From Paraburkholderia phenazinium (GTDB lineage: Bacteria; Pseudomonadota; Gammaproteobacteria; Burkholderiales; Burkholderiaceae): DNA of 64,000 nt. The position numbers and the translations under genes are program-made. Below the pieces are notes generated by a model, which was given only the letters and a program-made list of their open reading frames with translations, was not told the DNA's origin and did no database searches. Location of the stretch: positions 2,914,001 through 2,978,000 of the forward strand of contig NZ_FSRM01000002.1 in the NCBI RefSeq assembly GCF_900141745.1. Direction: 5' to 3'. Below are positions 1 to 64,000 of the stretch, one piece after another (position 1 is the stretch's first letter; each line of letters starts with the position of its first letter).

Positions 1-1
1 G

Positions 2-640
2 GCGTTCACCTTACCCGGTATGGCAGCGGCGGCGCCTCAAGCTGCACCGTGGGCTTTCGGCGCTAAACACGGTGCTGCGGCGCCCTCCCTTGCGGCGCGT
101 CCGCAGCCGGCCGTTCCGGCGCCGCGCACAGCGACCACGGCGATGCTTGCAAATGTGAGTACCCAATCTCCGGCAAACGTAACCCGACATGTGCACGGAC
201 ACGGACCTGCCCGCGCGCATGCGAAACCTGCCGCTTCCGCGGTTCCGGACAAGTCGCTCGCCGAAGCAGGCCGCCTGGCCGACGCCGGTGAATTCGACAA
301 GGCGGAGCAAGTAGCACAGGCCTTCGTCAACGTGCACGGTACGGACGCAGAGGCGTTCTATCTTCTCGGCCTGATCGCCGACGCACGGGGGCGCACCGCC
401 GACGCGAGCGACTATTACCGTAAGACGCTCTATCTCGAGCCCGCCCACTACGAAGCGCTCACGCACCTCGCCGCGCTGCTCGATATGTCGGGAGACAGCG
501 CCGGCGCGCAGCAACTGATGCGACGTGCCCAGCGCGCCGCGGCCAAAGCGCACCCGATGACCACCGCGACAAGCGCCACGAAAGCAACGGCTGACCCTTT
601 GAACCTACCGCGAGGCAAGCATGGCTCACGGCGCCATTGA
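2..640 (+). CDS. wspC: WspC, C-terminal part: CheR-type methyltransferase with TPR tail (5' truncated by window)
   Basis: The reading frame is open from the first bases of the window, so the gene begins upstream. What is visible is an Ala/Pro-rich linker followed by a TPR-like helical repeat region (about residues 75-165 of the visible part), ending in a basic tail. In Wsp systems WspC is a CheR methyltransferase fused to TPRs that methylates the WspA receptor and keeps the pathway active. The CheR domain itself lies outside the window. Identity rests on the TPR tail and on the following wspD-E-F-R order. The stop overlaps the start of wspD by 20 bp, which fits translational coupling. Confidence 0.75.
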   Translation, partial: AFTLPGMAAAAPQAAPWAFGAKHGAAAPSLAARPQPAVPAPRTATTAMLANVSTQSPANVTRHVHGHGPARAHAKPAASAVPDKSLAEAGRLADAGEFDKAEQVAQAFVNVHGTDAEAFYLLGLIADARGRTADASDYYRKTLYLEPAHYEALTHLAALLDMSGDSAGAQQLMRRAQRAAAKAHPMTTATSATKATADPLNLPRGKHGSRRH

Positions 641-1358
641 GACCACGGGCGTGGTCGCGTTGATCGACGATTGCTGGAATCGTATCGGCACGCGCGGCGA
701 TGGCACATGCCCGAAACTGGCCGAGCATTCGCGCTGTCTGAACTGCCCGGTGTTCGAGCAGGCCGCGGCACGGTTGCTCGACCGGCCGCTCGACGAAGCG
801 GATCTGGCGCCTGCGGCGGCAACTTCCGGACCGCGCGCACGGCCTCATGACGGCACGTCGCAGGCATCGCATGCGACCGATACCGGCGCCGCGGTGGCGG
901 CCACGCAATCCGCGCTGGTATTTCGCATTGCCGACGAGTGGCTCGGCCTACCGACGGCCGCGCTTCGCCAGGTCGACGACATCCGCCCGATCCATTCCCT
1001 GCCGCATCGGCGCAATCGCGTCGTCCTCGGGCTCGTCAATATTCGCGGCGCGCTGACCGTGGCCGCTTCGCTCGGTGAACTGCTGCATCTCGATCGCGCG
1101 TCAAGCGGCAAATACACGTCGCGTAACAGTTATGCGCGCATGCTGGTCGCCGCGCATCGCGGGGAACCGGTGGCTTTTCCGGTGGATGAAGTCGAGGGCG
1201 TGGTGCGCTTCGCGGCCAGTTCGCTGCTGCCCGTACCGACGACGCTCGCCCACGCCAGCGCCTCGCACTCGCGTGGCGTGCTCGCCTGGAACGAGCGCAT
1301 GATCGGCCTGCTCGACACCGACCGCGTATTCGAGTCGCTCGCCCGGAGTCTGCGATGA
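621..1358 (+). CDS. wspD: WspD, CheW-like coupling protein
   Basis: A 245-residue protein. The N-terminal quarter carries a Cys-containing stretch (CWNRIG, then CPKL, CLNCPVF) typical of WspB/WspD-type CheW proteins. A CheW domain follows from about residue 95 (FRIADEWLGLPTAALRQV; LGLVNIRGALTVAASLGELL). In the Wsp pathway it couples the membrane receptor WspA to the kinase WspE. It starts inside wspC and overlaps wspE by 4 bp, so it is part of the operon. A second coupling protein, WspB, would be expected upstream of the window. Confidence 0.85.
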   Translation: MAHGAIETTGVVALIDDCWNRIGTRGDGTCPKLAEHSRCLNCPVFEQAAARLLDRPLDEADLAPAAATSGPRARPHDGTSQASHATDTGAAVAATQSALVFRIADEWLGLPTAALRQVDDIRPIHSLPHRRNRVVLGLVNIRGALTVAASLGELLHLDRASSGKYTSRNSYARMLVAAHRGEPVAFPVDEVEGVVRFAASSLLPVPTTLAHASASHSRGVLAWNERMIGLLDTDRVFESLARSLR

Positions 1359-3811
1359 GTCACGACGACGATCTGGGCCGCCGGTCATTGCTCGACCTGT
1401 TCCGCGAAGAAGCGCAGACGCAAACGCGCGTGCTGTCCGGCGGCCTGCTTGCGCTCGAACACACACCGGACGATGCCTCGCAACTCGAGGCCTGCATGCG
1501 CGCGGCACACTCGCTGAAGGGCGCGGCGCGCATCGTCGGCCTGCAGGATGGAGTGGATATTGCGCATGTGATGGAGGAATGCTTCGTGGCCGCGCAGCGC
1601 GGCACGCTGGTTTTGTCGGGCGCGCATATCGACGAACTGCTCCGCGGAGCCGACCTGTTGCTGCGCGCCGGCAACGACGATCCGGCGGCCGCGTTGACGC
1701 GAGCGGAAGTGGACGCATTCGTGACCCGGCTCACCGCGTACGATGCGACTGAGGCTACGGCAACGAACGAGGCGCACCGTACGCACGCAGACATCGCGGC
1801 GGGCTCGCCGTGGGGCGACACCTATGCCGCTCCCGAGGAACCGGACGAAGACGCGACGATGCGCGCTGCACTCGCTATCCTCGGCGTCGAGGTTGCCAAA
1901 CTGCCAGTCAGCCTTTCCGACGACGCAGCGCCGGCCGTGCAAAATCTTGCCGCCGAAGCGCCTGCGGCAGAGCCTTCCTTCGCACCGACACCCGAGCCCG
2001 CACCGTTGCGTCCGTCCAGCCCCGACGTCCCACGCGACACCCCGCTAAACGTCCACGGCCCACGCGACCCCGAGCGCATGCTGCGGGTGCGCAGCGATAA
2101 TCTCGACCGGTTGCTGAGCCTGTCCGGCGAATCCCTCGTGGAATCGCGCTGGCTGAAGCCGTTCGCGGAGTCGCTGCTGCGCGTCAAACGCACCCACCGC
2201 GATGCAGCGCGCGCGCTCGACACCTGTTTCGAATCGTTAGCAGAACGTCTCGATCCGCAAGCGCTGGCAGCGCTCGACGCCGTGCGGCAAACCCTCGGCA
2301 CAATGCAGCATCTGCTGGCGACGCGCATCGACGAACTCGACCGGTTCGATCGCCGCAGCTCGCACCTCGCGCAGCAGCTATACGACGAGGCGCTGCAATG
2401 CCGCATGCGGCCATTCGGCGACGCGACCCACGCCTATCCGCGCATCGTGCGCGATCTCGCCCGTTCGCTCGGCAAACGGGTACGCTTTTCGATCGTGGGC
2501 GAATCGACGCAGATCGATCGCGACATCCTCGACATGCTCGACGCGCCGCTCGGCCATCTGCTGCGCAACGCACTCGACCACGGCGTCGAAACGCCCGAAC
2601 AACGCCTCGCAGATGGCAAGCCGGCTGAAGCAACGTTGACCCTGGAAGCCCGCCATAGCGCGGGCAAGCTGCTCATCAGCGTGAGCGACGACGGCGCGGG
2701 TGTCGACCTCGACGCGGTGCGCGCGGCCGTCGTCAAGCGGCAGTTGGCCGACCCGGAAACGGCCGCACGCCTGTCGGATCACGAGTTGCTCGACTTCCTG
2801 CTGCTGCCGGGTTTTTCGATGCGCACCGAGGTGACCGATGTTTCCGGACGCGGCGTCGGTCTCGATGCCGTGCACGAAATGGTCAAGGCCGTGCGCGGCA
2901 CGGTGCGCATCGCGACCGAACCCGGCCGCGGCACGCGCTTCGTTCTGCAGTTGCCGCTCACGCTCTCGGTAATCCGCAGCCTGCTCGCGGAGGTCGGCGG
3001 CGAAGCCTATGCGTTCCCGCTCGCACACGTGCGCCGTACGCTGGAGCTGGCCCGTGGCGACATCAATATGCTCGAAGGACAACAGCATTTCGCCTTCGAC
3101 GGCCGGCCCGTCGGGCTCGTCACCGCGCACCAGTTGCTTGACACCGAGGCCCCCGCCGAAGTGCGCGCCAATGTGCCGGTGGTGGTGATCGGCGACGATC
3201 GCGGCACCTATGGCGTGGCGGTGGACCGTTTCCTCGGCGAGCGCATGCTGGTGGTTCAGCCGCTCGACAGCCGCCTCGGCAAGGTCAAGGACATCGCGGC
3301 CGGTGCGCTGATGGAAAACGGCGAAGCGGTGCTGATCGTCGACGTCGACGACCTGCTGCGCTCGGTCGACAAACTCGTGCGCGGCGGGCAGCTCGACAAG
3401 GTGCAGCGCGCCCAGGGCGTCGCCGCACGCACCCGCAAACATGTGCTGGTGGTCGAAGACTCGCTGACAGTGCGCGAACTGGAGCGCAAACTGCTGGAAA
3501 AGCGCGGGTATACGGTGACGGTGGCAGTGGATGGCATGGACGGCTGGAACGCGCTGCGCAGCACCCATTTCGATCTGGTCGTGACCGACATCGACATGCC
3601 GCGCATGGACGGCATCGAACTCGTCACGCTGATCAAGCGCGACACGCTGCTAAAAACGGTGCCCGTGATGATTGTGTCGTACAAGGATCGCGACGAAGAT
3701 CGCCGCCGGGGGCTCGATGCCGGCGCAGACTACTATCTGGCAAAGGGCAGCTTTCACGATGAAGCATTGCTCGACGCGGTGCACGACCTGATCGGAGAAG
3801 CGCACACATGA
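1355..3811 (+). CDS. wspE: WspE, CheA-type hybrid histidine kinase with receiver
   Basis: An 818-residue hybrid kinase. Domains in order: an Hpt domain near residues 10-120 with the phosphoacceptor motif AAHSLKGAARIVG; an Ala/Pro-rich linker; a CheA dimerisation and HATPase region (HLLRNALDHGVETPEQR as N box, VSDDGAGVD and DVSGRGVGLD as G boxes); a CheW-like regulatory domain; and a C-terminal receiver (VLVVEDSLTVRELE, phospho-Asp in VVTDIDMPRMDG, Lys in IVSYKDRDEDR). WspE phosphorylates WspR and WspF. Both ends overlap neighbours by 4 bp (ATGA), so it is tightly coupled to wspD and wspF. Confidence 0.9.
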   Translation: MSHDDDLGRRSLLDLFREEAQTQTRVLSGGLLALEHTPDDASQLEACMRAAHSLKGAARIVGLQDGVDIAHVMEECFVAAQRGTLVLSGAHIDELLRGADLLLRAGNDDPAAALTRAEVDAFVTRLTAYDATEATATNEAHRTHADIAAGSPWGDTYAAPEEPDEDATMRAALAILGVEVAKLPVSLSDDAAPAVQNLAAEAPAAEPSFAPTPEPAPLRPSSPDVPRDTPLNVHGPRDPERMLRVRSDNLDRLLSLSGESLVESRWLKPFAESLLRVKRTHRDAARALDTCFESLAERLDPQALAALDAVRQTLGTMQHLLATRIDELDRFDRRSSHLAQQLYDEALQCRMRPFGDATHAYPRIVRDLARSLGKRVRFSIVGESTQIDRDILDMLDAPLGHLLRNALDHGVETPEQRLADGKPAEATLTLEARHSAGKLLISVSDDGAGVDLDAVRAAVVKRQLADPETAARLSDHELLDFLLLPGFSMRTEVTDVSGRGVGLDAVHEMVKAVRGTVRIATEPGRGTRFVLQLPLTLSVIRSLLAEVGGEAYAFPLAHVRRTLELARGDINMLEGQQHFAFDGRPVGLVTAHQLLDTEAPAEVRANVPVVVIGDDRGTYGVAVDRFLGERMLVVQPLDSRLGKVKDIAAGALMENGEAVLIVDVDDLLRSVDKLVRGGQLDKVQRAQGVAARTRKHVLVVEDSLTVRELERKLLEKRGYTVTVAVDGMDGWNALRSTHFDLVVTDIDMPRMDGIELVTLIKRDTLLKTVPVMIVSYKDRDEDRRRGLDAGADYYLAKGSFHDEALLDAVHDLIGEAHT

Positions 3812-4812
3812 ACATCGGCATCGTCAACGACCTGCCGCTTGCGGTCGAAGCCATGCGCCGCGCGATCGCGTTGCGGCCGGAGCATCGCGTGCTCTGGGTC
3901 GCCACCGACGGCGCCCAGGCCGTCGACTTCTGCGTCGCCCAGCCGCCCGATGTGGTCCTGATGGACCTGATCATGCCGAAGTTCGACGGCGTCGAGGCGA
4001 CCCGCCGCATCATGGCCCAGGCGCCCTGCCCGATCCTCGTCGTGACGAGCAGCGTTGGGGCGAACGCATGGCGCGTCTACGAAGCGATGGGTGCCGGCGC
4101 ACTCGATGCAGTCGACACACCGACGCTCGCCGATCACCACCTCGCCGATGCGTCGCAGCCGTTGCTCGCGAAGATCGACCAGATTGGCCGCCTGCTCGAG
4201 AAGCCGGTGGTGACGCCCACGCCACGGGCCGCCGCAGCCGCCTCGCGCGGCGCGGCCCCGTTGATCGCGATTGGCGCTTCCGCCGGCGGCCCGGGCGCGC
4301 TCGCCGCGGTACTCGGCAAGCTGCCGGCCAATTTCGGCGGCTCCATTGTGATCGTGCAACACGTCGACAAGGCATTTGCCGAAGGCATGGCCCAATGGCT
4401 CGACAGCCAGACAGAACTGCCGGTGCGTGTAGCCGTGAGCGGCGATCGTCCCAGGCCCGGCGAGGTCTTGCTGGCCGCGACCAACGACCACCTGCATATC
4501 GCGCGCAGCGGCTCGCTCGATTACATCAGTGAGCCGGCCAGCACGCCCTATCGCCCTTCCGTCGATGTGTTTTTTCACAGCGTGGTCGAGCACTGGTATG
4601 GCAACGCGATCGGCGTGCTACTGACGGGCATGGGCCGCGACGGCGCAATCGGCCTGAAGGCGATGCGCGCGAAGGGCTACCTCACGATCGCGCAGGACGA
4701 AGCGACCAGCGCGGTCTACGGCATGCCGAAAGCCGCGGCCGCGCTCGATGCGGCGAAGCGGATCTTGCCGCTAGGCAGCATTGCAGGAGAACTGATGGCA
4801 AGCATTAAATGA
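3808..4812 (+). CDS. wspF: WspF, CheB-type methylesterase response regulator
   Basis: A 334-residue protein with an N-terminal receiver (MNIGIVNDLPLAVEAMRR; phospho-Asp in VVLMDLIMPKFDG) joined by an Ala-rich linker to a CheB methylesterase domain. The catalytic residues are visible: Ser in IGASAGGPGAL, His in IVQHVDKAF and Asp in LTGMGRDGAIG. WspF demethylates WspA and so damps the pathway. Loss of WspF in pseudomonads gives constitutive c-di-GMP production and wrinkly colonies (known for the family). Its start overlaps the wspE stop by 4 bp and wspR follows after 27 bp. Confidence 0.9.
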   Translation: MNIGIVNDLPLAVEAMRRAIALRPEHRVLWVATDGAQAVDFCVAQPPDVVLMDLIMPKFDGVEATRRIMAQAPCPILVVTSSVGANAWRVYEAMGAGALDAVDTPTLADHHLADASQPLLAKIDQIGRLLEKPVVTPTPRAAAAASRGAAPLIAIGASAGGPGALAAVLGKLPANFGGSIVIVQHVDKAFAEGMAQWLDSQTELPVRVAVSGDRPRPGEVLLAATNDHLHIARSGSLDYISEPASTPYRPSVDVFFHSVVEHWYGNAIGVLLTGMGRDGAIGLKAMRAKGYLTIAQDEATSAVYGMPKAAAALDAAKRILPLGSIAGELMASIK

Positions 4813-4839
4813 TGATGGGGATTTGCGAAGCGTATTGGC

Positions 4840-5988
4840 ATGAATGGCAACACACCCGTGACGCGAGCTTGCGACACGGGTACGAACACGGGTATCAACA
4901 TGGCAAATAATCAGTCTGGCTCGCCTGACCAGCAAGCCGCAGCAGCCTCCGCAACCGACGGCGCCGATGCGACGCTCGAAGCGGCACGCAGGACGCTGCA
5001 AACACCGCCTGCGGCGGAACAGCCGGTGATGGTGCTGCTGGTCGACGATCAGGCGATCGTCGCCGAGGCGATCCGGCAGGCGCTCGCGGGCGAGGACGGT
5101 ATCGACTTCCATTACTGCGCGCGCGCCGATGAGGCCATGAAGGCCGCCGTCAACACGCGGCCGACGGTGATCCTGCAGGATCTCGTGATGCCCGGCATTG
5201 ACGGCCTGACGCTCGTCAAAGCCTATCGCGCGACGCCCGCTATCCGTGATGTGCCGATCATCGTGCTGTCGACCAAGGAAGAGCCGGTCATCAAAAGCGC
5301 AGCCTTCGCGGCAGGGGCGAACGACTATCTCGTCAAGCTGCCGGACCGGATCGAACTGGTCGCGCGCATCCGTTATCACTCGCGCTCGCATATCAATCTG
5401 CTGCAGCGCGACGAGGCATATCGCGCGCTGCGCGAATCGCAGCAGCAACTGCTCGAAGCCAACCTCGAGTTGCGGCGGCTCACGCATTCCGACGGCCTGA
5501 CCGGCTTGTCGAACCGCCGTTACCTCGACGAGTATCTCAGCGCCGAATGGCGCCGCGGCGCACGTGACCAGAGCGAAATGTCGTTCCTGATGATCGACGT
5601 CGACAACTTCAAGCTCTACAACGACACGTATGGCCACGTGGCAGGCGACGAAGTGCTCAAGCAGATTGCCGCAACTGTGGAAGCCTGCCTCGGCCGTCCT
5701 GGCGACCTGGCCGCGCGCTTCGGCGGCGAAGAGTTTGCGGTGGTGCTGCCGGGGACGCCGCTCGGAGGCATACGCACCCTCGCGGAAAAGATTCGCAGCC
5801 AGGTGGAGGCGTTACAGGTGCCACACGCGAATTCGTCGACGGGGCAATATGTGACGATCAGTATCGGCGGGGCATCCGTTGTTCCAAGCGCAGAGTCGCC
5901 GATGACTTCATTGATCGAGGCAGCGGATCTGGCCTTGTACAAGGCGAAGCGCGACGGCAAGAATCTGGTGGTGCTGACGGGGGATTGA
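4840..5988 (+). CDS. wspR: WspR, receiver-GGDEF diguanylate cyclase
   Basis: A 382-residue output protein of the Wsp pathway that makes c-di-GMP from two GTP. A receiver spans about residues 63-180 (VLLVDDQAIVAEA, phospho-Asp in ILQDLVMPGIDG, Lys in PIIVLSTKEEP), then a short helical stalk, then a GGDEF domain with an intact active site ARFGGEEFAVVLPG. The product-inhibition I-site RxxD (RPGD) lies five residues before GGEEF. The N-terminal 60 residues are low complexity; an alternative ATG at 4900 would give a more compact protein. A small hairpin follows the gene. Confidence 0.9.
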   Translation: MNGNTPVTRACDTGTNTGINMANNQSGSPDQQAAAASATDGADATLEAARRTLQTPPAAEQPVMVLLVDDQAIVAEAIRQALAGEDGIDFHYCARADEAMKAAVNTRPTVILQDLVMPGIDGLTLVKAYRATPAIRDVPIIVLSTKEEPVIKSAAFAAGANDYLVKLPDRIELVARIRYHSRSHINLLQRDEAYRALRESQQQLLEANLELRRLTHSDGLTGLSNRRYLDEYLSAEWRRGARDQSEMSFLMIDVDNFKLYNDTYGHVAGDEVLKQIAATVEACLGRPGDLAARFGGEEFAVVLPGTPLGGIRTLAEKIRSQVEALQVPHANSSTGQYVTISIGGASVVPSAESPMTSLIEAADLALYKAKRDGKNLVVLTGD

Positions 5989-5991
5989 TAC

Positions 5992-6016
5992 GGTGGTGGG
6001 CAACGGCCTCACCACC
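5992..6016. terminator. Possible hairpin terminator between convergent wspR and heme monooxygenase genes
   Basis: GGTGGTG at 5992-5998 pairs with CACCACC at 6010-6016. It sits between two convergent stop codons, where a bidirectional terminator is expected. There is only a short T run, so it may be weak. Confidence 0.35.
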
Positions 6017-6025
6017 TTCGGCGTG

Positions 6026-6340
6026 TTACTTCACCGTCTGGATGACTTCGAAGCCTTCGAATTCAGGGTGCCCGAGATACAACGAACGGGTTTCCCCTCC
6101 TGCGTTGCGGTGCGCCGCGCGGAATGCATCCGAACTGGTCCAGCCTTCGAATGCCGCATGATCGGCCCAGACCGTGTGGCTGGAATACAGCACATGGTCC
6201 TCTTTCCGCGGCCCTCGCAGCAGATGAAATTCGATGAAGCCCGGCACGTCTTTCAGATGCGTGTCCCGGCTCGTCCAAAGCGTTTCGAACGCGCTCTCTG
6301 AACCGAGAGCGACTTTGAAACGGTTCATCGCGATGTACAT
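6026..6340 (-). CDS. IsdG-type heme-degrading monooxygenase / ABM-domain protein
   Basis: A 104-residue protein of the antibiotic-biosynthesis-monooxygenase fold. The start at 6340 is chosen because GAGGGA lies just upstream; the frame continues further 5' without a better start. The three residues that form the IsdG/IsdI heme-oxygenase triad appear at near-identical positions: Asn6 (MYIAMNRF), Trp67 (FEGWTSS) and His77 (FRAAHRNA). This suggests oxidative opening of heme to release iron, rather than a generic ABM protein. It stands alone between convergent wspR and the HU gene, with no heme transport genes in view. Confidence 0.7.
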   Translation of the reverse strand: MYIAMNRFKVALGSESAFETLWTSRDTHLKDVPGFIEFHLLRGPRKEDHVLYSSHTVWADHAAFEGWTSSDAFRAAHRNAGGETRSLYLGHPEFEGFEVIQTVK

Positions 6341-6471
6341 GATGGATTCCCTCGGATCGGACGCGGTTTCGTAGCCCATTGCACGCATGCGTGGACAACA
6401 AGCCGTAAGAAGCGGACCCAGAAACGGGCTCGCCGCGCCAGCTGACCAGCGTGCCGTGAGCCCGCAAGCGC

Positions 6472-6509
6472 CGCGCAGCGCCTCCCCTGTGGGGGTGGCT
6501 AGCTGCGCG
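6472..6509. terminator. Stem-loop after the HU gene
   Basis: CGCGCAGC at 6472-6479 pairs with GCTGCGCG at 6502-6509, with an inner CCCC/GGGG pairing. It lies 15 nt beyond the HU stop codon on the minus strand. It lacks a T tract, so it may be an RNA-stabilising or weak termination structure. Confidence 0.35.
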
Positions 6510-6524
6510 GGATCGACGGAGCGA

Positions 6525-6803
6525 TCAGGAGGCGTTAACCGCGTCCTTGAATGCCTTGCCGGCGACGAACTTGACCGTCTTGGCTGCGGCGATCTGGATT
6601 TCCGCGCCGGTTGACGGATTACGGCCGACGCGCGCTGCGCGCGAACCGGTCGAGAAGGCTCCGAAGCCGATCAGCTGAACGGTTTCGCCCTTGGACACTG
6701 CGCTCGTCACCGCTTCGATGATCGCATCGATCGACTTGCCGGTGGCCGTTTTGCTTTCGCCCGTCGCAGCCGCAACTGCGTCAATCAGTTCCTGCTTGTT
6801 CAT
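6525..6803 (-). CDS. hup: HU-family DNA-binding protein
   Basis: A 92-residue histone-like protein that matches bacterial HU along its full length. It begins [18 protein letters not shown], has the GxGxF turn ([10 protein letters not shown]) and the DNA-binding arm with the conserved [12 protein letters not shown] stretch, and ends [15 protein letters not shown] bends and compacts DNA as a dimer. The gene is monocistronic, with AGGGATG upstream of the ATG. Whether it is the alpha or beta paralogue cannot be told from the sequence alone. Confidence 0.95.
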
Positions 6804-7270
6804 TGAACATCCCTTTCTGTATTGATAGAACCAGCGCCTTCAAACAGCGCCAGACCCGCCACCCTACCTCATCCAGGCGCTTCTGCGCAAACCCCCGGAC
6901 CCTTGATTGCCCGGCCGCACGCGCCTTCAGCAGGTTACGACAGGCCGGCGGCCGGCTCAGTTCCCAGCTTCTGGAAGCCCTGTTTAGGGGCATCTGGACG
7001 CCTTGGAGGCGGCCGGGGTGGGCTGCCAGGCCACCTTGCATCACGTCGTGAAAGCGCGTCACACGTGGATTTTCGGCGTTGTTTAGTGGGTTTTCGCCGA
7101 AGTTCCGCTCTGCACAGCCTTACCCCGTCTTACGCTAACGGGCCGCCAGCCAAGCCGGCGTGAGGCGTCCGACGAGGTTTCGCACCGTCCCGAAGACGCA
7201 GCCCCGGTCAAATTGCCAAGTAAAATAGTCGAATAAACAGTTTTATAACGGGTTCATAAAAGGTTGCAGT
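6804..7270. other. Intergenic region between divergent HU and polB genes
   Basis: About 467 bp without a supported gene. It must hold the HU promoter (minus) and the polB promoter (plus). The AT-rich stretch at about 7210-7262 is the likely polB promoter area. A stem TTCGGCG (7072-7078) / CGCCGAA (7095-7101) is visible. I see no CTGT-N8-ACAG LexA box before polB, although polB is SOS-controlled in Escherichia coli. Confidence 0.5.
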
Positions 7271-9637
7271 GTGGTTCAACAACAGCAGGGTTTCCTTCTG
7301 ACCCGACATTGGCGCGACACGCCGGCTGGCACAGAAGTCGACTTCTGGCTGGCGACCGCGAGCGGTCCGCACCACTTGCGCCTGCCGCCCCAGACGTCGG
7401 TGGCGTTCATTCCGGCCGAGCAGCGCGAGCTCGCCGAACGGGTATTGCGCAACGAACGCCAGTTCGAACTCCGCCCCCTAGCCCTGAAAGATTTTCATCA
7501 GCGTCCGGTTCTTGGGCTGTACTGCCGTCAATATCGCCAGTTGCTCAAGCTCGAAAAGCAGTTGAAGGAGTATGGCGTCGACGTCTACGAGGCGGACATC
7601 CGTCCGCACGAACGCTATCTGATGGAGCGCTTTATCACGGCGCCAGTCTGGTTCGGCGGCGAGCCGGATGGCGAAGGCCGCTGGCTCAACGGCGAGATGA
7701 AGCCGGACACCGCTTATCGTCCGGCGTTGAAGCTGGTCTCGCTCGATATCGAAACCACCGCGCACGGCGAGTTGTATTCCATTGCGCTGGAAGGCTGCGG
7801 GCAACGTCAGGTGTATATGCTGGGCCCAGCCAATGGCGATGCCAGCGGGCTCGACTTCGATCTCGAGTATTGCGAAAGCCGCGCGCGCTTGCTGGAGAAA
7901 CTCAACGAATGGACCGAACGGCACGATCCCGATGCGATCATCGGCTGGAATCTGGTGCAGTTCGATCTGCGGGTCCTGCAGGAGCATTCGCAGCGTTATG
8001 CCGTACCGCTGCGCCTCGGGCGTGGCGGCGACGTGATGGAGTGGCGTGAACACGGCGGCAAACAGAACCATTTCTTTGCCGCGGCGGCCGGGCGTTTGAT
8101 CATCGACGGCATCGAAGCGTTGCGCTCCGCGACCTGGAGCTTTCCAAGCTTCAGCCTCGAATATGTGGCGCAGGAGCTGCTGGGCGAAGGCAAGGCTATC
8201 GACAATCCGTATCAACGCATGGCGGAAATCGATCGCCGCTTCGCCGAAGACAAGCCAGCGCTCGCACGCTACAACCTGAAGGACTGCGAACTCGTCACGC
8301 GGATCTTCGCCAAAACCGAGCTGCTGACGTTCCTGCTGGAACGGGCCACGGTGACCGGGCTGGCCGCGGACCGCAGCGGCGGATCGGTGGCCGCCTTCAC
8401 ACACCTGTACATGCCGCTGATGCACCGTCAGGGCTATGTGGCGCCCAACCTCGGCGAGATTACCGAGGAAGCCAGCCCCGGTGGCTTCGTGATGGATTCG
8501 CAGCCCGGTCTTTACGACTCCGTGCTGGTGCTCGACTATAAAAGCCTCTATCCCTCGATCATCCGCACGTTTCTGATCGATCCCGTGGGGCTCGTAGAGG
8601 GAATGAACAACCCCGATGAAAGCGCGTCCATCGTAGGCTTTCGCGGTGCGCGTTTCTCACGCAGCAAGCACAGTCTGCCCGCTATCGTGAGTCAGATCTC
8701 GCTAGGGCGCGAAGCCGCAAAACGGCAAAAGAACAAACCGCTGTCGCAGGCGCTGAAGATCATCATGAATGCGTTTGCCGGCGTGCTCGGATCGAGCGGC
8801 TGCCGCTTTTTCGATCCACGGCTCGTGTCGTCCATTACGATGCGCGGCCACGAGATCATGCATCGCACCCGCGAGCTGATCGAGGCGAGAGGCTACCAGG
8901 TCATCTACGGCGACACCGATTCCACCTTTGTGTGGCTAAAGCGGGCACGCTCCGAGGAACAGGCGGCGCAAATCGGCCGCTCGCTCGTCAAATACGTGAA
9001 CGAATTCTGGCGCGAGCACCTGCAGCAGACGTTCGGCCTTGAGAGCTCGCTTGAATTGCAGTTCGAGACGCACTACCAGCGCTTTCTGATGCCGACCATC
9101 CGCGGCGCCGAACAAGGTAGTAAAAAGCGCTATGCGGGACTCGTCGCCAAACCGGACGGCAGCGAGGAAATGGTCTTCAGGGGACTCGAGACCGTGCGCA
9201 CCGACTGGACTCCGCTCGCCCAGCAATTCCAGCGGCAGCTCTATCTGCGCATCTTCAAGCGGCAGCCGTATCAGGACTTTGTGCGTGACTACGTCGAACG
9301 CACCGTGAGCGGAGAGTTCGACGAGTTGCTCGTGTATCGCCGGCGACTGCGCCGCAATCTCGAGGAGTACCGACGAAATGTGCCGCCGCATGCGCGCGCT
9401 GCGCGGATGGCCGACGAGTTCAACCAGCGGCAAGGACGACCGCTGCAGTATCAGAACGGCGGCTGGATCACGTATGTGATGACGGTGGCGGGTCCCGAAC
9501 CGCTGGAGACCCAGCGTTCCGCGATCGACTACGACCACTATCTGACGCGCCAGCTACAACCGGTAGCCGACGCAATTCTGCCGTTTATGAACGACGATTT
9601 TGCTACCTTGATGACAGGGCAGAAGGAGTTGTTTTAA
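7271..9637 (+). CDS. polB: DNA polymerase II, family B
   Basis: A 788-residue family B polymerase of typical Pol II length. The 3'-5' exonuclease motifs are intact: [11 protein letters not shown] (Exo I), [11 protein letters not shown] (Exo II) and YNLKDCELV (Exo III). Polymerase motifs are also intact: [14 protein letters not shown] (A), [20 protein letters not shown] (B) and [11 protein letters not shown] (C). Pol II takes part in replication restart and translesion synthesis. The GTG start at 7271 is chosen for the AAAGG seven bases upstream. It stands alone and is followed by a small hairpin. Confidence 0.95.
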
Positions 9638-9641
9638 CAGG

Positions 9642-9667
9642 CGTGGCAGATGAGACCCGCCACGTTT
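9642..9667 (+). terminator. Possible polB terminator
   Basis: CGTGGC (9642-9647) and GCCACG (9659-9664) can pair just after the polB stop, followed by TTT. It is a short stem and is called with low confidence. Confidence 0.3.
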
Positions 9668-9691
9668 GATCGGGATGCGACGGCGTACCTC

Positions 9692-10345
9692 TCACCGCCA
9701 CGCCAGAATCGGCCACGCCGCTTGCCCTGCGTAAGTCCGCAACGCGGCGTCGGGATTCACCGCGTGTGGCCTCGTCACCTTCTGCAGCAGCGGCAAGTCG
9801 TTGCGCGAGTCGGAGTAGAAACTCGCACCATCGAGGTTTTCGTGGCCGGCGCTCAACCACTCGTCAAGTCGAATGACCTTGCCCTCGCGATAGGTCAGCG
9901 TGCCGCGCGTACCGCCCGTGTACGTTCCGTTGTCCGTCGCCAGTTCGATCGCAAGCACCTCGGCGATCCCCAACCGCGCCGCGATCGGGCGCACAAGGTG
10001 ATCACCGGAGGCGGAGATCACCAGCAGCCTGTCGCCCTGCATGCGGTGCCCGTCGACGGTACGCCGCGCATCGCCATAGATGCGCGGCTCGATGACTTCG
10101 TCGACGAATGCCTCGACGAGCAACGCCACTGCGCTGACCGTACGCCCTTTGAGCGGCGCGAGACTAAAAGCCATGTAATCTTCCATGGCCAGTTTGCCCT
10201 CGCTATAGGCGCTCATCAGCGCATCGTTTTCACGCATGAACGAAGCCCGGTCCACCCAGCCGAGCGAGCACATCCGCTCGCTCCACAGGCTCGCGCAGTC
10301 ACCGTTGATCAGCGTCTCGTCAAGATCGAAAATCGCCAAAGCCAT
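9692..10345 (-). CDS. HAD-IB family phosphatase (SerB/CicA-like)
   Basis: A 217-residue haloacid-dehalogenase-superfamily hydrolase. Motif I is FDLDETLI with the nucleophile and acid/base aspartates, motif II is VISASGDH, and motif IV is YSDSRNDLPLL. An alpha-helical C1-type cap lies between motifs I and II, as in the HAD-IB group that contains phosphoserine and phosphocholine-type phosphatases. It starts 25 bp after the symporter stop on the same strand, so it is probably co-transcribed. In a cluster with two choline-kinase-like enzymes, a small phosphomonoester substrate is plausible but not shown. Confidence 0.8.
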   Translation of the reverse strand: MALAIFDLDETLINGDCASLWSERMCSLGWVDRASFMRENDALMSAYSEGKLAMEDYMAFSLAPLKGRTVSAVALLVEAFVDEVIEPRIYGDARRTVDGHRMQGDRLLVISASGDHLVRPIAARLGIAEVLAIELATDNGTYTGGTRGTLTYREGKVIRLDEWLSAGHENLDGASFYSDSRNDLPLLQKVTRPHAVNPDAALRTYAGQAAWPILAWR

Positions 10346-10369
10346 CGAATTGCCTTTGAGTGAATGGAT

Positions 10370-11902
10370 TCAGGTCGTCAGGGATGTTGCAGCAGGAATC
10401 GAGACCTTGCCCGTTTCCACCGAGTCGAACAACGCCTGGATTCGCGCCGCATCGGCGGCAGACGGTTTCAGCGCCAGTGCGAAGCCGACGAAAACCGCGA
10501 AGTTCGCGATCAGGCCGACAATGCCGCTTGTCAGCGAACCGAGCCAGGGCACATCGTCCGGATAGATCGCGGTCAGCACGATCGCAATCGCGATGCCTAC
10601 CAGCATGCCGGCAATCGCCCCTTGCTTGTTGCCGCGCCGGGAGAATATGCCAAAGAACAATGGTACGGCGAGCTGAATGATGCCCTGATAGGAAATCTGC
10701 GCCAGCAGTTGCAGGCGGCTGTAGTCGAACGTCAGATAGGCGAGCACCGCCGCCGCGACGATGAACACGATCATGCCGGCCTTTGCCAGCACCGTCAGTT
10801 GACGGTCGCTGCGCGGCCTCGTCCACGTTGCCAGGTCGTTCGCGAACTGGGTGCCGCATACCTGCACGCAGCCGTCCACGTGGCCGATACTCGCCGCCAG
10901 CACGATCACGATCGAAATCGCCAGCATCCACGGACCGCCCACGTCGAAGAGCGCCAGGAACCAGCCGTGCTGCGGATCCGCTGCCACCTTGGGGTCGCCG
11001 CTCGCGGCAGCCGCGAAGAGCATCAGGATGCAATAGAACCCGCCCACCAGCAGCATTGTCAGCAACGTGCCCTTCTTGACTGCGCGCACACCGCTTGCCG
11101 TATAGATGCGCTGGAAACTCATCGGCCAGCACATCGAACCGATCACACCCGTGAAAATCAGGCTAAACATGTACCACGGGCCATAAGTCGAGTGCGTGCC
11201 GCCTGGAATGATCAACATTTTGGGCGGCAACTGCGACAGGTGGGAGTACGAAGTTTGCGCACCGGACAGCAGGACCAGACAGAGCGCCGCACACAGCACA
11301 TAGGCAATCATGCCCTGAAACATGTCGGTCATGATGAGCCCGCGCATGCCCATGCTCACGGTCCAGTACTGGCGAATCAGAACGATGACCACGCCGGCAA
11401 TCAGGCAGCTCGTCACCGTCCACTGTCCGAAACTCGCGAACTGGAACAGCGTTGCCAGCGCCTGGATGCCCATGACGACCCATGGGAACACCGAGATGAT
11501 GCCGATCAGCGAAGCAATGCGCTTCACTGCTGGGCTGTTATAGCGCATCCCAAGCAGATCGGGCTGCGTGGTCAGATTAAAGCGCTTGCCCCAGGTCCAG
11601 GCGCGATTGGCCATCAGGTACATCGCGGTCACGCCCAGGGTGGCGTACACCATGCCATAGAAACCCAGCACGCCACCCACTGAAAGCGCGAAGAACGCGG
11701 TAAACGTCGAACCCGGCCACCATGAGTTCGTATAGCTCATCGCGATGAACCAGGGGCCATAGGACCGGCCGCCGACCGCATAGTCCGAGAAACTGGTGCT
11801 TTTGCGATTGGTGGCATAAAGCACTGCGATCATCAGGACGAGAAAGACCCCGATCATCCCGAAGGTAATGTAGAGATCACTACCACCGCTAAACTTAACC
11901 AT
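10370..11902 (-). CDS. Sodium:solute symporter (SSS) family permease
   Basis: A 510-residue integral membrane protein with about 13 hydrophobic segments and SSS-type motifs (SDYAVGGRSYGPW near the N terminus, AMSYTNSWWPGSTF). Start 11902 is preferred because GAGGAGGG lies just upstream and the start overlaps the preceding DUF3311 gene by 8 bp. SSS permeases with a small DUF3311 partner are known for monocarboxylates and related solutes. The gene context (amidase, carbamoylase-type hydrolase, kinases) suggests import of an organic nitrogen compound. Substrate unknown. Confidence 0.85.
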   Translation of the reverse strand: MVKFSGGSDLYITFGMIGVFLVLMIAVLYATNRKSTSFSDYAVGGRSYGPWFIAMSYTNSWWPGSTFTAFFALSVGGVLGFYGMVYATLGVTAMYLMANRAWTWGKRFNLTTQPDLLGMRYNSPAVKRIASLIGIISVFPWVVMGIQALATLFQFASFGQWTVTSCLIAGVVIVLIRQYWTVSMGMRGLIMTDMFQGMIAYVLCAALCLVLLSGAQTSYSHLSQLPPKMLIIPGGTHSTYGPWYMFSLIFTGVIGSMCWPMSFQRIYTASGVRAVKKGTLLTMLLVGGFYCILMLFAAAASGDPKVAADPQHGWFLALFDVGGPWMLAISIVIVLAASIGHVDGCVQVCGTQFANDLATWTRPRSDRQLTVLAKAGMIVFIVAAAVLAYLTFDYSRLQLLAQISYQGIIQLAVPLFFGIFSRRGNKQGAIAGMLVGIAIAIVLTAIYPDDVPWLGSLTSGIVGLIANFAVFVGFALALKPSAADAARIQALFDSVETGKVSIPAATSLTT

Positions 11903-12155
11903 TTGGATTTCCCTCCTCGGGAAGTTCACCGTTGACGCTCTCAACAATGTAGAGCGCCCACACACCCAGTCCGGCGAGAACAGCGTTGCTCACCCAGTAA
12001 AAGATCGGCAACGGAATCCCTGCGACGAGCGCTGCGCTGCCGCTGACGCTCAGGTAGAACGGCGGGAATAACGCCATCGCCAGCAAGAGCAGGAAATACG
12101 CGCCGAACACGATCCTTCGCGTCGACCGGGGGTCTACTTTGATAGCGTCTTTCAT
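11895..12155 (-). CDS. DUF3311 small membrane protein, symporter partner
   Basis: An 86-residue protein with two transmembrane segments (about residues 18-38 and 47-68), the usual shape of DUF3311 proteins encoded directly before SSS symporters. The ATG at 12155 is chosen over a GTG nine bases upstream because GGAGGT is correctly spaced from it. The 8-bp overlap with the symporter implies coupled translation and probably a physical partnership, as in other two-gene SSS transport units. Confidence 0.8.
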   Translation of the reverse strand: MKDAIKVDPRSTRRIVFGAYFLLLLAMALFPPFYLSVSGSAALVAGIPLPIFYWVSNAVLAGLGVWALYIVESVNGELPEEGNPNG

Positions 12156-12430
12156 CGATTCCACCTCCGCACAAGTGACAGATTGACAAGGTGACTGCTG
12201 GCATACGGAGGGCGGAGCGTTGCGGCTCTTACTGGTGCGCCCGCACCGCCTTAGTGATTCGTATACCTAACAATTCATGAGATTGGTGCATCCGTAAATC
12301 CAGGCTGACTTGAGTGAACAACTGAACTGCCAAAACTGGTGCAACTTCGCAGGTACTATCGATTTCCAGGCTTCATCCGGGTGCTTCGCTTTCTTCGGCG
12401 CGTTGCGAGCGGACGGGTCGCTCTGGCTGG
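12156..12430. promoter_or_regulatory. Internal intergenic region, likely promoter for DUF3311-symporter-phosphatase genes
   Basis: This 275-bp gap splits the catabolic cluster into an enzyme part and a transport part, so the transport genes may have their own promoter. An imperfect palindrome centred on GTATAC (12261-12266, within TTCGTATACCTAA) could be an operator. No coding sequence is supported here. Confidence 0.4.
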
Positions 12431-13366
12431 TTACGCCTGTCGCAACCAGAGTTCCCAGCGGGAGTCATGCATGATCGCGCGGGCCCGCATGTGTTTCCAG
12501 ACACCATATTTGTAGAAGTCGAAGTCGATTTGCGACACTGCGCGCTGAACCATGGCCCACGTGGACCACTTGAGATCCGCCAACGCCTTGTTGACCGCGA
12601 CCCGCGCCAAAGTCTGCGGCGTCACGCGTCCGAAGTACTCCTCGATCAGGGCCGACTCCATGTCCGGTGTGAAGAACATCTCGCCGAACCACAGTGCCAG
12701 CTCGTAATGGGGATCGTTGTTCGACGCATACTCGAAGTCGACGAGCCGAACCGCTCGCTGATCGTTCAACATGAAATTGCCGGCGAGCGTGTCGTTCATG
12801 CAGGGCTTCAGATCGATTCCTGAGCTTTGCAGCGCCGTGCGTGCGCGCTCGAACTGCCGGCACAGCCAGACATGGTCGGGCGGCGTGGGCGCGCTCAAGG
12901 CGGCAACCTGCCGCTGGTGTTCATCGATCATGTCGAACACTGTCTTGGTTTGAATCAATGGCGGCTGGTCGTTGAACGCCTTGAGCGCACGCAGCGCGTT
13001 ATGGCGTACGTCGTGCTGGAGAAAATCGCGGTTCGACGAGGCTTTCCATCCTTCCATGAACTCGAATACCTCAACGCCCAGTCCCTCCAGAAAGGCGAAC
13101 ACCGGCGCACCGTAACCCGTATTGGCGGCCTTGAGACTGGCATCGTGAGCGGTGCGCCGATCGACGAACATCTCGGTGCCCTGCCCCGGCACCTTGACGA
13201 AATAGGCCGTCGACGCCCCTTCCACCTCGACCCGCCAATTGGCATTGGAAATGCCGCCGCCCACCGGCGCATAGCCGACCGTCAGGCTGCGCCAGGCAGG
13301 AATAGCCTTGAGCGCCGCCTCGATCTGGTGTTCCACGGCGGTCGTAGCCTGTCCTAACCGCTTCAT
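12431..13366 (-). CDS. Choline/ethanolamine-kinase-like phosphotransferase (second of a pair)
   Basis: A 311-residue APH-fold kinase. The start 13366 forms an ATGA overlap with the upstream phosphotransferase gene. The nucleotide-binding loop region reads GGGISNANWRVEV. The catalytic segment is CMNDTLAGNFML followed by VRLVDFEYASNNDP, and the DFEY element is characteristic of choline/ethanolamine kinases. The usual His of the HxD motif is Met here, while the catalytic Asp, the Asn and the Mg-binding DFE are kept. It probably phosphorylates a small alcohol or amino alcohol; the substrate is unknown. The long in-frame extension upstream of 13366 lies inside the neighbouring gene. Confidence 0.75.
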   Translation of the reverse strand: MKRLGQATTAVEHQIEAALKAIPAWRSLTVGYAPVGGGISNANWRVEVEGASTAYFVKVPGQGTEMFVDRRTAHDASLKAANTGYGAPVFAFLEGLGVEVFEFMEGWKASSNRDFLQHDVRHNALRALKAFNDQPPLIQTKTVFDMIDEHQRQVAALSAPTPPDHVWLCRQFERARTALQSSGIDLKPCMNDTLAGNFMLNDQRAVRLVDFEYASNNDPHYELALWFGEMFFTPDMESALIEEYFGRVTPQTLARVAVNKALADLKWSTWAMVQRAVSQIDFDFYKYGVWKHMRARAIMHDSRWELWLRQA

Positions 13367-14319
13367 GATGCGACTCCATGAAGTTGCCGCAGCCAGGCTT
13401 CGAAACGTGCGTCCTGCACGCTTTGCCGGCAACGCAGCAGTGTCCATTGTCCGAGCTTGGTGAACTCCACCTGACGCTCCGAGGTGGCGCCAGACCAGCT
13501 TGCCGATAGCGTGCAGAGCCAGTCGTCGACCAGTGCGTACAGGCGGCAGCGCGCATAATCGGCCTCCTCGCAGCGGCCCGCCCAAGCCGCGATGCCCGCG
13601 CGCCACTCATCTTCGAACTGGAACAGGTCGTTGAGCGTCGTCGCCACGTCGTACCACGGGTCGAAGCACCCGCCGCGGTCGAAGTCGATCAGGCTCAGTT
13701 GCCCCTGCGGTCCGATCATGACATTGCTGGCAATGCCATCGCCGTGAATCGGCACGTGTCGCGTTTCCCCGGATTGCAAGGCCGCGCAGGCGAGATCGAC
13801 ACACTCATCGAGCCACGCGGCATCTGCAGGCAGCGAGACCCCGTCACGCTCGCACAACGACCGCAGCCGCTGAATGTCCTCGCGCGGCGAGCGTAAAAAA
13901 TCAGGCACGGGTCCTCGATGGACCTTGCGCTTGAGCGCCCACAGCGCTTGCAGGCGATCCGGGGCGGTCAGATCATCGACGCGCGCCCATTTCCACCCGG
14001 GGCGAGGAAGCGCGTCGAACAACAGGACGCCACGCTGCGCATCGACGAGCCGCACACCCGGCGCTGCGCCTGCTTCGGCCGCACAGCCGCTGGCCCGCCC
14101 GCTGCGCGTGACGTCGATCAGCGGACTCATGTCGTCGTAGAGCACTTTCGCGTAGTAGCTCTGATCCCCGGTGCTGACAGTAAAGCCCGCCCACTCCGTT
14201 GCCAGCCGCATAGGCGAAGCAATCGCAGCGGTGCCCGCTTCAAGCGTAAGCGTGCCTGAGAAGCCAGCCGCGTGCAGAGCCTCGAGTAGTCGCCGCGATT
14301 CGGCAGTGTGCGTGTCCAC
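13363..14319 (-). CDS. APH-family phosphotransferase (first of a pair)
   Basis: A 318-residue APH-fold kinase. The canonical Brenner motif is present as HGDGIASNVM (catalytic Asp, Mg-binding Asn), followed by LSLIDFDRGG as the metal-binding DFD. The N-terminal lobe is recognisable (FTVSTGDQSYYAKVLYDD with the ATP-binding Lys). It starts 9 bp after the M20 hydrolase stop and overlaps the next kinase by 4 bp. The two paralogous kinases are divergent, which suggests two substrates, two steps, or a heterodimer. Not an antibiotic resistance gene by any evidence here. Confidence 0.75.
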   Translation of the reverse strand: MDTHTAESRRLLEALHAAGFSGTLTLEAGTAAIASPMRLATEWAGFTVSTGDQSYYAKVLYDDMSPLIDVTRSGRASGCAAEAGAAPGVRLVDAQRGVLLFDALPRPGWKWARVDDLTAPDRLQALWALKRKVHRGPVPDFLRSPREDIQRLRSLCERDGVSLPADAAWLDECVDLACAALQSGETRHVPIHGDGIASNVMIGPQGQLSLIDFDRGGCFDPWYDVATTLNDLFQFEDEWRAGIAAWAGRCEEADYARCRLYALVDDWLCTLSASWSGATSERQVEFTKLGQWTLLRCRQSVQDARFEAWLRQLHGVAS

Positions 14320-14328
14320 AGCAGTTCC

Positions 14329-15609
14329 TTAGCGTCGGACGGGTGGTTGGGTGCAGATGCGATACAGCAGCGCGGTCAACACACGCAGGCCGTTTCGCAG
14401 ATCCTGCTCGGCAGTAAATTCAGCTTCGTTGTGCGAGACCCCGTTGCTGCTCGGCACAAAGATCAGACAGGTGGGATAGACGTGACTCATGCTGATCGCG
14501 TCGTGTCCCGCCACCGTCACGCTGTTGCCCACGGGCAGGTCCAACTGGGACGCGGTGTCGTGGGCGAGGTCCGACAATTCACGATCGAGCTTCAGTGGCG
14601 AGCGCAGTCGTTTCTCCTCGACATCGACACGAGTACCCGTCAGTTTCGCGATGTGCTCGAGCGTGAGCTGAAACTGCTCCGCCGTTTCCTGCAGGCGTTC
14701 GACCGACTGCGAGCGAAACTCGATCAGCAGTGTGGCCCGTGACGCGACGACATTCGGCGAGTTCGGATACACATCGAGCCGTCCGACTGAACTGTGCATG
14801 GCCAATCCATGCGGTTCGGCTGCGGCGCGCACCGCTACGACCGCGTGTGCCGCGGCCAGCAGCGCGTCGCGCCGTTGCGCCATGGGAGTCGGACCCGTAT
14901 GGTTCTGTTCGCCGTCGAAACGCACCCGCCATTTGAGCGCGGCCCAGGTCTCGCGCACCACGCCGATCGCAAGCTTGCTGCTCTCGAGCCCCGAGCCCTG
15001 TTCGACGTGCGTTTCCACATACGCCGCGACACGGATGTCGGGCACCCAGTCACCGCGATAGCCGATCGTCTCGAGAGCCGCCTGCAACGAAATGCCTCGT
15101 TCGTCCCGGCAGGCGAGCGCCTGCCCGAGCGGCATCGCCCCCGTGTAGACGCTGCTGCCGGTCAGACTGGGCTGGAATCGTGCGCCCTCCTCGTTGGTCC
15201 AGTTGACCACGCATAAATTGCAGGCGGGCCGTTCGCCGCGCTGGCGGATCTGCCGCGCGAGACTCGCGATCGCCACCGCTGCGGCCAGCACGCCATAGAC
15301 GCCGTCGAAGCGGCCCGCGCTGGGCTGACTGTCGAGATGCGAGCCGCACAGCACATACGGCGCGTGTTCGTCGAAGGTCAATAGTCCGAAGATATTGCCG
15401 ACCGCATCAACCCGCACGTCGAAGCCGCGCTCCTTTAGCCAGTTGCAGAAGAGGTCGCGCACGCGGCCGTCCTCTTCCGATGCCGCAAGCCGATGCAGAC
15501 CGCCACCGGCCGTCGCGCCGATCAACGAGCTTTCCTCGAACAGGGCGGCGAACCCGGCCAGATCCGCCTCGTCCGGAAGCAGCAACTCAGGGGTGGAGAA
15601 CGTCGACAT
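14329..15609 (-). CDS. M20-family Zn hydrolase, N-carbamoyl-L-amino-acid hydrolase type
   Basis: A 426-residue amidohydrolase of the hydantoinase/carbamoylase family, which also holds allantoate amidohydrolase and ureidoglycolate amidohydrolase. Metal ligands are visible in order: GSHLDSQPSAGRFDGVYG (His, Asp), WTNEEGARF (Glu pair), ETHVEQG (His) and SHNEAEF (His). These enzymes hydrolyse N-carbamoyl groups and release CO2 and ammonia. The first 23 bp overlap the end of the DeoR gene, so translation is coupled. Allantoate is possible, but no allantoinase or urate genes are near. Confidence 0.85.
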   Translation of the reverse strand: MSTFSTPELLLPDEADLAGFAALFEESSLIGATAGGGLHRLAASEEDGRVRDLFCNWLKERGFDVRVDAVGNIFGLLTFDEHAPYVLCGSHLDSQPSAGRFDGVYGVLAAAVAIASLARQIRQRGERPACNLCVVNWTNEEGARFQPSLTGSSVYTGAMPLGQALACRDERGISLQAALETIGYRGDWVPDIRVAAYVETHVEQGSGLESSKLAIGVVRETWAALKWRVRFDGEQNHTGPTPMAQRRDALLAAAHAVVAVRAAAEPHGLAMHSSVGRLDVYPNSPNVVASRATLLIEFRSQSVERLQETAEQFQLTLEHIAKLTGTRVDVEEKRLRSPLKLDRELSDLAHDTASQLDLPVGNSVTVAGHDAISMSHVYPTCLIFVPSSNGVSHNEAEFTAEQDLRNGLRVLTALLYRICTQPPVRR

Positions 15610-16345
15610 CGTCGTGCTCCATGCGGGTTGCGAACTCGTCGGATAAAGGGCGATTCGTCACGAGTGTGCTGATCGCGCTGAAGGGCAAAGTATTGATGAA
15701 GGTGCGGTGGCCGAACTTGCCGTCGTCCGCGAGAATCACGCTGCGCACGCAATGCTTCACAAGCGCTCTGCGCAGCAGTGCCTCCGATTCTTCGTAGTCC
15801 ATCAGACCCAGTTCGAGATCGATACCGCCTATGCCCATGAATGCAATGTCGTAGTGAAACTGGCGGGCAAATTCAAGCGTGTGCGGACCGATCAGAGCAT
15901 TGTCGTTCCGGCGCACATCGCCGGGCGTCACCAGTACCTGGTTGTCGCTCTGGTGCGTCAGAAGCTGGGCGATATCGAGTGAGTTGGTCACCACCTTCAG
16001 GTTCGCAAACGACGTCAACCGTTGCGCGAGCGCCAGCGTGGTCGTGCCGGTATCCAGAAACACGGCCATGCCCTCCTGGACGATCTGCATGGCACAACCG
16101 GCGAGCGCTACCTTGGCCTGCGTCTTGATGCGATTGCGTACCTGCAGCGGCTGTTCCTCATTGAGCCGCGGCAGAATGGCGCCGCCATGCACGCGGCGCA
16201 GTTTCCCCTGACCTTCGAGAAACTTGAAATCACGGCGAATCGTCTCCTCGGATACTCCGAAGGACGTGGCCAGATCAATCGATTTAACGCGCTGCTGCTG
16301 ACTGAGAAGCCGCACGATTTCATCGAGCCTTGGCTGGTTGAGCAT
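15587..16345 (-). CDS. DeoR-family transcriptional regulator
   Basis: A 252-residue DeoR-type repressor. The N-terminal HTH reads RLDEIVRLLSQQQRVKSIDL then GVSEETIRRDFKFLEGQGK and HGGAIL. The C-terminal sensor domain carries IFLDTGTTTLAL and similar sugar-phosphate-isomerase-like motifs. DeoR proteins usually respond to phosphorylated small molecules, which fits the two kinases in this cluster. It is embedded between amidase and hydrolase genes, so it probably autoregulates the operon. Tandem 9-bp repeats upstream of the amidase are its best candidate operator. Confidence 0.9.
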   Translation of the reverse strand: MLNQPRLDEIVRLLSQQQRVKSIDLATSFGVSEETIRRDFKFLEGQGKLRRVHGGAILPRLNEEQPLQVRNRIKTQAKVALAGCAMQIVQEGMAVFLDTGTTTLALAQRLTSFANLKVVTNSLDIAQLLTHQSDNQVLVTPGDVRRNDNALIGPHTLEFARQFHYDIAFMGIGGIDLELGLMDYEESEALLRRALVKHCVRSVILADDGKFGHRTFINTLPFSAISTLVTNRPLSDEFATRMEHDDVDVLHP

Positions 16346-16434
16346 AGTGCAAAGTTTCCGTGGCACCCGATGTGCCGAAAAAGGGTTTGAGTCCAGGCCT
16401 ACGTCGCGACGCCTCATGCGGCGTGCGCGACGCT

Positions 16435-17868
16435 TCAGCCCGAGAGCATGGCGGGCAGTCGTTGGTCCCATGGCGCGATCGCCTCGAAAGCGGCGCAGAA
16501 CTGCAACACGTCCGCATCCGCGAAGCGTGGCCCGACAACCTGCAAACCAATCGGCAGCCCACTCTTGCTCCAGCCACATGGCAGGTTAGCAGCGGGGTTG
16601 CCCGAGAGGTTGAATGGATAAGTAAACGGCGTCCAACGGGCCCAGGGAACCGGGCTGCTATCCGTCGCGGGATATTGAGGCGGTGCGGTGCTGTCGGCGT
16701 CGAACGGGAGAATCGGCACCGTCGGCGTAATCAGCAGATCGTACTGTTCGAACAACGTGTGGACCTGACTCGCGAATGCCGCACGTTGCTGCATCGCCGC
16801 GAGATAGCTCGCCAGACTGAAGTCTTTCGCACGCTCGATGAGTGCGGCAAAGCCCGGGTCCAGCCGGTCCATCTGCTGTCCCAGCGATTTTCCATAGGCA
16901 ATGCCGCGTCCGCCTGCCCACAGCGCTTCGAAGACAGGCAGCGGGTCTTGCCAGGGCAACACTTTCTCTTCCACCGTCACGGGCAGTTGCCCGGCGATCA
17001 GGCGCACTGCATCGCCCACCGCCTTTGCCACCTGCGCATCGACGGACGTGCCGAATAGCGTTGGACACCAGGCGAGCCGCAACGGCCGCAGCGGTTCGTC
17101 GCAGCGTGCGTAGAACGATTCGGTCGGCGCCGGCAATGCCTGATGATCGAGCGGATCCGGACCGGAGAGGATGTCGAATAACAGCGCGCTGTCGCGCACG
17201 GTGCGGGTAATCGGACCCGCGTGGCTCAGCATTTCGGTGGCCGACCACGGCCAGGTGGGAATGCGTCCGAGCGTGCCCTTCAACGCGAACACGCCGCAAA
17301 AGGAGCCTGGAATTCGCACCGAACCGCCGCCATCCGAGCCTAGCGTTGCCGGAACCATCCGGGCAGCGACAGCGATCGCCGAGCCGGAACTCGAACCGCC
17401 GCTGGTCAGCGCAGGATTCCATGGATTGCGTCCATTGCCGAATACGCGCGAAATGCTTGAACCCGTCCAGCCGAACTCGGTGGTCGCGGTCTTGCCAACC
17501 ATGATGGCGCCGGCCGCCTTGAGTCTTGCGATGATCGGCGCATCCTGTTGCGGTACCTGGTCAAGCGCCGTGAGCGAGCCGCGCGTGGTGCGCAGCCCCT
17601 GCGTCGAAAACAGATCCTTGATGCCGAACGGAATGCCGTGCAGCGGACCGCGGAACCGTCCGGCTGCGGCTTCCTCGGCGAGCGTTTCCGCGTATTCGCG
17701 CGCCGCTTCGGTGTAGACGTCGCCGAAGGCGTGCAATGTGGAATTGTGGGTTTTAATGGCTGTGAGGCTTGCCTCCAGCAGTTCGACCGGCGTCAGGGCG
17801 CCTGCTCTGATCTGCCTGGCGGCGTCAACCACGCACGGCATGGCGGTCACTTCCGTATCGTTCGACAT
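16435..17868 (-). CDS. Amidase-signature family amidase
   Basis: A 477-residue AS-family amidase. The Ser-cisSer-Lys catalytic set is visible: Lys in MVGKTATTEFG, the Gly/Ser-rich GGSSSGSAIAVAA, and the nucleophile region GSDGGGSVRIPGSFCG. The start 17868 is chosen for the AGGGG a few bases upstream. As the first gene of the minus-strand cluster it probably performs the first hydrolysis of an amide substrate. GatA is excluded by the lack of GatB/GatC and by the catabolic neighbours. Confidence 0.85.
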   Translation of the reverse strand: MSNDTEVTAMPCVVDAARQIRAGALTPVELLEASLTAIKTHNSTLHAFGDVYTEAAREYAETLAEEAAAGRFRGPLHGIPFGIKDLFSTQGLRTTRGSLTALDQVPQQDAPIIARLKAAGAIMVGKTATTEFGWTGSSISRVFGNGRNPWNPALTSGGSSSGSAIAVAARMVPATLGSDGGGSVRIPGSFCGVFALKGTLGRIPTWPWSATEMLSHAGPITRTVRDSALLFDILSGPDPLDHQALPAPTESFYARCDEPLRPLRLAWCPTLFGTSVDAQVAKAVGDAVRLIAGQLPVTVEEKVLPWQDPLPVFEALWAGGRGIAYGKSLGQQMDRLDPGFAALIERAKDFSLASYLAAMQQRAAFASQVHTLFEQYDLLITPTVPILPFDADSTAPPQYPATDSSPVPWARWTPFTYPFNLSGNPAANLPCGWSKSGLPIGLQVVGPRFADADVLQFCAAFEAIAPWDQRLPAMLSG

Positions 17869-17940
17869 TAAAACCCCTGGCAGCCAAGTGTTGCAGCGAT
17901 GGCGCCATTTCCACAAATCAAAAACCGGGTGTCAAGATAA

Positions 17941-17966
17941 AAATGTTGGAAATGTTGGAAATGTTG
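17941..17966. repeat. Three tandem copies of AAATGTTGG upstream of the amidase gene
   Basis: AAATGTTGG occurs at 17941-17949 and 17950-17958, and a third copy lacking its last base at 17959-17966. The block ends about 73 bp upstream of the amidase start. Tandem short direct repeats are typical DeoR-family operators, so this is a candidate binding site for the DeoR regulator of the cluster. Confidence 0.55.
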
Positions 17967-18009
17967 TTTTATGCGGGGATGGCTGGAAGGGGTGAAATGG
18001 CCGGTGAAC

Positions 18010-18079
18010 TGTCGGGTGACACAGAAAGTGAAAACTGTGCGAGGTAAGTGAAAAACTGCTGACACGGTTAGTGAAAAAT
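18010..18079 (+). mobile_element. Left end of a putative IS21-like element (terminal repeat plus three internal boxes)
   Basis: TGTCGGGTGACAC (18010-18022) forms a 12 of 13 inverted match with GTGACACCCGACA at 21818-21830. Just inside it are three copies of an AGTGAAAA box (18027, 18047 and 18070). A terminal inverted repeat followed by several internal subterminal boxes is a hallmark of IS21-family ends. No istA or istB gene follows; three SDR genes and a TetR gene occupy the interior. No clear target duplication is visible. Confidence 0.55.
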
Positions 18080-18144
18080 CCGGGCGGCGGCCCTTATGCG
18101 TGTAGCGGGACGCGGAGGTCGGGTAAGGCAAAGTCCTGTTCAGT

Positions 18145-18891
18145 CTAGACAGCCGTCAGGCCGCCATCGACCGGCAGGTCGATGCCGGCGACGTAGCTGC
18201 TCTCATCGGAGGCCAGGAATAAAGCTGCAGAGGCGATCTCCTCGGGGCGCGCCAAGCGTGCCAGAGGCGTCATCGCTGCGATTTGGTTTCTCGCTTCGGC
18301 CGCGCCCTCTTTGGATGGGAACTGGTCGTCGAACATGGGTGTGTCGACCGCGCCAGGGCTCAACACATTGGTCCTGATCTTCCGTTCCTTGAGTTCGCTG
18401 GTCCACGTCCGGGCAAATGACCGGAGCGCTGCCTTGGTGGCGCTGTAGGTGCTGCGGCCCGGAAGGCCTTTGTTCTTCCCGGCGGACGCCACGAGGATGA
18501 TGGAGGCACCATCATTCAGGAAAGGCAGCGCCTTTTGAACGGTGAAATAAGTGCCGCGAGCGTTGGTGTTGAAGGTCTTGTCAAAATGCTCAGGTGTCGC
18601 CGCAGCGGTCATCGTCTTTTTGACGAAAGCCGCGCCCGCAAAAATCACATCGATCTTCCCTTTTTTCGCGACGGTCTCGTAAAGACGGTCGAGGTCATCG
18701 AGCTTGGCGATGTCGGTCTTTACGCCGGTGACGTTCGAACCGATCTCCGCGACGGCCTTGTCGAGTTCGGCCTGTCGGCGGCCGGCAATAAAAACGTAGG
18801 CACCCTCTTCAACAAACCTCTTTGCGGTCGCGAGGCCGATGCCGCTGCTACCCCCCGTGACGAGGGCGATCTTGTTTTTCAATAAAGACAC
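18145..18891 (-). CDS. SDR-family oxidoreductase (cargo gene A)
   Basis: A 248-residue classical short-chain dehydrogenase. The cofactor motif is VTGGSSGIGLATAKR, and the active site has the catalytic Tyr-Lys pair in RSTYSATKAALRSF and a Ser in ASAGKNKG. The C terminus is the usual SSYVAGIDLPVDGG. A GTG start at 18891 is preferred because AAAGGGG precedes it at good spacing; an upstream GTG in frame has no such site. It is probably NAD(P)H-dependent with an unknown substrate. It follows a second SDR gene by 41 bp, so they are likely co-transcribed. Confidence 0.85.
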   Translation of the reverse strand: MSLLKNKIALVTGGSSGIGLATAKRFVEEGAYVFIAGRRQAELDKAVAEIGSNVTGVKTDIAKLDDLDRLYETVAKKGKIDVIFAGAAFVKKTMTAAATPEHFDKTFNTNARGTYFTVQKALPFLNDGASIILVASAGKNKGLPGRSTYSATKAALRSFARTWTSELKERKIRTNVLSPGAVDTPMFDDQFPSKEGAAEARNQIAAMTPLARLARPEEIASAALFLASDESSYVAGIDLPVDGGLTAV

Positions 18892-18932
18892 TGTTGTCCC
18901 CTTTCGGTTGAAACGTGCGGCCTGCACCGCGT

Positions 18933-19679
18933 TCAGACTTGCGTCCAGCCGCCATCGACCGGAAGCTCGGCGCCGGTCGTGAAGGTCGCGTCGAACGCGA
19001 GGAAGAGGACGGCCTTGGCGATTTCCTCCGACGTACCGAAGCGCTTCATGGGAATAATGCCGAGGGTGTGCCCCTTGACCTGTGTACGCATCTCTTCCGT
19101 AGGGAATACCTTTTCGAGGATGCCCGTGTCGATGGGGCCGGGCGACACCGCGTTTACGCGGATCTCCTGAGGAAGCAGCTCGGTGGCGAGCACCCGGGCG
19201 AATGACCGCAGCGCAGCCTTGGCGGCTCCGTATGTAGCTTGGCCCGGCAGCCCCTTGACGTTGGCGACGGAGGTCGTGAGGACCACAGCGCCTCCTCGAT
19301 TGATCAGCGGCGCGAGCTTCTGGACCGCGAAAAAGGGGCCCTTGGCGTTCAGGTTGAACATCTCGTCGTAGACGGCTTCGGTCACGCTCCCGAGAGGCGT
19401 TGGAATGCTGAACCCGGCGTTGACGAAAAGCAGGTCGATGGCGTCGAACTCGGTCTTCACCTGGGCGGCAAGGGCGTCGATGTCGGTCAACGACCGCGCG
19501 TCGCTCGAAACCACGATAGCGCCGTCCCCAAGCTCTTGCTGCGCCGACTCCAGGCCGGCCTGCGAGCGGCCGGTCACCAGAACACGCGCGCCCCCGTCGA
19601 GCAGCATCTTCGCTGTCGCGAGCCCCATGCCACTCGTGCCGCCGATAATCACCACCTTTTTATCCTGGTACCGGTTCAT
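18933..19679 (-). CDS. SDR-family oxidoreductase (cargo gene B)
   Basis: A 248-residue classical SDR similar to its neighbour. The cofactor site is IIGGTSGMGLATAKML, the active site is TSVANVKG with QATYGAAKAALRSF, and the C-terminal motif is TGAELPVDGGWTQV. The ATG at 19679 has AAGGAG upstream. The shared RSFARxxxxEL stretch after the active site in genes A and B points to a tandem duplication followed by divergence. It lies first in a two-gene unit with gene A. Confidence 0.88.
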   Translation of the reverse strand: MNRYQDKKVVIIGGTSGMGLATAKMLLDGGARVLVTGRSQAGLESAQQELGDGAIVVSSDARSLTDIDALAAQVKTEFDAIDLLFVNAGFSIPTPLGSVTEAVYDEMFNLNAKGPFFAVQKLAPLINRGGAVVLTTSVANVKGLPGQATYGAAKAALRSFARVLATELLPQEIRVNAVSPGPIDTGILEKVFPTEEMRTQVKGHTLGIIPMKRFGTSEEIAKAVLFLAFDATFTTGAELPVDGGWTQV

Positions 19680-19720
19680 ATGTATTCTCCTTGAGAGGTT
19701 GAGGCTGCTTTGCTGATATT

Positions 19721-19744
19721 TAACTATTTTGTACAACTATTTAT
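19721..19744. promoter_or_regulatory. AT-rich promoter/operator candidate before SDR gene B
   Basis: The stretch contains the palindrome TTGTACAA (19729-19736) and a direct repeat of AACTATTT. It lies upstream of the SDR B start and may bind the TetR regulator encoded in the same cassette. Confidence 0.35.
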
Positions 19745-19839
19745 TTCAAAATACCGTAAGACCCGTGGACGATCATGTAACTCCGCAATCGCCTGCTGAT
19801 TCTGATCACCGCAACCATTTCGCCGCGACCGCCGCTCCT

Positions 19840-20814
19840 TCAGGACACCGCGCGCAAGGATTCCGCGTATGACCAGTTGACGCCAGAGACGTTGACGACG
19901 GCCTGCCACGCGGCTTCCTGGTTGGCGCCATCGTGGAGGTGCGGTTGGCGCTGCGGCTCAATCGGGCCTGAGAACTTCCCTTGAGCCGAGGCGAAGAATT
20001 GCCCTGAGACGTCGGTTCCGAACTCCGACGCCTGGAGGTACCGACGGGCCGCGGTCTCCGGCGTCTGATTCATGCCAGGAATGAGGTTCGCGATTGGGAT
20101 AAACAGATACTTCACGGCCAGGCCAGCTTGTCGCGAAACATTGGTAGCGGTCGCGGCACCGGGCGAGACAGCGTATACGGCCATGCCGGAGGGTAGCCGG
20201 CGCGCCAGCGCCGCGACCCACCAGGCGACGATGAGCTTCGCGTCGGCATACGCATTGTTGGGCACGTACCTCACGTTCGGCCCGTTGCGCAACAGGGCTT
20301 CCATAGCAGCGGTCAGGTCGCCCTGGTGGTACTTGGCAGCGAGTGCGTCCACGTCGGTGTACTTGAACATGGGTACGCCCCCTCGGGCAGGCTCCGCGCT
20401 GGCAATAACAATCCGCGCGTTGGGGCTCAGCAGGTTGGCGCGGAGCAACCCGACAGTCAATTGATGATGGCCGATGAGCGGGGCCTGAGATGCCTCGACG
20501 CCCTCCGCAGTGATCACGCGCGCCTTGCCAGGGACCATCCCGGCGTTGAGCAGTAGGAAATCGACCGGCCGACCTTGTTTGATCAGCTCGGCGAGCGCGG
20601 ACTGGACGCTGGCCGGCGTGTCCAACTCCAGCTCCAGCGGCGTGAAGACCTGTCTTCGGGTTTCAGCTGCGAGTTGAGCGGCCGCTTCCTTGGCCCGAGC
20701 CAGACTGCGTCCGGTGATGATGATCTCGCGCCAGCCCTCTCCGGCAAGAATGCGAGCTGCGGCATAGCCGAGCCCGGAGGTGGCGCCGGTGACGAGTGCG
20801 ATCGAATGTTCCAC
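19840..20814 (-). CDS. SDR-family oxidoreductase, longer form (cargo gene C)
   Basis: A 324-residue SDR of the retinol-dehydrogenase/protochlorophyllide-reductase-like size. It has VTGATSGLGYAAARIL at the cofactor site, LLLNAGMVPG (the NAG motif), a Ser in VIASAEPARGG, and the active-site Tyr-Lys in NNAYADAKLIVAW. It faces away from the TetR gene across a 129-bp promoter region, the classic arrangement of a regulator and its target. Substrate unknown. Confidence 0.85.
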   Translation of the reverse strand: MEHSIALVTGATSGLGYAAARILAGEGWREIIITGRSLARAKEAAAQLAAETRRQVFTPLELELDTPASVQSALAELIKQGRPVDFLLLNAGMVPGKARVITAEGVEASQAPLIGHHQLTVGLLRANLLSPNARIVIASAEPARGGVPMFKYTDVDALAAKYHQGDLTAAMEALLRNGPNVRYVPNNAYADAKLIVAWWVAALARRLPSGMAVYAVSPGAATATNVSRQAGLAVKYLFIPIANLIPGMNQTPETAARRYLQASEFGTDVSGQFFASAQGKFSGPIEPQRQPHLHDGANQEAAWQAVVNVSGVNWSYAESLRAVS

Positions 20815-20886
20815 AGGTATCTCCGTGCGGTGAAGGGTGAAGGCCGAGTCGTGAGGCCCCGCAGGGCCAGAAACGGCTTGTTAATT

Positions 20887-20904
20887 TAGAACTATTCGGT
20901 TATA
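20887..20904. promoter_or_regulatory. Candidate TetR operator in the SDR C / TetR divergent promoter
   Basis: TAGAAC-N6-GTTATA is an imperfect palindrome (5 of 6 half-site matches) in the AT-rich space between the divergent SDR C and TetR genes. TetR-family repressors commonly bind such sites between themselves and their targets. Binding is inferred. Confidence 0.4.
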
Positions 20905-20943
20905 TATTGGTGCCGTAAAAGTTGTCAAGGAGTTTTGAACCAA

Positions 20944-21558
20944 ATGATTCAAAATACCACCAGGCCCGTGGGCCGACCGCGCAGCTTCGACGAGACGGGG
21001 GCGCTGGAAAAGGCGATTCAGGTGTTCTGGTCGAAAGGCTACGACGGAGTGACGATTGACGATCTCGTCGCCGGGATGGGTGTGGGACGACCGAGTCTGT
21101 ATGCCGTCTTTGGGGACAAGCGGACGATATTCTTGCGCGCCCTTAAGGTGTACGCAGAACGGAAGGGCGCATCAGCCGCGAAGGCACTCCTCTCACCACA
21201 GGGTCTTCGCGACTCGATCACGGGCTTTCTGAGGTACGCCGTCGAAAGTGCGACCGAGAAAGGGTCCGCCCGGGGCTGTCTTCTGATATGCGTCGCGCCG
21301 CTTGTGGACGACCCTGAGGTTCGTCAGTTCCTGCAAAACGCGGCCGCTGGTGGCACTGCACTGGTGGAAGGTCGTTTCCGGGACGCAATCAACGCGGGAG
21401 AAATCCCGTCCGACTTTCCTGTGGCCGTCCGCGCAGGCCAGCTCACTGATCTTGCGCGCGGCCTTACCATGCGTGCGCTGATAGGCACGCCGCGCAAGAC
21501 GCTTCTCAGGGATGCTGAGGAAGCGGCCGACCTGGTGCTCCTGCCGCGGCGCGTCTGA
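20944..21558 (+). CDS. TetR/AcrR-family transcriptional regulator (cassette regulator)
   Basis: A 204-residue TetR repressor. The N terminus has GRPRSFDETGALEKAIQVFW and the HTH VTIDDLVAGMGVGRPSLYAVFGDK. The C-terminal ligand-binding part is helical with a Cys-containing segment (GCLLICVAP). The ATG at 20944 is preferred; a TTG nine bases upstream is too close to the AAGGAG site. It probably controls the divergent SDR C gene and perhaps SDR A and B. Inducer unknown. Confidence 0.88.
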   Translation: MIQNTTRPVGRPRSFDETGALEKAIQVFWSKGYDGVTIDDLVAGMGVGRPSLYAVFGDKRTIFLRALKVYAERKGASAAKALLSPQGLRDSITGFLRYAVESATEKGSARGCLLICVAPLVDDPEVRQFLQNAAAGGTALVEGRFRDAINAGEIPSDFPVAVRAGQLTDLARGLTMRALIGTPRKTLLRDAEEAADLVLLPRRV

Positions 21559-21698
21559 CGGGTTATCGCAAAAAATTCACTGAGAAATGACCACGACAAC
21601 AGACATGAGCGGCGGACCCGGGGCGTATCGTCGTCCGATGAACAAAGTGGCGACGTGGTCTATCGACTCCAAGCGCGCCGATGAGAACACAACAGTTT

Positions 21699-21830
21699 TT
21701 TTCACTTACTGCGGCAGTACGGGACGGATATTTCACTTTCCTTAGCACGTGCTGGTTGCTCGACGCCAATCTTGCTGAAAAATCGCCTTAACTTCAACGA
21801 CGCATTTTTCATTAATGGTGACACCCGACA
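21699..21830 (-). mobile_element. Right end of the putative IS21-like element
   Basis: Read on the minus strand, the outer repeat TGTCGGGTGTCAC (21818-21830) is followed inward by AATGAAAA (about 21804-21811), AGTGAAAT (21730-21737) and AGTGAAAA (21699-21706). This mirrors the left end at 18010-18079 in inverted orientation and bounds a segment of about 3.8 kb. The rest of the 390-bp gap between the TetR gene and amtB shows no coding sequence. Confidence 0.5.
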
Positions 21831-21948
21831 CGAGCGTTACGCGAAGCGCTGCAGTGAAGTAAAAACAAAAACGCCGGTAGCGGCCCAATCAGGCCAGATC
21901 TACCGGCGCAACTTGCGAGCCTGAGGTAATCAGGCGAGTCGGTGCCGC

Positions 21949-23190
21949 TCACGCATCCAGATACGCCACCTCGCCGTGCAATGCGGTATCGAGGCCGCGC
22001 TGCTCCGCAGCCGCGTCGAGCTTGACCGCCGTCACGCGATCGATCAGCCACAGCATCGCCCACGTGAACACAAAGGCCCACACGCCGGAGACGATCACCG
22101 CGACGCACTGCTTGACGAAGAACGCTCCGCCGCCGAGCAACAGACCATCCGCGCCATTGGGATTCCACGCCTTCGACGCAAACACGCCGAGCAGCACCGT
22201 GCCGATCAACCCTCCCACGCCGTGCACACCCCATACGTCGAGCGCATCGTCGAGACCGAGGCGGTTTTTGAGCGCAACCGCGTAATAGCAGATCAGGCCA
22301 GCCGCAATCCCGATCACCGCGGCCGTGCTCAGCGATACATAGCCCGCTGCGGGTGTGATGGTCGCGAGGCCCGCTACTGAGCCGGTCAACAGGCCGACAA
22401 ACTTGGGTTGCCGCGCGTTGAGCCATTCGATCAGCAGCCACGTGACAGCCGCAAACGATGCTGCAATATCGGTGTTCAGAAAGGATGAAGCCGTGATCGC
22501 ATCGACACGCAACTCGGAGCCGGCGTTAAAGCCGTACCAGCCGAACCACAGCAGACCCGTGCCCAGTGCGATCAGCGGCACGTTATGCGGCTTGTGCGAC
22601 ATCACATGGCGGCGTCCCACGTACAGCACCGAAGCTAGCGCGGCAAACCCGGCCGTGTTGTGCACCACGATCCCACCGGCGTAGTCGAGCACGCCCCACT
22701 TCGCAAACAGTCCTTCCGGACTCCAGACCATGTGCACGAACGGGAAGTACACCAGCACGAGCCAGCCCGTGAGGAACAGAAAATACGCCTTGAAGGTCAC
22801 GCGATTCGTAAAGGCGCCGGTGATCAGCGCCGGCGTGATGATGGCGAACATCATCTGATACGCGATGTGAACGACGAGCGGAATGCCCGCATCGTTGCCC
22901 GTGTACATCGTCTGCAACGTCACACCATGCAGGAATGCATAGTAAGTCGGGTCGCCGATGATGCCGTGCCACGTCGGCCCGAAGCACATCGAGTAACCGA
23001 ATGCGAACCAGAGGACCGTCGTCCATGCAAGCGAAATGAAACTTTGCATCATGATCGACAGCACATTCTTGCGTTCGACCAGACCGCCGTAGAAGAACGC
23101 GAGGCCAGGCGTCATGAGCATGACGAGGCTCGCGCACAGCAGCATGAAGGCCGTATTGCCGACGTTGATCGGCAGGGATGCGGGAAGCAC
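21949..23190 (-). CDS. amtB: AmtB ammonium transporter
   Basis: A 413-residue Amt/Rh-family channel with 11 hydrophobic segments. Diagnostic segments are TPGLAFFYGGLVERKNVLS near the N terminus, DYAGGIVVHNTAGFAALAS and VWGVHGVGGLIGT, the last two carrying the twin pore histidines. The GTG start at 23190 is chosen because AAGGAG lies at correct spacing and it leaves a normal N terminus; longer frames reach implausible upstream sequence. No glnK gene is adjacent, which is unusual since amtB normally follows glnK. Confidence 0.92.
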   Translation of the reverse strand: MLPASLPINVGNTAFMLLCASLVMLMTPGLAFFYGGLVERKNVLSIMMQSFISLAWTTVLWFAFGYSMCFGPTWHGIIGDPTYYAFLHGVTLQTMYTGNDAGIPLVVHIAYQMMFAIITPALITGAFTNRVTFKAYFLFLTGWLVLVYFPFVHMVWSPEGLFAKWGVLDYAGGIVVHNTAGFAALASVLYVGRRHVMSHKPHNVPLIALGTGLLWFGWYGFNAGSELRVDAITASSFLNTDIAASFAAVTWLLIEWLNARQPKFVGLLTGSVAGLATITPAAGYVSLSTAAVIGIAAGLICYYAVALKNRLGLDDALDVWGVHGVGGLIGTVLLGVFASKAWNPNGADGLLLGGGAFFVKQCVAVIVSGVWAFVFTWAMLWLIDRVTAVKLDAAAEQRGLDTALHGEVAYLDA

Positions 23191-23547
23191 AGCTTGTCTC
23201 CTTGAATGTCGTCGTGCGAAATGAGCGGGCAAACCTGGGCGGCCGCGTGCCGCAGCCCTTTCATCTCGCGTTTTAGCGGCTGTCGAAAAATAGTCCTCGG
23301 CCGGCGGCGGCGCAATACGCACGAGCGCTATTGCCGGATTCAGCGGGCCGATATGAGCACGCCAGCAGGCGGCTGCGTGAAGATGGACGGGGGGTAAACC
23401 ACAGTGTCGAATCTGGCGCACAAACGGAAAACACGCACGCAGCTACGTGATTTCCTTTCGTCATGACAGCTATCTCGCTGCCGGTCTTCACTGCAAGCCC
23501 ATGCCGGTGCAAACTGGGCACCGTTTCATCACTTTAGGGAGAGCAGC
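23191..23547. other. Intergenic region between divergent amtB and DUF4865 genes
   Basis: A 357-bp gap without a supported gene. It holds the amtB leader and promoter. On the minus strand at 23508-23523 there is a GG-N10-GC arrangement (CGGTGCCCAGTTTGCA), a partial match to a sigma-54 promoter, as is common for nitrogen-controlled amtB. It would give an unusually long leader of about 300 nt. Confidence 0.3.
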
Positions 23548-24117
23548 ATGTTCGCGATGCAGTATTCACACCGCTTGCCCGCCGACTACGACACGCAGAT
23601 CATCCGCGAGCGCGCGGCCACGCGCGGCCCGCTTTGGGACGACACAGAAGGCTTGATCTGCAAGGCGTTCGCGCTGCAGGAACGCAACCGCAATGGCGCG
23701 ACGGGCAACGTCTACGCCTCCGTATACCTTTGGTCGGACCCGGATGCGGCCGTGCGTTTTCTGATGGGTGAGCGTTTCCAGGCGGTCATCGATGCGTTTG
23801 GCCGTCCGCAGATCGAGACGTGGTTGCCGCTGGACGCGCGGCGCGGCAGCGCGCAGCAGGCGCTATCGATCTACCGCGAGGAAAGGGTGGTGAGTGCAGC
23901 GACGGATCGCAAGGCGTTGCACGCCGCGGAGATCGAACTCAATCGGGAGATCGCGGCTCGTCCCGATACGGTCGCAGTGTGGTCGGCATTCGATCTGGAT
24001 GCCTGGCGCCTGATCCGCTTCACTGTCTCGTCGGCGCCGGCCGATGCGGCCCGAAACGGCGAAGTCTACGATGTACTGCACCTTGCCCAGCCGGTAATCA
24101 GCCGCCTCCCGCGATGA
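23548..24117 (+). CDS. DUF4865 family protein
   Basis: A 189-residue protein that I recognise as DUF4865 from its start MQYSHRLPADYDTQIIRERA and the ferredoxin-like core GNVYASVYLWSDPDAAVRFLMG. No catalytic motif is known to me. GGGAGA precedes the start; MQYSHR three codons in could also be the initiation site. DUF4865 genes frequently sit with a TetR regulator and a tautomerase-like protein, as here. Its 3' end overlaps the convergent TetR gene by 20 bp. Confidence 0.75.
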   Translation: MFAMQYSHRLPADYDTQIIRERAATRGPLWDDTEGLICKAFALQERNRNGATGNVYASVYLWSDPDAAVRFLMGERFQAVIDAFGRPQIETWLPLDARRGSAQQALSIYREERVVSAATDRKALHAAEIELNREIAARPDTVAVWSAFDLDAWRLIRFTVSSAPADAARNGEVYDVLHLAQPVISRLPR

Positions 24118-24682
24118 CTTCGACCGCCTGCTGAACCGCGGCGGCAATCTGTTCGCTGGTTGCCTCGGTGGGCACCGCACGGGCCAGCGTGACGCCTCCG
24201 GCCAGCAGCGACAGTAGCACCCAGGCACGCGCCTCACGCTCGGCATCCGTGCCTTCCGGCAAACCCGCGGCGACCGCTTTCATCACCCCTTGCAGTTCGG
24301 TTTCGTAGGCAGCGCGCGACGCTGGGTCGGCCCGCTCGATTTCTACGGACAGGCTCGGCAGCGTGCAGGCGTCTCCCAGATCGCAAGTCCGCTTGTATCC
24401 CATGTAAAACGCAGCAAACGTTCGAAGCCAGCCCTTGCCGTGCTCGGCGCGCAAGCCTTCCACCGCCTGCCGCAGTTCGCGCAACCCCTCTGCCACCGCC
24501 GCGCCGAAGGCTTCCGCCTTGGAGCGGAAATGGCCATAGAACGCGCCGTGGGTCACCCCCGCTTCGCGCGCCAGGCCGTCCACGCCGACCCCGCCGTAGC
24601 CTTGCTTGCGAAACCCGCGTCCCACCGCCTCGACGATCCGGGCACGGCTTTCTTCCTTGTGCCCTCGGGCATAGCGCGCCAT
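24098..24682 (-). CDS. TetR/AcrR-family transcriptional regulator
   Basis: A 194-residue TetR protein. The DNA-binding domain reads RARIVEAVGRGFRKQGYGG then GLAREAGVTHGAFYGHFRSK, close to the NemR/AcrR type. The C-terminal ligand domain has two cysteines (TCDLGDACTLPSL). It is divergent from the tautomerase gene with a perfect 12-bp palindrome between them, and convergent with the DUF4865 gene. It most likely represses both neighbours in response to an electrophile or similar small molecule (inference). Confidence 0.88.
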   Translation of the reverse strand: MARYARGHKEESRARIVEAVGRGFRKQGYGGVGVDGLAREAGVTHGAFYGHFRSKAEAFGAAVAEGLRELRQAVEGLRAEHGKGWLRTFAAFYMGYKRTCDLGDACTLPSLSVEIERADPASRAAYETELQGVMKAVAAGLPEGTDAEREARAWVLLSLLAGGVTLARAVPTEATSEQIAAAVQQAVEVIAGGG

Positions 24683-24699
24683 CTAGCTCTCCTTTTACA

Positions 24700-24711
24700 T
24701 GACGATCGTCA
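24700..24711. promoter_or_regulatory. Perfect palindrome, candidate TetR operator
   Basis: TGACGATCGTCA is a perfect 12-bp palindrome 18 bp upstream of the TetR start, in the divergent promoter shared with the tautomerase gene. Position and symmetry fit an autoregulated TetR operator. Confidence 0.6.
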
Positions 24712-24796
24712 CATAATTCTTGATTAAATTACGATCCCAATATAATTTACTGGAGAAGCGCTGGCAACCGCCGGCGTGTTCTCTGAGGAGACTCAT

Positions 24797-25333
24797 ATGC
24801 CTTTGCTACGCATCACCCACCAACGCGGCGCGTTCACCACTGCGCAGAAAGCCCAGCTTGCCGAGGAACTCACTGCCGCCATCCTCGTGGCGGAAGTCGG
24901 CGCAGATACGCCCGCTGGCCGTGCGGTCGCCTATGTGCTGTTCGACGAGGTCGACGCGCGGACCTCGTGGTACGTCGGCGGCAAGCCCGATCTCGATCCG
25001 CCCAAAGGCGGCCGCTTTCTCTTCGACGTGGTGTATCCGCTCGGCGCTGCCCGGCAGGTGGACAAAACCGCCTTGCATGGACAGATCAACGCCATCGTTG
25101 CCCGCACTCTTGATGTCGACGGCACGTTTCCGCAGCGCGGCGGCGACTGGGTGCTGATCCATGAAGTGCCGGACGGCAACTGGGGTGCGAGCGGGCAGAC
25201 GATCGGCATTCGAGAGATCAACCAGGTCGCGGGCGGGACGCCGGAGCGCGCCGAATACTTCGAGCCGTTCCTGGCCGCGCAGAGACGCATGCACGAAGCA
25301 CACGGCTATCCAGAGCAGGCTCAGCGTCCCTGA
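24797..25333 (+). CDS. Tautomerase-superfamily-like protein
   Basis: A 178-residue protein that starts MPLLRITHQRGAFT with GAGGAG just upstream. A 4-oxalocrotonate-tautomerase-like fold is suggested by the N-terminal beta strand, the AQKAQLAEELTAAIL helix and a second related segment after residue 80. The residue after the initiator Met is Pro, which serves as the catalytic base in tautomerases. It is divergent from the TetR gene. The substrate is not known. Confidence 0.7.
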   Translation: MPLLRITHQRGAFTTAQKAQLAEELTAAILVAEVGADTPAGRAVAYVLFDEVDARTSWYVGGKPDLDPPKGGRFLFDVVYPLGAARQVDKTALHGQINAIVARTLDVDGTFPQRGGDWVLIHEVPDGNWGASGQTIGIREINQVAGGTPERAEYFEPFLAAQRRMHEAHGYPEQAQRP

Positions 25334-25420
25334 TCGCCGGGAACGCAAATGTCCGTTACCACATAGGCCGGTCCCACCATTCAAAGGTGCTTGTCAGTTC
25401 TCTAATTAGGATTACAGATC

Positions 25421-25681
25421 ATGCAACTTTCGAATGAACGACCAGACGCAGACCGAGGTGCCCTTCGGCAGGTTGACGCCAGGCGGCGTCATCACCACGC
25501 CAACGTAGGCGCCGGATCGACCGACCTCCTGTTCGTCCCGGGGAGTGTGTTGATCAAAAGTGGCAACGAGGTGCTCGGCGCAATCGGCGTGAGCGGGTCA
25601 CCGCTCAGCACCGACGACGAACGTTGCGCCGCGGCGGGCACTGCGCAAATACAGACTGCGCTGTCGGGCGCATTGCAGTAG
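25421..25681 (+). pseudogene. Relic of a GlcG/HbpS-family heme-binding-like protein
   Basis: The last half of this 86-residue frame (VPGSVLIKSGNEVLGAIGVS, then DDERCAAAGTAQIQ) matches the C-terminal signature of GlcG/HbpS proteins, which are normally about 140-170 residues long. The N-terminal half is missing and the first 35 codons are unrelated, Arg/His-rich sequence. It is most simply read as a decayed gene. The surrounding 25334-25919 contains no other supported gene. Confidence 0.5.
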
Positions 25682-25919
25682 CGGTACCTGCCTACTCCGC
25701 CGCCATGGCTTCCGGTGCCTTGGCGGGCACCCGGCTTGCGCGTGTCAAACGCCGGGTGCCCGCTCCATGTGGAGCCGACGCGCGCCGACACCGACGTCAC
25801 CAGCAGCATAAGCGCCATCCCCGCCAGCATGCGGCTGATGAACTCGGCCGCTGGGCATGCAATACTGCGCGTTCCTGTTTCATCGAACGACTTCACCCCC
25901 GAAACCTGTTACGCAGACG

Positions 25920-28523
25920 ATGCCCTATCCTTCCGTGATTTTCCGTCTCGCCACGGCCGCGCTGGTCGTGGCGGTTAGTGCCCAAAGCGCATTCGCGCAG
26001 CAAACCCCAGCAGCAACGATACCGGCCGCGGCGCAGCCCGCCGTCTCCGGCTACAGCCAGCCTTCCAAAGCGATCCTCGACGTGATGCTGGCGCCGTCTC
26101 TGCCCATTCCGGTCGTGGCGCCGAGTACCGACCGGGCGCTGCTGGTTACCTATCAGGAATATCCGTCCATCGCGCGGGTGGCGACGCCGTTTCTGCGTCT
26201 CGCAGGCGTGCGCGTCGAACCCGCGAACCGCAGCCGGCACGACACGCCGGGCGGCTACGGCATTCCGGCGTGCGCGACGCACTTCGACCTGGTTCAGTTC
26301 GCGGACAGCGTCGCGCGACCGGTCGCGCTGCCGGCAGGCGTCTGCGCGACCCGTGCGCACTGGAGCGTCGACGGCAAGCGCTTCGCGTTCGAAAACGTGA
26401 CCGCGCATTCAGTCGATCTGTGGGTCGGCGACGGTGTCACCGGCGCGGTTCACCGCATTCCCGGCGTTCAGCTCAACCCGATGTTCGGCGATGAACTGAA
26501 CTGGATGCCTGACCAGACAACCCTGCTTGTGAAGCGGGTGCCTGCGCACAGCGGGCCGGCGCCCACCGCCGCTGAGGCAGTTGAAAGTCCGAGCATCCAG
26601 GAATCCGACGGCCGGCGCGGCCAAAGCAGCACTTACGAGGCACGCGACACGCTGAACAGCGCCAGCGACGAAGCGCAGTTCGACTACTACGCAACCTCGC
26701 AGCTTGCGCTCGTCGACGCCGGCACCGGCAAGGTCACGCCGCTTGGCGCGCCCGCGCTGTACGACGGCCTCGCGCCCGCGCCGGACGGACGTCATCTGCT
26801 GGTGACGACGATCCAGCGGCCCTATTCGTACGTGACGACCGCCGAACGCTTTCCGCACGATTACACGGTATGGGACATTTCGAATCGCTCGCACATCGCG
26901 ACGCGTCTGATCACGTCGCGGCCCCTGGCGGACCGCGTTCCGGTTGCCGGTGTACCGCTCGGGCCGCGCAGTTTTTCGTGGCGTCCGACCGAACCGGCCA
27001 CGCTGATCTGGGCCGAAGCGCTCGACGGTGGCGACTGGAACGTCGACGTGCCGGAGCGCGACAAGGTGATGATGCTCAAGGCACCGTTCGACGCGGCGCC
27101 GCGTGAAGTGACGCGGCTGCATCAACGCTATGCCGGCTTTGCGTGGACCTCGCAGCCGGATCTCGAACTGCTCTCCGAGTACGACCACAACCGCCATTGG
27201 CAACGGACCTTCATGGTCGACGTCGACGCACCGCAGGTGACGCAACATCTGCTGTGGGACATGTCGAGCGACGAGCTATACGCAGATCCCGGCACGCCGG
27301 TGACCAAACCACTGCCGAACGGCTTCCGGGTGGTCCGGGTCGAGAACGGCGCAATCTTCCTCGACGGCGACGGCGCGTCGCCGGCCGGCAACCGGCCGTT
27401 CCTCGACCGGCTCGTTCTCACGACGCTCAAGACCGAGCGTCTGTTCCGCAGCGACAAGGCAGCGCTCGAGCGGTTCGTCGCGTTCACCGGCGACGGTACC
27501 CAGTCGTTCCTGACGTGGCATCAGACGCCGAACGATCCGCCAAACCTGTTTGTCCGTACTCTCGGAACCCAGGTCGGCGATGCGCCGGAGGGCGAAGCGC
27601 GCTATGCATCGAGCTCGACCGCGCTCACGCACCTCGCCGATCCGACACCGGTCGTGCGCCAGATCAAGAAGCGTCTCGTGAGATATAAGCGTGCGGACGG
27701 GCTCGACCTGTCGTTCACGCTGTATACGCCGCCCGGCTATCAGGAGGGCACTCGCGTGCCGGCGATCCTGTACGCCTATCCGCTCGACTACGCCGACGCG
27801 GCAACGGCGGGCCAGGTCAGCGGCTCCGAACAGACCTTCACGCGGCTGAGGGACTACCGGTTGATGCTGCTCGCCGGCTACGCGATCATCGACAACGTGT
27901 CATTCCCCGTCATCGGCGACCCGAAGCGCGCTTACGACACCTACAACGAGCAGCTCGTCGCCGACGCCAAGGCTGCCGTCGATGAAGCGGTAAGGCTGGG
28001 TGTAGTCGATCCGGACCGCATCGGCGTCACCGGCCACAGTCACGGTGCGCTGATGACCGCCAATCTGCTCGCGCATTCCGATCTGTTCCGCGCAGGCGTG
28101 GCGACGAGCGGTTCGTACAACAAGACGCTGACGCCGTTCGGCTTCCAGAACGAGCGACGCTCGGTATGGCAGGCGCAGGATGTCTATCTGAAGGTGTCGC
28201 CGTTCTTCTACGCAGACAAGCTGAAGACGCCGCTCCTGATCGTGCATGGCGAGGACGATGCCAATCCGGGCACGACGCCGTTGCAAGCGACGCTGCTGTA
28301 TGAGGCGCTGCGCGGCAACGGCGGCACGACGCGGCTCGTGATGCTGCCGCACGAGCCACACTGGTACACGGCGCTGGAATCGAACGAGCAGCTCGCGTAT
28401 GAGATGCAGCGCTGGTTCGATCGCTACGTGAAGAATGCACCGCCGCGTGCGGCTGCAGCACAGTCTGCTGCTCCGGCAGCGGATGCTTCGGGTGCGAAGG
28501 CGGGTGCAGCGCACGCTGAGTGA
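25920..28523 (+). CDS. Secreted S9-family (prolyl-oligopeptidase-type) serine peptidase, glutamyl-endopeptidase-like
   Basis: An 867-residue protein with a Sec signal peptide (MPYPSVIFRLATAALVVAVS, cleavage after SAFA). A beta-propeller-like region is followed by a C-terminal alpha/beta-hydrolase domain from about residue 600. The catalytic triad is visible: Ser in GVTGHSHGALM, Asp in IVHGEDDANPG and His in LPHEPHWY. The GHSHG-to-ANPGTTPLQ stretch resembles plastid glutamyl endopeptidases rather than classic POP. It probably degrades peptides in the periplasm or outside the cell. It ends in an Ala-rich tail. Upstream in-frame codons are less likely because they would bury the signal peptide. 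Confidence 0.8.
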   Translation: MPYPSVIFRLATAALVVAVSAQSAFAQQTPAATIPAAAQPAVSGYSQPSKAILDVMLAPSLPIPVVAPSTDRALLVTYQEYPSIARVATPFLRLAGVRVEPANRSRHDTPGGYGIPACATHFDLVQFADSVARPVALPAGVCATRAHWSVDGKRFAFENVTAHSVDLWVGDGVTGAVHRIPGVQLNPMFGDELNWMPDQTTLLVKRVPAHSGPAPTAAEAVESPSIQESDGRRGQSSTYEARDTLNSASDEAQFDYYATSQLALVDAGTGKVTPLGAPALYDGLAPAPDGRHLLVTTIQRPYSYVTTAERFPHDYTVWDISNRSHIATRLITSRPLADRVPVAGVPLGPRSFSWRPTEPATLIWAEALDGGDWNVDVPERDKVMMLKAPFDAAPREVTRLHQRYAGFAWTSQPDLELLSEYDHNRHWQRTFMVDVDAPQVTQHLLWDMSSDELYADPGTPVTKPLPNGFRVVRVENGAIFLDGDGASPAGNRPFLDRLVLTTLKTERLFRSDKAALERFVAFTGDGTQSFLTWHQTPNDPPNLFVRTLGTQVGDAPEGEARYASSSTALTHLADPTPVVRQIKKRLVRYKRADGLDLSFTLYTPPGYQEGTRVPAILYAYPLDYADAATAGQVSGSEQTFTRLRDYRLMLLAGYAIIDNVSFPVIGDPKRAYDTYNEQLVADAKAAVDEAVRLGVVDPDRIGVTGHSHGALMTANLLAHSDLFRAGVATSGSYNKTLTPFGFQNERRSVWQAQDVYLKVSPFFYADKLKTPLLIVHGEDDANPGTTPLQATLLYEALRGNGGTTRLVMLPHEPHWYTALESNEQLAYEMQRWFDRYVKNAPPRAAAAQSAAPAADASGAKAGAAHAE

Positions 28524-28535
28524 GCTAGGTTTTTG

Positions 28536-28569
28536 CCGTCTGCCTGCGATCAAGATCGCAAGCAGACGG
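28536..28569. terminator. Hairpin between convergent peptidase and soeC genes
   Basis: CCGTCTGC (28536-28543) and GCAGACGG (28562-28569) enclose a second stem TGCGATC/GATCGCA with a 2-nt loop. This 15-bp stem with one internal mismatch sits between convergent stop codons. No T tract follows on either strand. Confidence 0.5.
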
Positions 28570-28615
28570 TAGAAGACGACGCGAGCTTTTTGGAGACCAA
28601 CGCCTCCCGATACAT

Positions 28616-29575
28616 TCAGGAAGCCTGACGATAATAAAGATTCTGCGGATGCCGTGCTTCCGCGAAGAAGAACCAGCGCTCTGCGACTAGCCCCGCATAC
28701 TGCACCACGCACGCCGCACACAGTAGCCAGAGCGAATCCGCGATCGACGACACACTGCCGCCCACCGCGATTAGCACCACAGGCACCGCAAACGCCCCCA
28801 GCAGGAAGGTCCATTTGATACGTCGCAGCGTCTGCGGCGTTTTCCCGTGAAAGAACTCGCGCAGATTAAACGCACCCGCCGTGAAGCCGCGCGACTTCTG
28901 CACGAGTGTCGGCGACTTGATGCCGGTCGCGCTTTGCACCGTTGATTTGGGTCGCAAGCGCGCATTGCGCATCAGTGCGGCGATGCGACTCGCACAGCCT
29001 GCTAGCGTCAGCACAGCCGCACATAGCGCAAGTCCACCGACCAGTGACGGCGCGAGCCACGCAGCGCTGGCCGTAGCGAATGTAAAGCCCGACGCGCAGC
29101 CAAGCAGTACGAAGTTGACCATCGTTAGCGGCGTGGCCCATTCCTGAAGGAAACGCAGGCACGCGTAAATCATCGACGTGCACACGAACAGCACGGCGCT
29201 GGACAACACCCCGAGTGCACCGATTTCCAGCGACCACGGCGAGCCAAACCAATGCGCAATACCATACGCAAAGGCGCACGCGAGAAACACCGGCAGCGCC
29301 AGACACTCGCGCGAAAGCCATGACGTACGCCACATCGCGATAGCGCGCCATGCGCGCTCAGGATGACCCAGGTGGAAAAACGAAGCCAGCAATCCCAAGG
29401 CGCCAAGCACGACCACCAGCGCTGCACCGAGCACGAAGAACGTCTGGGGCGGCGCATCAGCGGCTGCGATCATCCCAAGCCGCGCGGCCACTTCTACCCC
29501 GAACAGCGCAATCAGCAGACCTTGTCCGGCGCCGCTCAGCGTGGTCAGAAACACCACTGAAAATGCGGGCTTCAT
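28616..29575 (-). CDS. soeC: SoeC/DmsC-type membrane anchor of molybdoenzyme
   Basis: A 319-residue integral membrane protein with about eight hydrophobic segments and the DmsC-like N terminus (FSVVFLTTLSGAGQGLLIA, FFHLGHPERAWRA). In the SoeABC and DmsABC families the anchor passes electrons to or from the quinone pool. The start overlaps the soeB stop by 4 bp. The loop after residue 200 is basic. Third and last gene of the A-B-C unit. Confidence 0.75.
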   Translation of the reverse strand: MKPAFSVVFLTTLSGAGQGLLIALFGVEVAARLGMIAAADAPPQTFFVLGAALVVVLGALGLLASFFHLGHPERAWRAIAMWRTSWLSRECLALPVFLACAFAYGIAHWFGSPWSLEIGALGVLSSAVLFVCTSMIYACLRFLQEWATPLTMVNFVLLGCASGFTFATASAAWLAPSLVGGLALCAAVLTLAGCASRIAALMRNARLRPKSTVQSATGIKSPTLVQKSRGFTAGAFNLREFFHGKTPQTLRRIKWTFLLGAFAVPVVLIAVGGSVSSIADSLWLLCAACVVQYAGLVAERWFFFAEARHPQNLYYRQAS

Positions 29576-30432
29576 GCACCTCTCCCAAGACTCAGAATGT
29601 TGAATACGCGGTCCAGCATGCCGGCGACAGGGCCGCGACGTTCAGCGTGGAGTTGTCCCTGGAGAAGAGGCGCGCCGTCCTCAGCGGAGCTGGAGCGCGC
29701 CGCAGCGGAAGAAATGGCAGGTGCGGCAGGAGCAGCAGACGCACTCCCTGCATCTTCAACCGCAGCCTCCGCCACCTCCCCTGACTTGCACGAACACGAC
29801 TCGCCCCCACACCCCGTCGTCTTCTGACGCGGCAAATAATGGTTCGCAGGCTTCGTCTCCCACTCCGGCATCAGCTGATACCCACCACGCTCGCGAATCG
29901 CCTGCGACACGACCGATTCTGGATCGTGAATATCGCCAAACAGCCGTGCCGAAGTCGGACACGCCAGCACACAAGCCGGCTTGCGATCGCGCTCCGGCAG
30001 CGCCTCGTTATGGATGCGATCCGCGCACAACGTGCACTTGGTCATCTCCTTGCGCTCTTCATCGAGCTCGCGGGCGCCGTAAGGACACGCCCACGCGCAG
30101 TACTTGCAGCCGATGCATTTGTCGAAGTCCACCAGCACGAGCCCGTCTTCCTTGCGCTTATAGCTCGCGCCGGTCGGACAGACGGGCACGCACGGCGGGT
30201 CCTCGCAGTGCAGACACGATTTCGGAAAATGGATCGTATCGGTGAGCGGAAACTCACCGGCTTCATAGGTCTGCACGCGATTGAAGAACGTACCGGACGG
30301 ATCGGCATCGTACGGGCGAAAGTCCGCCAGACTGCCGGCCTCGCCGGAGGTGTTCCATTCCTTGCAGCTCGTCACGCACGCGTGACATCCCACGCAGACG
30401 TTCAGATCGATTACGAGCGCCATCTGAGTCAT
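29572..30432 (-). CDS. soeB: SoeB-type 4Fe-4S subunit of molybdoenzyme
   Basis: A 286-residue ferredoxin-like subunit. Four Cys clusters are complete: CVGCHACVTSCKEW, CLHCEDPPCVPVCP, CIGCKYCAWACPYG, and CTLC with CVLACP. This supports four [4Fe-4S] centres. The start at 30432 follows GAGGAG and lies 13 bp after the soeA stop; the longer frame runs back into soeA. An Ala/Ser-rich tail with three extra cysteines (CGGESCSC) follows the last cluster and is unusual. It relays electrons between the Mo subunit and the membrane anchor. Confidence 0.8.
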   Translation of the reverse strand: MTQMALVIDLNVCVGCHACVTSCKEWNTSGEAGSLADFRPYDADPSGTFFNRVQTYEAGEFPLTDTIHFPKSCLHCEDPPCVPVCPTGASYKRKEDGLVLVDFDKCIGCKYCAWACPYGARELDEERKEMTKCTLCADRIHNEALPERDRKPACVLACPTSARLFGDIHDPESVVSQAIRERGGYQLMPEWETKPANHYLPRQKTTGCGGESCSCKSGEVAEAAVEDAGSASAAPAAPAISSAAARSSSAEDGAPLLQGQLHAERRGPVAGMLDRVFNILSLGRGA

Positions 30433-30445
30433 TGGATGCTCCTCG

Positions 30446-33367
30446 TCACTTTTGCTTGCTGGCGCCGCGCAGACGCGCAGCAAACTCGCCGCGGCCGGCG
30501 AAGTACGTTTGCACCAGACGATGCAACACGCCTGTGGATCCGGGCAGCTTCTCCATCGGCGCGAATTGCGGCAACGTGTGGTCCGCATCGGCCTCGGCCG
30601 GATACACGCGCACTCGCACGTCGTACCAGGCCGCCTGCCCCGTGATCGGATCCGAGTTCGACATGCGCGCATCGCCTGACGTCGCGCCGGGCAACTCGTC
30701 GGTGATCAGGTGGTTGAGCAGGAAGCCGCGCTGCGATTCGTTGGCATCGGGCCCAAGGTTCCACGCCCCCGCTGCCTTGCCGATAGCGTTCCAGGTCCAC
30801 ACCGTACCCGGCTCCACTGCCTCGCTATAGCGCGCCATGCAACGCACCTTGCCCCATGGCGATTCCACGTAGATCCAGCCGCCGTCTTCGATGCCGTTGC
30901 CGCGCGCCATCAACGGATTCATGAACAGATAGTTCTCGCCGTGAATCTGCCGCAACCAGGCGTTCTGGGAATCCCACGAGTGATACATGGCCATCGGACG
31001 CTGGGTGACAGCAGCCAGCGGAAACTGTGCACGATCGGTGGCGGCGAGTTCGAGCGGTTCGTACCAGAACGGCAGCGGATCGAAGTAACGCTCGACGCGC
31101 GCGCGCAGATGATCGGGCGGCTGACGTCCCGCTCTCTTGCCCTGCGCGGCGAGGCGGAATTTTTGCATCACATCGGAGTACAACTGAATGAGGATAGGCG
31201 TGTCGAACTTGCGAAAGCCCTTCTCTACCGACCACTTCAGATACGGTCCGTTGACGCCGCGCATGTATTGCAGCGTCTCGGGCAACGTGTAGTGATACAC
31301 GCAGTTGTGGCTTGCATACTGCTCCCACTGGTTCGGATTCGGCTCGCCCACCAGCGCCTTGTCGCCGTCCTTGCCGCGCCAGCCGATCAGGAAGCCCACG
31401 CCCGAATCCGGTGAGGTCTGGAAGTTGACGACGAAGTCCGGGTAGTCGCGGAACTTGCGCGTACCCTCCTTCGTCGTGAACGCGGGCAGCTTCAGACGGC
31501 TCCCCAGCTCGATCAGTACTTCCTGGAACGGCTTGCATTCACCGGTTGGCGGCACCACCGGCACGCGCACCGAATCGACCGGACCGTCGAACTCGGAGAT
31601 CGGCCGGTCGAGCATGGACATCGCATCGTGGCGCTCCAGATAGGTCGTGTCGGGCAGGATCAGATCGGCGAACGCGGTCATCTCGGACTGGAACGCGTCG
31701 CACACCACCAGGAACGGGATCTTGTATTCGCCGTCGTCGCGTTTGTCGACCAGCATCTTGCGGACTTCGACCGTGTTCATCGACGAGTTCCACGCCATGT
31801 TGGCCATGAAAATCAGCAGCGTGTCGATCGGGTAAGGATCGCCGCGCCATGCGTTGGTGATCACGCTGTGCATCAGGCCGTGCACGGCGAGCGGGTATTC
31901 CCATGAGAACGCCTTGTCGATGCGCACGGGTTCGCCGGCCTGATCGATGAACAGGTCCTCGGGCGCTGCCGGCCAGCCGAGCGGACCATTGGCGAGCGGC
32001 GTATTCGGCTGTACGGCGTCCGGGCTGTTGGGCGGCTTGGCGGACGGCGGCACCGCGCGCGGATACGGCGACTTGTGACGAAAACCGCCGGGCCGGTCGA
32101 TCGTGCCCAGCAGGGACATCAGCACCGCCAGCGCACGGATCGACTGAAAGCCGTTTGAATGCGCCGCGAGACCACGCATTGCGTGAAAGGCGATCGGATT
32201 GCCCGTTATGGTGTCATGCGTCTCACCCCAGGCGTCGGTCCACTGGATCGGCAGCGTGATCTTGTGATCGCGCGCGGTCTGCGCCATTTCTCGTGCAAGG
32301 CGGCGGATGACGTCGGCGGGAATGCCAGTGATCTCCGCAGCCCACTCCGGCGTGCTGTCCGCGACGCGATCGCGCAGCAAGGCGAACGACGGCGTAACCG
32401 GCGTGCCGTCTTCGAGCGTGTAATTGCCGTCAATGGCCGGCTCCGAACCCGGCGTGTGATGTTGCACCGCGCGTTGCGTCTTCAGATCCCACCAGAGATG
32501 GTTTTGCGGGAACAGCGGATTAGCCTCGGGCAGATTCGGATCGCGCACAAAGAGACCAAACGCATCGCCGTCGGCATTCATGTCGAGCAGCTCGGCCGCG
32601 TTGGTATAACGCGTGACGAACTCGCGATCGTACGAATCCGTGGCCAACAGTTCGTGGATCAGCGCCATGAACAGGGCGCCGTCCGTGCCGGGACGGATCG
32701 GCACCCACTCGTCGGCAATCGCCGCATAGCCGGTACGGATCGGATTGATGGCGATAAAGCGGCCACCGGCACGCTTGAACTTCGACAGGGCGATTTTCAA
32801 TGGATTCGAGTGGTGATCCTCGGCCGTGCCGATCATGAAAAACAGCTTCGCGCTGTCGAGGTCCGGGCCGCCGAACTCCCAGAACGAGCCGCCGATCGTG
32901 TAGATCATCCCGGCCGCCATATTGGCCGAGCAGAAGCCGCCGTGCGCCGCGTAGTTCGGCGTGCCGAACTGCCTGGCGAACAGGCCCGTAAGCGCCTGCA
33001 TCTGGTCGCGGCCGGTAAAAAGCGCGAACTTCTTCGGATCAGTGGCGCGCAGATGGGCGAGGCGCTTTTCGAGCACGGCGAACGCCACCTCCCACGAGAC
33101 CGGCTCGAACTGCGCGCTGCCGCGCTCGGCGCCCGCCTTGCGCATCAACGGCTGGGTCAGACGCGCAGGGGAATACTGCTTCATGATCCCCGACGAACCT
33201 TTCGCGCAGATCACCCCCTGGTTGAGCGGATGCTCAGGGTTGCCGTCGATATAGCGCACTTCGCCGTCGCGCAGATGCACGCGGATGCCGCAACGGCAGG
33301 CACACATGTAGCACGTCGTGGTTTTGACTTCGAGTGTTTCGTTTTGCGTGCGTGCGTGGTGTTCCAT
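30446..33367 (-). CDS. soeA: SoeA-type molybdopterin oxidoreductase, probable sulfite dehydrogenase
   Basis: A 973-residue Mo-bisPGD enzyme of the DMSO reductase superfamily. The N-terminal [4Fe-4S] motif is TTCYMCACRCGIRV with the fourth Cys in GVICAKGSSG. There is no Tat signal (the N terminus is MEHHARTQNE), so the enzyme is cytoplasmic, as SoeA is. Length, cytoplasmic location, the TTCYMCACRCGI start and the A-B-C gene order match the SoeABC sulfite-oxidising complex. Other possibilities are a thiosulfate, polysulfide or formate-type reductase, because residues around the Mo ligand cannot be assigned by eye. Confidence 0.65.
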   Translation of the reverse strand: MEHHARTQNETLEVKTTTCYMCACRCGIRVHLRDGEVRYIDGNPEHPLNQGVICAKGSSGIMKQYSPARLTQPLMRKAGAERGSAQFEPVSWEVAFAVLEKRLAHLRATDPKKFALFTGRDQMQALTGLFARQFGTPNYAAHGGFCSANMAAGMIYTIGGSFWEFGGPDLDSAKLFFMIGTAEDHHSNPLKIALSKFKRAGGRFIAINPIRTGYAAIADEWVPIRPGTDGALFMALIHELLATDSYDREFVTRYTNAAELLDMNADGDAFGLFVRDPNLPEANPLFPQNHLWWDLKTQRAVQHHTPGSEPAIDGNYTLEDGTPVTPSFALLRDRVADSTPEWAAEITGIPADVIRRLAREMAQTARDHKITLPIQWTDAWGETHDTITGNPIAFHAMRGLAAHSNGFQSIRALAVLMSLLGTIDRPGGFRHKSPYPRAVPPSAKPPNSPDAVQPNTPLANGPLGWPAAPEDLFIDQAGEPVRIDKAFSWEYPLAVHGLMHSVITNAWRGDPYPIDTLLIFMANMAWNSSMNTVEVRKMLVDKRDDGEYKIPFLVVCDAFQSEMTAFADLILPDTTYLERHDAMSMLDRPISEFDGPVDSVRVPVVPPTGECKPFQEVLIELGSRLKLPAFTTKEGTRKFRDYPDFVVNFQTSPDSGVGFLIGWRGKDGDKALVGEPNPNQWEQYASHNCVYHYTLPETLQYMRGVNGPYLKWSVEKGFRKFDTPILIQLYSDVMQKFRLAAQGKRAGRQPPDHLRARVERYFDPLPFWYEPLELAATDRAQFPLAAVTQRPMAMYHSWDSQNAWLRQIHGENYLFMNPLMARGNGIEDGGWIYVESPWGKVRCMARYSEAVEPGTVWTWNAIGKAAGAWNLGPDANESQRGFLLNHLITDELPGATSGDARMSNSDPITGQAAWYDVRVRVYPAEADADHTLPQFAPMEKLPGSTGVLHRLVQTYFAGRGEFAARLRGASKQK

Positions 33368-33582
33368 CGATCCCTCCGGGGACTACGTCAGCCTACCTGT
33401 GCATCGTAAGACCGTTGGATATAAAAGAAAAATCGCTATTTAATATCCAATGTATCGTGCGCTCCGATAGTTTCCGAGCGTCCCGCAGGCCGCGAGAACG
33501 CCGCTGCAGCGCGCCGGCATCGCTGCGATAATGGCTTTCCCAACCCACCCCCAACCCAGCCCCCACTTGAAGGAGCCGCGCA
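33368..33582. promoter_or_regulatory. Divergent promoter region between soeA and the HIBADH-type reductase gene
   Basis: A 215-bp gap that must hold both promoters. The AT-rich part at about 33408-33452 (TTGGATATAAAAG and TTTAATATCCAATG) contains an interrupted inverted repeat TTGGATAT / ATATCCAA, a possible operator. Confidence 0.45.
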
Positions 33583-34500
33583 GTGAGTGATTCCGCCGCC
33601 TCGTCTTCCAGCGACGCCAAACGTCGCGTCGCATTTCTCGGCCTCGGCGTCATGGGATATCCCATGGCCGGCCATCTGGCGAAAGCTGGACTCGATGTCA
33701 CGGTCTATAACCGTACCTTTGCCAAAGCAGAGCAATGGGTCGCCGAACACGGCGGCCGCGCGGCCCGCACGCCGCGCGAAGCCGCCGACGGCGCCGACCT
33801 GGTGATGGCGTGCGTCGGCAACGACGACGACCTGCGCAGCGTCACGCTCGGCGATGATGGCGCGTTTGCCGGCATGAAGCGCGGCACGACTTTCGTCGAC
33901 CATACGACCGCTTCGGCGAATGTGGCGCGGGAGTTATCCGCCGTCGCCACGAAACAGAGTCTGCAGTTTATCGATGCGCCCGTGTCGGGCGGCCAGGCCG
34001 GTGCCCAGAAAGGCACGCTGACCATCATGTGCGGTGGCGAGAAGGCCGCGTTCGAGCCGGCTGCCGTCACGCTCAAACATTACGGTGCAGCGGTGACGTT
34101 GATCGGTCCCGCCGGCGCAGGTCAACTGGCGAAAATGGTCAATCAGATCTGCATTGCCGGCCTCGTGCAAGGTTTATCCGAGGCAATCAATTTCGGCGAG
34201 TGCTCCGGCCTAGACATGCCGCTCGTGCTTGAAGTTATCGGCAAGGGTGCGGCAGCAAGCTGGCAAATGGACAACCGCGGCAAGACGATGATCGAAGGCA
34301 AGTTCGACTACGGCTTTGCGGTGGACTGGATGCGCAAGGATCTCGGCTTCTGCCTCGATGAGGCGAAACGCAACGGCGCCGCGTTGCCGGTCACGGCATT
34401 GGTCGACCAGTTCTACGGCGACGTGCAGGGTCTCGGCGGCAACCGTTTCGATACCTCGAGTCTGATCTGGCGCCTGCGGCAACTCAAGCGGGCTGACTAA
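33583..34500 (+). CDS. 2-hydroxy-3-oxopropionate reductase-like / HIBADH-family oxidoreductase
   Basis: A 305-residue beta-hydroxyacid dehydrogenase. It has the NAD(P)-binding VAFLGLGVMGYPMAGHLAKA, the family signature FVDHTTASANVA, the substrate motif APVSGGQAGAQKGTL and the catalytic Lys in GQLAKMVNQICIAG. Tartronate semialdehyde or 3-hydroxyisobutyrate are typical family substrates. The start is a GTG with AAGGAG upstream. The N terminus has a short Ser-rich extension. It stands apart from glyoxylate carboligase or other glyoxylate genes. Confidence 0.85.
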   Translation: MSDSAASSSSDAKRRVAFLGLGVMGYPMAGHLAKAGLDVTVYNRTFAKAEQWVAEHGGRAARTPREAADGADLVMACVGNDDDLRSVTLGDDGAFAGMKRGTTFVDHTTASANVARELSAVATKQSLQFIDAPVSGGQAGAQKGTLTIMCGGEKAAFEPAAVTLKHYGAAVTLIGPAGAGQLAKMVNQICIAGLVQGLSEAINFGECSGLDMPLVLEVIGKGAAASWQMDNRGKTMIEGKFDYGFAVDWMRKDLGFCLDEAKRNGAALPVTALVDQFYGDVQGLGGNRFDTSSLIWRLRQLKRAD

Positions 34501-34506
34501 GATAGC

Positions 34507-34541
34507 GTAATGCGGCTTGACGGCCGCGTCAGTTGCATTAC
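34507..34541. terminator. Hairpin after the HIBADH-type gene
   Basis: GTAATGC (34507-34513) pairs perfectly with GCATTAC (34535-34541), and an inner TGACG/CGTCA extends the stem. It is six bases after the stop codon, with only a weak pyrimidine tail. Confidence 0.45.
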
Positions 34542-34658
34542 GGGCTTCTCTTGCGCCACCATAACGGCTGGCGCAAGTGGCCAGCGCGCTGGGCAACACA
34601 TTGAGCGGGCCATCCGAGAGACCATGCTCGTCAGGATCGGGCGCAATCCACCTCGCTT

Positions 34659-35957
34659 ATGAACCAGCCTGCGCAAGAGGTTCCCAAGGTCGGCAACCAG
34701 CTTGTCGAGGCCGCGCTCGACGCCCAGCAGCAAGGCGACTTCGCAGGCGCCGAGCGTCTCTACCGCCAGGCGCTCGAAGCCGACCGCCATAACGGTATCG
34801 CCCTCAACAACCTGGCGAACCTCCTCCGCACGTCCGGACGTTTCACTGACGCAGTGGATCACTACCGGCACGCACTCGAAGCGATGCCGGATAGCGCGCC
34901 GATCCGCTCGAATCTGGCCGACACGCTGGAAACCCTGCAACGCTACGACGAAGCCGAGGCCGAACATCGCCGCGCGCTCGAACTGCAGCCCGATTACGCC
35001 GAAGCGCGCTACAACTATGCGCTTCTGCTGCTCGCCGCCGGCCGATATGCCGAAGGCTGGCCTTACTACGAAGCACGCTCAGAGGTCTTCCACGAGCACG
35101 GCGAATTGCCGTTTCCGCGCTGGCATGGCGAAGACCTGCAAGGCAAGACGTTGTTGCTGTTGCCCGAGCAAGGCTACGGGGACACCATCCAGTTCGTGCG
35201 CTACGCAAGCCTGCTGAAGACGCGCGGGCTGGCGAAGCTTTCGGTGATCTGCAAGCCAGCGCTTGCGCCGCTGCTACGCACGGTGCAGGGCATCGATGCG
35301 CTGATTTGCAACCCGCAAGGTCTGCACCTGCACGACTACTGGGATTCGCTGCTGAGCCTGCCCTGCCGCTTCGGCACGACGCTCGAGTCGATCCCTGTCC
35401 GGATTCCGTATGTCGGCGTCTTTGCCAACCGTCTCGAGTCGTGGCGTCAGCGTCTGCCGAACGACGGCGTCCGCATCGGACTCGTGTGGAAGGGCAACCC
35501 CGAGCATGAGAACGATGCGAACCGCTCCGTACCTCACTTCTCTGCGTTACAGCCGCTGTGGTCCGTGCCCGGCGTGCGCTTTGTCAGCCTGCAGGTGGGC
35601 GGCGCGGAGACCGAGGCGCGGGAATGCGCGGCACAACAGCCGGCCCTGTGTCTCGGCGACGAGATTCGCGATTTCGGCGATACCGCCGCCATCATCGGGC
35701 AACTCAATCTGGTGATCTGCGTCGATACCGCCGTCGCCCATCTGGCGGGCGCGCTCGGCGTCGCGTGCTGGGTGATGCTGCCGCGCCGGAGCGTCGACTG
35801 GCGCTGGCAGCGCGCAGGCATGCGCTCGCCGTGGTATCCCAAGGACCTGTATCTGTTCCGTCAAGGCGAAGCGGGGTGGCGAGGCGTAATCGGCGACGTG
35901 CGCAACGCGCTGGCCGACATCCTGCGCGACGCGCCAGAAGCGGACGCGGGCCGCTAA
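34659..35957 (+). CDS. TPR protein with GT9-like glycosyltransferase C-terminal domain
   Basis: A 432-residue protein. Residues 10-135 hold three to four TPRs (GDFAGAERLYRQALEADRHN, GRFTDAVDHYRHALEAMPDS, QRYDEAEAEHRRALELQPDY). The remainder resembles a GT-B heptosyltransferase fold (LLLLPEQGYGDTIQFVRYA, IGLVWKGNPEHENDANRSVP, ICVDTAVAHLAGALG). Such fusions are thought to glycosylate proteins or cell-surface components, with the TPRs choosing the target. It is a single-gene unit here with no flagellin or LPS gene adjacent. Confidence 0.75.
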   Translation: MNQPAQEVPKVGNQLVEAALDAQQQGDFAGAERLYRQALEADRHNGIALNNLANLLRTSGRFTDAVDHYRHALEAMPDSAPIRSNLADTLETLQRYDEAEAEHRRALELQPDYAEARYNYALLLLAAGRYAEGWPYYEARSEVFHEHGELPFPRWHGEDLQGKTLLLLPEQGYGDTIQFVRYASLLKTRGLAKLSVICKPALAPLLRTVQGIDALICNPQGLHLHDYWDSLLSLPCRFGTTLESIPVRIPYVGVFANRLESWRQRLPNDGVRIGLVWKGNPEHENDANRSVPHFSALQPLWSVPGVRFVSLQVGGAETEARECAAQQPALCLGDEIRDFGDTAAIIGQLNLVICVDTAVAHLAGALGVACWVMLPRRSVDWRWQRAGMRSPWYPKDLYLFRQGEAGWRGVIGDVRNALADILRDAPEADAGR

Positions 35958-35994
35958 CGCCATCCGGGAACGGAACCCGTTTCGGCCCACCGCT

Positions 35995-36441
35995 TCAGTT
36001 CGTCTTGCACAGCACGGCTGTCATGATCAGCGGCATGACTTCATGCACCACCGCGTCGCTGCCGGCATCCTGCAGGTGGGTTTTGACAGACTCGCTGGAC
36101 CCGAAGACGACCACCCCATACAGCGAGCCGGCCATCGCCTGGCCGCTGCCCTTGTGAAACAGCTCGTCGTTCTGATCGTAGCCGAGTACGGCGTAGACAC
36201 GGAAACCGAACGCCGTCAGCTGGCTGCCGCGAGTCGGACGGAACGCGTTGACGGAGTTGGCTTCCACGTGCATCGGTTGCGCTTCGATGAACTGGTCGCT
36301 TTGCAGGGAAGTAATGAAGGCGTGCGCGTTCGAGCTGCAGTCCAGCTGCGCATCGAGCTCGTGCGCGGCCGAGGGGATCGCATAGAGTACTGCGCCAGCC
36401 GCAGCCAGCACCCCAAGCGCGTTGGGAAAGCACATTCTCAT
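35995..36441 (-). CDS. Small exported protein of unknown function
   Basis: A 148-residue protein. The chosen start at 36441 leaves a clear signal peptide (MRMCFPNALGVLAAAGAVLY, cleavage after SAAH). The mature part has two cysteines that could form a disulfide (LDCSSNAHAF and VLCKTN). I recognise no domain. It is convergent with the TPR-glycosyltransferase gene. The ribosome binding site is weak. Confidence 0.6.
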   Translation of the reverse strand: MRMCFPNALGVLAAAGAVLYAIPSAAHELDAQLDCSSNAHAFITSLQSDQFIEAQPMHVEANSVNAFRPTRGSQLTAFGFRVYAVLGYDQNDELFHKGSGQAMAGSLYGVVVFGSSESVKTHLQDAGSDAVVHEVMPLIMTAVLCKTN

Positions 36442-36747
36442 GGTGATGCAACCCCTATCCTGGCAGTATGCGGCGTGGGGAGCCAGTTCCCAACCTAGGG
36501 CCTTTGCTCCGCTCCTTCTGTACGGCACCCATCAATGCAGATTACGTAGGCTTTCAACGACGCATCACGGCCCGCTGTCCCTGCCCGTTTGTACGCCTGG
36601 CCGGTTCGTCCTCCAGCCGCTCGCGCCGCAACTGGAGCATTTCGCGCCGTCGTTGGTCATTTTGTCGCAAACCGCTCGAACGTGGCGGCCACCTGACCGA
36701 ACATCCGTGTCATCGAATCCCTCGATATAGACACGGAGTCCGCCGCC
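36442..36747. other. Intergenic region, no gene seen
   Basis: About 306 bp between a divergent exported-protein gene and the DUF6622 gene. It should hold both promoters. I saw no clear operator, RNA gene or convincing repeat. Confidence 0.4.
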
Positions 36748-37260
36748 ATGTTCACTACCATCGTTCTAGAGACGCCTCACTGGGTCTGGGGCGTGCTTGC
36801 CGCCCTGATCGTCATGGGTTTCAAGCAGACCGTCCCGCGCCGCCGGTCGCTGCGCAGCGCCACCGCCTTGCCGCTGGTAATGGTGCTGCTGTCGCTCTAT
36901 GGTGTTGCGTCAGCTTTTTCCAGCCAGCCGCTGGCGCTGCTGGCCTGGGCCACCGGGGTCGCCGCCACTCTGGCACTTTCACAGGGCTTGCGGGTGTGGA
37001 ACGGGATTCGCTGGCTGGAGCCGGAGCGCAGCGTGCTGATGCCCGGCAGCTGGCTGCCGCTCGGACTGTTGCTGGGGCTGTTCCTGTTCAAGTATTCGGT
37101 TGGCTTCACGCTCGCGACCGACCATGCCCTTGCCGCCGACGCCGGTGTCGCCGGCTTCGTGGGCCTCGTGTATGGCGCGTTTAGCGGCGTCTTCCTCGCC
37201 CGCGCGCTCGAGGTCTGGCGCGCGGTTCGCCAGGCGTTGCCGCGCGACACGGTTTATTGA
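36748..37260 (+). CDS. DUF6622-like membrane protein
   Basis: A 170-residue protein with about five hydrophobic helices (WVWGVLAALIVMGF, LPLVMVLLSLYGVASAF, LALLAWATGVAATLAL, WLPLGLLLGLFLFKYSVGF, VAGFVGLVYGAFSGVFLA). It matches, from memory, small membrane proteins annotated DUF6622. Its stop codon TGA overlaps the ATG of the following LytS-type kinase gene (TGATG), so it is translationally coupled and may be an accessory or sensing component of that kinase. Confidence 0.6.
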   Translation: MFTTIVLETPHWVWGVLAALIVMGFKQTVPRRRSLRSATALPLVMVLLSLYGVASAFSSQPLALLAWATGVAATLALSQGLRVWNGIRWLEPERSVLMPGSWLPLGLLLGLFLFKYSVGFTLATDHALAADAGVAGFVGLVYGAFSGVFLARALEVWRAVRQALPRDTVY

Positions 37261-38507
37261 TGCATCCACACACGCAATCGTCGACGCGCGGACGATCTGG
37301 CGCACCCACGGACCAGCTACAATCCGCTGCTCGTGGCACCGCGCCAACGCGGGCCTCCAACCTGCTTGCCCTCTCGCGCGACGAGCAACTGAACCCGGAC
37401 CGCCGCATGCCCACGTATCGTGTCGTTTTCGGATGGCTTTGGCGTGAGCTGAGAATCACCCTTCTCATCTCGCTGGCGGCCACATTCCTGTTCGGCCCGT
37501 TTTCGGACAGCGCGTTTGTCCCGGATCTGATCTACACCTTCACCGTCGCGCTATGCATTCAGGCGTTGATTGAAGCGGGCCGCTATGGTTTGTCGGCCAG
37601 CTTCATGCGCCGCGGCACCGCGCGCCTGACCGGGATGTCGCCCGAGAGCGCCGCCGCCCAGCGCCCCTGGCCGGGGTGGGGGCTGATGGTGCCGTGGATC
37701 GCAATGTCCGCCGTCGTGGGCTATCTCGGCGGCCACACGCTCGGCGATCTGTTGACCGGCACGCATCACGCGCCGCTTGGCTTCCTGCGCAATTTTCAGT
37801 CGCTGCTGCCGTCACTTTTGCCGACGTTTGCGCTTGCGATCGGTTGTACCTACTTTTTCTATGCGCGTGGCCGGCTTGCCGCCACCGAAGCGCAAGCAGA
37901 AGCCGCGCGGCGCACTGCCGTCGAAAATCAGCTCAGACTGCTGGTCTCGCAACTCGAACCGCATATGCTGTTCAATACGCTGGCCAACCTGCGCGTGCTG
38001 ATCGGCCAGGACCCGCAACGAGCGCAGGCCATGCTCGATCATCTGAACGGTTTTCTGCGCGCCACGCTCGATGCCTCGCGCTCGGATTCGCACGCGCTCT
38101 CCGCCGAGTTTGCGCGAATCGGCGATTACCTCGAGCTGATGCAGGTTCGCATGGGGCCGCGTCTCACAGGGAAGCTCGATCTGCCCGACGAGTTGAGCAG
38201 CCTGCCCGTGCCGCCGCTGCTGCTGCAACCGCTGGTCGAAAACGCGATCAAGCATGGGCTCGAGCCGAGCGTGGCCGGCGGCCGGATCGAAGTTGCGGCA
38301 CGGCGCGAGGGCCAGGAGTTGTTGCTGAGCGTGCGCGATACCGGCGTGGGGCTCGGCGCGGTGCCCGCGCATGGCAGCCGCTTCGGCATGCAACAAGTGC
38401 GCGAAAGGCTCGCCGCGCTGTACGGCAGCGCGGCCTCCCTTGAATTGACCACGCCCGATGACGGCCTCGGCGGCGCGCTTGCTGTCGTGCGCATTCCGGT
38501 CACCTGA
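37260..38507 (+). CDS. LytS/YehU-type sensor histidine kinase
   Basis: A 415-residue membrane kinase. About four transmembrane helices (residues 60-210) are followed by a short coiled linker, the His_kinase domain (QLRLLVSQLEPHMLFNTLAN, with the phosphoacceptor His) and an HATPase domain (LVENAIKHGLEPS, VRDTGVGLG, GMQQVRERLAALYG). It pairs with the LytTR regulator gene 41 bp downstream. The ATG at 37260 overlaps the upstream stop; an internal ATG at 37407 gives a tidier membrane domain, and the first 50 residues look non-native. Signal unknown. Confidence 0.85.
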   Translation: MHPHTQSSTRGRSGAPTDQLQSAARGTAPTRASNLLALSRDEQLNPDRRMPTYRVVFGWLWRELRITLLISLAATFLFGPFSDSAFVPDLIYTFTVALCIQALIEAGRYGLSASFMRRGTARLTGMSPESAAAQRPWPGWGLMVPWIAMSAVVGYLGGHTLGDLLTGTHHAPLGFLRNFQSLLPSLLPTFALAIGCTYFFYARGRLAATEAQAEAARRTAVENQLRLLVSQLEPHMLFNTLANLRVLIGQDPQRAQAMLDHLNGFLRATLDASRSDSHALSAEFARIGDYLELMQVRMGPRLTGKLDLPDELSSLPVPPLLLQPLVENAIKHGLEPSVAGGRIEVAARREGQELLLSVRDTGVGLGAVPAHGSRFGMQQVRERLAALYGSAASLELTTPDDGLGGALAVVRIPVT

Positions 38508-38548
38508 GAAGCGCGAACAGCCTGAGCTGACTGCGCGCCAACCTATCC

Positions 38549-39415
38549 ATGTCGACTTCAATCATGATGAACGCCACCGCCCTGATCGCCGAAGACGAAC
38601 CTTTGCTGGCCGCCAACCTGCAAGCCGAGCTAGCCCGCTTGTGGCCCGAACTGCGTGTCGTCGCGAGTGTCGGCGACGGTGCGTCTGCGCTTGAGCAGGG
38701 TCTCGCGTTGCAGCCCGACCTGTTGTTCCTCGATATCCGCATGCCGGGGATGAGCGGGCTGGATGCCGCGCAGGCGCTGGCCGAGGATTGGCCCGATACG
38801 GGCCGTCCACTGCCACTGCTGGTGTTCGTCACGGCGTACGACGAATATGCGCTGCGCGCCTTCGAACGCGCGGCGCTCGACTATGTCCTGAAGCCGGTGC
38901 AGACCGAGCGGCTGGCGAAGACCTGCGCGCGCCTGCAGACAGCGTTGCAGGCGCGTGAGCAACCGCAGGCCGCGCAAGCGGGGCTCGCGCCGATGATCGA
39001 TCAGTTGCGTGCGTTGTTCGGTGCCGCGGGGCAAGAGTTGCCGGGCGCGTCAGCTGCATCCGGGCTGGCAGCCGCAGCCACGGTTAGCGCACCGTTGCGC
39101 ATGATCCAGGCAAGCGCCGGCAACACGATCACGATGGTCCCAGTGGGCGAGGTGCTGTACTTCGAGGCAGCGGACAAATACGTCCGGGTCATCACGGCCG
39201 AGCGAGAGCACCTGATTCGCACCTCGCTGCGCGAGCTGCTGCAGCAACTGGATTCGCAGCAATTCTGGCAGATCCATCGCGGCACGGTAGTGCGTGCCGA
39301 TGCGATTGCCAGCGCCTCGCGCGACGAGTCGGGCAAGCTCACGCTCAGCCTGCGCGACCATGCGGCAAAGCTAAGCGTGAGCCGGCTCTACGCCGACCAG
39401 TTCAAGGGTATGTAG
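38549..39415 (+). CDS. LytTR-family response regulator
   Basis: A 288-residue regulator. A receiver occupies residues 10-125 (ALIAEDEPLLAANL, phospho-Asp in LLFLDIRMPGMSG, VFVTAYDEYALRAF), then an Ala/Gln-rich linker, then a LytTR DNA-binding domain from about residue 185 (VGEVLYFEAADKYVRVITAE, FWQIHRGTVVRADAI, LSVSRLYADQFKGM). It is the cognate partner of the upstream LytS-type kinase. It probably controls genes with paired 9-bp LytTR repeats, which I did not find nearby. Confidence 0.9.
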   Translation: MSTSIMMNATALIAEDEPLLAANLQAELARLWPELRVVASVGDGASALEQGLALQPDLLFLDIRMPGMSGLDAAQALAEDWPDTGRPLPLLVFVTAYDEYALRAFERAALDYVLKPVQTERLAKTCARLQTALQAREQPQAAQAGLAPMIDQLRALFGAAGQELPGASAASGLAAAATVSAPLRMIQASAGNTITMVPVGEVLYFEAADKYVRVITAEREHLIRTSLRELLQQLDSQQFWQIHRGTVVRADAIASASRDESGKLTLSLRDHAAKLSVSRLYADQFKGM

Positions 39416-39483
39416 CCCGGCGGCGCATGCTCGCCGCAGACGTTCATATTCGTTTGCAGCGAGGCAACGTCGCCTCGCTGCTC

Positions 39484-40512
39484 TCACCCAACCGTATTCC
39501 AGCGCGCATCCGCGACCGTCAGTTTCTTTGGAATCAGCTTGAGATCGGTGAACGTATCGGCAATCTGCTGCTGATACGCGAGCGTGGCATCGGTGATCGG
39601 TTGCACGCCGTAACCGGCGCGTCCCAACGCGACTTCGAGTGTGGCCGCGTCGAGACCCACCAGCGGCGACAACTGCGCCGCCACGGCCGGGATGTTATTG
39701 CGTCCCCACTCGTCGACCTGATTGAGTTCGTCGAGCAGCGCATGCAATACCTGGGGCTGCGCCTGGGCGAACTTGCGGGTGGCGACGTAATACTGGGTGT
39801 TGCGCACAATCCCGTCTCCGTTGGTCAGGACACGTGCGTTTGCCTGACGTTCGATAGCCGCGAGATAGGGATCCCAGATCACCCACGCGTCGACGCTGCG
39901 CTGGACAAATGCCGCACGCGCATCGGCGGGCGTCAGATAGACCGGCTGGATGTCGGTGTACGCCAGACCGGCGCGCTGCAGCGCCTTGACCAGCAGAAAG
40001 TGAACATTCGAGCCACGGTTCAGCGCGACCTTTTTGCCACGCAGATCGGCCACCGTGCGGATCGGCGAATCCTGTTGCACTACCAATGCTTCGCCTTTGG
40101 GCGCAGGCGGTTCGTTGGCGATATAGACAAAGTCCACGCCTGCAGCCTGCGCAAAAATGGGCGGCGTTTCGCCGACCGTGCCGACGTCCACCGCGCCCGC
40201 ATTCAATCCTTCGAGCAGTTGAGGCCCGGCGGGAAATTCAAGCCATTGCACGCTCACGCCTTGCGGCGCGAGCTTCTTTTCGAGCGTGCCACGGGCCTTC
40301 AGGACGACGAAGTTGCCGTATTTCTGGAAGCCGATGCGCAGCGTCTTCGAGTTGCCCTCGGCCAGCGCGGCCTGACTCGACAGCAACACGCCTGCGCCAC
40401 CGGCAAGAACGGCACCCGTCCCGGCTGCCAGCGCCGCGGCAGCTTTCAGAAGCGAGCGGCGGCTCGAATCGACCGGCTGCGGGTTGCGGATAGAGTGTCC
40501 TGATGAAGCCAT
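39484..40512 (-). CDS. SsuA-type aliphatic sulfonate ABC transporter substrate-binding protein
   Basis: A 342-residue periplasmic binding protein of the SsuA/TauA/NrtA family (LRIGFQKYGNFVVLKARGTL, VDVGTVGETPPIFAQAAGVD, KKVALNRGSNVHFLLVKAL). The N terminus carries a twin-arginine segment (SSRRSLLKAAAALAAGTGAV), so export could be by Tat. The start at 40512 follows AGAGGA. No SsuB ATPase, SsuC permease or SsuD monooxygenase is adjacent, so it is an orphan binding protein. Nearby sulfite dehydrogenase genes give only a loose sulfur link. Confidence 0.8.
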   Translation of the reverse strand: MASSGHSIRNPQPVDSSRRSLLKAAAALAAGTGAVLAGGAGVLLSSQAALAEGNSKTLRIGFQKYGNFVVLKARGTLEKKLAPQGVSVQWLEFPAGPQLLEGLNAGAVDVGTVGETPPIFAQAAGVDFVYIANEPPAPKGEALVVQQDSPIRTVADLRGKKVALNRGSNVHFLLVKALQRAGLAYTDIQPVYLTPADARAAFVQRSVDAWVIWDPYLAAIERQANARVLTNGDGIVRNTQYYVATRKFAQAQPQVLHALLDELNQVDEWGRNNIPAVAAQLSPLVGLDAATLEVALGRAGYGVQPITDATLAYQQQIADTFTDLKLIPKKLTVADARWNTVG

Positions 40513-40687
40513 ATGCGTCCTCTGGTGGTTCGTAGCGGCTCGTCCGGCCGCAAATGCGGCGGCGCCATCGCCGCGGCGCTCCCTAGGATAAGGACGCGCC
40601 GCCACGCAGCGAACCAATCATTACGCATATGCAAAGCATGGCGGGTGGAAAAGACGACAGGCGGCACATGCCGCCTGCCGTCCTGCT

Positions 40688-41224
40688 TTACGGCGCTGCC
40701 GGGAAATCCAGCGTCGTGTCGTTCACCCGGTTCACGAGGTTGGTGAAGGTGATGGACGTGATGGCGAGAATCACTTCGACCACCTGCTGTTCGCTGTAGC
40801 CGGCCGCGCGCACTGCATCGAGCTCATCTGCGGGAACCGTACCGTGCGTAGTTACGAGCGTCCGTACGAAGCGCACCAGCGCATCGCGCTTCGCGTCGCC
40901 GGTTTCGGCGCCTGCACGCACCTGCTTCATGGTGTCCTGCGACAGGCCGGCGAACTTGCCCATCAGCGTGTGAGCGGCGAGACAGTAATCACAGCCGGCC
41001 ACTTCGCTGACAGCGAGCTTGATCACTTCGATATCGGACTTCGCCAGGCTGCTGCTTGCCAGCACGGCTTCCACACCGAGAAGCGCGCCAAGTGCGGCGG
41101 GGCTGTGCGTGCCGATGGTCGCGTAAGCGTTAGGCACCTTGCCGGCGGCCTTCTTGATCTTCGCGAACACTTCAGCGGTGGCGCCAGTCGCTTCTTGAGG
41201 GTTGATGGTAGAAAGACGGGACAT
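40688..41224 (-). CDS. AhpD-like / carboxymuconolactone-decarboxylase-family protein
   Basis: A 178-residue all-helical protein. The redox motif AGCDYCLAAHTLMGKFAG holds the CxxC and the His seen in AhpD-type alkylhydroperoxidases and related peroxidase-like proteins. A carboxymuconolactone decarboxylase function is less likely because that enzyme lacks CxxC. GGAG precedes the ATG at 41224. It is separate from the ahpCF genes elsewhere in the window. Probably a thiol-dependent peroxidase for organic peroxides. Confidence 0.85.
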   Translation of the reverse strand: MSRLSTINPQEATGATAEVFAKIKKAAGKVPNAYATIGTHSPAALGALLGVEAVLASSSLAKSDIEVIKLAVSEVAGCDYCLAAHTLMGKFAGLSQDTMKQVRAGAETGDAKRDALVRFVRTLVTTHGTVPADELDAVRAAGYSEQQVVEVILAITSITFTNLVNRVNDTTLDFPAAP

Positions 41225-41378
41225 GATCGACTCCTTGAGGTCTGGGTTTATCTGCTAGCCATGTCGTATGGCATGGAAGTCAGTGTAGCCAGTCTCAGCG
41301 AGTTAATTAATGCCACAATCGAGCAATTTTATGCTCAAACGTCTCATCGAATCAGAGAGTTGCTCCGACGGTCCGGGT

Positions 41379-42509
41379 CTAATAATGCCCGCTCAACGAT
41401 CCCCGCCCACGCGTTGTCGTGCGCGGCAGTTCGATGGAAAACACCGTTCCGCGCGCCTCATCCGACTGCATGCTGACCTCGCCGCCGTGCATCTGGACGA
41501 TCTCCCGCACGATGTGCAGGCCAAGGCCCAGGCCTTCGCGCGGCCGCCCGCCGACGCCGCTCGAACCGAACGCCTTGAACAGATGCGGCACGACGTCCGC
41601 TGGTATCACGCCGCCGTTCGTGACGCTCAGCTTAATCGTCTCATCGTTGCTGGCGTCGACCTTGACGATAATGCTGCAGCCGGGCTCACCGTGATGCAGC
41701 GCGTTGTTGATCAGGTTGGAGATGGCTTGCCACATCAGATCGGTATCCCAACGGCCGGCCGAATTCCCCTCGCTCAGAAAAAAGATCCGGTCGGCGCCCT
41801 TGTGCGTGGCGAATTCGTCGATCACCGATTTGCACAGCGCCGCCAGCTCGGTCGAGCGCGGTTGCAGTTGCAGCCGCCCGCCTTGCAGGCGTGCCAGATT
41901 GAGCAGTTGATCCACCATGCGCGCCATGCGCAGCGAACTGCTCTTGATGCGCGTGGCGGTCGTGGTCACCTGCTCGCTCCCCCCCACGCGCATCAGATAC
42001 TCCGCCGAAGCCAGCACCGCGCCGAGCGGCGTGCGCAGATCGTGGCCGAGCACCGCCATCAGCATTTCGTTGGCTTCGAGCATCTGACGCGTCGTCACCA
42101 GTTGCGCGGCGAGCTGGCGCTTCTGCTGTTCGAGCTGCACGAAAACATCCACCTTCGATTGCAGGATGCGCGGGTCGAACGGCTTGTAGAGAAAGTCCAC
42201 GGCGCCGGCTTCGTAGCCGCGAAACGTGCGCGAGGCGTCCTGCGCGGTTGCCGTCAGAAAGATGATCGGCACATGCGAGGTACGCGGGCTGCCGCGCATG
42301 AGCGCGGCCAGCTCGAAGCCGTTCATGCCCGGCATGTTGACGTCGAGAATGGCCAGCGCCACTTCGTGTTTGAGCAGCAGGTCCAGTGCCGCCGTGCCGG
42401 AATCGGCCACCAGCAGGTTGATCTCCGGCCGGGTCAGCGACGCCTGAAGCGCCATGATGTTATGCGCGATGTCGTCGACGATCAGAATGTTGACAGTGGG
42501 ATTCGTCAT
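41379..42509 (-). CDS. Receiver-histidine kinase hybrid (REC-HisKA-HATPase)
   Basis: A 376-residue soluble protein. An N-terminal receiver (ILIVDDIAHNIMAL, phospho-Asp in LAILDVNMPGMNG, TATAQDASRTFRGYEAGAVD) is followed by a short coil, a HisKA domain (MAVLGHDLRTPLGAVLAS, the His is the phosphoacceptor) and an HATPase domain (ISNLINNALHHGEPG, LGLGLHIVREIVQMHGG). Such N-terminal REC kinases act as phosphorelay intermediates. It is last in a four-gene operon after the hybrid kinase, CheR and CheB genes, 9 bp after the CheB stop. Confidence 0.88.
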   Translation of the reverse strand: MTNPTVNILIVDDIAHNIMALQASLTRPEINLLVADSGTAALDLLLKHEVALAILDVNMPGMNGFELAALMRGSPRTSHVPIIFLTATAQDASRTFRGYEAGAVDFLYKPFDPRILQSKVDVFVQLEQQKRQLAAQLVTTRQMLEANEMLMAVLGHDLRTPLGAVLASAEYLMRVGGSEQVTTTATRIKSSSLRMARMVDQLLNLARLQGGRLQLQPRSTELAALCKSVIDEFATHKGADRIFFLSEGNSAGRWDTDLMWQAISNLINNALHHGEPGCSIIVKVDASNDETIKLSVTNGGVIPADVVPHLFKAFGSSGVGGRPREGLGLGLHIVREIVQMHGGEVSMQSDEARGTVFSIELPRTTTRGRGSLSGHY

Positions 42510-42518
42510 GGCATCGGG

Positions 42519-43163
42519 TCAGGATTCACGTTCAATAAAAGCGGGCAGCCGCGCAAGGCGACGCGCCATTGTAGAGGGAGTCAAAATTTCGTCTGCAACG
42601 CCGCGCTCGATCGCGGCGCGCGGCATTTCCGGTGATGAAGCCGTATCAGGTGCCTGAACCCAGGCGGCACCGCCTAACGCGCGCACCGTTGCGAGGCCGC
42701 GCACGCCGTCTTCGTTGGCGCCCGAGAGCAGCAGCGCAAGCAGCCGCTCGCGATACACCCAGGCGGCCGATTCGAACATCACGTCGATCGATGGCCGCGA
42801 AAAACGCACGGCCGCCTCCGTGGACAGCGCCACCGTGCGGTCGTCTTCAACCAGCATGTGATAGCCGGGCGGCGCCACGTAGACGCGGCTCGCGAGAATG
42901 CGCTCGCCCGCGTCGGGTTCGAGCACCGGCAGCGTACTGCGATGGCTGAAGGTTTGCACGAGGTAGCTGAGCGGATCGGCGGGAAGATGGACCACCACCA
43001 TCACGGCAGCGGAGAAGTCGCCCGGCAACGCGGCCAGCAGGCCGTTCAGGACGTCGATGCCGCCCGCCGAGGCGCCGATCGCCACCATCTCGAACGCGCG
43101 CGCGGGCGCCGAAGCGGCCTGGCGTTTCGCGGTAGGAGGTTGTGCGCGCATAGGCAGTCGCAT
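42519..43163 (-). CDS. Stand-alone CheB methylesterase
   Basis: A 214-residue CheB domain without a receiver. The catalytic Ser is in VAIGASAGGIDVLNG, the His in VVHLPADPLSYL and the Asp in LLSGANEDGVRG. It should demethylate or deamidate glutamate side chains on a partner. There is no chemoreceptor in the operon, so the target is open. It starts 36 bp after the CheR stop on the same strand. Confidence 0.85.
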   Translation of the reverse strand: MRLPMRAQPPTAKRQAASAPARAFEMVAIGASAGGIDVLNGLLAALPGDFSAAVMVVVHLPADPLSYLVQTFSHRSTLPVLEPDAGERILASRVYVAPPGYHMLVEDDRTVALSTEAAVRFSRPSIDVMFESAAWVYRERLLALLLSGANEDGVRGLATVRALGGAAWVQAPDTASSPEMPRAAIERGVADEILTPSTMARRLARLPAFIERES

Positions 43164-43199
43164 CAGGATCGGCTGAACGATGTTGGCATGGCGGCGGCG

Positions 43200-44054
43200 T
43201 CAGCGCTTCTGGTAGATACGCTCACGCTGACAAAACTCGTCAAACGCTTCGTGCTGACTCGAGAAACGCAGGCTTTCCTTGCTACCCAGACCAAGGAAGC
43301 CGCGCCGCACGAGGGCGCGCTGAAACAATCCTAGCGCGCGGTCCTGCAGCGCGCGGTCGAAATAGATCATAACGTTGCGGCACGATACCAGATGTGCCTC
43401 AAGGAACACTTCGTCGGTCGACAGGCTGTGATCGGCGAACACCACCCGGTCTTTCAGGGCGCCGGCAAAGCGCGCGCCGCCGTAGGCCGCGTGGTAGTAG
43501 TCGGACAGCGAATGCTTGCCGCCCGCGGCCAGGTAGTTCTGCGTAAAGCCGGCAATCCGGTCGAGCGCGTAGATGCCCGACTCGGCGCGCGCCAGCGCGT
43601 CGGGGTTGATGTCGGTCGCGTAGAACAGCGTGCGCTCGGTTAATCCCTCTTCGTCGAACAGGATCTTCAGCGACCACAGTTCCTCGCCGGTGCTGCAGCC
43701 GGCCACCCATACCTTGACGGAAGGATAGGTCCGCAGGACCGGCATCACGTGCTGGCGCAGCGCCATGAAATACGCCGGATCGCGAAACATGTCGCTCACC
43801 TGCACCGTCAGGTACTGGAACAGGCGCGCGAACTCGGCGCCGTTGCGCATGATGCGGTCCTGCAACTGCGAGAGCGTGGTGAGACCGAACTCGTCCAGCG
43901 CCTGGGTCAGCCGGCGGCGCAGCGACGACATCGCGTAATGGCGAAAGTCATGCTGGTACTTCAGATAGATCGCCTCCAGCAGCAGCCGCAATTCGATATC
44001 GAAATCGCTGATGCGCGGCGGCCGGATCTCTGGCGCGGACGGGTTGCTTTTCAT
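43200..44054 (-). CDS. CheR-type protein-glutamate methyltransferase
   Basis: A 284-residue CheR protein. An N-terminal helical domain (YQHDFRHYAMSSLRRRLTQA) is followed by the SAM-binding domain (VKVWVAGCSTGEELWSLKIL, FYATDINPDALARAESGIY, LVSCRNVMIYFD). The ATG at 44054 is used; a GTG at 44072 that overlaps the kinase stop is the alternative. It is placed with CheB and a large kinase and no receptor gene, so it probably methylates a kinase or a distant receptor. Confidence 0.88.
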   Translation of the reverse strand: MKSNPSAPEIRPPRISDFDIELRLLLEAIYLKYQHDFRHYAMSSLRRRLTQALDEFGLTTLSQLQDRIMRNGAEFARLFQYLTVQVSDMFRDPAYFMALRQHVMPVLRTYPSVKVWVAGCSTGEELWSLKILFDEEGLTERTLFYATDINPDALARAESGIYALDRIAGFTQNYLAAGGKHSLSDYYHAAYGGARFAGALKDRVVFADHSLSTDEVFLEAHLVSCRNVMIYFDRALQDRALGLFQRALVRRGFLGLGSKESLRFSSQHEAFDEFCQRERIYQKR

Positions 44055-44071
44055 CGTACGGTTCTCTGCCA

Positions 44072-47000
44072 CTAGCGTTGCCGCAGCCAGACGCGGCAGA
44101 GCGCGACCAGCTTGTCGACATCGATCGGCTTCGAGATGTAGTCGTCCGCCCCCGCTTCCAGGCAGCGCACCCGGTCGTTCGCCATCGCCTTGGCGGTCAG
44201 CGCGATGATCGGCAGATGGGCGAAGCGCGGATTGCGGCGGATCTCCGCCATCGCGGTCAGGCCGTCCATCTCCGGCATCATGATGTCCATCAGTACCAGA
44301 TCGACTTCCGCCTCCCGGTCCAGCAATTCAAGCGCTTCACGGCCGTTGCGTGCAATCTGCAGCCGCGCACCGAGCGGTTCGATCACGTGCGACAGCGCGA
44401 AGATATTGCGTACGTCGTCTTCGGCGAGCAGGATGCTACGGCCTTCGAACGCGTTGTCGCGTTGCCGCACGGTGCGCAGCATGCGCTGCTGCTCCGGCGC
44501 GAGCGACGACTCCACGCTATGCAGGAACAGCGTGACTTCATCCAGCAGACGCTCCGGCGACTTCGCCCCCTTGATGATGATCGACTTCGAATAGCGGCGC
44601 AGGCGGTGCTCATCCTCGCTCGACAGCATCCGGCCGGTGTAGACGATCACCGGCAGCGCCAGATAGGCGGTGTCGAGCGCGAGCCGTTCCAGCAGGTCGT
44701 AACCAGTGCCGTCCGGGAGCGCTAGATCGGTCACCACGCAGTCGAAACTGCCGGCCGCCAGTTCGTCGAACGCGGCGGCAAGCGTCGCCACCGCCACGAT
44801 CTCCGTATTGGCGCTTTGCAGCAACGCGCGGATGCTTTCGCGCATGGGCGTGTCGTCTTCGATCACCAGCACGCGTTTGAGGCGCTGCTGCAGACGCGCC
44901 TCGAGGCGGCGGATCGCCGCTTCCAGCGTCGAGCGTGCAGTCGGTTTCAGCGTGTAGCCGATCGCACCCAGATGCAGCGCCTTGTCTGCGTGATCGGTAG
45001 CCGAGACTATGTGGATCGGAATGTGGCGCGTGAGCGGGTCGTTCTTCAGCCACTCGAGCACCGTCAGACCCGAACGGTCCGGCAGGCCGACGTCGAGCAG
45101 CACGGCAGCCGGCCGCATGTCGCGCACGAGGGCGACGCCGCTGGTGGCATCGGTGGCATGCACGAAGTCGAAGTCGAGCTCGTGCGTCAGATCGCGCAGA
45201 ATCTCGGCGAACGTCGGATCGTCCTCGATCGCGAGAATCACCCGGCCGCCGCGTGCCCGCTGATGCCGGTCGTCGTCGATCGGCGCGCGGCTGATTTCCT
45301 CGGCGCCATTCAGCGCCGCTCCGGCTTCGGCAAACGCGGCGGGTCGATGCGTGTTCGGGGCGATAGCACCGTTCGTGCTTGAGGCGCTAACGGCGGGGGG
45401 CGAAGCAGGTGATGAGGACGACGAGCTGTGAGCCGTCTTTGGCACCGCGGTAGGGGCGACTTGCCGCGACGGCTCGTCGTGCTGTTGGTCGGTATTGGCG
45501 GACACCGCGCCGCTCGCATCCACCGGCAGCCACAGTGTAAACACACTGCCCTTGCCCAGTTCGCTCGTCACCGAAATGCGGCCGCCCAGCAGCCGCGAGA
45601 ATTCGCGCGAAATCGACAGACCAAGGCCGCTGCCGCCGTAGTGCCGGCTGGTGGAACCGTCAGCCTGCTGGAAGGCTTCGAAAATCAGTTCAAGCTTGTC
45701 CGGGGCGATACCGATTCCGGAATCGCGCACATCGAAACGCAGCATGCCGCTCTCGGCCAGCGTCACGCCAAGCGAGACCTCGCCGCGTTCGGTGAACTTC
45801 ACTGCATTCGACAGAAGGTTACGCAACACCTGCACCGCGCGTTGGCTATCCGTGACGATCGTCTCCGGTACGTCTTGCGCGCGCTCGAAGCTGAGCTTCA
45901 GATGCTTGGCGGAAGCCATCGGCGTGAAAGTCTCGCGCAGCGCCTGCAGGGTGGCGTCGAGCGAAACCGTTTCGAGTTCGATGCTGATCTGACCGGCTTC
46001 CACCTTCGACAGATCGAGAATGTCGTTGATCAGCACCAGCAGATCGCTATTGGACGCGTGAATGGTCTCCGCATAGCGCACCTGCTCTTCGGTCAGATTG
46101 CCCGTGCGGTTCTGCTGCAGCAGCTTGGCAAGGATCAGCGAACTGTTCAGCGGCGTGCGCAGTTCGTGCGACATGTTGGCGAGGAACTCGGACTTGTAGC
46201 GGCTCGCCTGTTCCAGGCGTGCCGCGTTGGCCGAGAGCTCGTCTTGCGCGCGGATCAGATCGGCCTTTTGCCGCTCGAGCCGCTGTGCGTATTCCTCGAG
46301 TTGCACATTGGTCTGTTCGAGCTCGGCCTGCTGGTTTTCGAGCCGCGCCTGCGACTCCACCAGCGCCCGGCCGCGCTCCTCGAGCCCTTCGTTCGAGACG
46401 CGCAGCTCTTCCTGCTGAACCTGCAATTCTTCATTCAGTTGCTGCGTTTCGATCAGCACGTCCTGCAGACGCTCGCGGTACAGTGCCGCCTCGAGAAAAT
46501 CGCCCATGCCGCCCGCGATCAGTTGCAGCAGTTCGTGATCGCGCTCGACCAGCGCCCGGACGAAACCGAGTTCGACCACGCCGTTGACGACGCCGTCGTT
46601 CTCGATAGGCAGCACGATCAGGTTTTTCGGCGGACTCATGCCGAGGCCGGAGACAACCTTCACATAATCGTCGGGGACGTCCTGCAGAAAAATGGTGCGG
46701 CGCTCGAGGGCGGCCTGGCCAATCAGGCTTTCGCCGCTTTGAAAATGCTGGGTGGCTTGTTCATTTTCGGGCGTATAGCCATAAGAAGCGGCGCGGCGCA
46801 GCGCGCCGGTATCCTTTTCGCGCACATAGAGCGCGGCCACCGCCGCCCCGAGATACTGGCCGAGAAACTCGAGCATCGCCCGGCCGACGAGCGATGGCGT
46901 GACCTGCCCCACCACCTTCTCCGCCAGCAGCCGCTGACCCGAGCGCAACCAGACCTGCTGCTGCAATACCTCGGTCTGCAGGTCCTGCTCCTTGAGGACG

Positions 47001-47656
47001 CCGTCGTAGGTGGCGGAGAGTGCCAGCAATTCACGCCGCCCCATCCAGGCCAGCAGGCCGCTGACCAACAGACTGAAGAACAGGAAGGCGGTGACCAGCG
47101 TGGTCGTGACACTTCGCGCCGCTGCAGCGCGCTCCTGTCGCAAGCGCAACTCGACGTTGAGAAATTCGGCGAACTCGCTGCGCGTTTCGTCGAACTCCAT
47201 CTTGCCTCGGCCGCTCACAAGCTCCGGCTGGAAGTTCACGTTCTTGCGCCGCAGATCGATCACCTGTTGCGCGTAACGATCCCATTGAGCCTGCACGGCC
47301 TCGATCTGCTTGAGGCGATCGACCTGCGGAGGATTGTCGGAGACCATTTCCTCCAACGATTTGATCTCCGCATGGAAGCGCGCCTGACCCACCTCGTACG
47401 GCGCGAGAAAGTTCTCGTCGCCGGTAATCAGAAAGCCGCGCATCGACGATTCGCGATCGACCGCGAGACGCAGCATCTCATTGGCGTCGCCGATTACCCG
47501 CTCCGAGTGTTCAGCCCAGTTCATGGTATTGACGAGGTATGCGATCAGCGCGACGAACAGCGCCGCGGTCAGAAGACCGACGCCTAGTGGCAGCGCGATG
47601 TTACGACGGATGATGCGGCGAAATCGATCTTGATCGACAGCAGTGAAGGCGGGCAT
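44072..47656 (-). CDS. Large hybrid histidine kinase: CHASE3-GAF-coil-HisKA-HATPase-REC-REC-REC
   Basis: A 1194-residue membrane kinase. TM1 is at about 22-42, a CHASE3 sensor at 45-180 (DRESSMRGFLITGDENFLAP), TM2 at 185-205, GAF at 240-392 and a Glu/Gln-rich coiled coil at 393-487. HisKA has the acceptor His at about 497 (EFLANMSHELRTPLNSS). The HATPase domain (LSNAVKFTERGEVS, GGSGLGLSISREF) and three receivers follow (VLLDVGLPDRSG, CVVTDLALPDGTG, LVLMDIMMPEMDG). The start 47656 is the first plausible Met before TM1. It heads an operon with cheR, cheB and a REC-kinase. Confidence 0.88.
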   Translation of the reverse strand: MPAFTAVDQDRFRRIIRRNIALPLGVGLLTAALFVALIAYLVNTMNWAEHSERVIGDANEMLRLAVDRESSMRGFLITGDENFLAPYEVGQARFHAEIKSLEEMVSDNPPQVDRLKQIEAVQAQWDRYAQQVIDLRRKNVNFQPELVSGRGKMEFDETRSEFAEFLNVELRLRQERAAAARSVTTTLVTAFLFFSLLVSGLLAWMGRRELLALSATYDGVLKEQDLQTEVLQQQVWLRSGQRLLAEKVVGQVTPSLVGRAMLEFLGQYLGAAVAALYVREKDTGALRRAASYGYTPENEQATQHFQSGESLIGQAALERRTIFLQDVPDDYVKVVSGLGMSPPKNLIVLPIENDGVVNGVVELGFVRALVERDHELLQLIAGGMGDFLEAALYRERLQDVLIETQQLNEELQVQQEELRVSNEGLEERGRALVESQARLENQQAELEQTNVQLEEYAQRLERQKADLIRAQDELSANAARLEQASRYKSEFLANMSHELRTPLNSSLILAKLLQQNRTGNLTEEQVRYAETIHASNSDLLVLINDILDLSKVEAGQISIELETVSLDATLQALRETFTPMASAKHLKLSFERAQDVPETIVTDSQRAVQVLRNLLSNAVKFTERGEVSLGVTLAESGMLRFDVRDSGIGIAPDKLELIFEAFQQADGSTSRHYGGSGLGLSISREFSRLLGGRISVTSELGKGSVFTLWLPVDASGAVSANTDQQHDEPSRQVAPTAVPKTAHSSSSSSPASPPAVSASSTNGAIAPNTHRPAAFAEAGAALNGAEEISRAPIDDDRHQRARGGRVILAIEDDPTFAEILRDLTHELDFDFVHATDATSGVALVRDMRPAAVLLDVGLPDRSGLTVLEWLKNDPLTRHIPIHIVSATDHADKALHLGAIGYTLKPTARSTLEAAIRRLEARLQQRLKRVLVIEDDTPMRESIRALLQSANTEIVAVATLAAAFDELAAGSFDCVVTDLALPDGTGYDLLERLALDTAYLALPVIVYTGRMLSSEDEHRLRRYSKSIIIKGAKSPERLLDEVTLFLHSVESSLAPEQQRMLRTVRQRDNAFEGRSILLAEDDVRNIFALSHVIEPLGARLQIARNGREALELLDREAEVDLVLMDIMMPEMDGLTAMAEIRRNPRFAHLPIIALTAKAMANDRVRCLEAGADDYISKPIDVDKLVALCRVWLRQR

Positions 47657-48027
47657 TTTTTCTATGTTTCGTCTGGTCAGCTTGCTCGGCTCGGCAATTT
47701 CGACTGATGTACCGCCACCACAAGATACGTTGCGGCTGTCATGCTGCCAACGGTAGCCGGACGCAACGCAAGGCCTTGGGAAGCGCACGCGGTTTGCCTT
47801 CTCACCGCGCGGCGGCCTCGTATCATACAGCGACAGTAGGGTTTCGATCCATGCGGCCTGCCTGTGCGCGGCAAGCCGCGTGTTGGCGGTTTGATCGGAC
47901 AGGCGTGAGCAGCAAGCGGCGTGCCCGACCACGGCATGCGTCGCTCGCTGTTGCCATCAGCGGAGGCAAGGATGGCGCTTCCGTTCGCACCTCTGCCTCC
48001 GCTCCCGCTTGCGCTGGCCTCGCCGCC
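47657..48027. other. Intergenic region between katE and the hybrid kinase operon
   Basis: About 371 bp without a supported gene. It holds the kinase operon promoter on the minus strand. A stem GGAGGCA (47962-47968) / TGCCTCC (47994-48000) could terminate katE, whose stop is at 48028. Confidence 0.4.
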
Positions 48028-50142
<2,115 letters not shown>

Positions 50143-50418
50143 GGGGAAACTCCTTGCGTACGGCGCGACCGAGCGAAACGTCGGCTTGGCGCGGACCTTT
50201 CGTTCAGCAAGCGATGTTCCCAACGGCGCGTGCGGAGCGGCACTTTTGTCGATTCGGGAAACGCCTGGATCGACCCCGATTGCACAAATCACTGTATGAA
50301 TGTACAGTGTCTTCTCTTACCTTTCCTGGCCGTCGGCATCCGTAGCGCGTGATGCCGGCGTCTGATAATCGGGCAGCGCCCGGTCTGCCACAACGTGCGG
50401 CAAATAGATGGAGAAGAC
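50143..50418. promoter_or_regulatory. Divergent promoter region of katE and an exported-protein gene
   Basis: A 276-bp intergenic region. It probably carries the katE promoter. No OxyR or RpoS element could be assigned with confidence by eye, and no RNA gene is seen. Confidence 0.4.
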
Positions 50419-50805
50419 ATGCTGCGATCTCTGAGCGCGGGAGTTGTGCTGCTTGTAGTCGCCACAACTGTGGCGGCAGCTGCGCCATCAACAGCCGCAG
50501 CAGGCGCGCATTACGTGGAAGTCTGGAATCCGCCGGAAGCGCGCATCGCTTCGCCGGTGGCAGCGGCCAAATCCAGGGTAAAGCCGGGCAAAACCGCGCT
50601 GCTGGCGCGGAGCATGGGCAAAGCTGCTGCGCCACACCGCATTGCGGACCGACTATCCAAGGCTTCGACTACAAGGCGTGTGGGCATCGACGCCGCAAAG
50701 AAAACCACCAGTCCGCGCTTTATCGACATTCCGCGCATCTTGACACCCGAAGGCAACGTGCTGCAGGTGAGCACCGGTCGCATGGCTGTTTCCGTGGTGC
50801 GATGA
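50419..50805 (+). CDS. Small exported protein of unknown function
   Basis: A 128-residue protein with a signal peptide (MLRSLSAGVVLLVVATTVAA, cleavage after AAAAP). The mature protein is Ala-rich and basic, with no recognised domain. The ATG at 50419 follows GGAGAAG. Its stop overlaps the ATG of the next small gene by 4 bp (ATGA), so the two are coupled. Divergence from katE suggests a stress role, but this is only inferred. Confidence 0.6.
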   Translation: MLRSLSAGVVLLVVATTVAAAAPSTAAAGAHYVEVWNPPEARIASPVAAAKSRVKPGKTALLARSMGKAAAPHRIADRLSKASTTRRVGIDAAKKTTSPRFIDIPRILTPEGNVLQVSTGRMAVSVVR

Positions 50806-51032
50806 CGCTGGCTATCCACGCGCGGCAAAAGATGGAATCTGAAACCTACAAGGGCTATGCGATCTGGGGCCATGCCATCGTCCAGGACGGCGGGTACGCG
50901 TCCAGCGGCACGATCACGCACGGCACAAAGCTGATCGAAGGATCAGGGATTCTGGGCAATTTCGAAACGGACGAAGAAGCACGCCTCGCGGGACTCGACT
51001 GGGCTCGAGCGTGGGTCGACAGTCACGGATAG
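50802..51032 (+). CDS. Small conserved hypothetical protein
   Basis: A 76-residue protein; an internal ATG at 50832 would give 66 residues starting MESETYKGYAIWGHAIVQDG. The core (KGYAIWGHA, GTITHGTKLIEGSG, FETDEEARLAGLDWARAWVD) looks like a compact single domain of the CV_2116 type that is common in Burkholderia. Function unknown. It overlaps the upstream gene by ATGA. Confidence 0.65.
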   Translation: MTLAIHARQKMESETYKGYAIWGHAIVQDGGYASSGTITHGTKLIEGSGILGNFETDEEARLAGLDWARAWVDSHG

Positions 51033-51059
51033 CGAACGCGAGGGCCGCGACTGTTTAAC

Positions 51060-51329
51060 CTAGGGTTGGATGAGCGCAAAACTGTCGCGCCCCGAGTACC
51101 CCATAAAGTTGTCGATCAGCAGCAACAGGTCTGCCTCATCAGGCCTCGTGCCCCACCGGCTATGTCCGGAAATCGACGCGATCGCAAACCATGAATGCGG
51201 CGGAAACCATTCGGCATGCACAGTGCGCTCGCCGATGATGCGCAGACGCCCGGTATCGCAAAGATACTCGGCGCGAACCGTTTCTCCTGACACCACCTTG
51301 CTGGCAGTAATCGGCGCAGGCTCAAACAT
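51060..51329 (-). CDS. Small conserved hypothetical protein
   Basis: An 89-residue soluble protein that starts MFEPAPITASKVVSGETVRA. The GGGAGGAC sequence upstream of the ATG supports translation. It is convergent with the preceding small gene, with 27 bp between stops. No domain recognised. Confidence 0.6.
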   Translation of the reverse strand: MFEPAPITASKVVSGETVRAEYLCDTGRLRIIGERTVHAEWFPPHSWFAIASISGHSRWGTRPDEADLLLLIDNFMGYSGRDSFALIQP

Positions 51330-51819
51330 GGCGTCCTCCCGTTTGTGGATCCCTGTTGTTCAAATCGTGTGAATAGCTTTTTGGGTTCCCCCTAGCGGTT
51401 CAATTCCGCGTGGTGCTGGTCCGGGCCGAACCATGCCCGCAACGGCAGCGCGCGCGTCAGCCGTCAGGTGTTATAAGGCAAGTTTTGTGCCGATTCGATC
51501 AACTGACCGTCTGACGGTCTTTTGCCCAAACGTCAGTTTTTTGGCCTGCATTCTTGTGTGGCGAGCCGCCCGTCTTGTGTGCCAAAGCGAGCAAATCGGC
51601 ACTGCTTCGGTGCGCACCGCAGCGGTACTTTAAAGGGAGCCATTATTAGTACGGTATCCGAATCAATTATCGGACGGTGCGGGGCAGCGATAGCGTCGAA
51701 CAGACGTTTGATTGGACACTGATGCGAGCGACAGAGAGCGGCCACGTCACGACGCGACCGCCCTCAGCGGTGAAATACGGCTACGCCCCGTTTAACCCTG
51801 CACGGGGCTTACACCGCGA
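51330..51819. other. Intergenic region with a palindrome and hairpin
   Basis: About 490 bp without a supported gene. It contains a palindromic hairpin GACCGTC-T-GACGGTC (51505-51519) followed by TTTT. A stem GCCCCGT (51785-51791) / ACGGGGC (51802-51808) sits just past the CsbD stop and could be its terminator. The short frames here lack ribosome binding sites. Confidence 0.4.
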
Positions 51820-52020
51820 TCAGTGGGTGCGCTTTGCGGGGTGCTTCGCCGCATCCTTGGCTTCTTCCCGCGCATCGCCCATGTCCTTGCGGGCCTGACC
51901 CATGCCCTGCTGGATATCGCCCTTCATTTCGCGGCCGACGTTCCCAGTGGCTTTCCCTGCCACTTCGTTGACCTTGCCCTTGGCCTTTTCAGCAACGCCC
52001 TTCACCTGGTCCTTGTTCAT
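51820..52020 (-). CDS. CsbD-family stress protein
   Basis: A 66-residue CsbD-like protein (MNKDQVKGVAEKAKGKVNEV, GKATGNVGREMKGDI), hydrophilic and Lys/Ala-rich. The ATG at 52020 follows GGAGGA; the frame continues upstream but with no better site. CsbD proteins are general-stress induced and of unknown mechanism. Its position near katE and other stress genes is consistent. Confidence 0.85.
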   Translation of the reverse strand: MNKDQVKGVAEKAKGKVNEVAGKATGNVGREMKGDIQQGMGQARKDMGDAREEAKDAAKHPAKRTH

Positions 52021-52341
52021 GACGTCCTCCAAAAGTGCGACTTGTGTCGCGACGTTCATCACGCCGCAAGCACTGTTCCTGCTATCGGGGAATTTTCAGC
52101 TTGCTTTCCTTGCGTGTAGCGCTCCGCTTCAACCCTGGTGCGATTCCTCTGCCGCGCCGGAATTGCAGGCTTTTTGACTCGACCAGACGTCCGGTTGCCC
52201 GCAATTCAATGAAATGCGCCGCCAATTCCCCTCGTTTCGCCGGATCGCATTTACTGCATCGCCTTTACACTGTTTTCCATGGGCACGACGAATCACTGAG
52301 TCCATACGCGGTCTTCCCCCCGCGTTGTTTTGACCGTACCT

Positions 52342-52377
52342 GTAGAGCAGCACGTAGAGCAGCACGTAGAGTAGTTC
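52342..52377 (+). repeat. Tandem 12-bp repeat
   Basis: GTAGAGCAGCAC occurs twice exactly (52342-52353 and 52354-52365), and a third copy is degenerate (52366-52377, GTAGAGTAGTTC). Related GTAG and GCAG motifs continue for about 150 bp. It is too short and irregular for a CRISPR. Confidence 0.7.
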
Positions 52378-52670
52378 TTAGAGCAGTCTGGCAGGTTGCA
52401 GTAGAAACGGCAGTTGCTTGTACGCAGTACGTAGTCGTAGCACGCTCCAGCATCACGCAGTTGCAATACCGGTAGCAGAGCAGCACCGCAGTAGCGCATC
52501 GACGAAGCGCTCTCGCATCAGATGCAATGAAAGCAACAGGGGTTTGCAGCAAAAGAAGGTAAAGGACCGAAGGACCACGTCTCAAGCAGTTTGAAGTGCA
52601 ACAGCGTTGTTTTGATGGGAACCACGTCGGCAAGCATCCACGCGCCTGTGCGACTCTTCCATCCTGTCCG

Positions 52671-52702
52671 GCCCTGTCCCCCGTGGGACAGGGCTTTTTT
52701 TT
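52671..52702 (+). terminator. Strong Rho-independent terminator
   Basis: GCCCTGTCCC (52671-52680) and GGGACAGGGC (52685-52694) form a perfect 10-bp stem with a CCGT loop, followed by eight T. It is the clearest intrinsic terminator in the window and acts on the plus strand. Confidence 0.9.
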
Positions 52703-52887
52703 CGGCCGCGTCACACCTTGACACAACTGCCCCAGTCAAGCGTCTCAAAATTTAAGGCTATCTTAATTGTTGCTTGCGATGATGCTGACACGACGCACCT
52801 ACAAGGATGCGAATTGTCCCGCCGGTGCGCCGTCTGCAAGAAGCTTCTCTGGCGAACCGAGCGTTACAGAACGAGGTTAAAACCGTC

Positions 52888-53370
52888 ATGCCGAACAAAT
52901 CGCAAAGCCGCAAACGCAACCAGCCTGCCATGTCGCCGCTGCTGCGCGCCCTCACGTTTAGCCGGGCCGCGCACGAGCCGGTCACGCAGGCAATGCTCCT
53001 GCAGTGCTACACCGCCCTCGATGCGTTCAAACGCGGTCACGGCTCACGGGATCTGTTTATGACGCTCGGCCGGCATTTTCTGGTGTCCGAAGAGCTTTGC
53101 CGTCTGGGACTCGAGCCGCAAGGTCTCGAGTACATCGAGAGCGCACACGGCGCGATGGTGCAACTCGACGCCGCAGAGCATCAGCAAGGCGACTGGGCAT
53201 TGGGCGAGGACGAGTACCTGCGCGTGTGCGCGGCGCTGTCGATTCTCGATGCGCAACTGTCCGCCGCTTCGCTCGAAACGATCGCACGCGCCGAAGCCCG
53301 CATGGTGGAAGGTCTGATGAGAGCGGGCCGGAAAGAAGCGGTCGCCGAAGCGCCGACCACCGTCTGCTAG
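52888..53370 (+). CDS. Conserved hypothetical protein
   Basis: A 160-residue, mostly helical soluble protein that begins MPNKSQSRKRNQPAMSPLLR. The ATG at 52888 is preferred since GAGGTT precedes it and the frame upstream is Arg-rich noise. Conserved-looking segments are MLLQCYTALDAFKRGHGSRD and LFMTLGRHFLVSEELCRLG. No domain was recognised. Base composition matches its neighbours. Confidence 0.6.
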   Translation: MPNKSQSRKRNQPAMSPLLRALTFSRAAHEPVTQAMLLQCYTALDAFKRGHGSRDLFMTLGRHFLVSEELCRLGLEPQGLEYIESAHGAMVQLDAAEHQQGDWALGEDEYLRVCAALSILDAQLSAASLETIARAEARMVEGLMRAGRKEAVAEAPTTVC

Positions 53371-53479
53371 GACCGCGGCCGGAGTTGGGTCGAGCCGGGT
53401 GCGTTGTAGCAACCGGTTCGCGAGCGACTGCAGGCCGCGCGAGGGCTCAAGCCGGAGCCCGCGCGCGCAGCAAGCTCGC

Positions 53480-54376
53480 TCAGAACTGGTAATTGATCGA
53501 CAGATCCAGCACCCCGTTCGACGAGCGCTGAGTGACAGGACTATGCGCCGCGCTGCCGACCAGTTGCTCCAGCGCAAAGTCGCACGCCGCAAACCAGTGC
53601 TTCTGGAAGAACCAGATCGCACTGACGCCGAAACCCGCCGACTTCAGACCCGCACTCGCGTGATAGTACGAGTACTGGGATTCGGCGGCCTGCTGCTGGT
53701 CGATGCCGAACCAGGCGTTCATGTATTTGGAATCGGCGAAGGTCAGACTCGGCCCTGCAAACCAGAAGAACGTCTTCGAACTGCCGGGCAGCGGCATATA
53801 AGCGCCGACGTCGCCGATCCAGCCATTCGACCCGCCGAAGCTGCGCCGGATATCGGCGCGCAGCACCATCGGAAAACTCTTCGATATGACGTAGTCGCCA
53901 GCCAGTTTCAGTTCCGGGGCGGGGTTGATGTTGCCAAGGCCGTGCAGATGCTCGTCATCGTCCTGACCGCGCCGTCCCAGGTCATAGGCAACCGCAAGGC
54001 TGATCCGCCAGTTCTGGCCTTGTGCCACATTGGCGCCGAAGCCTTCGCCGGTCGAAGCAAAATACAGATCGCTATAGCGGATGTCGATGCTCGGGCCGCC
54101 CTCGAAGTGATATCGATCGGCGCCGTCATAGCGCGGCTGGAAGGCGCCGGCGATACCGACCGCCGCTTGCCACGTGGGAATTTCCGGTTCCATCAATTTT
54201 TCCAGCGGCACCCCCGCCGAATATTGCCATTCCTGCAAAGGCGCCGGCGTTTGAGCTTTGGCTGGCGTCGCGATCACGCTCATGCCGGCGACAGTGGCAG
54301 CAACCAACCATGGCGTTGCGGCCGCTTTTTTGTTGGAACGGCTCCGGGCCGCCCGCGTTATATGTCCGTTCGACAC
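53480..54376 (-). CDS. MipA/OmpV-family outer membrane protein
   Basis: A 298-residue protein. A GTG start at 54376 is chosen because GGAGG precedes it and it gives a proper signal peptide (SNKKAAATPWLVAATVAGMS, cleavage near PAKAQ). The mature part reads as a beta-barrel (GGPSIDIRYSDLYFAS, FFWFAGPSLTFADSKYMNAW) and ends in an aromatic residue (DLSINYQF), as outer membrane proteins do. In E. coli MipA scaffolds MltA and a penicillin-binding protein; other members serve as porin-like or signalling proteins. A longer frame from 54586 is unlikely. Confidence 0.8.
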   Translation of the reverse strand: MSNGHITRAARSRSNKKAAATPWLVAATVAGMSVIATPAKAQTPAPLQEWQYSAGVPLEKLMEPEIPTWQAAVGIAGAFQPRYDGADRYHFEGGPSIDIRYSDLYFASTGEGFGANVAQGQNWRISLAVAYDLGRRGQDDDEHLHGLGNINPAPELKLAGDYVISKSFPMVLRADIRRSFGGSNGWIGDVGAYMPLPGSSKTFFWFAGPSLTFADSKYMNAWFGIDQQQAAESQYSYYHASAGLKSAGFGVSAIWFFQKHWFAACDFALEQLVGSAAHSPVTQRSSNGVLDLSINYQF

Positions 54377-54658
54377 CCATCCTCCGATCGCGCTGGTCGC
54401 GAATGAATTGACCGGCCGCTTTCCAGATCCCGCGAGGCTGTATCGATTGCCACGCAGCCATGCTTGGGCATGTAATTCTTTCAGCGGCTGGTACATATGA
54501 GTTGGCCGATGGCGGCATTTGATGTCGCCGCTGGCCGAACTTGCCGGCTGCGACGACTTCTGGCCCCATCCTGCCAATATCTGCAAGGCTCGACGAGTGC
54601 AATATCCGGGCCTGATCGAAACGTCGAGCGGTCGAGCCCGTCGATTTGCGTCACTTCC
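54377..54658. other. Intergenic region between MipA and LysR genes
   Basis: About 282 bp without a supported gene. Small stems are visible (for example around 54503-54537), but there is no feature I can name. It must contain the mipA promoter. Confidence 0.3.
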
Positions 54659-55549
54659 TCAGTGAGTCAAAGTCTTCGCCAGTTGCTCGCGCAGAAATGC
54701 GGTGAATGACTGGATCGTAATCGAGCTTTGCCGATGCTGCGGATAGACTGCAAAAAGCGCGGTTGCACGCGGCAGAAACGGCTCCAGTACGGGGACGAGC
54801 TGACCGGCCTTAAGCGCGGCGGAGACGATGAAATCCGGCAGGCGCGCAATGCCGAGCCCCGCAAGCGCCGCATCGCGGATCAATTCACCGTTGTTGGCAC
54901 GCAGCGGTCCGTGCACCTCCACGGCCTTGTGTGCGCCGTCCAGCACGAACTCCCAGCTCGCTGGGCCGCCGTGTCCATACAGAAGACAGGCATGCCGCTC
55001 GAGCTCGGCCGGCGCGGCGGGCGTACCGCGCCGGCGCAGGTAGTGCGGGCTGCAGCAGACCACCATCCGGACTTCCGCGAGCTTTTGCGCGATCAGCGTC
55101 GAATCGGCCAGCGTGCCGATGCGGATCGCCATGTCGAACCCCTCGCCCACCACATCGACGGTGCGATCGCTCAACTCCATGTCGAAGCGCACGTCTGAAT
55201 GTTTCTTCAGGAACATCGCTACCAGCGGCGACAGATGGACCATGCCGAACGACATCGGCGCACTCACCCGCAGCAGCCCATGAGGTGACGCCCGCCGCAG
55301 CGACATGGCCTGCTCGGCTTCTTGCACCTCACCGAGAATGCGTTTGGCCCGCTCGTAGAACTCCTGGCCGAGTTCGGTGACGGCAAGCTTGCGCGTGTTG
55401 CGGATCAGGAGCCGCACGCCGAGTGCCTCTTCGAGCGCCATGACGCGGCGACTGACGAACTGCTTCGACAGCGACAGCCGGTTGGCTGCGGTAGTGAAGT
55501 TGTGCGCGTCAACCGTGGCGACGAAAATCCGCATGTCATCGAGTTGCAT
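54659..55549 (-). CDS. LysR-family transcriptional regulator
   Basis: A 296-residue LysR regulator. The N-terminal wHTH is MRIFVATVDAHNFTTAANRL then SKQFVSRRVMALEEALGVRL; the effector-binding domain follows (SAPMSFGMVHLSPLVAMFLK and MAIRIGTLADSTLIAQKL). It is divergent from the pirin gene across 184 bp, so pirin is the likely target. It belongs to the group of LysR proteins without a recognisable ligand. Confidence 0.92.
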   Translation of the reverse strand: MQLDDMRIFVATVDAHNFTTAANRLSLSKQFVSRRVMALEEALGVRLLIRNTRKLAVTELGQEFYERAKRILGEVQEAEQAMSLRRASPHGLLRVSAPMSFGMVHLSPLVAMFLKKHSDVRFDMELSDRTVDVVGEGFDMAIRIGTLADSTLIAQKLAEVRMVVCCSPHYLRRRGTPAAPAELERHACLLYGHGGPASWEFVLDGAHKAVEVHGPLRANNGELIRDAALAGLGIARLPDFIVSAALKAGQLVPVLEPFLPRATALFAVYPQHRQSSITIQSFTAFLREQLAKTLTH

Positions 55550-55733
55550 TGGCTCGCTCCTGGGTGTTGATCATGGTCGCCCGTCTGTGGTGTCGCCTAC
55601 CGCCCCATTGTCAACCATGTCGAGACAGTGTTTCTGATTACGTCACGATTATAAGCACATTGATTGACGTAAACTGCTCTACATGGATCACGGACGACAA
55701 CCCTCGCCGGATCGCACATCAAGGAGAAAGAAC

Positions 55734-56459
55734 ATGCTCGACATCAGACACGCCAATCAACGCGGCCGCGCGGAGCACGGCTGGCTTAGTTCGCGTCATA
55801 CGTTTTCCTTTGCCAACTATCACGACCCGAAGCAGAACGGCTTTTCGGATCTGCTGGTGATCAACGACGACCGCGTCGCGCCGTCGAAAGGCTTCGGCAC
55901 GCATCCGCACCGCGACATGGAAATCTTCTCGTACGTGCTGGAGGGTGCGCTGGAACACAAGGACACGATGGGTACCGGCTCGGTGATCGTTCCCGGCGAC
56001 ATCCAGTTGATGAGCGCGGGCACGGGCGTCGCCCATAGCGAGTACAACCACTCGCGTAACGACTCTGTGCACTTCCTGCAGATCTGGATTGCACCGGCGC
56101 TCAAGGGCACGCCGCCGCGTTATCAGCAGAGCCGTTTCGGCGAAGCGGAAAAGCGCGGGGCGCTGCGCCTCGTGATCTCGCCGGATGGCGCGAAGGAGTC
56201 ACTGGTGGTGCAGCAGGACACGCGCGTTTATGCCGGACTGTTCGACGGCGACGAGAGCGCCCGGCTGGAACTGGCGGCTGACCGGTATGCGTATGTCCAC
56301 GTGGCGCGCGGCAGCGTCGACGTGAACGGTCAGACGCTCGGTGAAGGCGACGGTGCACGGGTCCGCAATGAACAGGTTCTGACGTTCTCACAGGGTCACG
56401 ACGCCGAAGTACTGGTGTTCGATCTGCGTAACATCGAGATGTCGGAACTCTGGTCCTGA
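55734..56459 (+). CDS. Pirin-family protein
   Basis: A 241-residue bicupin of the pirin family. The metal ligands are in the first cupin (GFGTHPHRDMEIFSYVLEG, ALEHKDTMG, SAGTGVAHSEYNHS). Some pirins show quercetin 2,3-dioxygenase activity, others act as redox-sensitive regulators. AAGGAG precedes the start at 55734. Divergent from the LysR gene. Confidence 0.9.
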   Translation: MLDIRHANQRGRAEHGWLSSRHTFSFANYHDPKQNGFSDLLVINDDRVAPSKGFGTHPHRDMEIFSYVLEGALEHKDTMGTGSVIVPGDIQLMSAGTGVAHSEYNHSRNDSVHFLQIWIAPALKGTPPRYQQSRFGEAEKRGALRLVISPDGAKESLVVQQDTRVYAGLFDGDESARLELAADRYAYVHVARGSVDVNGQTLGEGDGARVRNEQVLTFSQGHDAEVLVFDLRNIEMSELWS

Positions 56460-56667
56460 GCGCCGCGCGGCGAACGCACGAATTGCATCCGTTATTACCT
56501 GCTGTTCCCGTCATGGCGGCATATTTGACTGAACTACGATGGCTCTGTGGCTTCCATGAAGCTACGTCCAGTACGTGGGCCTGATCGTGTCAATATGCCG
56601 CCGCCTGACGGGAAGAGTTGATCGATACGGGGATGCAGTCTGCACGCCGCTTGATAAAGGATCGGCC

Positions 56668-56856
56668 GTGGATATCATGAAAATTGCCAGAGCAGCGGGT
56701 TTGCAGATTCTGCTCGATGCTCGGATTGGCCGTGAAACCTATCACAGCGTGAGTGGATCGCTGCTTTCGTTGCAGCGCTTCGCAGAGGCGGTTTGCGCCG
56801 CTCAGGCGGATGAGTTTGCGCAGCAGCAGGAAGCGTCGGCAGCACACGAAGCATAA
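56668..56856 (+). CDS. Small hypothetical protein
   Basis: A 62-residue protein. The GTG at 56668 is chosen since AAAGGA sits at correct spacing; an ATG at 56677 is the alternative. The core IARAAGLQILLDARIGRETY suggests an amphipathic helix and a small fold. A strong terminator follows directly, which supports expression. No family recognised. Confidence 0.55.
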   Translation: MDIMKIARAAGLQILLDARIGRETYHSVSGSLLSLQRFAEAVCAAQADEFAQQQEASAAHEA

Positions 56857-56860
56857 ACAG

Positions 56861-56896
56861 CCAGGGTGGCGATCTCGCATCGCCGCCCTGGGTTTT
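56861..56896 (+). terminator. Rho-independent terminator after the small gene
   Basis: CCAGGGTGGCGAT (56861-56873) pairs with ATCGCCGCCCTGG (56879-56891) with one T-G mismatch, then a G and TTTT. It is five bases past the stop codon. Confidence 0.85.
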
Positions 56897-56903
56897 AGAC
56901 GCA

Positions 56904-57881
56904 TTACGGCGCGCTGATCTTGCCGGTTTGTTCCTTTGTCAGCGCTGCGGGCAACACCCCGCTCGCGGCCGCTGCTTCGTCGACCGTGGTGCGGCCACCG
57001 TCGCGGAAAAACGCCTGCACCGCAGCGTTGTTCAACACGAGAATGCTGATGCGGCGGTTGGTCGGTTCGTCGGCGACGTTTCTGTCCAACGGCAACACGT
57101 CAGCCAGTCCGCGCACCTGCAACAGTTTGTCCTCCCTTAAGCCCCCTGCCACCAGCGCGCGCCTTGCGGCGTTGGCGCGGTCGCTGGAAAGCTCCCAGTT
57201 CGAATAGCCGGCGGTGCCGCCCGAGTAAGGCACGGCGTCTGTATGGCCGGCAATCGACACGCGATTGTCCACATCGTTGAGCGACGCGCCGATCTGCTGC
57301 AGGATCGTCAGCGCGTAGTCCTCCAGTTTCGAACTACCCGAGGCGAACATCGGCCGCTTCAGCGAATCGACGATCTCGATACGCAAACCTTCGTCGGTGA
57401 TCGACAGACGAATCTGCTCCTTGTAGGCGCGCAACGATGGCGTCTGCTCGATCAACGCACCGATTTTCGCCTTGAGCTGCGCAAGCCGCTGCGCATCCAT
57501 CTGCATGGCGGGCGGGCTGACCGTAGGCGGGGCGGGCTGGACCTGACTCTTGTGCGCCACGCCCGGCCGGCTGTCCGAGGCGTCGCGTCCGCCGCCTTGC
57601 ACCACGCTCGGCCGCGCCGCACCGGTGCCTTCCTTGCCGCCCAGCAAGGTGGAAAGCGGCGTGTTGAAGTAATCCTCGATGCCCTCTTTGTCGTACTGCG
57701 AGGTCGAGCCCAGCAGCCACATCAGCAGAAAAAACGCCATCATGGCCGTCACGAAGTCGGCATAGGCGATCTTCCATGCACCACCATGATGGGCCTCGTG
57801 TGCCGCACCCTTGCGCAGACGCCGCACCACGATGGGCGCCGACGCTTCCCCCGCGCTACCGCCCGACCGGTTCTCAGCCAT
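56904..57881 (-). CDS. motB: MotB, flagellar stator protein
   Basis: A 325-residue stator subunit. The N-terminal plug/TM part has AWKIAYADFVTAMMAFFLLM, with the proton-carrying Asp in the YADF motif. A Pro-rich linker and an OmpA-like peptidoglycan-binding domain follow (RVSIAGHTDAVPYSGGTAGY, LSSDRANAARRAL, NRRISILVLN). It anchors the stator to peptidoglycan. Start 57881 lies 21 bp after the motA stop. It shares an operon with motA but no flhDC or che genes are adjacent. Confidence 0.92.
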   Translation of the reverse strand: MAENRSGGSAGEASAPIVVRRLRKGAAHEAHHGGAWKIAYADFVTAMMAFFLLMWLLGSTSQYDKEGIEDYFNTPLSTLLGGKEGTGAARPSVVQGGGRDASDSRPGVAHKSQVQPAPPTVSPPAMQMDAQRLAQLKAKIGALIEQTPSLRAYKEQIRLSITDEGLRIEIVDSLKRPMFASGSSKLEDYALTILQQIGASLNDVDNRVSIAGHTDAVPYSGGTAGYSNWELSSDRANAARRALVAGGLREDKLLQVRGLADVLPLDRNVADEPTNRRISILVLNNAAVQAFFRDGGRTTVDEAAAASGVLPAALTKEQTGKISAP

Positions 57882-57902
57882 GACTCGTCTCCCTCATCCT
57901 GG

Positions 57903-58772
57903 TCAGGCCGCCTTCGGCATTTTGGTGGCGCGCACCGCGTCTTCGAGCTCCTTGAAGCTCGGCCGGTCCGCGGTAAACAGCACCTTGCGGCCGAACTCCA
58001 CCGCAACGGGCGGCGCGTAGCCGCTCATCGAGGCGAGCAGCACGGCCTTGACGCACTGAAACGGTTTGGCGGCGGCGCGACCCTTCGCGTTGAGCAGGTC
58101 GGCGAGCGGCCCGATGAATCCGTACGCGAGCAGAATGCCAAGGAAAGTGCCCACCAGCGCACCGGCGATCATCTCGCCAAGCACCGCGGGTGCGGCTCCC
58201 ACCGAGCCCATCGTATGCACCACGCCCATCACCGCGGCGACAATCCCGAACGCCGGCAGCCCATCGGCCATCTTCTGGATCGCATTGGCCGCGACGGAGG
58301 CCTCCGCGTGATGCGTCTCCAGTTCCTCGTCCATCAGGTCCTGCATTTCGAGCGCGTTCACGTTGCCGCTCGACATCATGCGCAGATAGTCGACGATAAA
58401 GTCGAGCAGATGATGGTCCTGCAGAACATGCGAATACTTCTGGAACAGCGCACTTTGTTCGGGCGCCTCGACATCCGCCTCGAGGGACATCATGCCTTCC
58501 TTGCGTGCCTTCTGGAGCAGTTCAAACAGCAGCGCGATCAGTTCGAGATATTTCTCTTTCGTATAACCGCCGCCCTTGAAGCAGGTAGGCAAACTCTTGA
58601 GCGTCTTTCTCAGCGTCGTGACCGGATTGCTGACGACAAACGCCCCTATCGCCGCACCGAAAATACACAGGAGTTCGAATGGTTGAACCAGGGCAGGAAG
58701 ATGTCCTCCTACGCCGATAAAACTACCGATCACCGACCCCAACACCAATACCCATCCGATCGCAACAAACAT
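57903..58772 (-). CDS. motA: MotA, flagellar stator protein
   Basis: A 289-residue integral membrane protein with four transmembrane helices (WVLVLGSVIGSFIGVGG, FELLCIFGAAIGAFVVS, LPAFGIVAAVMGVVHTMGSV, GALVGTFLGILLAYGFIGPL) and a large cytoplasmic loop. The helix-3/4 Pro-containing segments are conserved. It forms the proton channel with MotB. In many Burkholderia motAB follow flhDC, but here the upstream 400 bp holds no gene. Confidence 0.92.
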   Translation of the reverse strand: MFVAIGWVLVLGSVIGSFIGVGGHLPALVQPFELLCIFGAAIGAFVVSNPVTTLRKTLKSLPTCFKGGGYTKEKYLELIALLFELLQKARKEGMMSLEADVEAPEQSALFQKYSHVLQDHHLLDFIVDYLRMMSSGNVNALEMQDLMDEELETHHAEASVAANAIQKMADGLPAFGIVAAVMGVVHTMGSVGAAPAVLGEMIAGALVGTFLGILLAYGFIGPLADLLNAKGRAAAKPFQCVKAVLLASMSGYAPPVAVEFGRKVLFTADRPSFKELEDAVRATKMPKAA

Positions 58773-59171
58773 GGCCTCTCCGTTTCAAACGCGGATTTAA
58801 ACTGCTGCACTTCCACGCCGGACCAGTTCGTTCAGCGTAGCGGTGCCCCTCTCGATAATCCGCACCGGAGCAGGCGCGCGTGGCTGCGCCTCTCCGGAGA
58901 GATTCTATGTTCTTGATTGGTGCAAACCTGATTGACCTGCGCCGAGTGCAGGTAACGGCGCATCCCTGGTTTGCTTGAACCCGGATTCCCCGCCGCACGG
59001 GGAAATGTTCCACCCGGTTAATAGCTCTGTTTTCGGCAGCGCAGCGAATTTCTTAAGCGATAAATTTATCGATCGCGTCCAGGCCTTGTGCGGCTTTGGT
59101 CTCTTTTTTTTATCGGTAAATATGGCCTTTATGGCGCAAACGTTTGATGTTCGCGAATGGCGAATCAAACA
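58773..59171. promoter_or_regulatory. Intergenic region upstream of motA
   Basis: About 399 bp without a supported gene. It must contain the motA promoter. A string ACCGATAA on the minus strand near 59115 recalls a sigma-28 -10 element, but no matching -35 element is at the right distance. Confidence 0.35.
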
Positions 59172-60338
59172 TCAACTCGTAACCGCTCCGGAAAATTCTG
59201 CCAGCACGCGTTCGCGTATTGCGGGCTTGATATTGGAGTGCTCCATATTGCCGCGATAATGCGCGACCACACGCGGATTCATCACGCGGAACCACAGCGG
59301 CGGCACATAAGCCACCATGATCATCGTCGCGTAACCGGACGGTAATTGCGGCGCACCTTCGAAGTGACGCAGTGCCTGAAACGAGCGCGTCGGATTGGCG
59401 TGATGATCCGCATGGCGTTGCAATTGGTAAAGAAACAGGTTGGTGACGACGCGATTGCTGTTCCATGAATGCTCAGGGCGGCAGCGTTCGTATTTGCCGT
59501 TCGGCAACTGCTTGCGGCCTAATCCATAGTGCTCGAGATAATTGACCACTTCGAGCAGCGAGGCGCCGTATATTGCCTGGATCAGCAGGAACGGAATCAC
59601 GACCTTGCCGAATAGAACAATCATCGCACCCCATAGCACCACGGTCATCGCCCATGCATGCAATACCTCGTTGCGCCAGCTCCACGGCGAATGATCGCTG
59701 CGCGTGAGCCGCTCTTTTTCGAGCCGCCACGCCGATGCGATGCTGCCGAACACCGTGCGCGGCAGGAACGCCCAGAAGGACTCGCCATAGCGTGCGCTGG
59801 CGGGATCGGGCGGCGTCGCCACCCGCACGTGATGGCCGCGGTTGTGTTCGACGAAGAAGTGTCCATAGGCGACTGGCGCCAGCGTGACCTTCGCCAGCCA
59901 GCGCTCGAAGTGGTCGGTCTTGTGACCGAGTTCGTGAGCAGTATTGATCGATGCGCCGGTCGCCGAACCGAGCGAGAGCGCAAACCCCAGGTAGTCGTAC
60001 CAGGCGAGCACATGGGTTCCGACGATCCACACTGCGCCGAAGAACGAGACGTATTCGATGAAGGTCGCGAGGTAGACGATGCGCCGGTAATAGCGCTCGC
60101 GCTCGAGCACGGGCGCCACTTCCTCAGGCGGATTGCTGGGGTCGTCGCCGATCGCGTAGTCGAGCACCGGGATAATGCCGAACACAAAGATCGGACCAAA
60201 CCACCAGAAGATATGCCAGCCCGTGAGCAGCGCAAGAGTGGCCGCGTGCAGCGGCAACGTGATGGTCAGCGCACCGAGCAGCCAAAGGTAGCGCTTGCCG
60301 TCGACCCAACGCGCGGGCGCCGTTTGCGAAGAGGCCAT
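59172..60338 (-). CDS. alkB: Alkane 1-monooxygenase (AlkB-type membrane diiron hydroxylase)
   Basis: A 388-residue membrane protein with about six hydrophobic helices. The three His boxes are present: HELGHK, HNRGHHVRV and LQRHADHHA, plus the extra NYLEHYGL motif diagnostic of AlkB. The enzyme hydroxylates terminal carbons of medium-chain alkanes and uses rubredoxin as electron donor. No rubredoxin, rubredoxin reductase or alkS gene is near. AAGGAG precedes the start at 60338. Confidence 0.9.
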   Translation of the reverse strand: MASSQTAPARWVDGKRYLWLLGALTITLPLHAATLALLTGWHIFWWFGPIFVFGIIPVLDYAIGDDPSNPPEEVAPVLERERYYRRIVYLATFIEYVSFFGAVWIVGTHVLAWYDYLGFALSLGSATGASINTAHELGHKTDHFERWLAKVTLAPVAYGHFFVEHNRGHHVRVATPPDPASARYGESFWAFLPRTVFGSIASAWRLEKERLTRSDHSPWSWRNEVLHAWAMTVVLWGAMIVLFGKVVIPFLLIQAIYGASLLEVVNYLEHYGLGRKQLPNGKYERCRPEHSWNSNRVVTNLFLYQLQRHADHHANPTRSFQALRHFEGAPQLPSGYATMIMVAYVPPLWFRVMNPRVVAHYRGNMEHSNIKPAIRERVLAEFSGAVTS

Positions 60339-60610
60339 CTCTGTCTCCTTTTATGTTGCCCTTCGTCCTTAAGCCCACTCGGACGCGTTGAAATGCGCAC
60401 GGTTGGCTGCCGCGAAAGGTCTGCTCCGATTCACAGATTTATATGGTGAGACGAGCCACTTCGCCAAGAATTGAATCCAGGCGGCGAGCTCCAAACAAAG
60501 CAGCGCGGGCCGCGCCCGTGAGGGCCTGCGTCAATCGTGTGAATGAAACGGGTGTATAGATGCCCCGAAGGAGCTCAAGCGCCACCGGCTTCGATGCGGG
60601 AACCGAAAAC
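60339..60610. other. Intergenic region upstream of alkB
   Basis: About 272 bp between the ahpF terminator and alkB, holding the alkB promoter. No operator or RNA gene is evident. Confidence 0.3.
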
Positions 60611-60640
60611 AATGAAGCCCGCACAAAGGCGGGCTTCATT
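60611..60640 (-). terminator. Rho-independent terminator of ahpF
   Basis: AATGAAGCCCGC (60611-60622) pairs perfectly with GCGGGCTTCATT (60629-60640), a 12-bp stem with a 6-nt loop. On the minus strand it is followed by GTTTTC. It lies about 70 bp past the ahpF stop. Confidence 0.85.
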
Positions 60641-60708
60641 GCAAGGCAACAACTGGCAGCTGGCTTTCGTCAGTCCAATCAGGACCGCCTGCCGCTCACG
60701 AAGAAAAC

Positions 60709-62304
60709 TTAGGCCTCCGCAAGCGCCGCAGCGTCCTCGACTTCCGCTTCGTCATCCGCGCTATTGCGAATCAGGTGATCGAAGGCGGAGAGCGATGCTT
60801 TCGCGCCCTCGCCCACGGCGATGACGATCTGTTTGAACGGCACCGTCGTCACGTCGCCAGCCGCGAACACGCCCGGCACCGACGTCGCGCCGCGCGCATC
60901 GACGACGATCTCGCCATGCTTCGACAGTTCGACTGTGCCCTTCAACCATTCGGTGTTCGGCACGAGACCGATCTGTACGAACACGCCTTCCAGCTCGACC
61001 TGCTTCGCTTCACCCGAGCGCAGATCCTTGTAGACGAGCCCGTTGACCTTCTTGCCGTCGCCGGTGATCTCGGTGGTCTGCGCCTGCGTCACGATCGTCA
61101 CGTTAGCGAGGCTGCGCAGCTTGCGTTGCAGCACTTCATCAGCCCGCAGTTGCGCGCCGAATTCGATCAGCGTGACTTCGCGCACGAGGCCGGCCAGATC
61201 GATTGCCGCTTCCACGCCCGAGTTGCCGCCGCCGATCACCGCGACGCGCTTGCCCTTGAACAGCGGGCCATCGCAGTGCGGGCAGTAAGCCACGCCATGA
61301 TTGCGATATTCGCGCTCGCCCGGCACGTTGATTTCGCGCCAGCGCGCACCGGTGGCGAGCACGATCGTCTTCGCCTTCAGCACCGCGCCGCTCGCCAGAC
61401 GCACTTCGTTGATGCGGCCCGGAACCAGTGCTTCAGCACGCTGCACGTCCATGATGTCCACTTCATAGCTCTTCACGTGCTGTTCGAGCGCCGTGGCAAA
61501 CTTCGGTCCTTCGGTCTCCTGAACGGAGACGAAATTTTCAATCGCGAGCGTGTCGAGCACCTGGCCGCCGAAGCGTTCCGCAACCACGCCCGTCTTGATG
61601 CCCTTGCGTGCCGAGTAAATCGCCGCCGCAGCGCCCGCGGGGCCGCCACCGACGATCAGCACATCGAACACCGGCTTCTTCGCCAGTTCCTTGGCCGCAC
61701 GCGCACCTGCGCCGGTATCGAGTTTGGCGAGAATTTCCTTTACGCCGCTACGACCCTGGCCGAACACTTCGCCGTTCAGGAACATCGTCGGCACGGCCAT
61801 GATCTGGCGTGCTTCCACTTCGTTCGGGAACACCCCGCCGTCAATCGCCACGTGGCGGATGCGCGGGTTGATCAGCGCCATCACGTTCAGCGCCTGCACG
61901 ACTTCCGGGCAGTTCTGGCAGGTCAGCGAAAAATACGTTTCAAACTGATAGTCGCCGTCGAGTTCGCGGATCTGTTCGATCACCGCGTCGTCGAGCTTGA
62001 CCGGGTGGCCGCCCACCTGCAGCAGCGCCAGCACCAGCGACGTAAATTCATGTCCCATCGGGATGCCGGCAAAGCGGATGCCCGTGTCCTTACCCGGCTC
62101 GCCGATCGAGAACGAAGGCTTGCGCTCCGCGTCGCCGCGTCGCTCGATCACGCTGACGCGCGCCGACAGCGTCGCGATGTCGTTCAGCAGTGCGAGCAGT
62201 TCCTGCGATTTGGCGCTGTCGTCGAGCGAGGCCACGATCTCGATCGGCCGGCTGACCTTTTCCAGGTACGATTTCAACTGAGTCTTGAGATTGGCATCCA
62301 GCAT
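60709..62304 (-). CDS. ahpF: AhpF, alkyl hydroperoxide reductase flavoprotein
   Basis: A 531-residue FAD-dependent disulfide reductase that reduces AhpC with NAD(P)H. The N-terminal thioredoxin-like half has CQNC in [14 protein letters not shown], and the FAD motif is [18 protein letters not shown]. The catalytic CxxC is in [14 protein letters not shown], with an NAD-binding [10 protein letters not shown]. The start 62304 is the first Met giving the standard N terminus [11 protein letters not shown]. It lies downstream of ahpC with a large inverted repeat between them. Confidence 0.93.
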
Positions 62305-62367
62305 GGCTATTCGAATTCCGTGACGAGGGTTGGGCTCCGGGCGCCACCCACATTGCGTGGCGAGGAG

Positions 62368-62421
62368 CCGTGCGGGCCGTATGCACATGAAGCTGCATTG
62401 CGCGTGATACGGTCCGCACGG
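62368..62421. repeat. Large inverted repeat between ahpC and ahpF
   Basis: The left arm (62368-62382: CCGTGCGG, G, CCGTAT) and the right arm (62407-62421: ATACGG, T, CCGCACGG) form a 15-position stem with one mismatch and a 24-nt loop. It lies in the ahpC-ahpF transcript and may weaken read-through or protect the ahpC mRNA. Confidence 0.7.
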
Positions 62422-62475
62422 AGAAACGCCAGCGAGTGGCGTGTACTGCGATGAGGCTGAGCCAAGCGGGAGCGC

Positions 62476-63039
62476 TTAGATCTTGCCGACCAGGTCGAGC
62501 GACGGGGTCAGCGTTTCAGCGCCCGGCGTCCACTTGGCGGGGCACACTTCACCCGGATGCGCTGCAATGTATTGCGCAGCCTGCACCTTGCGCAGCAGCT
62601 CGCCGGCATCACGGCCAATGCCGTTGTCGTGGATTTCGCACAGCTTGATCTCGCCTTCCGGGTTGATCACGAAGGTGCCGCGCAGCGCCAGGCCTTCTTC
62701 TTCGATCAGCACGTCGAAGTTGCGCGAGATGGCCAGTGTCGGATCGGCGATCATCGGATACTTGATCTTCTGGATCGTGTCCGACGTGTCGTGCCATGCC
62801 TTGTGGGTAAAGTGCGTATCGGTCGACACGCTGTAGATCTCGACGCCGAGCTTCTGGAATTCGGCATAACGATCGGCCAGGTCGCCCAGTTCGGTCGGGC
62901 AAACAAACGTGAAGTCAGCCGGGTAGAACACGACGACCGACCACTTGCCCTTCAGGGTTTCGTCGGTAACGGTCTGGAAGTCGCCATTGTGGTAAGCGGT
63001 TGCCTTGAAAGGTTTGATCTGGCTGTTGATGATCGGCAT
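62476..63039 (-). CDS. ahpC: AhpC, 2-Cys peroxiredoxin
   Basis: A 187-residue typical 2-Cys peroxiredoxin. The peroxidatic Cys is in [18 protein letters not shown] and the resolving Cys in [16 protein letters not shown]. It reduces organic hydroperoxides and H2O2 and is recycled by AhpF. The start 63039 has AGAGGAC upstream and the normal N terminus [11 protein letters not shown]. The long frame that runs past it is antisense to the MFS gene. Confidence 0.95.
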
Positions 63040-63243
63040 CTGATGCGTCCTCTTTTGGTACGTGGTTGAGAAAGTGATGACAGTATGTCTGGATCCACTT
63101 AATAGAAAAAGTTGATTGTTTAAATCGTCATCATTGGATTTGACTATTTCTCCTTCCAGGAGAAATCCCGGCCCCGGATGCCGGCTTTGGCCGTCTTCGG
63201 CAATACTTCTACTTTTCCACTTTTTCCTCGCAAACGGACCGCG

Positions 63244-64000
63244 ATGACCGACACCCAGAAACGCCCCGGCTTCATCGGCTGGTTGCCCTATATCGTCGCG
63301 GCGACCTTCTTCATGGAGTATCTGGACACCACGGTGATCGCCACCGCCCTGCCGCAGATGGCGCGTTCGTTCGGCGTGGGTCCGAACAGCCTCAGCCTCG
63401 GCATGACGGCCTACATGCTGGCGCTGGCGATTTTCATCCCGGTAAGCGGCTGGGTTGCCGATCGGTGCGGCTCGCGCACGGTCTTCTTTAGCGCGATCGG
63501 CGTGTTTACGGTCGCGTCGGTGTTGTGCGGGATGTCGCAAAACGTGACGGAATTCACCGCCGCGCGTCTGTTGCAAGGGATGGGCGGCGCGATGATGGTC
63601 CCGGTCGGCCGGCTGATCGTGGTGCGCAGCACCGAGAAAAGCCGCCTGATGCAGGCCATCTCGACCATTACGTGGCCGGCGATCGTCGCGCCGGTGGTCG
63701 GGCCGCCGATCGGCGGCTTCATCACCACCTACGCGAACTGGCGCTGGATCTTTCTGCTGAACGTGCCGTTCGGCATCGCGGTGATGGCGGCAGTGGTCGC
63801 ACTGGTGCCCAACCTGAAAGGCAGCGAGCGCCGCCCGCTCGATCTCGTCGGCCTGCTGCTGAGCGGCGCCACCCTTACTTCGATCCTGTACGGCGCCGAA
63901 CTCGCCAGCCAGCCCGGCGAAAATCCGTGGATAGCAGGCGCCCTCGTGGCAGCGGGTCTGGTGATCGGGTTCGTGGCATTCCGGCATGCACAGCGCCATC
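63244..64000 (+). CDS. MFS transporter, DHA2 (EmrB/QacA) type, 3' truncated by window
   Basis: The frame opens at ATG 63244 and runs off the window end (252 codons visible). It starts [20 protein letters not shown] and shows the DHA2 motif C-like segment [20 protein letters not shown], motif A ([14 protein letters not shown]) and [20 protein letters not shown]. At least six hydrophobic helices are present. It is probably a drug or metabolite exporter using the proton gradient. It is divergent from ahpC across 204 bp. Confidence 0.85.

Follow-up and report, generated by a model that had tools for sequence, protein, structure and literature searches.

IS21-family elements end in TGT and carry several subterminal boxes. 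Tn7-like transposons, among them Tn7, Tn6677 and Tn6022, are characterised by TnsABC together with TniQ/TnsD. According to the passages of PMC6304161 that deal with them, the Tn3-family mobile insertion cassettes of Xanthomonas hold passenger genes between full ends, encode no transposition enzymes and need the transposase of a related transposon. Positions 18010-21830 of the window (the whole 64-kb stretch of Paraburkholderia phenazinium DNA analysed here) contain a bounded element of 3,821 bp with TGT at both termini, which is very probably a non-autonomous Tn7-like transposon: a mini-Tn7 of natural origin, mobilised in trans and the counterpart of a mobile insertion cassette. We favour this reading because of the ends and size of the element, its target duplication and corresponding empty site, relatives with other cargo in which no Tn7 genes were found, the existence of autonomous relatives, and recurrence next to gyrB.

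As the first-pass annotation had stated, a 13-bp terminal repeat, TGTCGGGTGACAC, lies at 18010-18022, with an inverse copy carrying one mismatch at 21818-21830. On its own this 13-mer is not above chance (22 matches with up to three mismatches, versus 19.3 expected). Exact AGTGAAAA occurs just four times in the window, always within the element ends (18027, 18047 and 18070 on the plus strand and 21699 on the minus strand); with one mismatch it gives 36 matches in the window, against 22.8 expected. When the left boundary was compared with other genomes, most matches began at 18010 or a few bases off, and of four right-boundary matches two stopped at 21830, one at 21825 and one internally; because boundaries coincide in this way across genomes, a chance origin of the end repeats can be ruled out. 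The left end (18010-18087, plus strand) starts with TGT, and its three boxes, at 18027, 18047 and 18070, follow one another at intervals of about 20 bp. In the right end (21682-21830, minus strand; about 150 bp), also with a TGT terminus, the boxes are more widely spaced, lying near 21806, 21730 and 21699, and a further box points the other way. This refines the description of three inverted boxes per side: the ends are asymmetric, the left compact and the right longer. The element shows the inverted TGT termini and arrays of repeated boxes, a close-set triple on one side and spaced on the other, that mark the ends of the Tn7-like family. The boxes are putative TnsB-type binding sites, to which TnsB would bind at both ends. 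The left end corresponds to the tnsA-proximal end of Tn7-like elements (the Tn7 'right-type' end); at loci L185 and L187, tnsA reads inward from such an end.

Pfam matches bore out an interior of three SDR genes and a divergent TetR gene: two SDR-family oxidoreductases (18145-18927, PF13561, 2.3e-57; 18933-19736, PF13561, 1.3e-56) and a third SDR-family protein (19840-20814, PF00106, 4.5e-17), all on the minus strand, and a TetR-family regulator on the plus strand (20935-21558, PF00440, 5.5e-11). Neither TnsABC/TniQ genes nor istA/istB lie between the ends and, since the element encodes only SDR and TetR proteins, it is non-autonomous. The annotation had suggested, as one possibility, a cargo element with IS21-family ends, moved by IstA/IstB. 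Its account of a bounded, non-autonomous element in which cargo replaces transposase genes stands, but the attribution to IS21 and IstAB does not. We give almost no credence to a non-autonomous IS21-family element: IS21 ends share TGT termini and repeated subterminal boxes, and the genomes examined contain many IstB-profile matches, yet no end of this type scored below E 1.9 within 1.5 kb of 30 IstB-profile loci from ten genomes, some of which are not IS21 genes and whose flank may miss the istA-side end. Genome G116 contains an intact element with an exact duplication (L068), and the genome's only two IstB-profile matches, in frames of 635 and 815 codons, score weakly (6.6e-9 and 7.6e-4). The istAB pair within the L175 element, whose istA and istB were recognised by eye and not by Pfam, belongs to a nested IS that has subterminal repeats of its own, unlike those described here. 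Instead, ends like those of the window element bound tnsA-tnsB-tnsC-tniQ elements in other genera and often adjoin gyrB, recurring directly after it.

A model of the left end matched 53 of 144 same-genus genomes, one per species, at E <= 0.01 (86 places listed, some of them weak or decayed), and 17 of 399 genomes of the order, our own included, in 13 of 158 genera. Many of the left ends in the same-genus search were decayed. The right-end model matched four of 40 genomes. We analysed 78 left ends in detail, comprising 20 initial finds, 42 from the same-genus search and 16 from the order search; this set takes in about 55 of the 86 listed same-genus places and omits L029 and L030, which are short copies of the L019 and L068 sites. 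A phage origin was rejected, as the exact pattern was absent from viral contigs and phage records gave only short, chance-level matches.

The annotation saw no obvious target duplication because each copy carries one substitution. An imperfect 5-bp duplication does flank the element, TGAAC at 18005-18009 and CGAGC at 21831-21835; the copies differ from each other at two positions, and each differs at one from the original target, TGAGC, which is retained as an empty site in a sister genome (G144:C331), where the annotation had suggested looking. Using right-end models trained without the group of the locus being tested, we found partners for 18 of the 78 left ends, and ten of these pairs had exact 5-bp duplications and two had duplications with one mismatch, as compared with a mean of 0.72 and a maximum of 6 in 20,000 shuffled pairings; the training right ends had originally been chosen in part by matching duplications. 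No right end was found within 18 kb of the remaining 60 left ends, which is explained in part by decayed copies and contig ends. Outside the pairing search, exact duplications flank a 20.4-kb element in G220 and an element in G025, provided that its two contigs hold one element.

The same ends were also found around other cargo, as anticipated: complete same-genus relatives contain unrelated genes, including defence, catabolic and regulatory ones. Pfam scanning of 49 of the 61 ORFs of at least 100 aa in 13 such relatives revealed no Tn7 or IS21 transposition genes; the other 12 ORFs, outside the scan, belong to L016 (2), L068 (2), L075 (3) and L071, L072, L074, L077 and L079 (1 each). The SDR/TetR interior itself is present in five species, each time at an unrelated locus (the window, L068, L079, L263 and L264), as blocks of 1.7-2.9 kb with 89-90% identity, and the compared flanks show no similarity. 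Three of these loci have both ends; L263 and L264 have only the right end, with no left end in the stretch examined, so they may be fragments. This recurrence makes it probable that the interior has travelled as a unit without a transposase. Additionally, one genome contains two copies, L071 and L072, that share 97% identity across 1,087 bp and occupy different sites with different exact duplications.

These observations bear on the possibility of a degenerate element, in which a full autonomous Tn7-like transposon would have arrived at this site and subsequently had its tns genes deleted, never being moved in trans. Such a history would agree with the decay of many left ends and with a genus sample in which no cognate tns genes were found, but we consider it improbable, because separate deletions sparing the ends would be required every time to produce similar tns-free interiors at five loci, three with both ends, and it does not fit two near-identical copies with different duplications in one genome.

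The three cases in which ends of this type are linked to tns genes come from other genera. The G220 element (C6, 133448-153870) is complete, with both ends, the exact duplication GCTCC and tnsA-tnsB-tnsC-tniQ. In G294 (L185), the left end is followed by tnsA-tnsB-tnsC-tniQ-tniQ, with no right end before the end of the contig. In G260, gyrB is followed by a diverged, weakly scoring left end (E 0.023) and tnsABC-tniQ, and the right end was recognised only through the abutting next left end. The TnsB of L187 matched the solved TnsB proteins of PseTnsAB (1.3e-63), Tn6677 (6.2e-53) and Tn7 (1.5e-21). The 144 same-genus genomes yielded no tns-bearing element with these ends and, among the matches listed, no left end with a TnsB less than 60 kb away, the nearest pair being 63 kb apart (G141), in a search that scored at most eight candidates per genome and misses diverged TnsB. 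Same-genus TnsB homologues, with at most 41% identity to that of L185, were rejected as partners, having no matching left end nearby, as were tniABQ-like modules in G139, G066, G025 and G017, where the stretches examined contained no ends of this type. Locus L221, about 27 kb from a same-genus TnsB homologue, has a right-end match and a weak left-end match.

Comparison of flanks revealed the left end directly after gyrB in 18 of the 78 loci, the gyrB match stopping 5-34 bp (once 81 bp) before it, and gyrB on none of the 22 right flanks, making gyrB a candidate homing site. In word searches, gyrB was absent from the main text of both Faure 2023 (PMC10293859) and Benler 2021 (PMC8649781). The window copy is not inserted at gyrB and, being away from it and with a decayed duplication, may be immobile.

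We propose that an autonomous relative would provide matching TnsA, TnsB, TnsC and TniQ in trans, and that these would excise the element and integrate it elsewhere, duplicating 5 bp of the target and delivering the SDR/TetR module as cargo. The mover could also be one of the host's own operons and not a visiting autonomous sibling. A search with PF09299 gave no match, pointing to a host without Tn7-like machinery, a view overturned by TniQ matches, which led to two diverged Tn7-like operons (G000:C2, 709-717 kb and 1803-1810 kb), both of which encode proteins resembling TnsB, TnsC and TniQ, with one resembling TnsA in the first operon only. TniQ matches occur in 11 of 12 genomes tested; however, 13 stretches (12 around TniQ matches and one adjacent) contained no ends of this type (best E 0.18), and G000 has no TnsB of the clade that pairs with these ends, so we regard this source as rather unlikely.

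More broadly, we see an even chance that Paraburkholderia and other Burkholderiales share a cassette-like exchange system, in which mini-Tn7s keep only their TnsB-type ends, swap cargo freely and stack in tandem arrays, while rare autonomous siblings that home to the 3' end of gyrB mobilise them in trans, the non-autonomous forms having displaced the autonomous ones in the genus. Transposase-first surveys of Tn7-like transposons would overlook such ends-only elements, for which end models offer a direct handle, and mobilisation in trans is now testable.

Compared with known systems, the element resembles Tn7-like transposons in its TGT termini, asymmetric multi-box ends and 5-bp duplication; its autonomous relatives carry tnsA-tnsB-tnsC-tniQ and, as in Tn7, the tnsA-proximal end adjoins the putative homing gene. 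It differs in that tns genes are missing from the window element and from the scanned proteins of its complete same-genus relatives, and in that insertions of some of its relatives adjoin gyrB. With the IS21 family it shares TGT termini and subterminal boxes, but the end sequences differ from those of the three istAB pairs read (L032, L035 and L175), the element lacks istAB, and its family recurs next to gyrB. As in mobile insertion cassettes, passenger genes lie between the ends, no transposase is encoded and the cognate transposase is found in relatives; going by the relevant passages of PMC6304161, the plan is the same as in Xanthomonas, with Tn3-family ends there and Tn7-like ends here.

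A sequence check of the window confirmed the terminal repeats and subterminal boxes at the positions given in the first-pass annotation, whose reading of the layout was correct; the compact left end covers 18010-18087 and the longer right end 21682-21830. A 191-base query covering the left boundary found matches in 9 of 59 genomes, own genome counted, the majority starting at 18010 or a few bases off; two of the right-boundary matches stop at 21830 and one at 21825, the fourth being internal. Because matches stop at or near these terminal bases, we take 18010 and 21830 as true ends and, on sequence comparison, the window element is a bounded unit of 3,821 bp. Named records with matches are Paraburkholderia madseniana, P. 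sediminicola, P. dioscoreae and one Acidovorax. The window copy, in contig G000:C2 of an 8.3-Mb genome assembled in two contigs, lies between an amidase gene and an ammonium transporter gene; a decayed second left end occurs in the same genome at G000:C1:4108453-4108526.

Looking for the same ends around other cargo, as initially recommended, yielded complete elements with unrelated genes. These include an 11.3-kb element with a catabolic operon containing acetaldehyde dehydrogenase and aldolase genes (L016); a 13.1-kb element located 3' of gyrB and carrying a type I restriction and kinase island, with an IS6-type transposase next to hsdM and a serine recombinase (L074); an element with transporters and a PLP enzyme (L077); two with a glycosyltransferase as sole cargo (L083, L098); and three small elements, all in genome G141 (L071-L073). 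On P. dioscoreae plasmid pI, a Shedu defence nuclease is the sole cargo of a small copy whose left end is intact and whose right end is degraded (L031, 5001-6640). Locus L075 (1928-10352, reverse strand) is a tandem of complete elements with ABC transporter and LysR genes. Its two elements abut with no spacer and a single exact 5-bp duplication, CCAGC, encloses both, as if the tandem had moved as one unit. Pfam searches at E ≤ 1e-5 detected no TnsA, TnsB (Mu-transpos_C), TniB, TniQ or IstB in the 49 ORFs scanned, from a set of 61 of at least 100 aa from 13 relatives.

Across the order, 17 of 399 genomes, the own one among them, contain a match to the left-end model, and some of these matches adjoin tns genes. 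In G294 (L185), genes for an XRE-like regulator, TnsA (PF08722, 4.6e-12), TnsB (PF09299, 1e-6), TnsC (PF05621, 1.9e-27) and a pair of TniQ proteins come after the left end; of the pair, the second scores clearly (1.2e-11) and the first falls under the curated cut-off. G220 contains a 20.4-kb element running from left end to right end, with the duplication GCTCC, cargo genes, an XRE-like regulator, tnsA, tnsB, tnsC and tniQ. Its tnsB is 49% identical to that of G294, and in a search with the G294 protein its TnsB ranked highest apart from G294's own (399 genomes, with up to two candidates scored in each); the frame spans 660 aa, with a stop that by coordinates lies upstream of it, and the protein matches solved TnsB proteins from Tn7-like systems. 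In G260, the end of gyrB is followed by 11 bases, a left end with a weak match (E 0.023) and tnsABC-tniQ. The far end of this element abuts a second left end (G260:C1:330050-350847; L259, L184), and TGTAG constitutes both the first five bases of the second, older element and the five bases preceding the first. The autonomous element thus appears to have inserted exactly at the terminus of the older one, about 850 bases between them lying outside the sequence read.

The initial assignment to the IS21 family was not sustained: with tns genes occurring within such ends, the window element is, from its sequence relationships, Tn7-like and not IS21. IS21 IstA and IstB are described in a passage of PMC10293859 as relatives of TnsB and TnsC, so alike end layouts are expected in both types of element. 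Three istAB pairs have ends unlike those of the window element, and 30 IstB-profile loci gave no end match below E 1.9 in 1.5-kb flanks, which may miss the istA-side end. L175 holds an istAB pair inside a gyrB-adjacent element of the same family as the window element (duplication ATAGC); the nested pair has subterminal repeats of its own, which differ from those of this family.

Comparison of lists from the 144 same-genus genomes indicated no TnsB closer than 60 kb to any left end that shares its contig; the nearest, in G141, lies 63 kb away and shows 27% identity. Two diverged Tn7-like operons are present in the genome of the window itself, in G000:C2 at 709-717 kb (L274) and 1803-1810 kb (L275), each encoding TnsB-, TnsC- and two TniQ-like proteins, with TnsA- and TnsD-like proteins also in L274. 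The best match of the TnsB from one of them is Tn7's own (7.7e-50), and the stretches fetched around the operons contained no ends of the window element's type. A PF09299 profile search of this genome missed both operons, so that absence by PF09299 is weak evidence.

The empty site sought in a sister strain was found in G144:C331, from an incomplete assembly (86%), where both window flanks adjoin with 94% and 92% identity; the 31 bases that separate the two flank matches correspond to the final 36 bases of the left flank in the window, where the alignment is poorer. Aligned to the joined flanks, this site reads ...CGACGATGAGCGTTACG..., and the window insertion point reads ...CCGGTGAAC, the element, and CGAGCGTTACG... 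The simplest reading is that a 5-bp target, TGAGC, was duplicated at insertion and each copy then acquired one substitution. A duplication was indeed not obvious from the window, as first reported: its copies differ by two mismatches, and this imperfect duplication becomes legible with the empty site.

For 78 left-end loci, a right end was searched for up to 18 kb away with models whose training excluded the group of the locus concerned; training right ends were initially picked partly on matching duplications, and the others on profile alone. Among the resulting 18 left/right pairs, in which L075 counts twice because it is a tandem, 10 had exact 5-bp duplications and two had one mismatch (shuffled-pairing control: mean 0.72, maximum 6 in 20,000). 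Pairs without a matching duplication were the window (two mismatches), L031, the inner L075 pair, L076, L090 and L183. Additional exact duplications are GGCCG in G025, where two contigs are assumed to hold the halves of one element, and that of G220.

In 18 of the 78 loci (six from the same-genus sample, one Acidovorax record and 11 from the order sample), the left end is preceded by a gyrB match that stops 5-34 bp short of it (81 bp in one case), and 22 right flanks of 2.2 kb or less contained no gyrB match. Three groups of left ends share upstream flanks across genomes (L082/L083/L088/L098, L027/L087/L093 and L085/L091/L092), and may represent either old insertions passed on by vertical descent or additional sites of preference. 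Word searches found neither "gyrB" nor "gyrase" in the main texts of Faure 2023 (PMC10293859) and Benler 2021 (PMC8649781); the two gyrB passages of PMC12452197 both concern phylogeny, and no paper on Tn7-like or TniQ homing at gyrB was recognised among the literature matches listed.

Blocks of the SDR/TetR interior, 1.7-2.9 kb long, are 89-90% identical in L068, L079, L263 and L264, with more blocks at 82-88%, and the 2-kb flanks compared, both sides for L068, L079 and the window element and the right side for L263 and L264, show no mutual similarity. Both ends and an exact duplication are present at L068 and at L079; L263 and L264 each have a right end, and a left one is absent from the 10-11 kb past it. 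Likewise, L071 and L072 occupy two different sites of G141 with differing exact duplications, and share 97% identity across 1,087 bp and, at the right end, 91% across 228 bp. Such distributions could also arise if tns genes had been lost after insertion, repeatedly and at each site, but the ends would have to be spared every time; movement of the transposase-free elements in trans would therefore be the simpler account. The early idea of a cargo element proved right, with other cargo within the same ends and the SDR/TetR interior at unrelated flanks. No report of a transposase-free family with Tn7-like ends was recognised among the literature matches listed. Transposase-free gene parcels are already known for Tn3 (PMC6304161); the family described here has Tn7-like ends.
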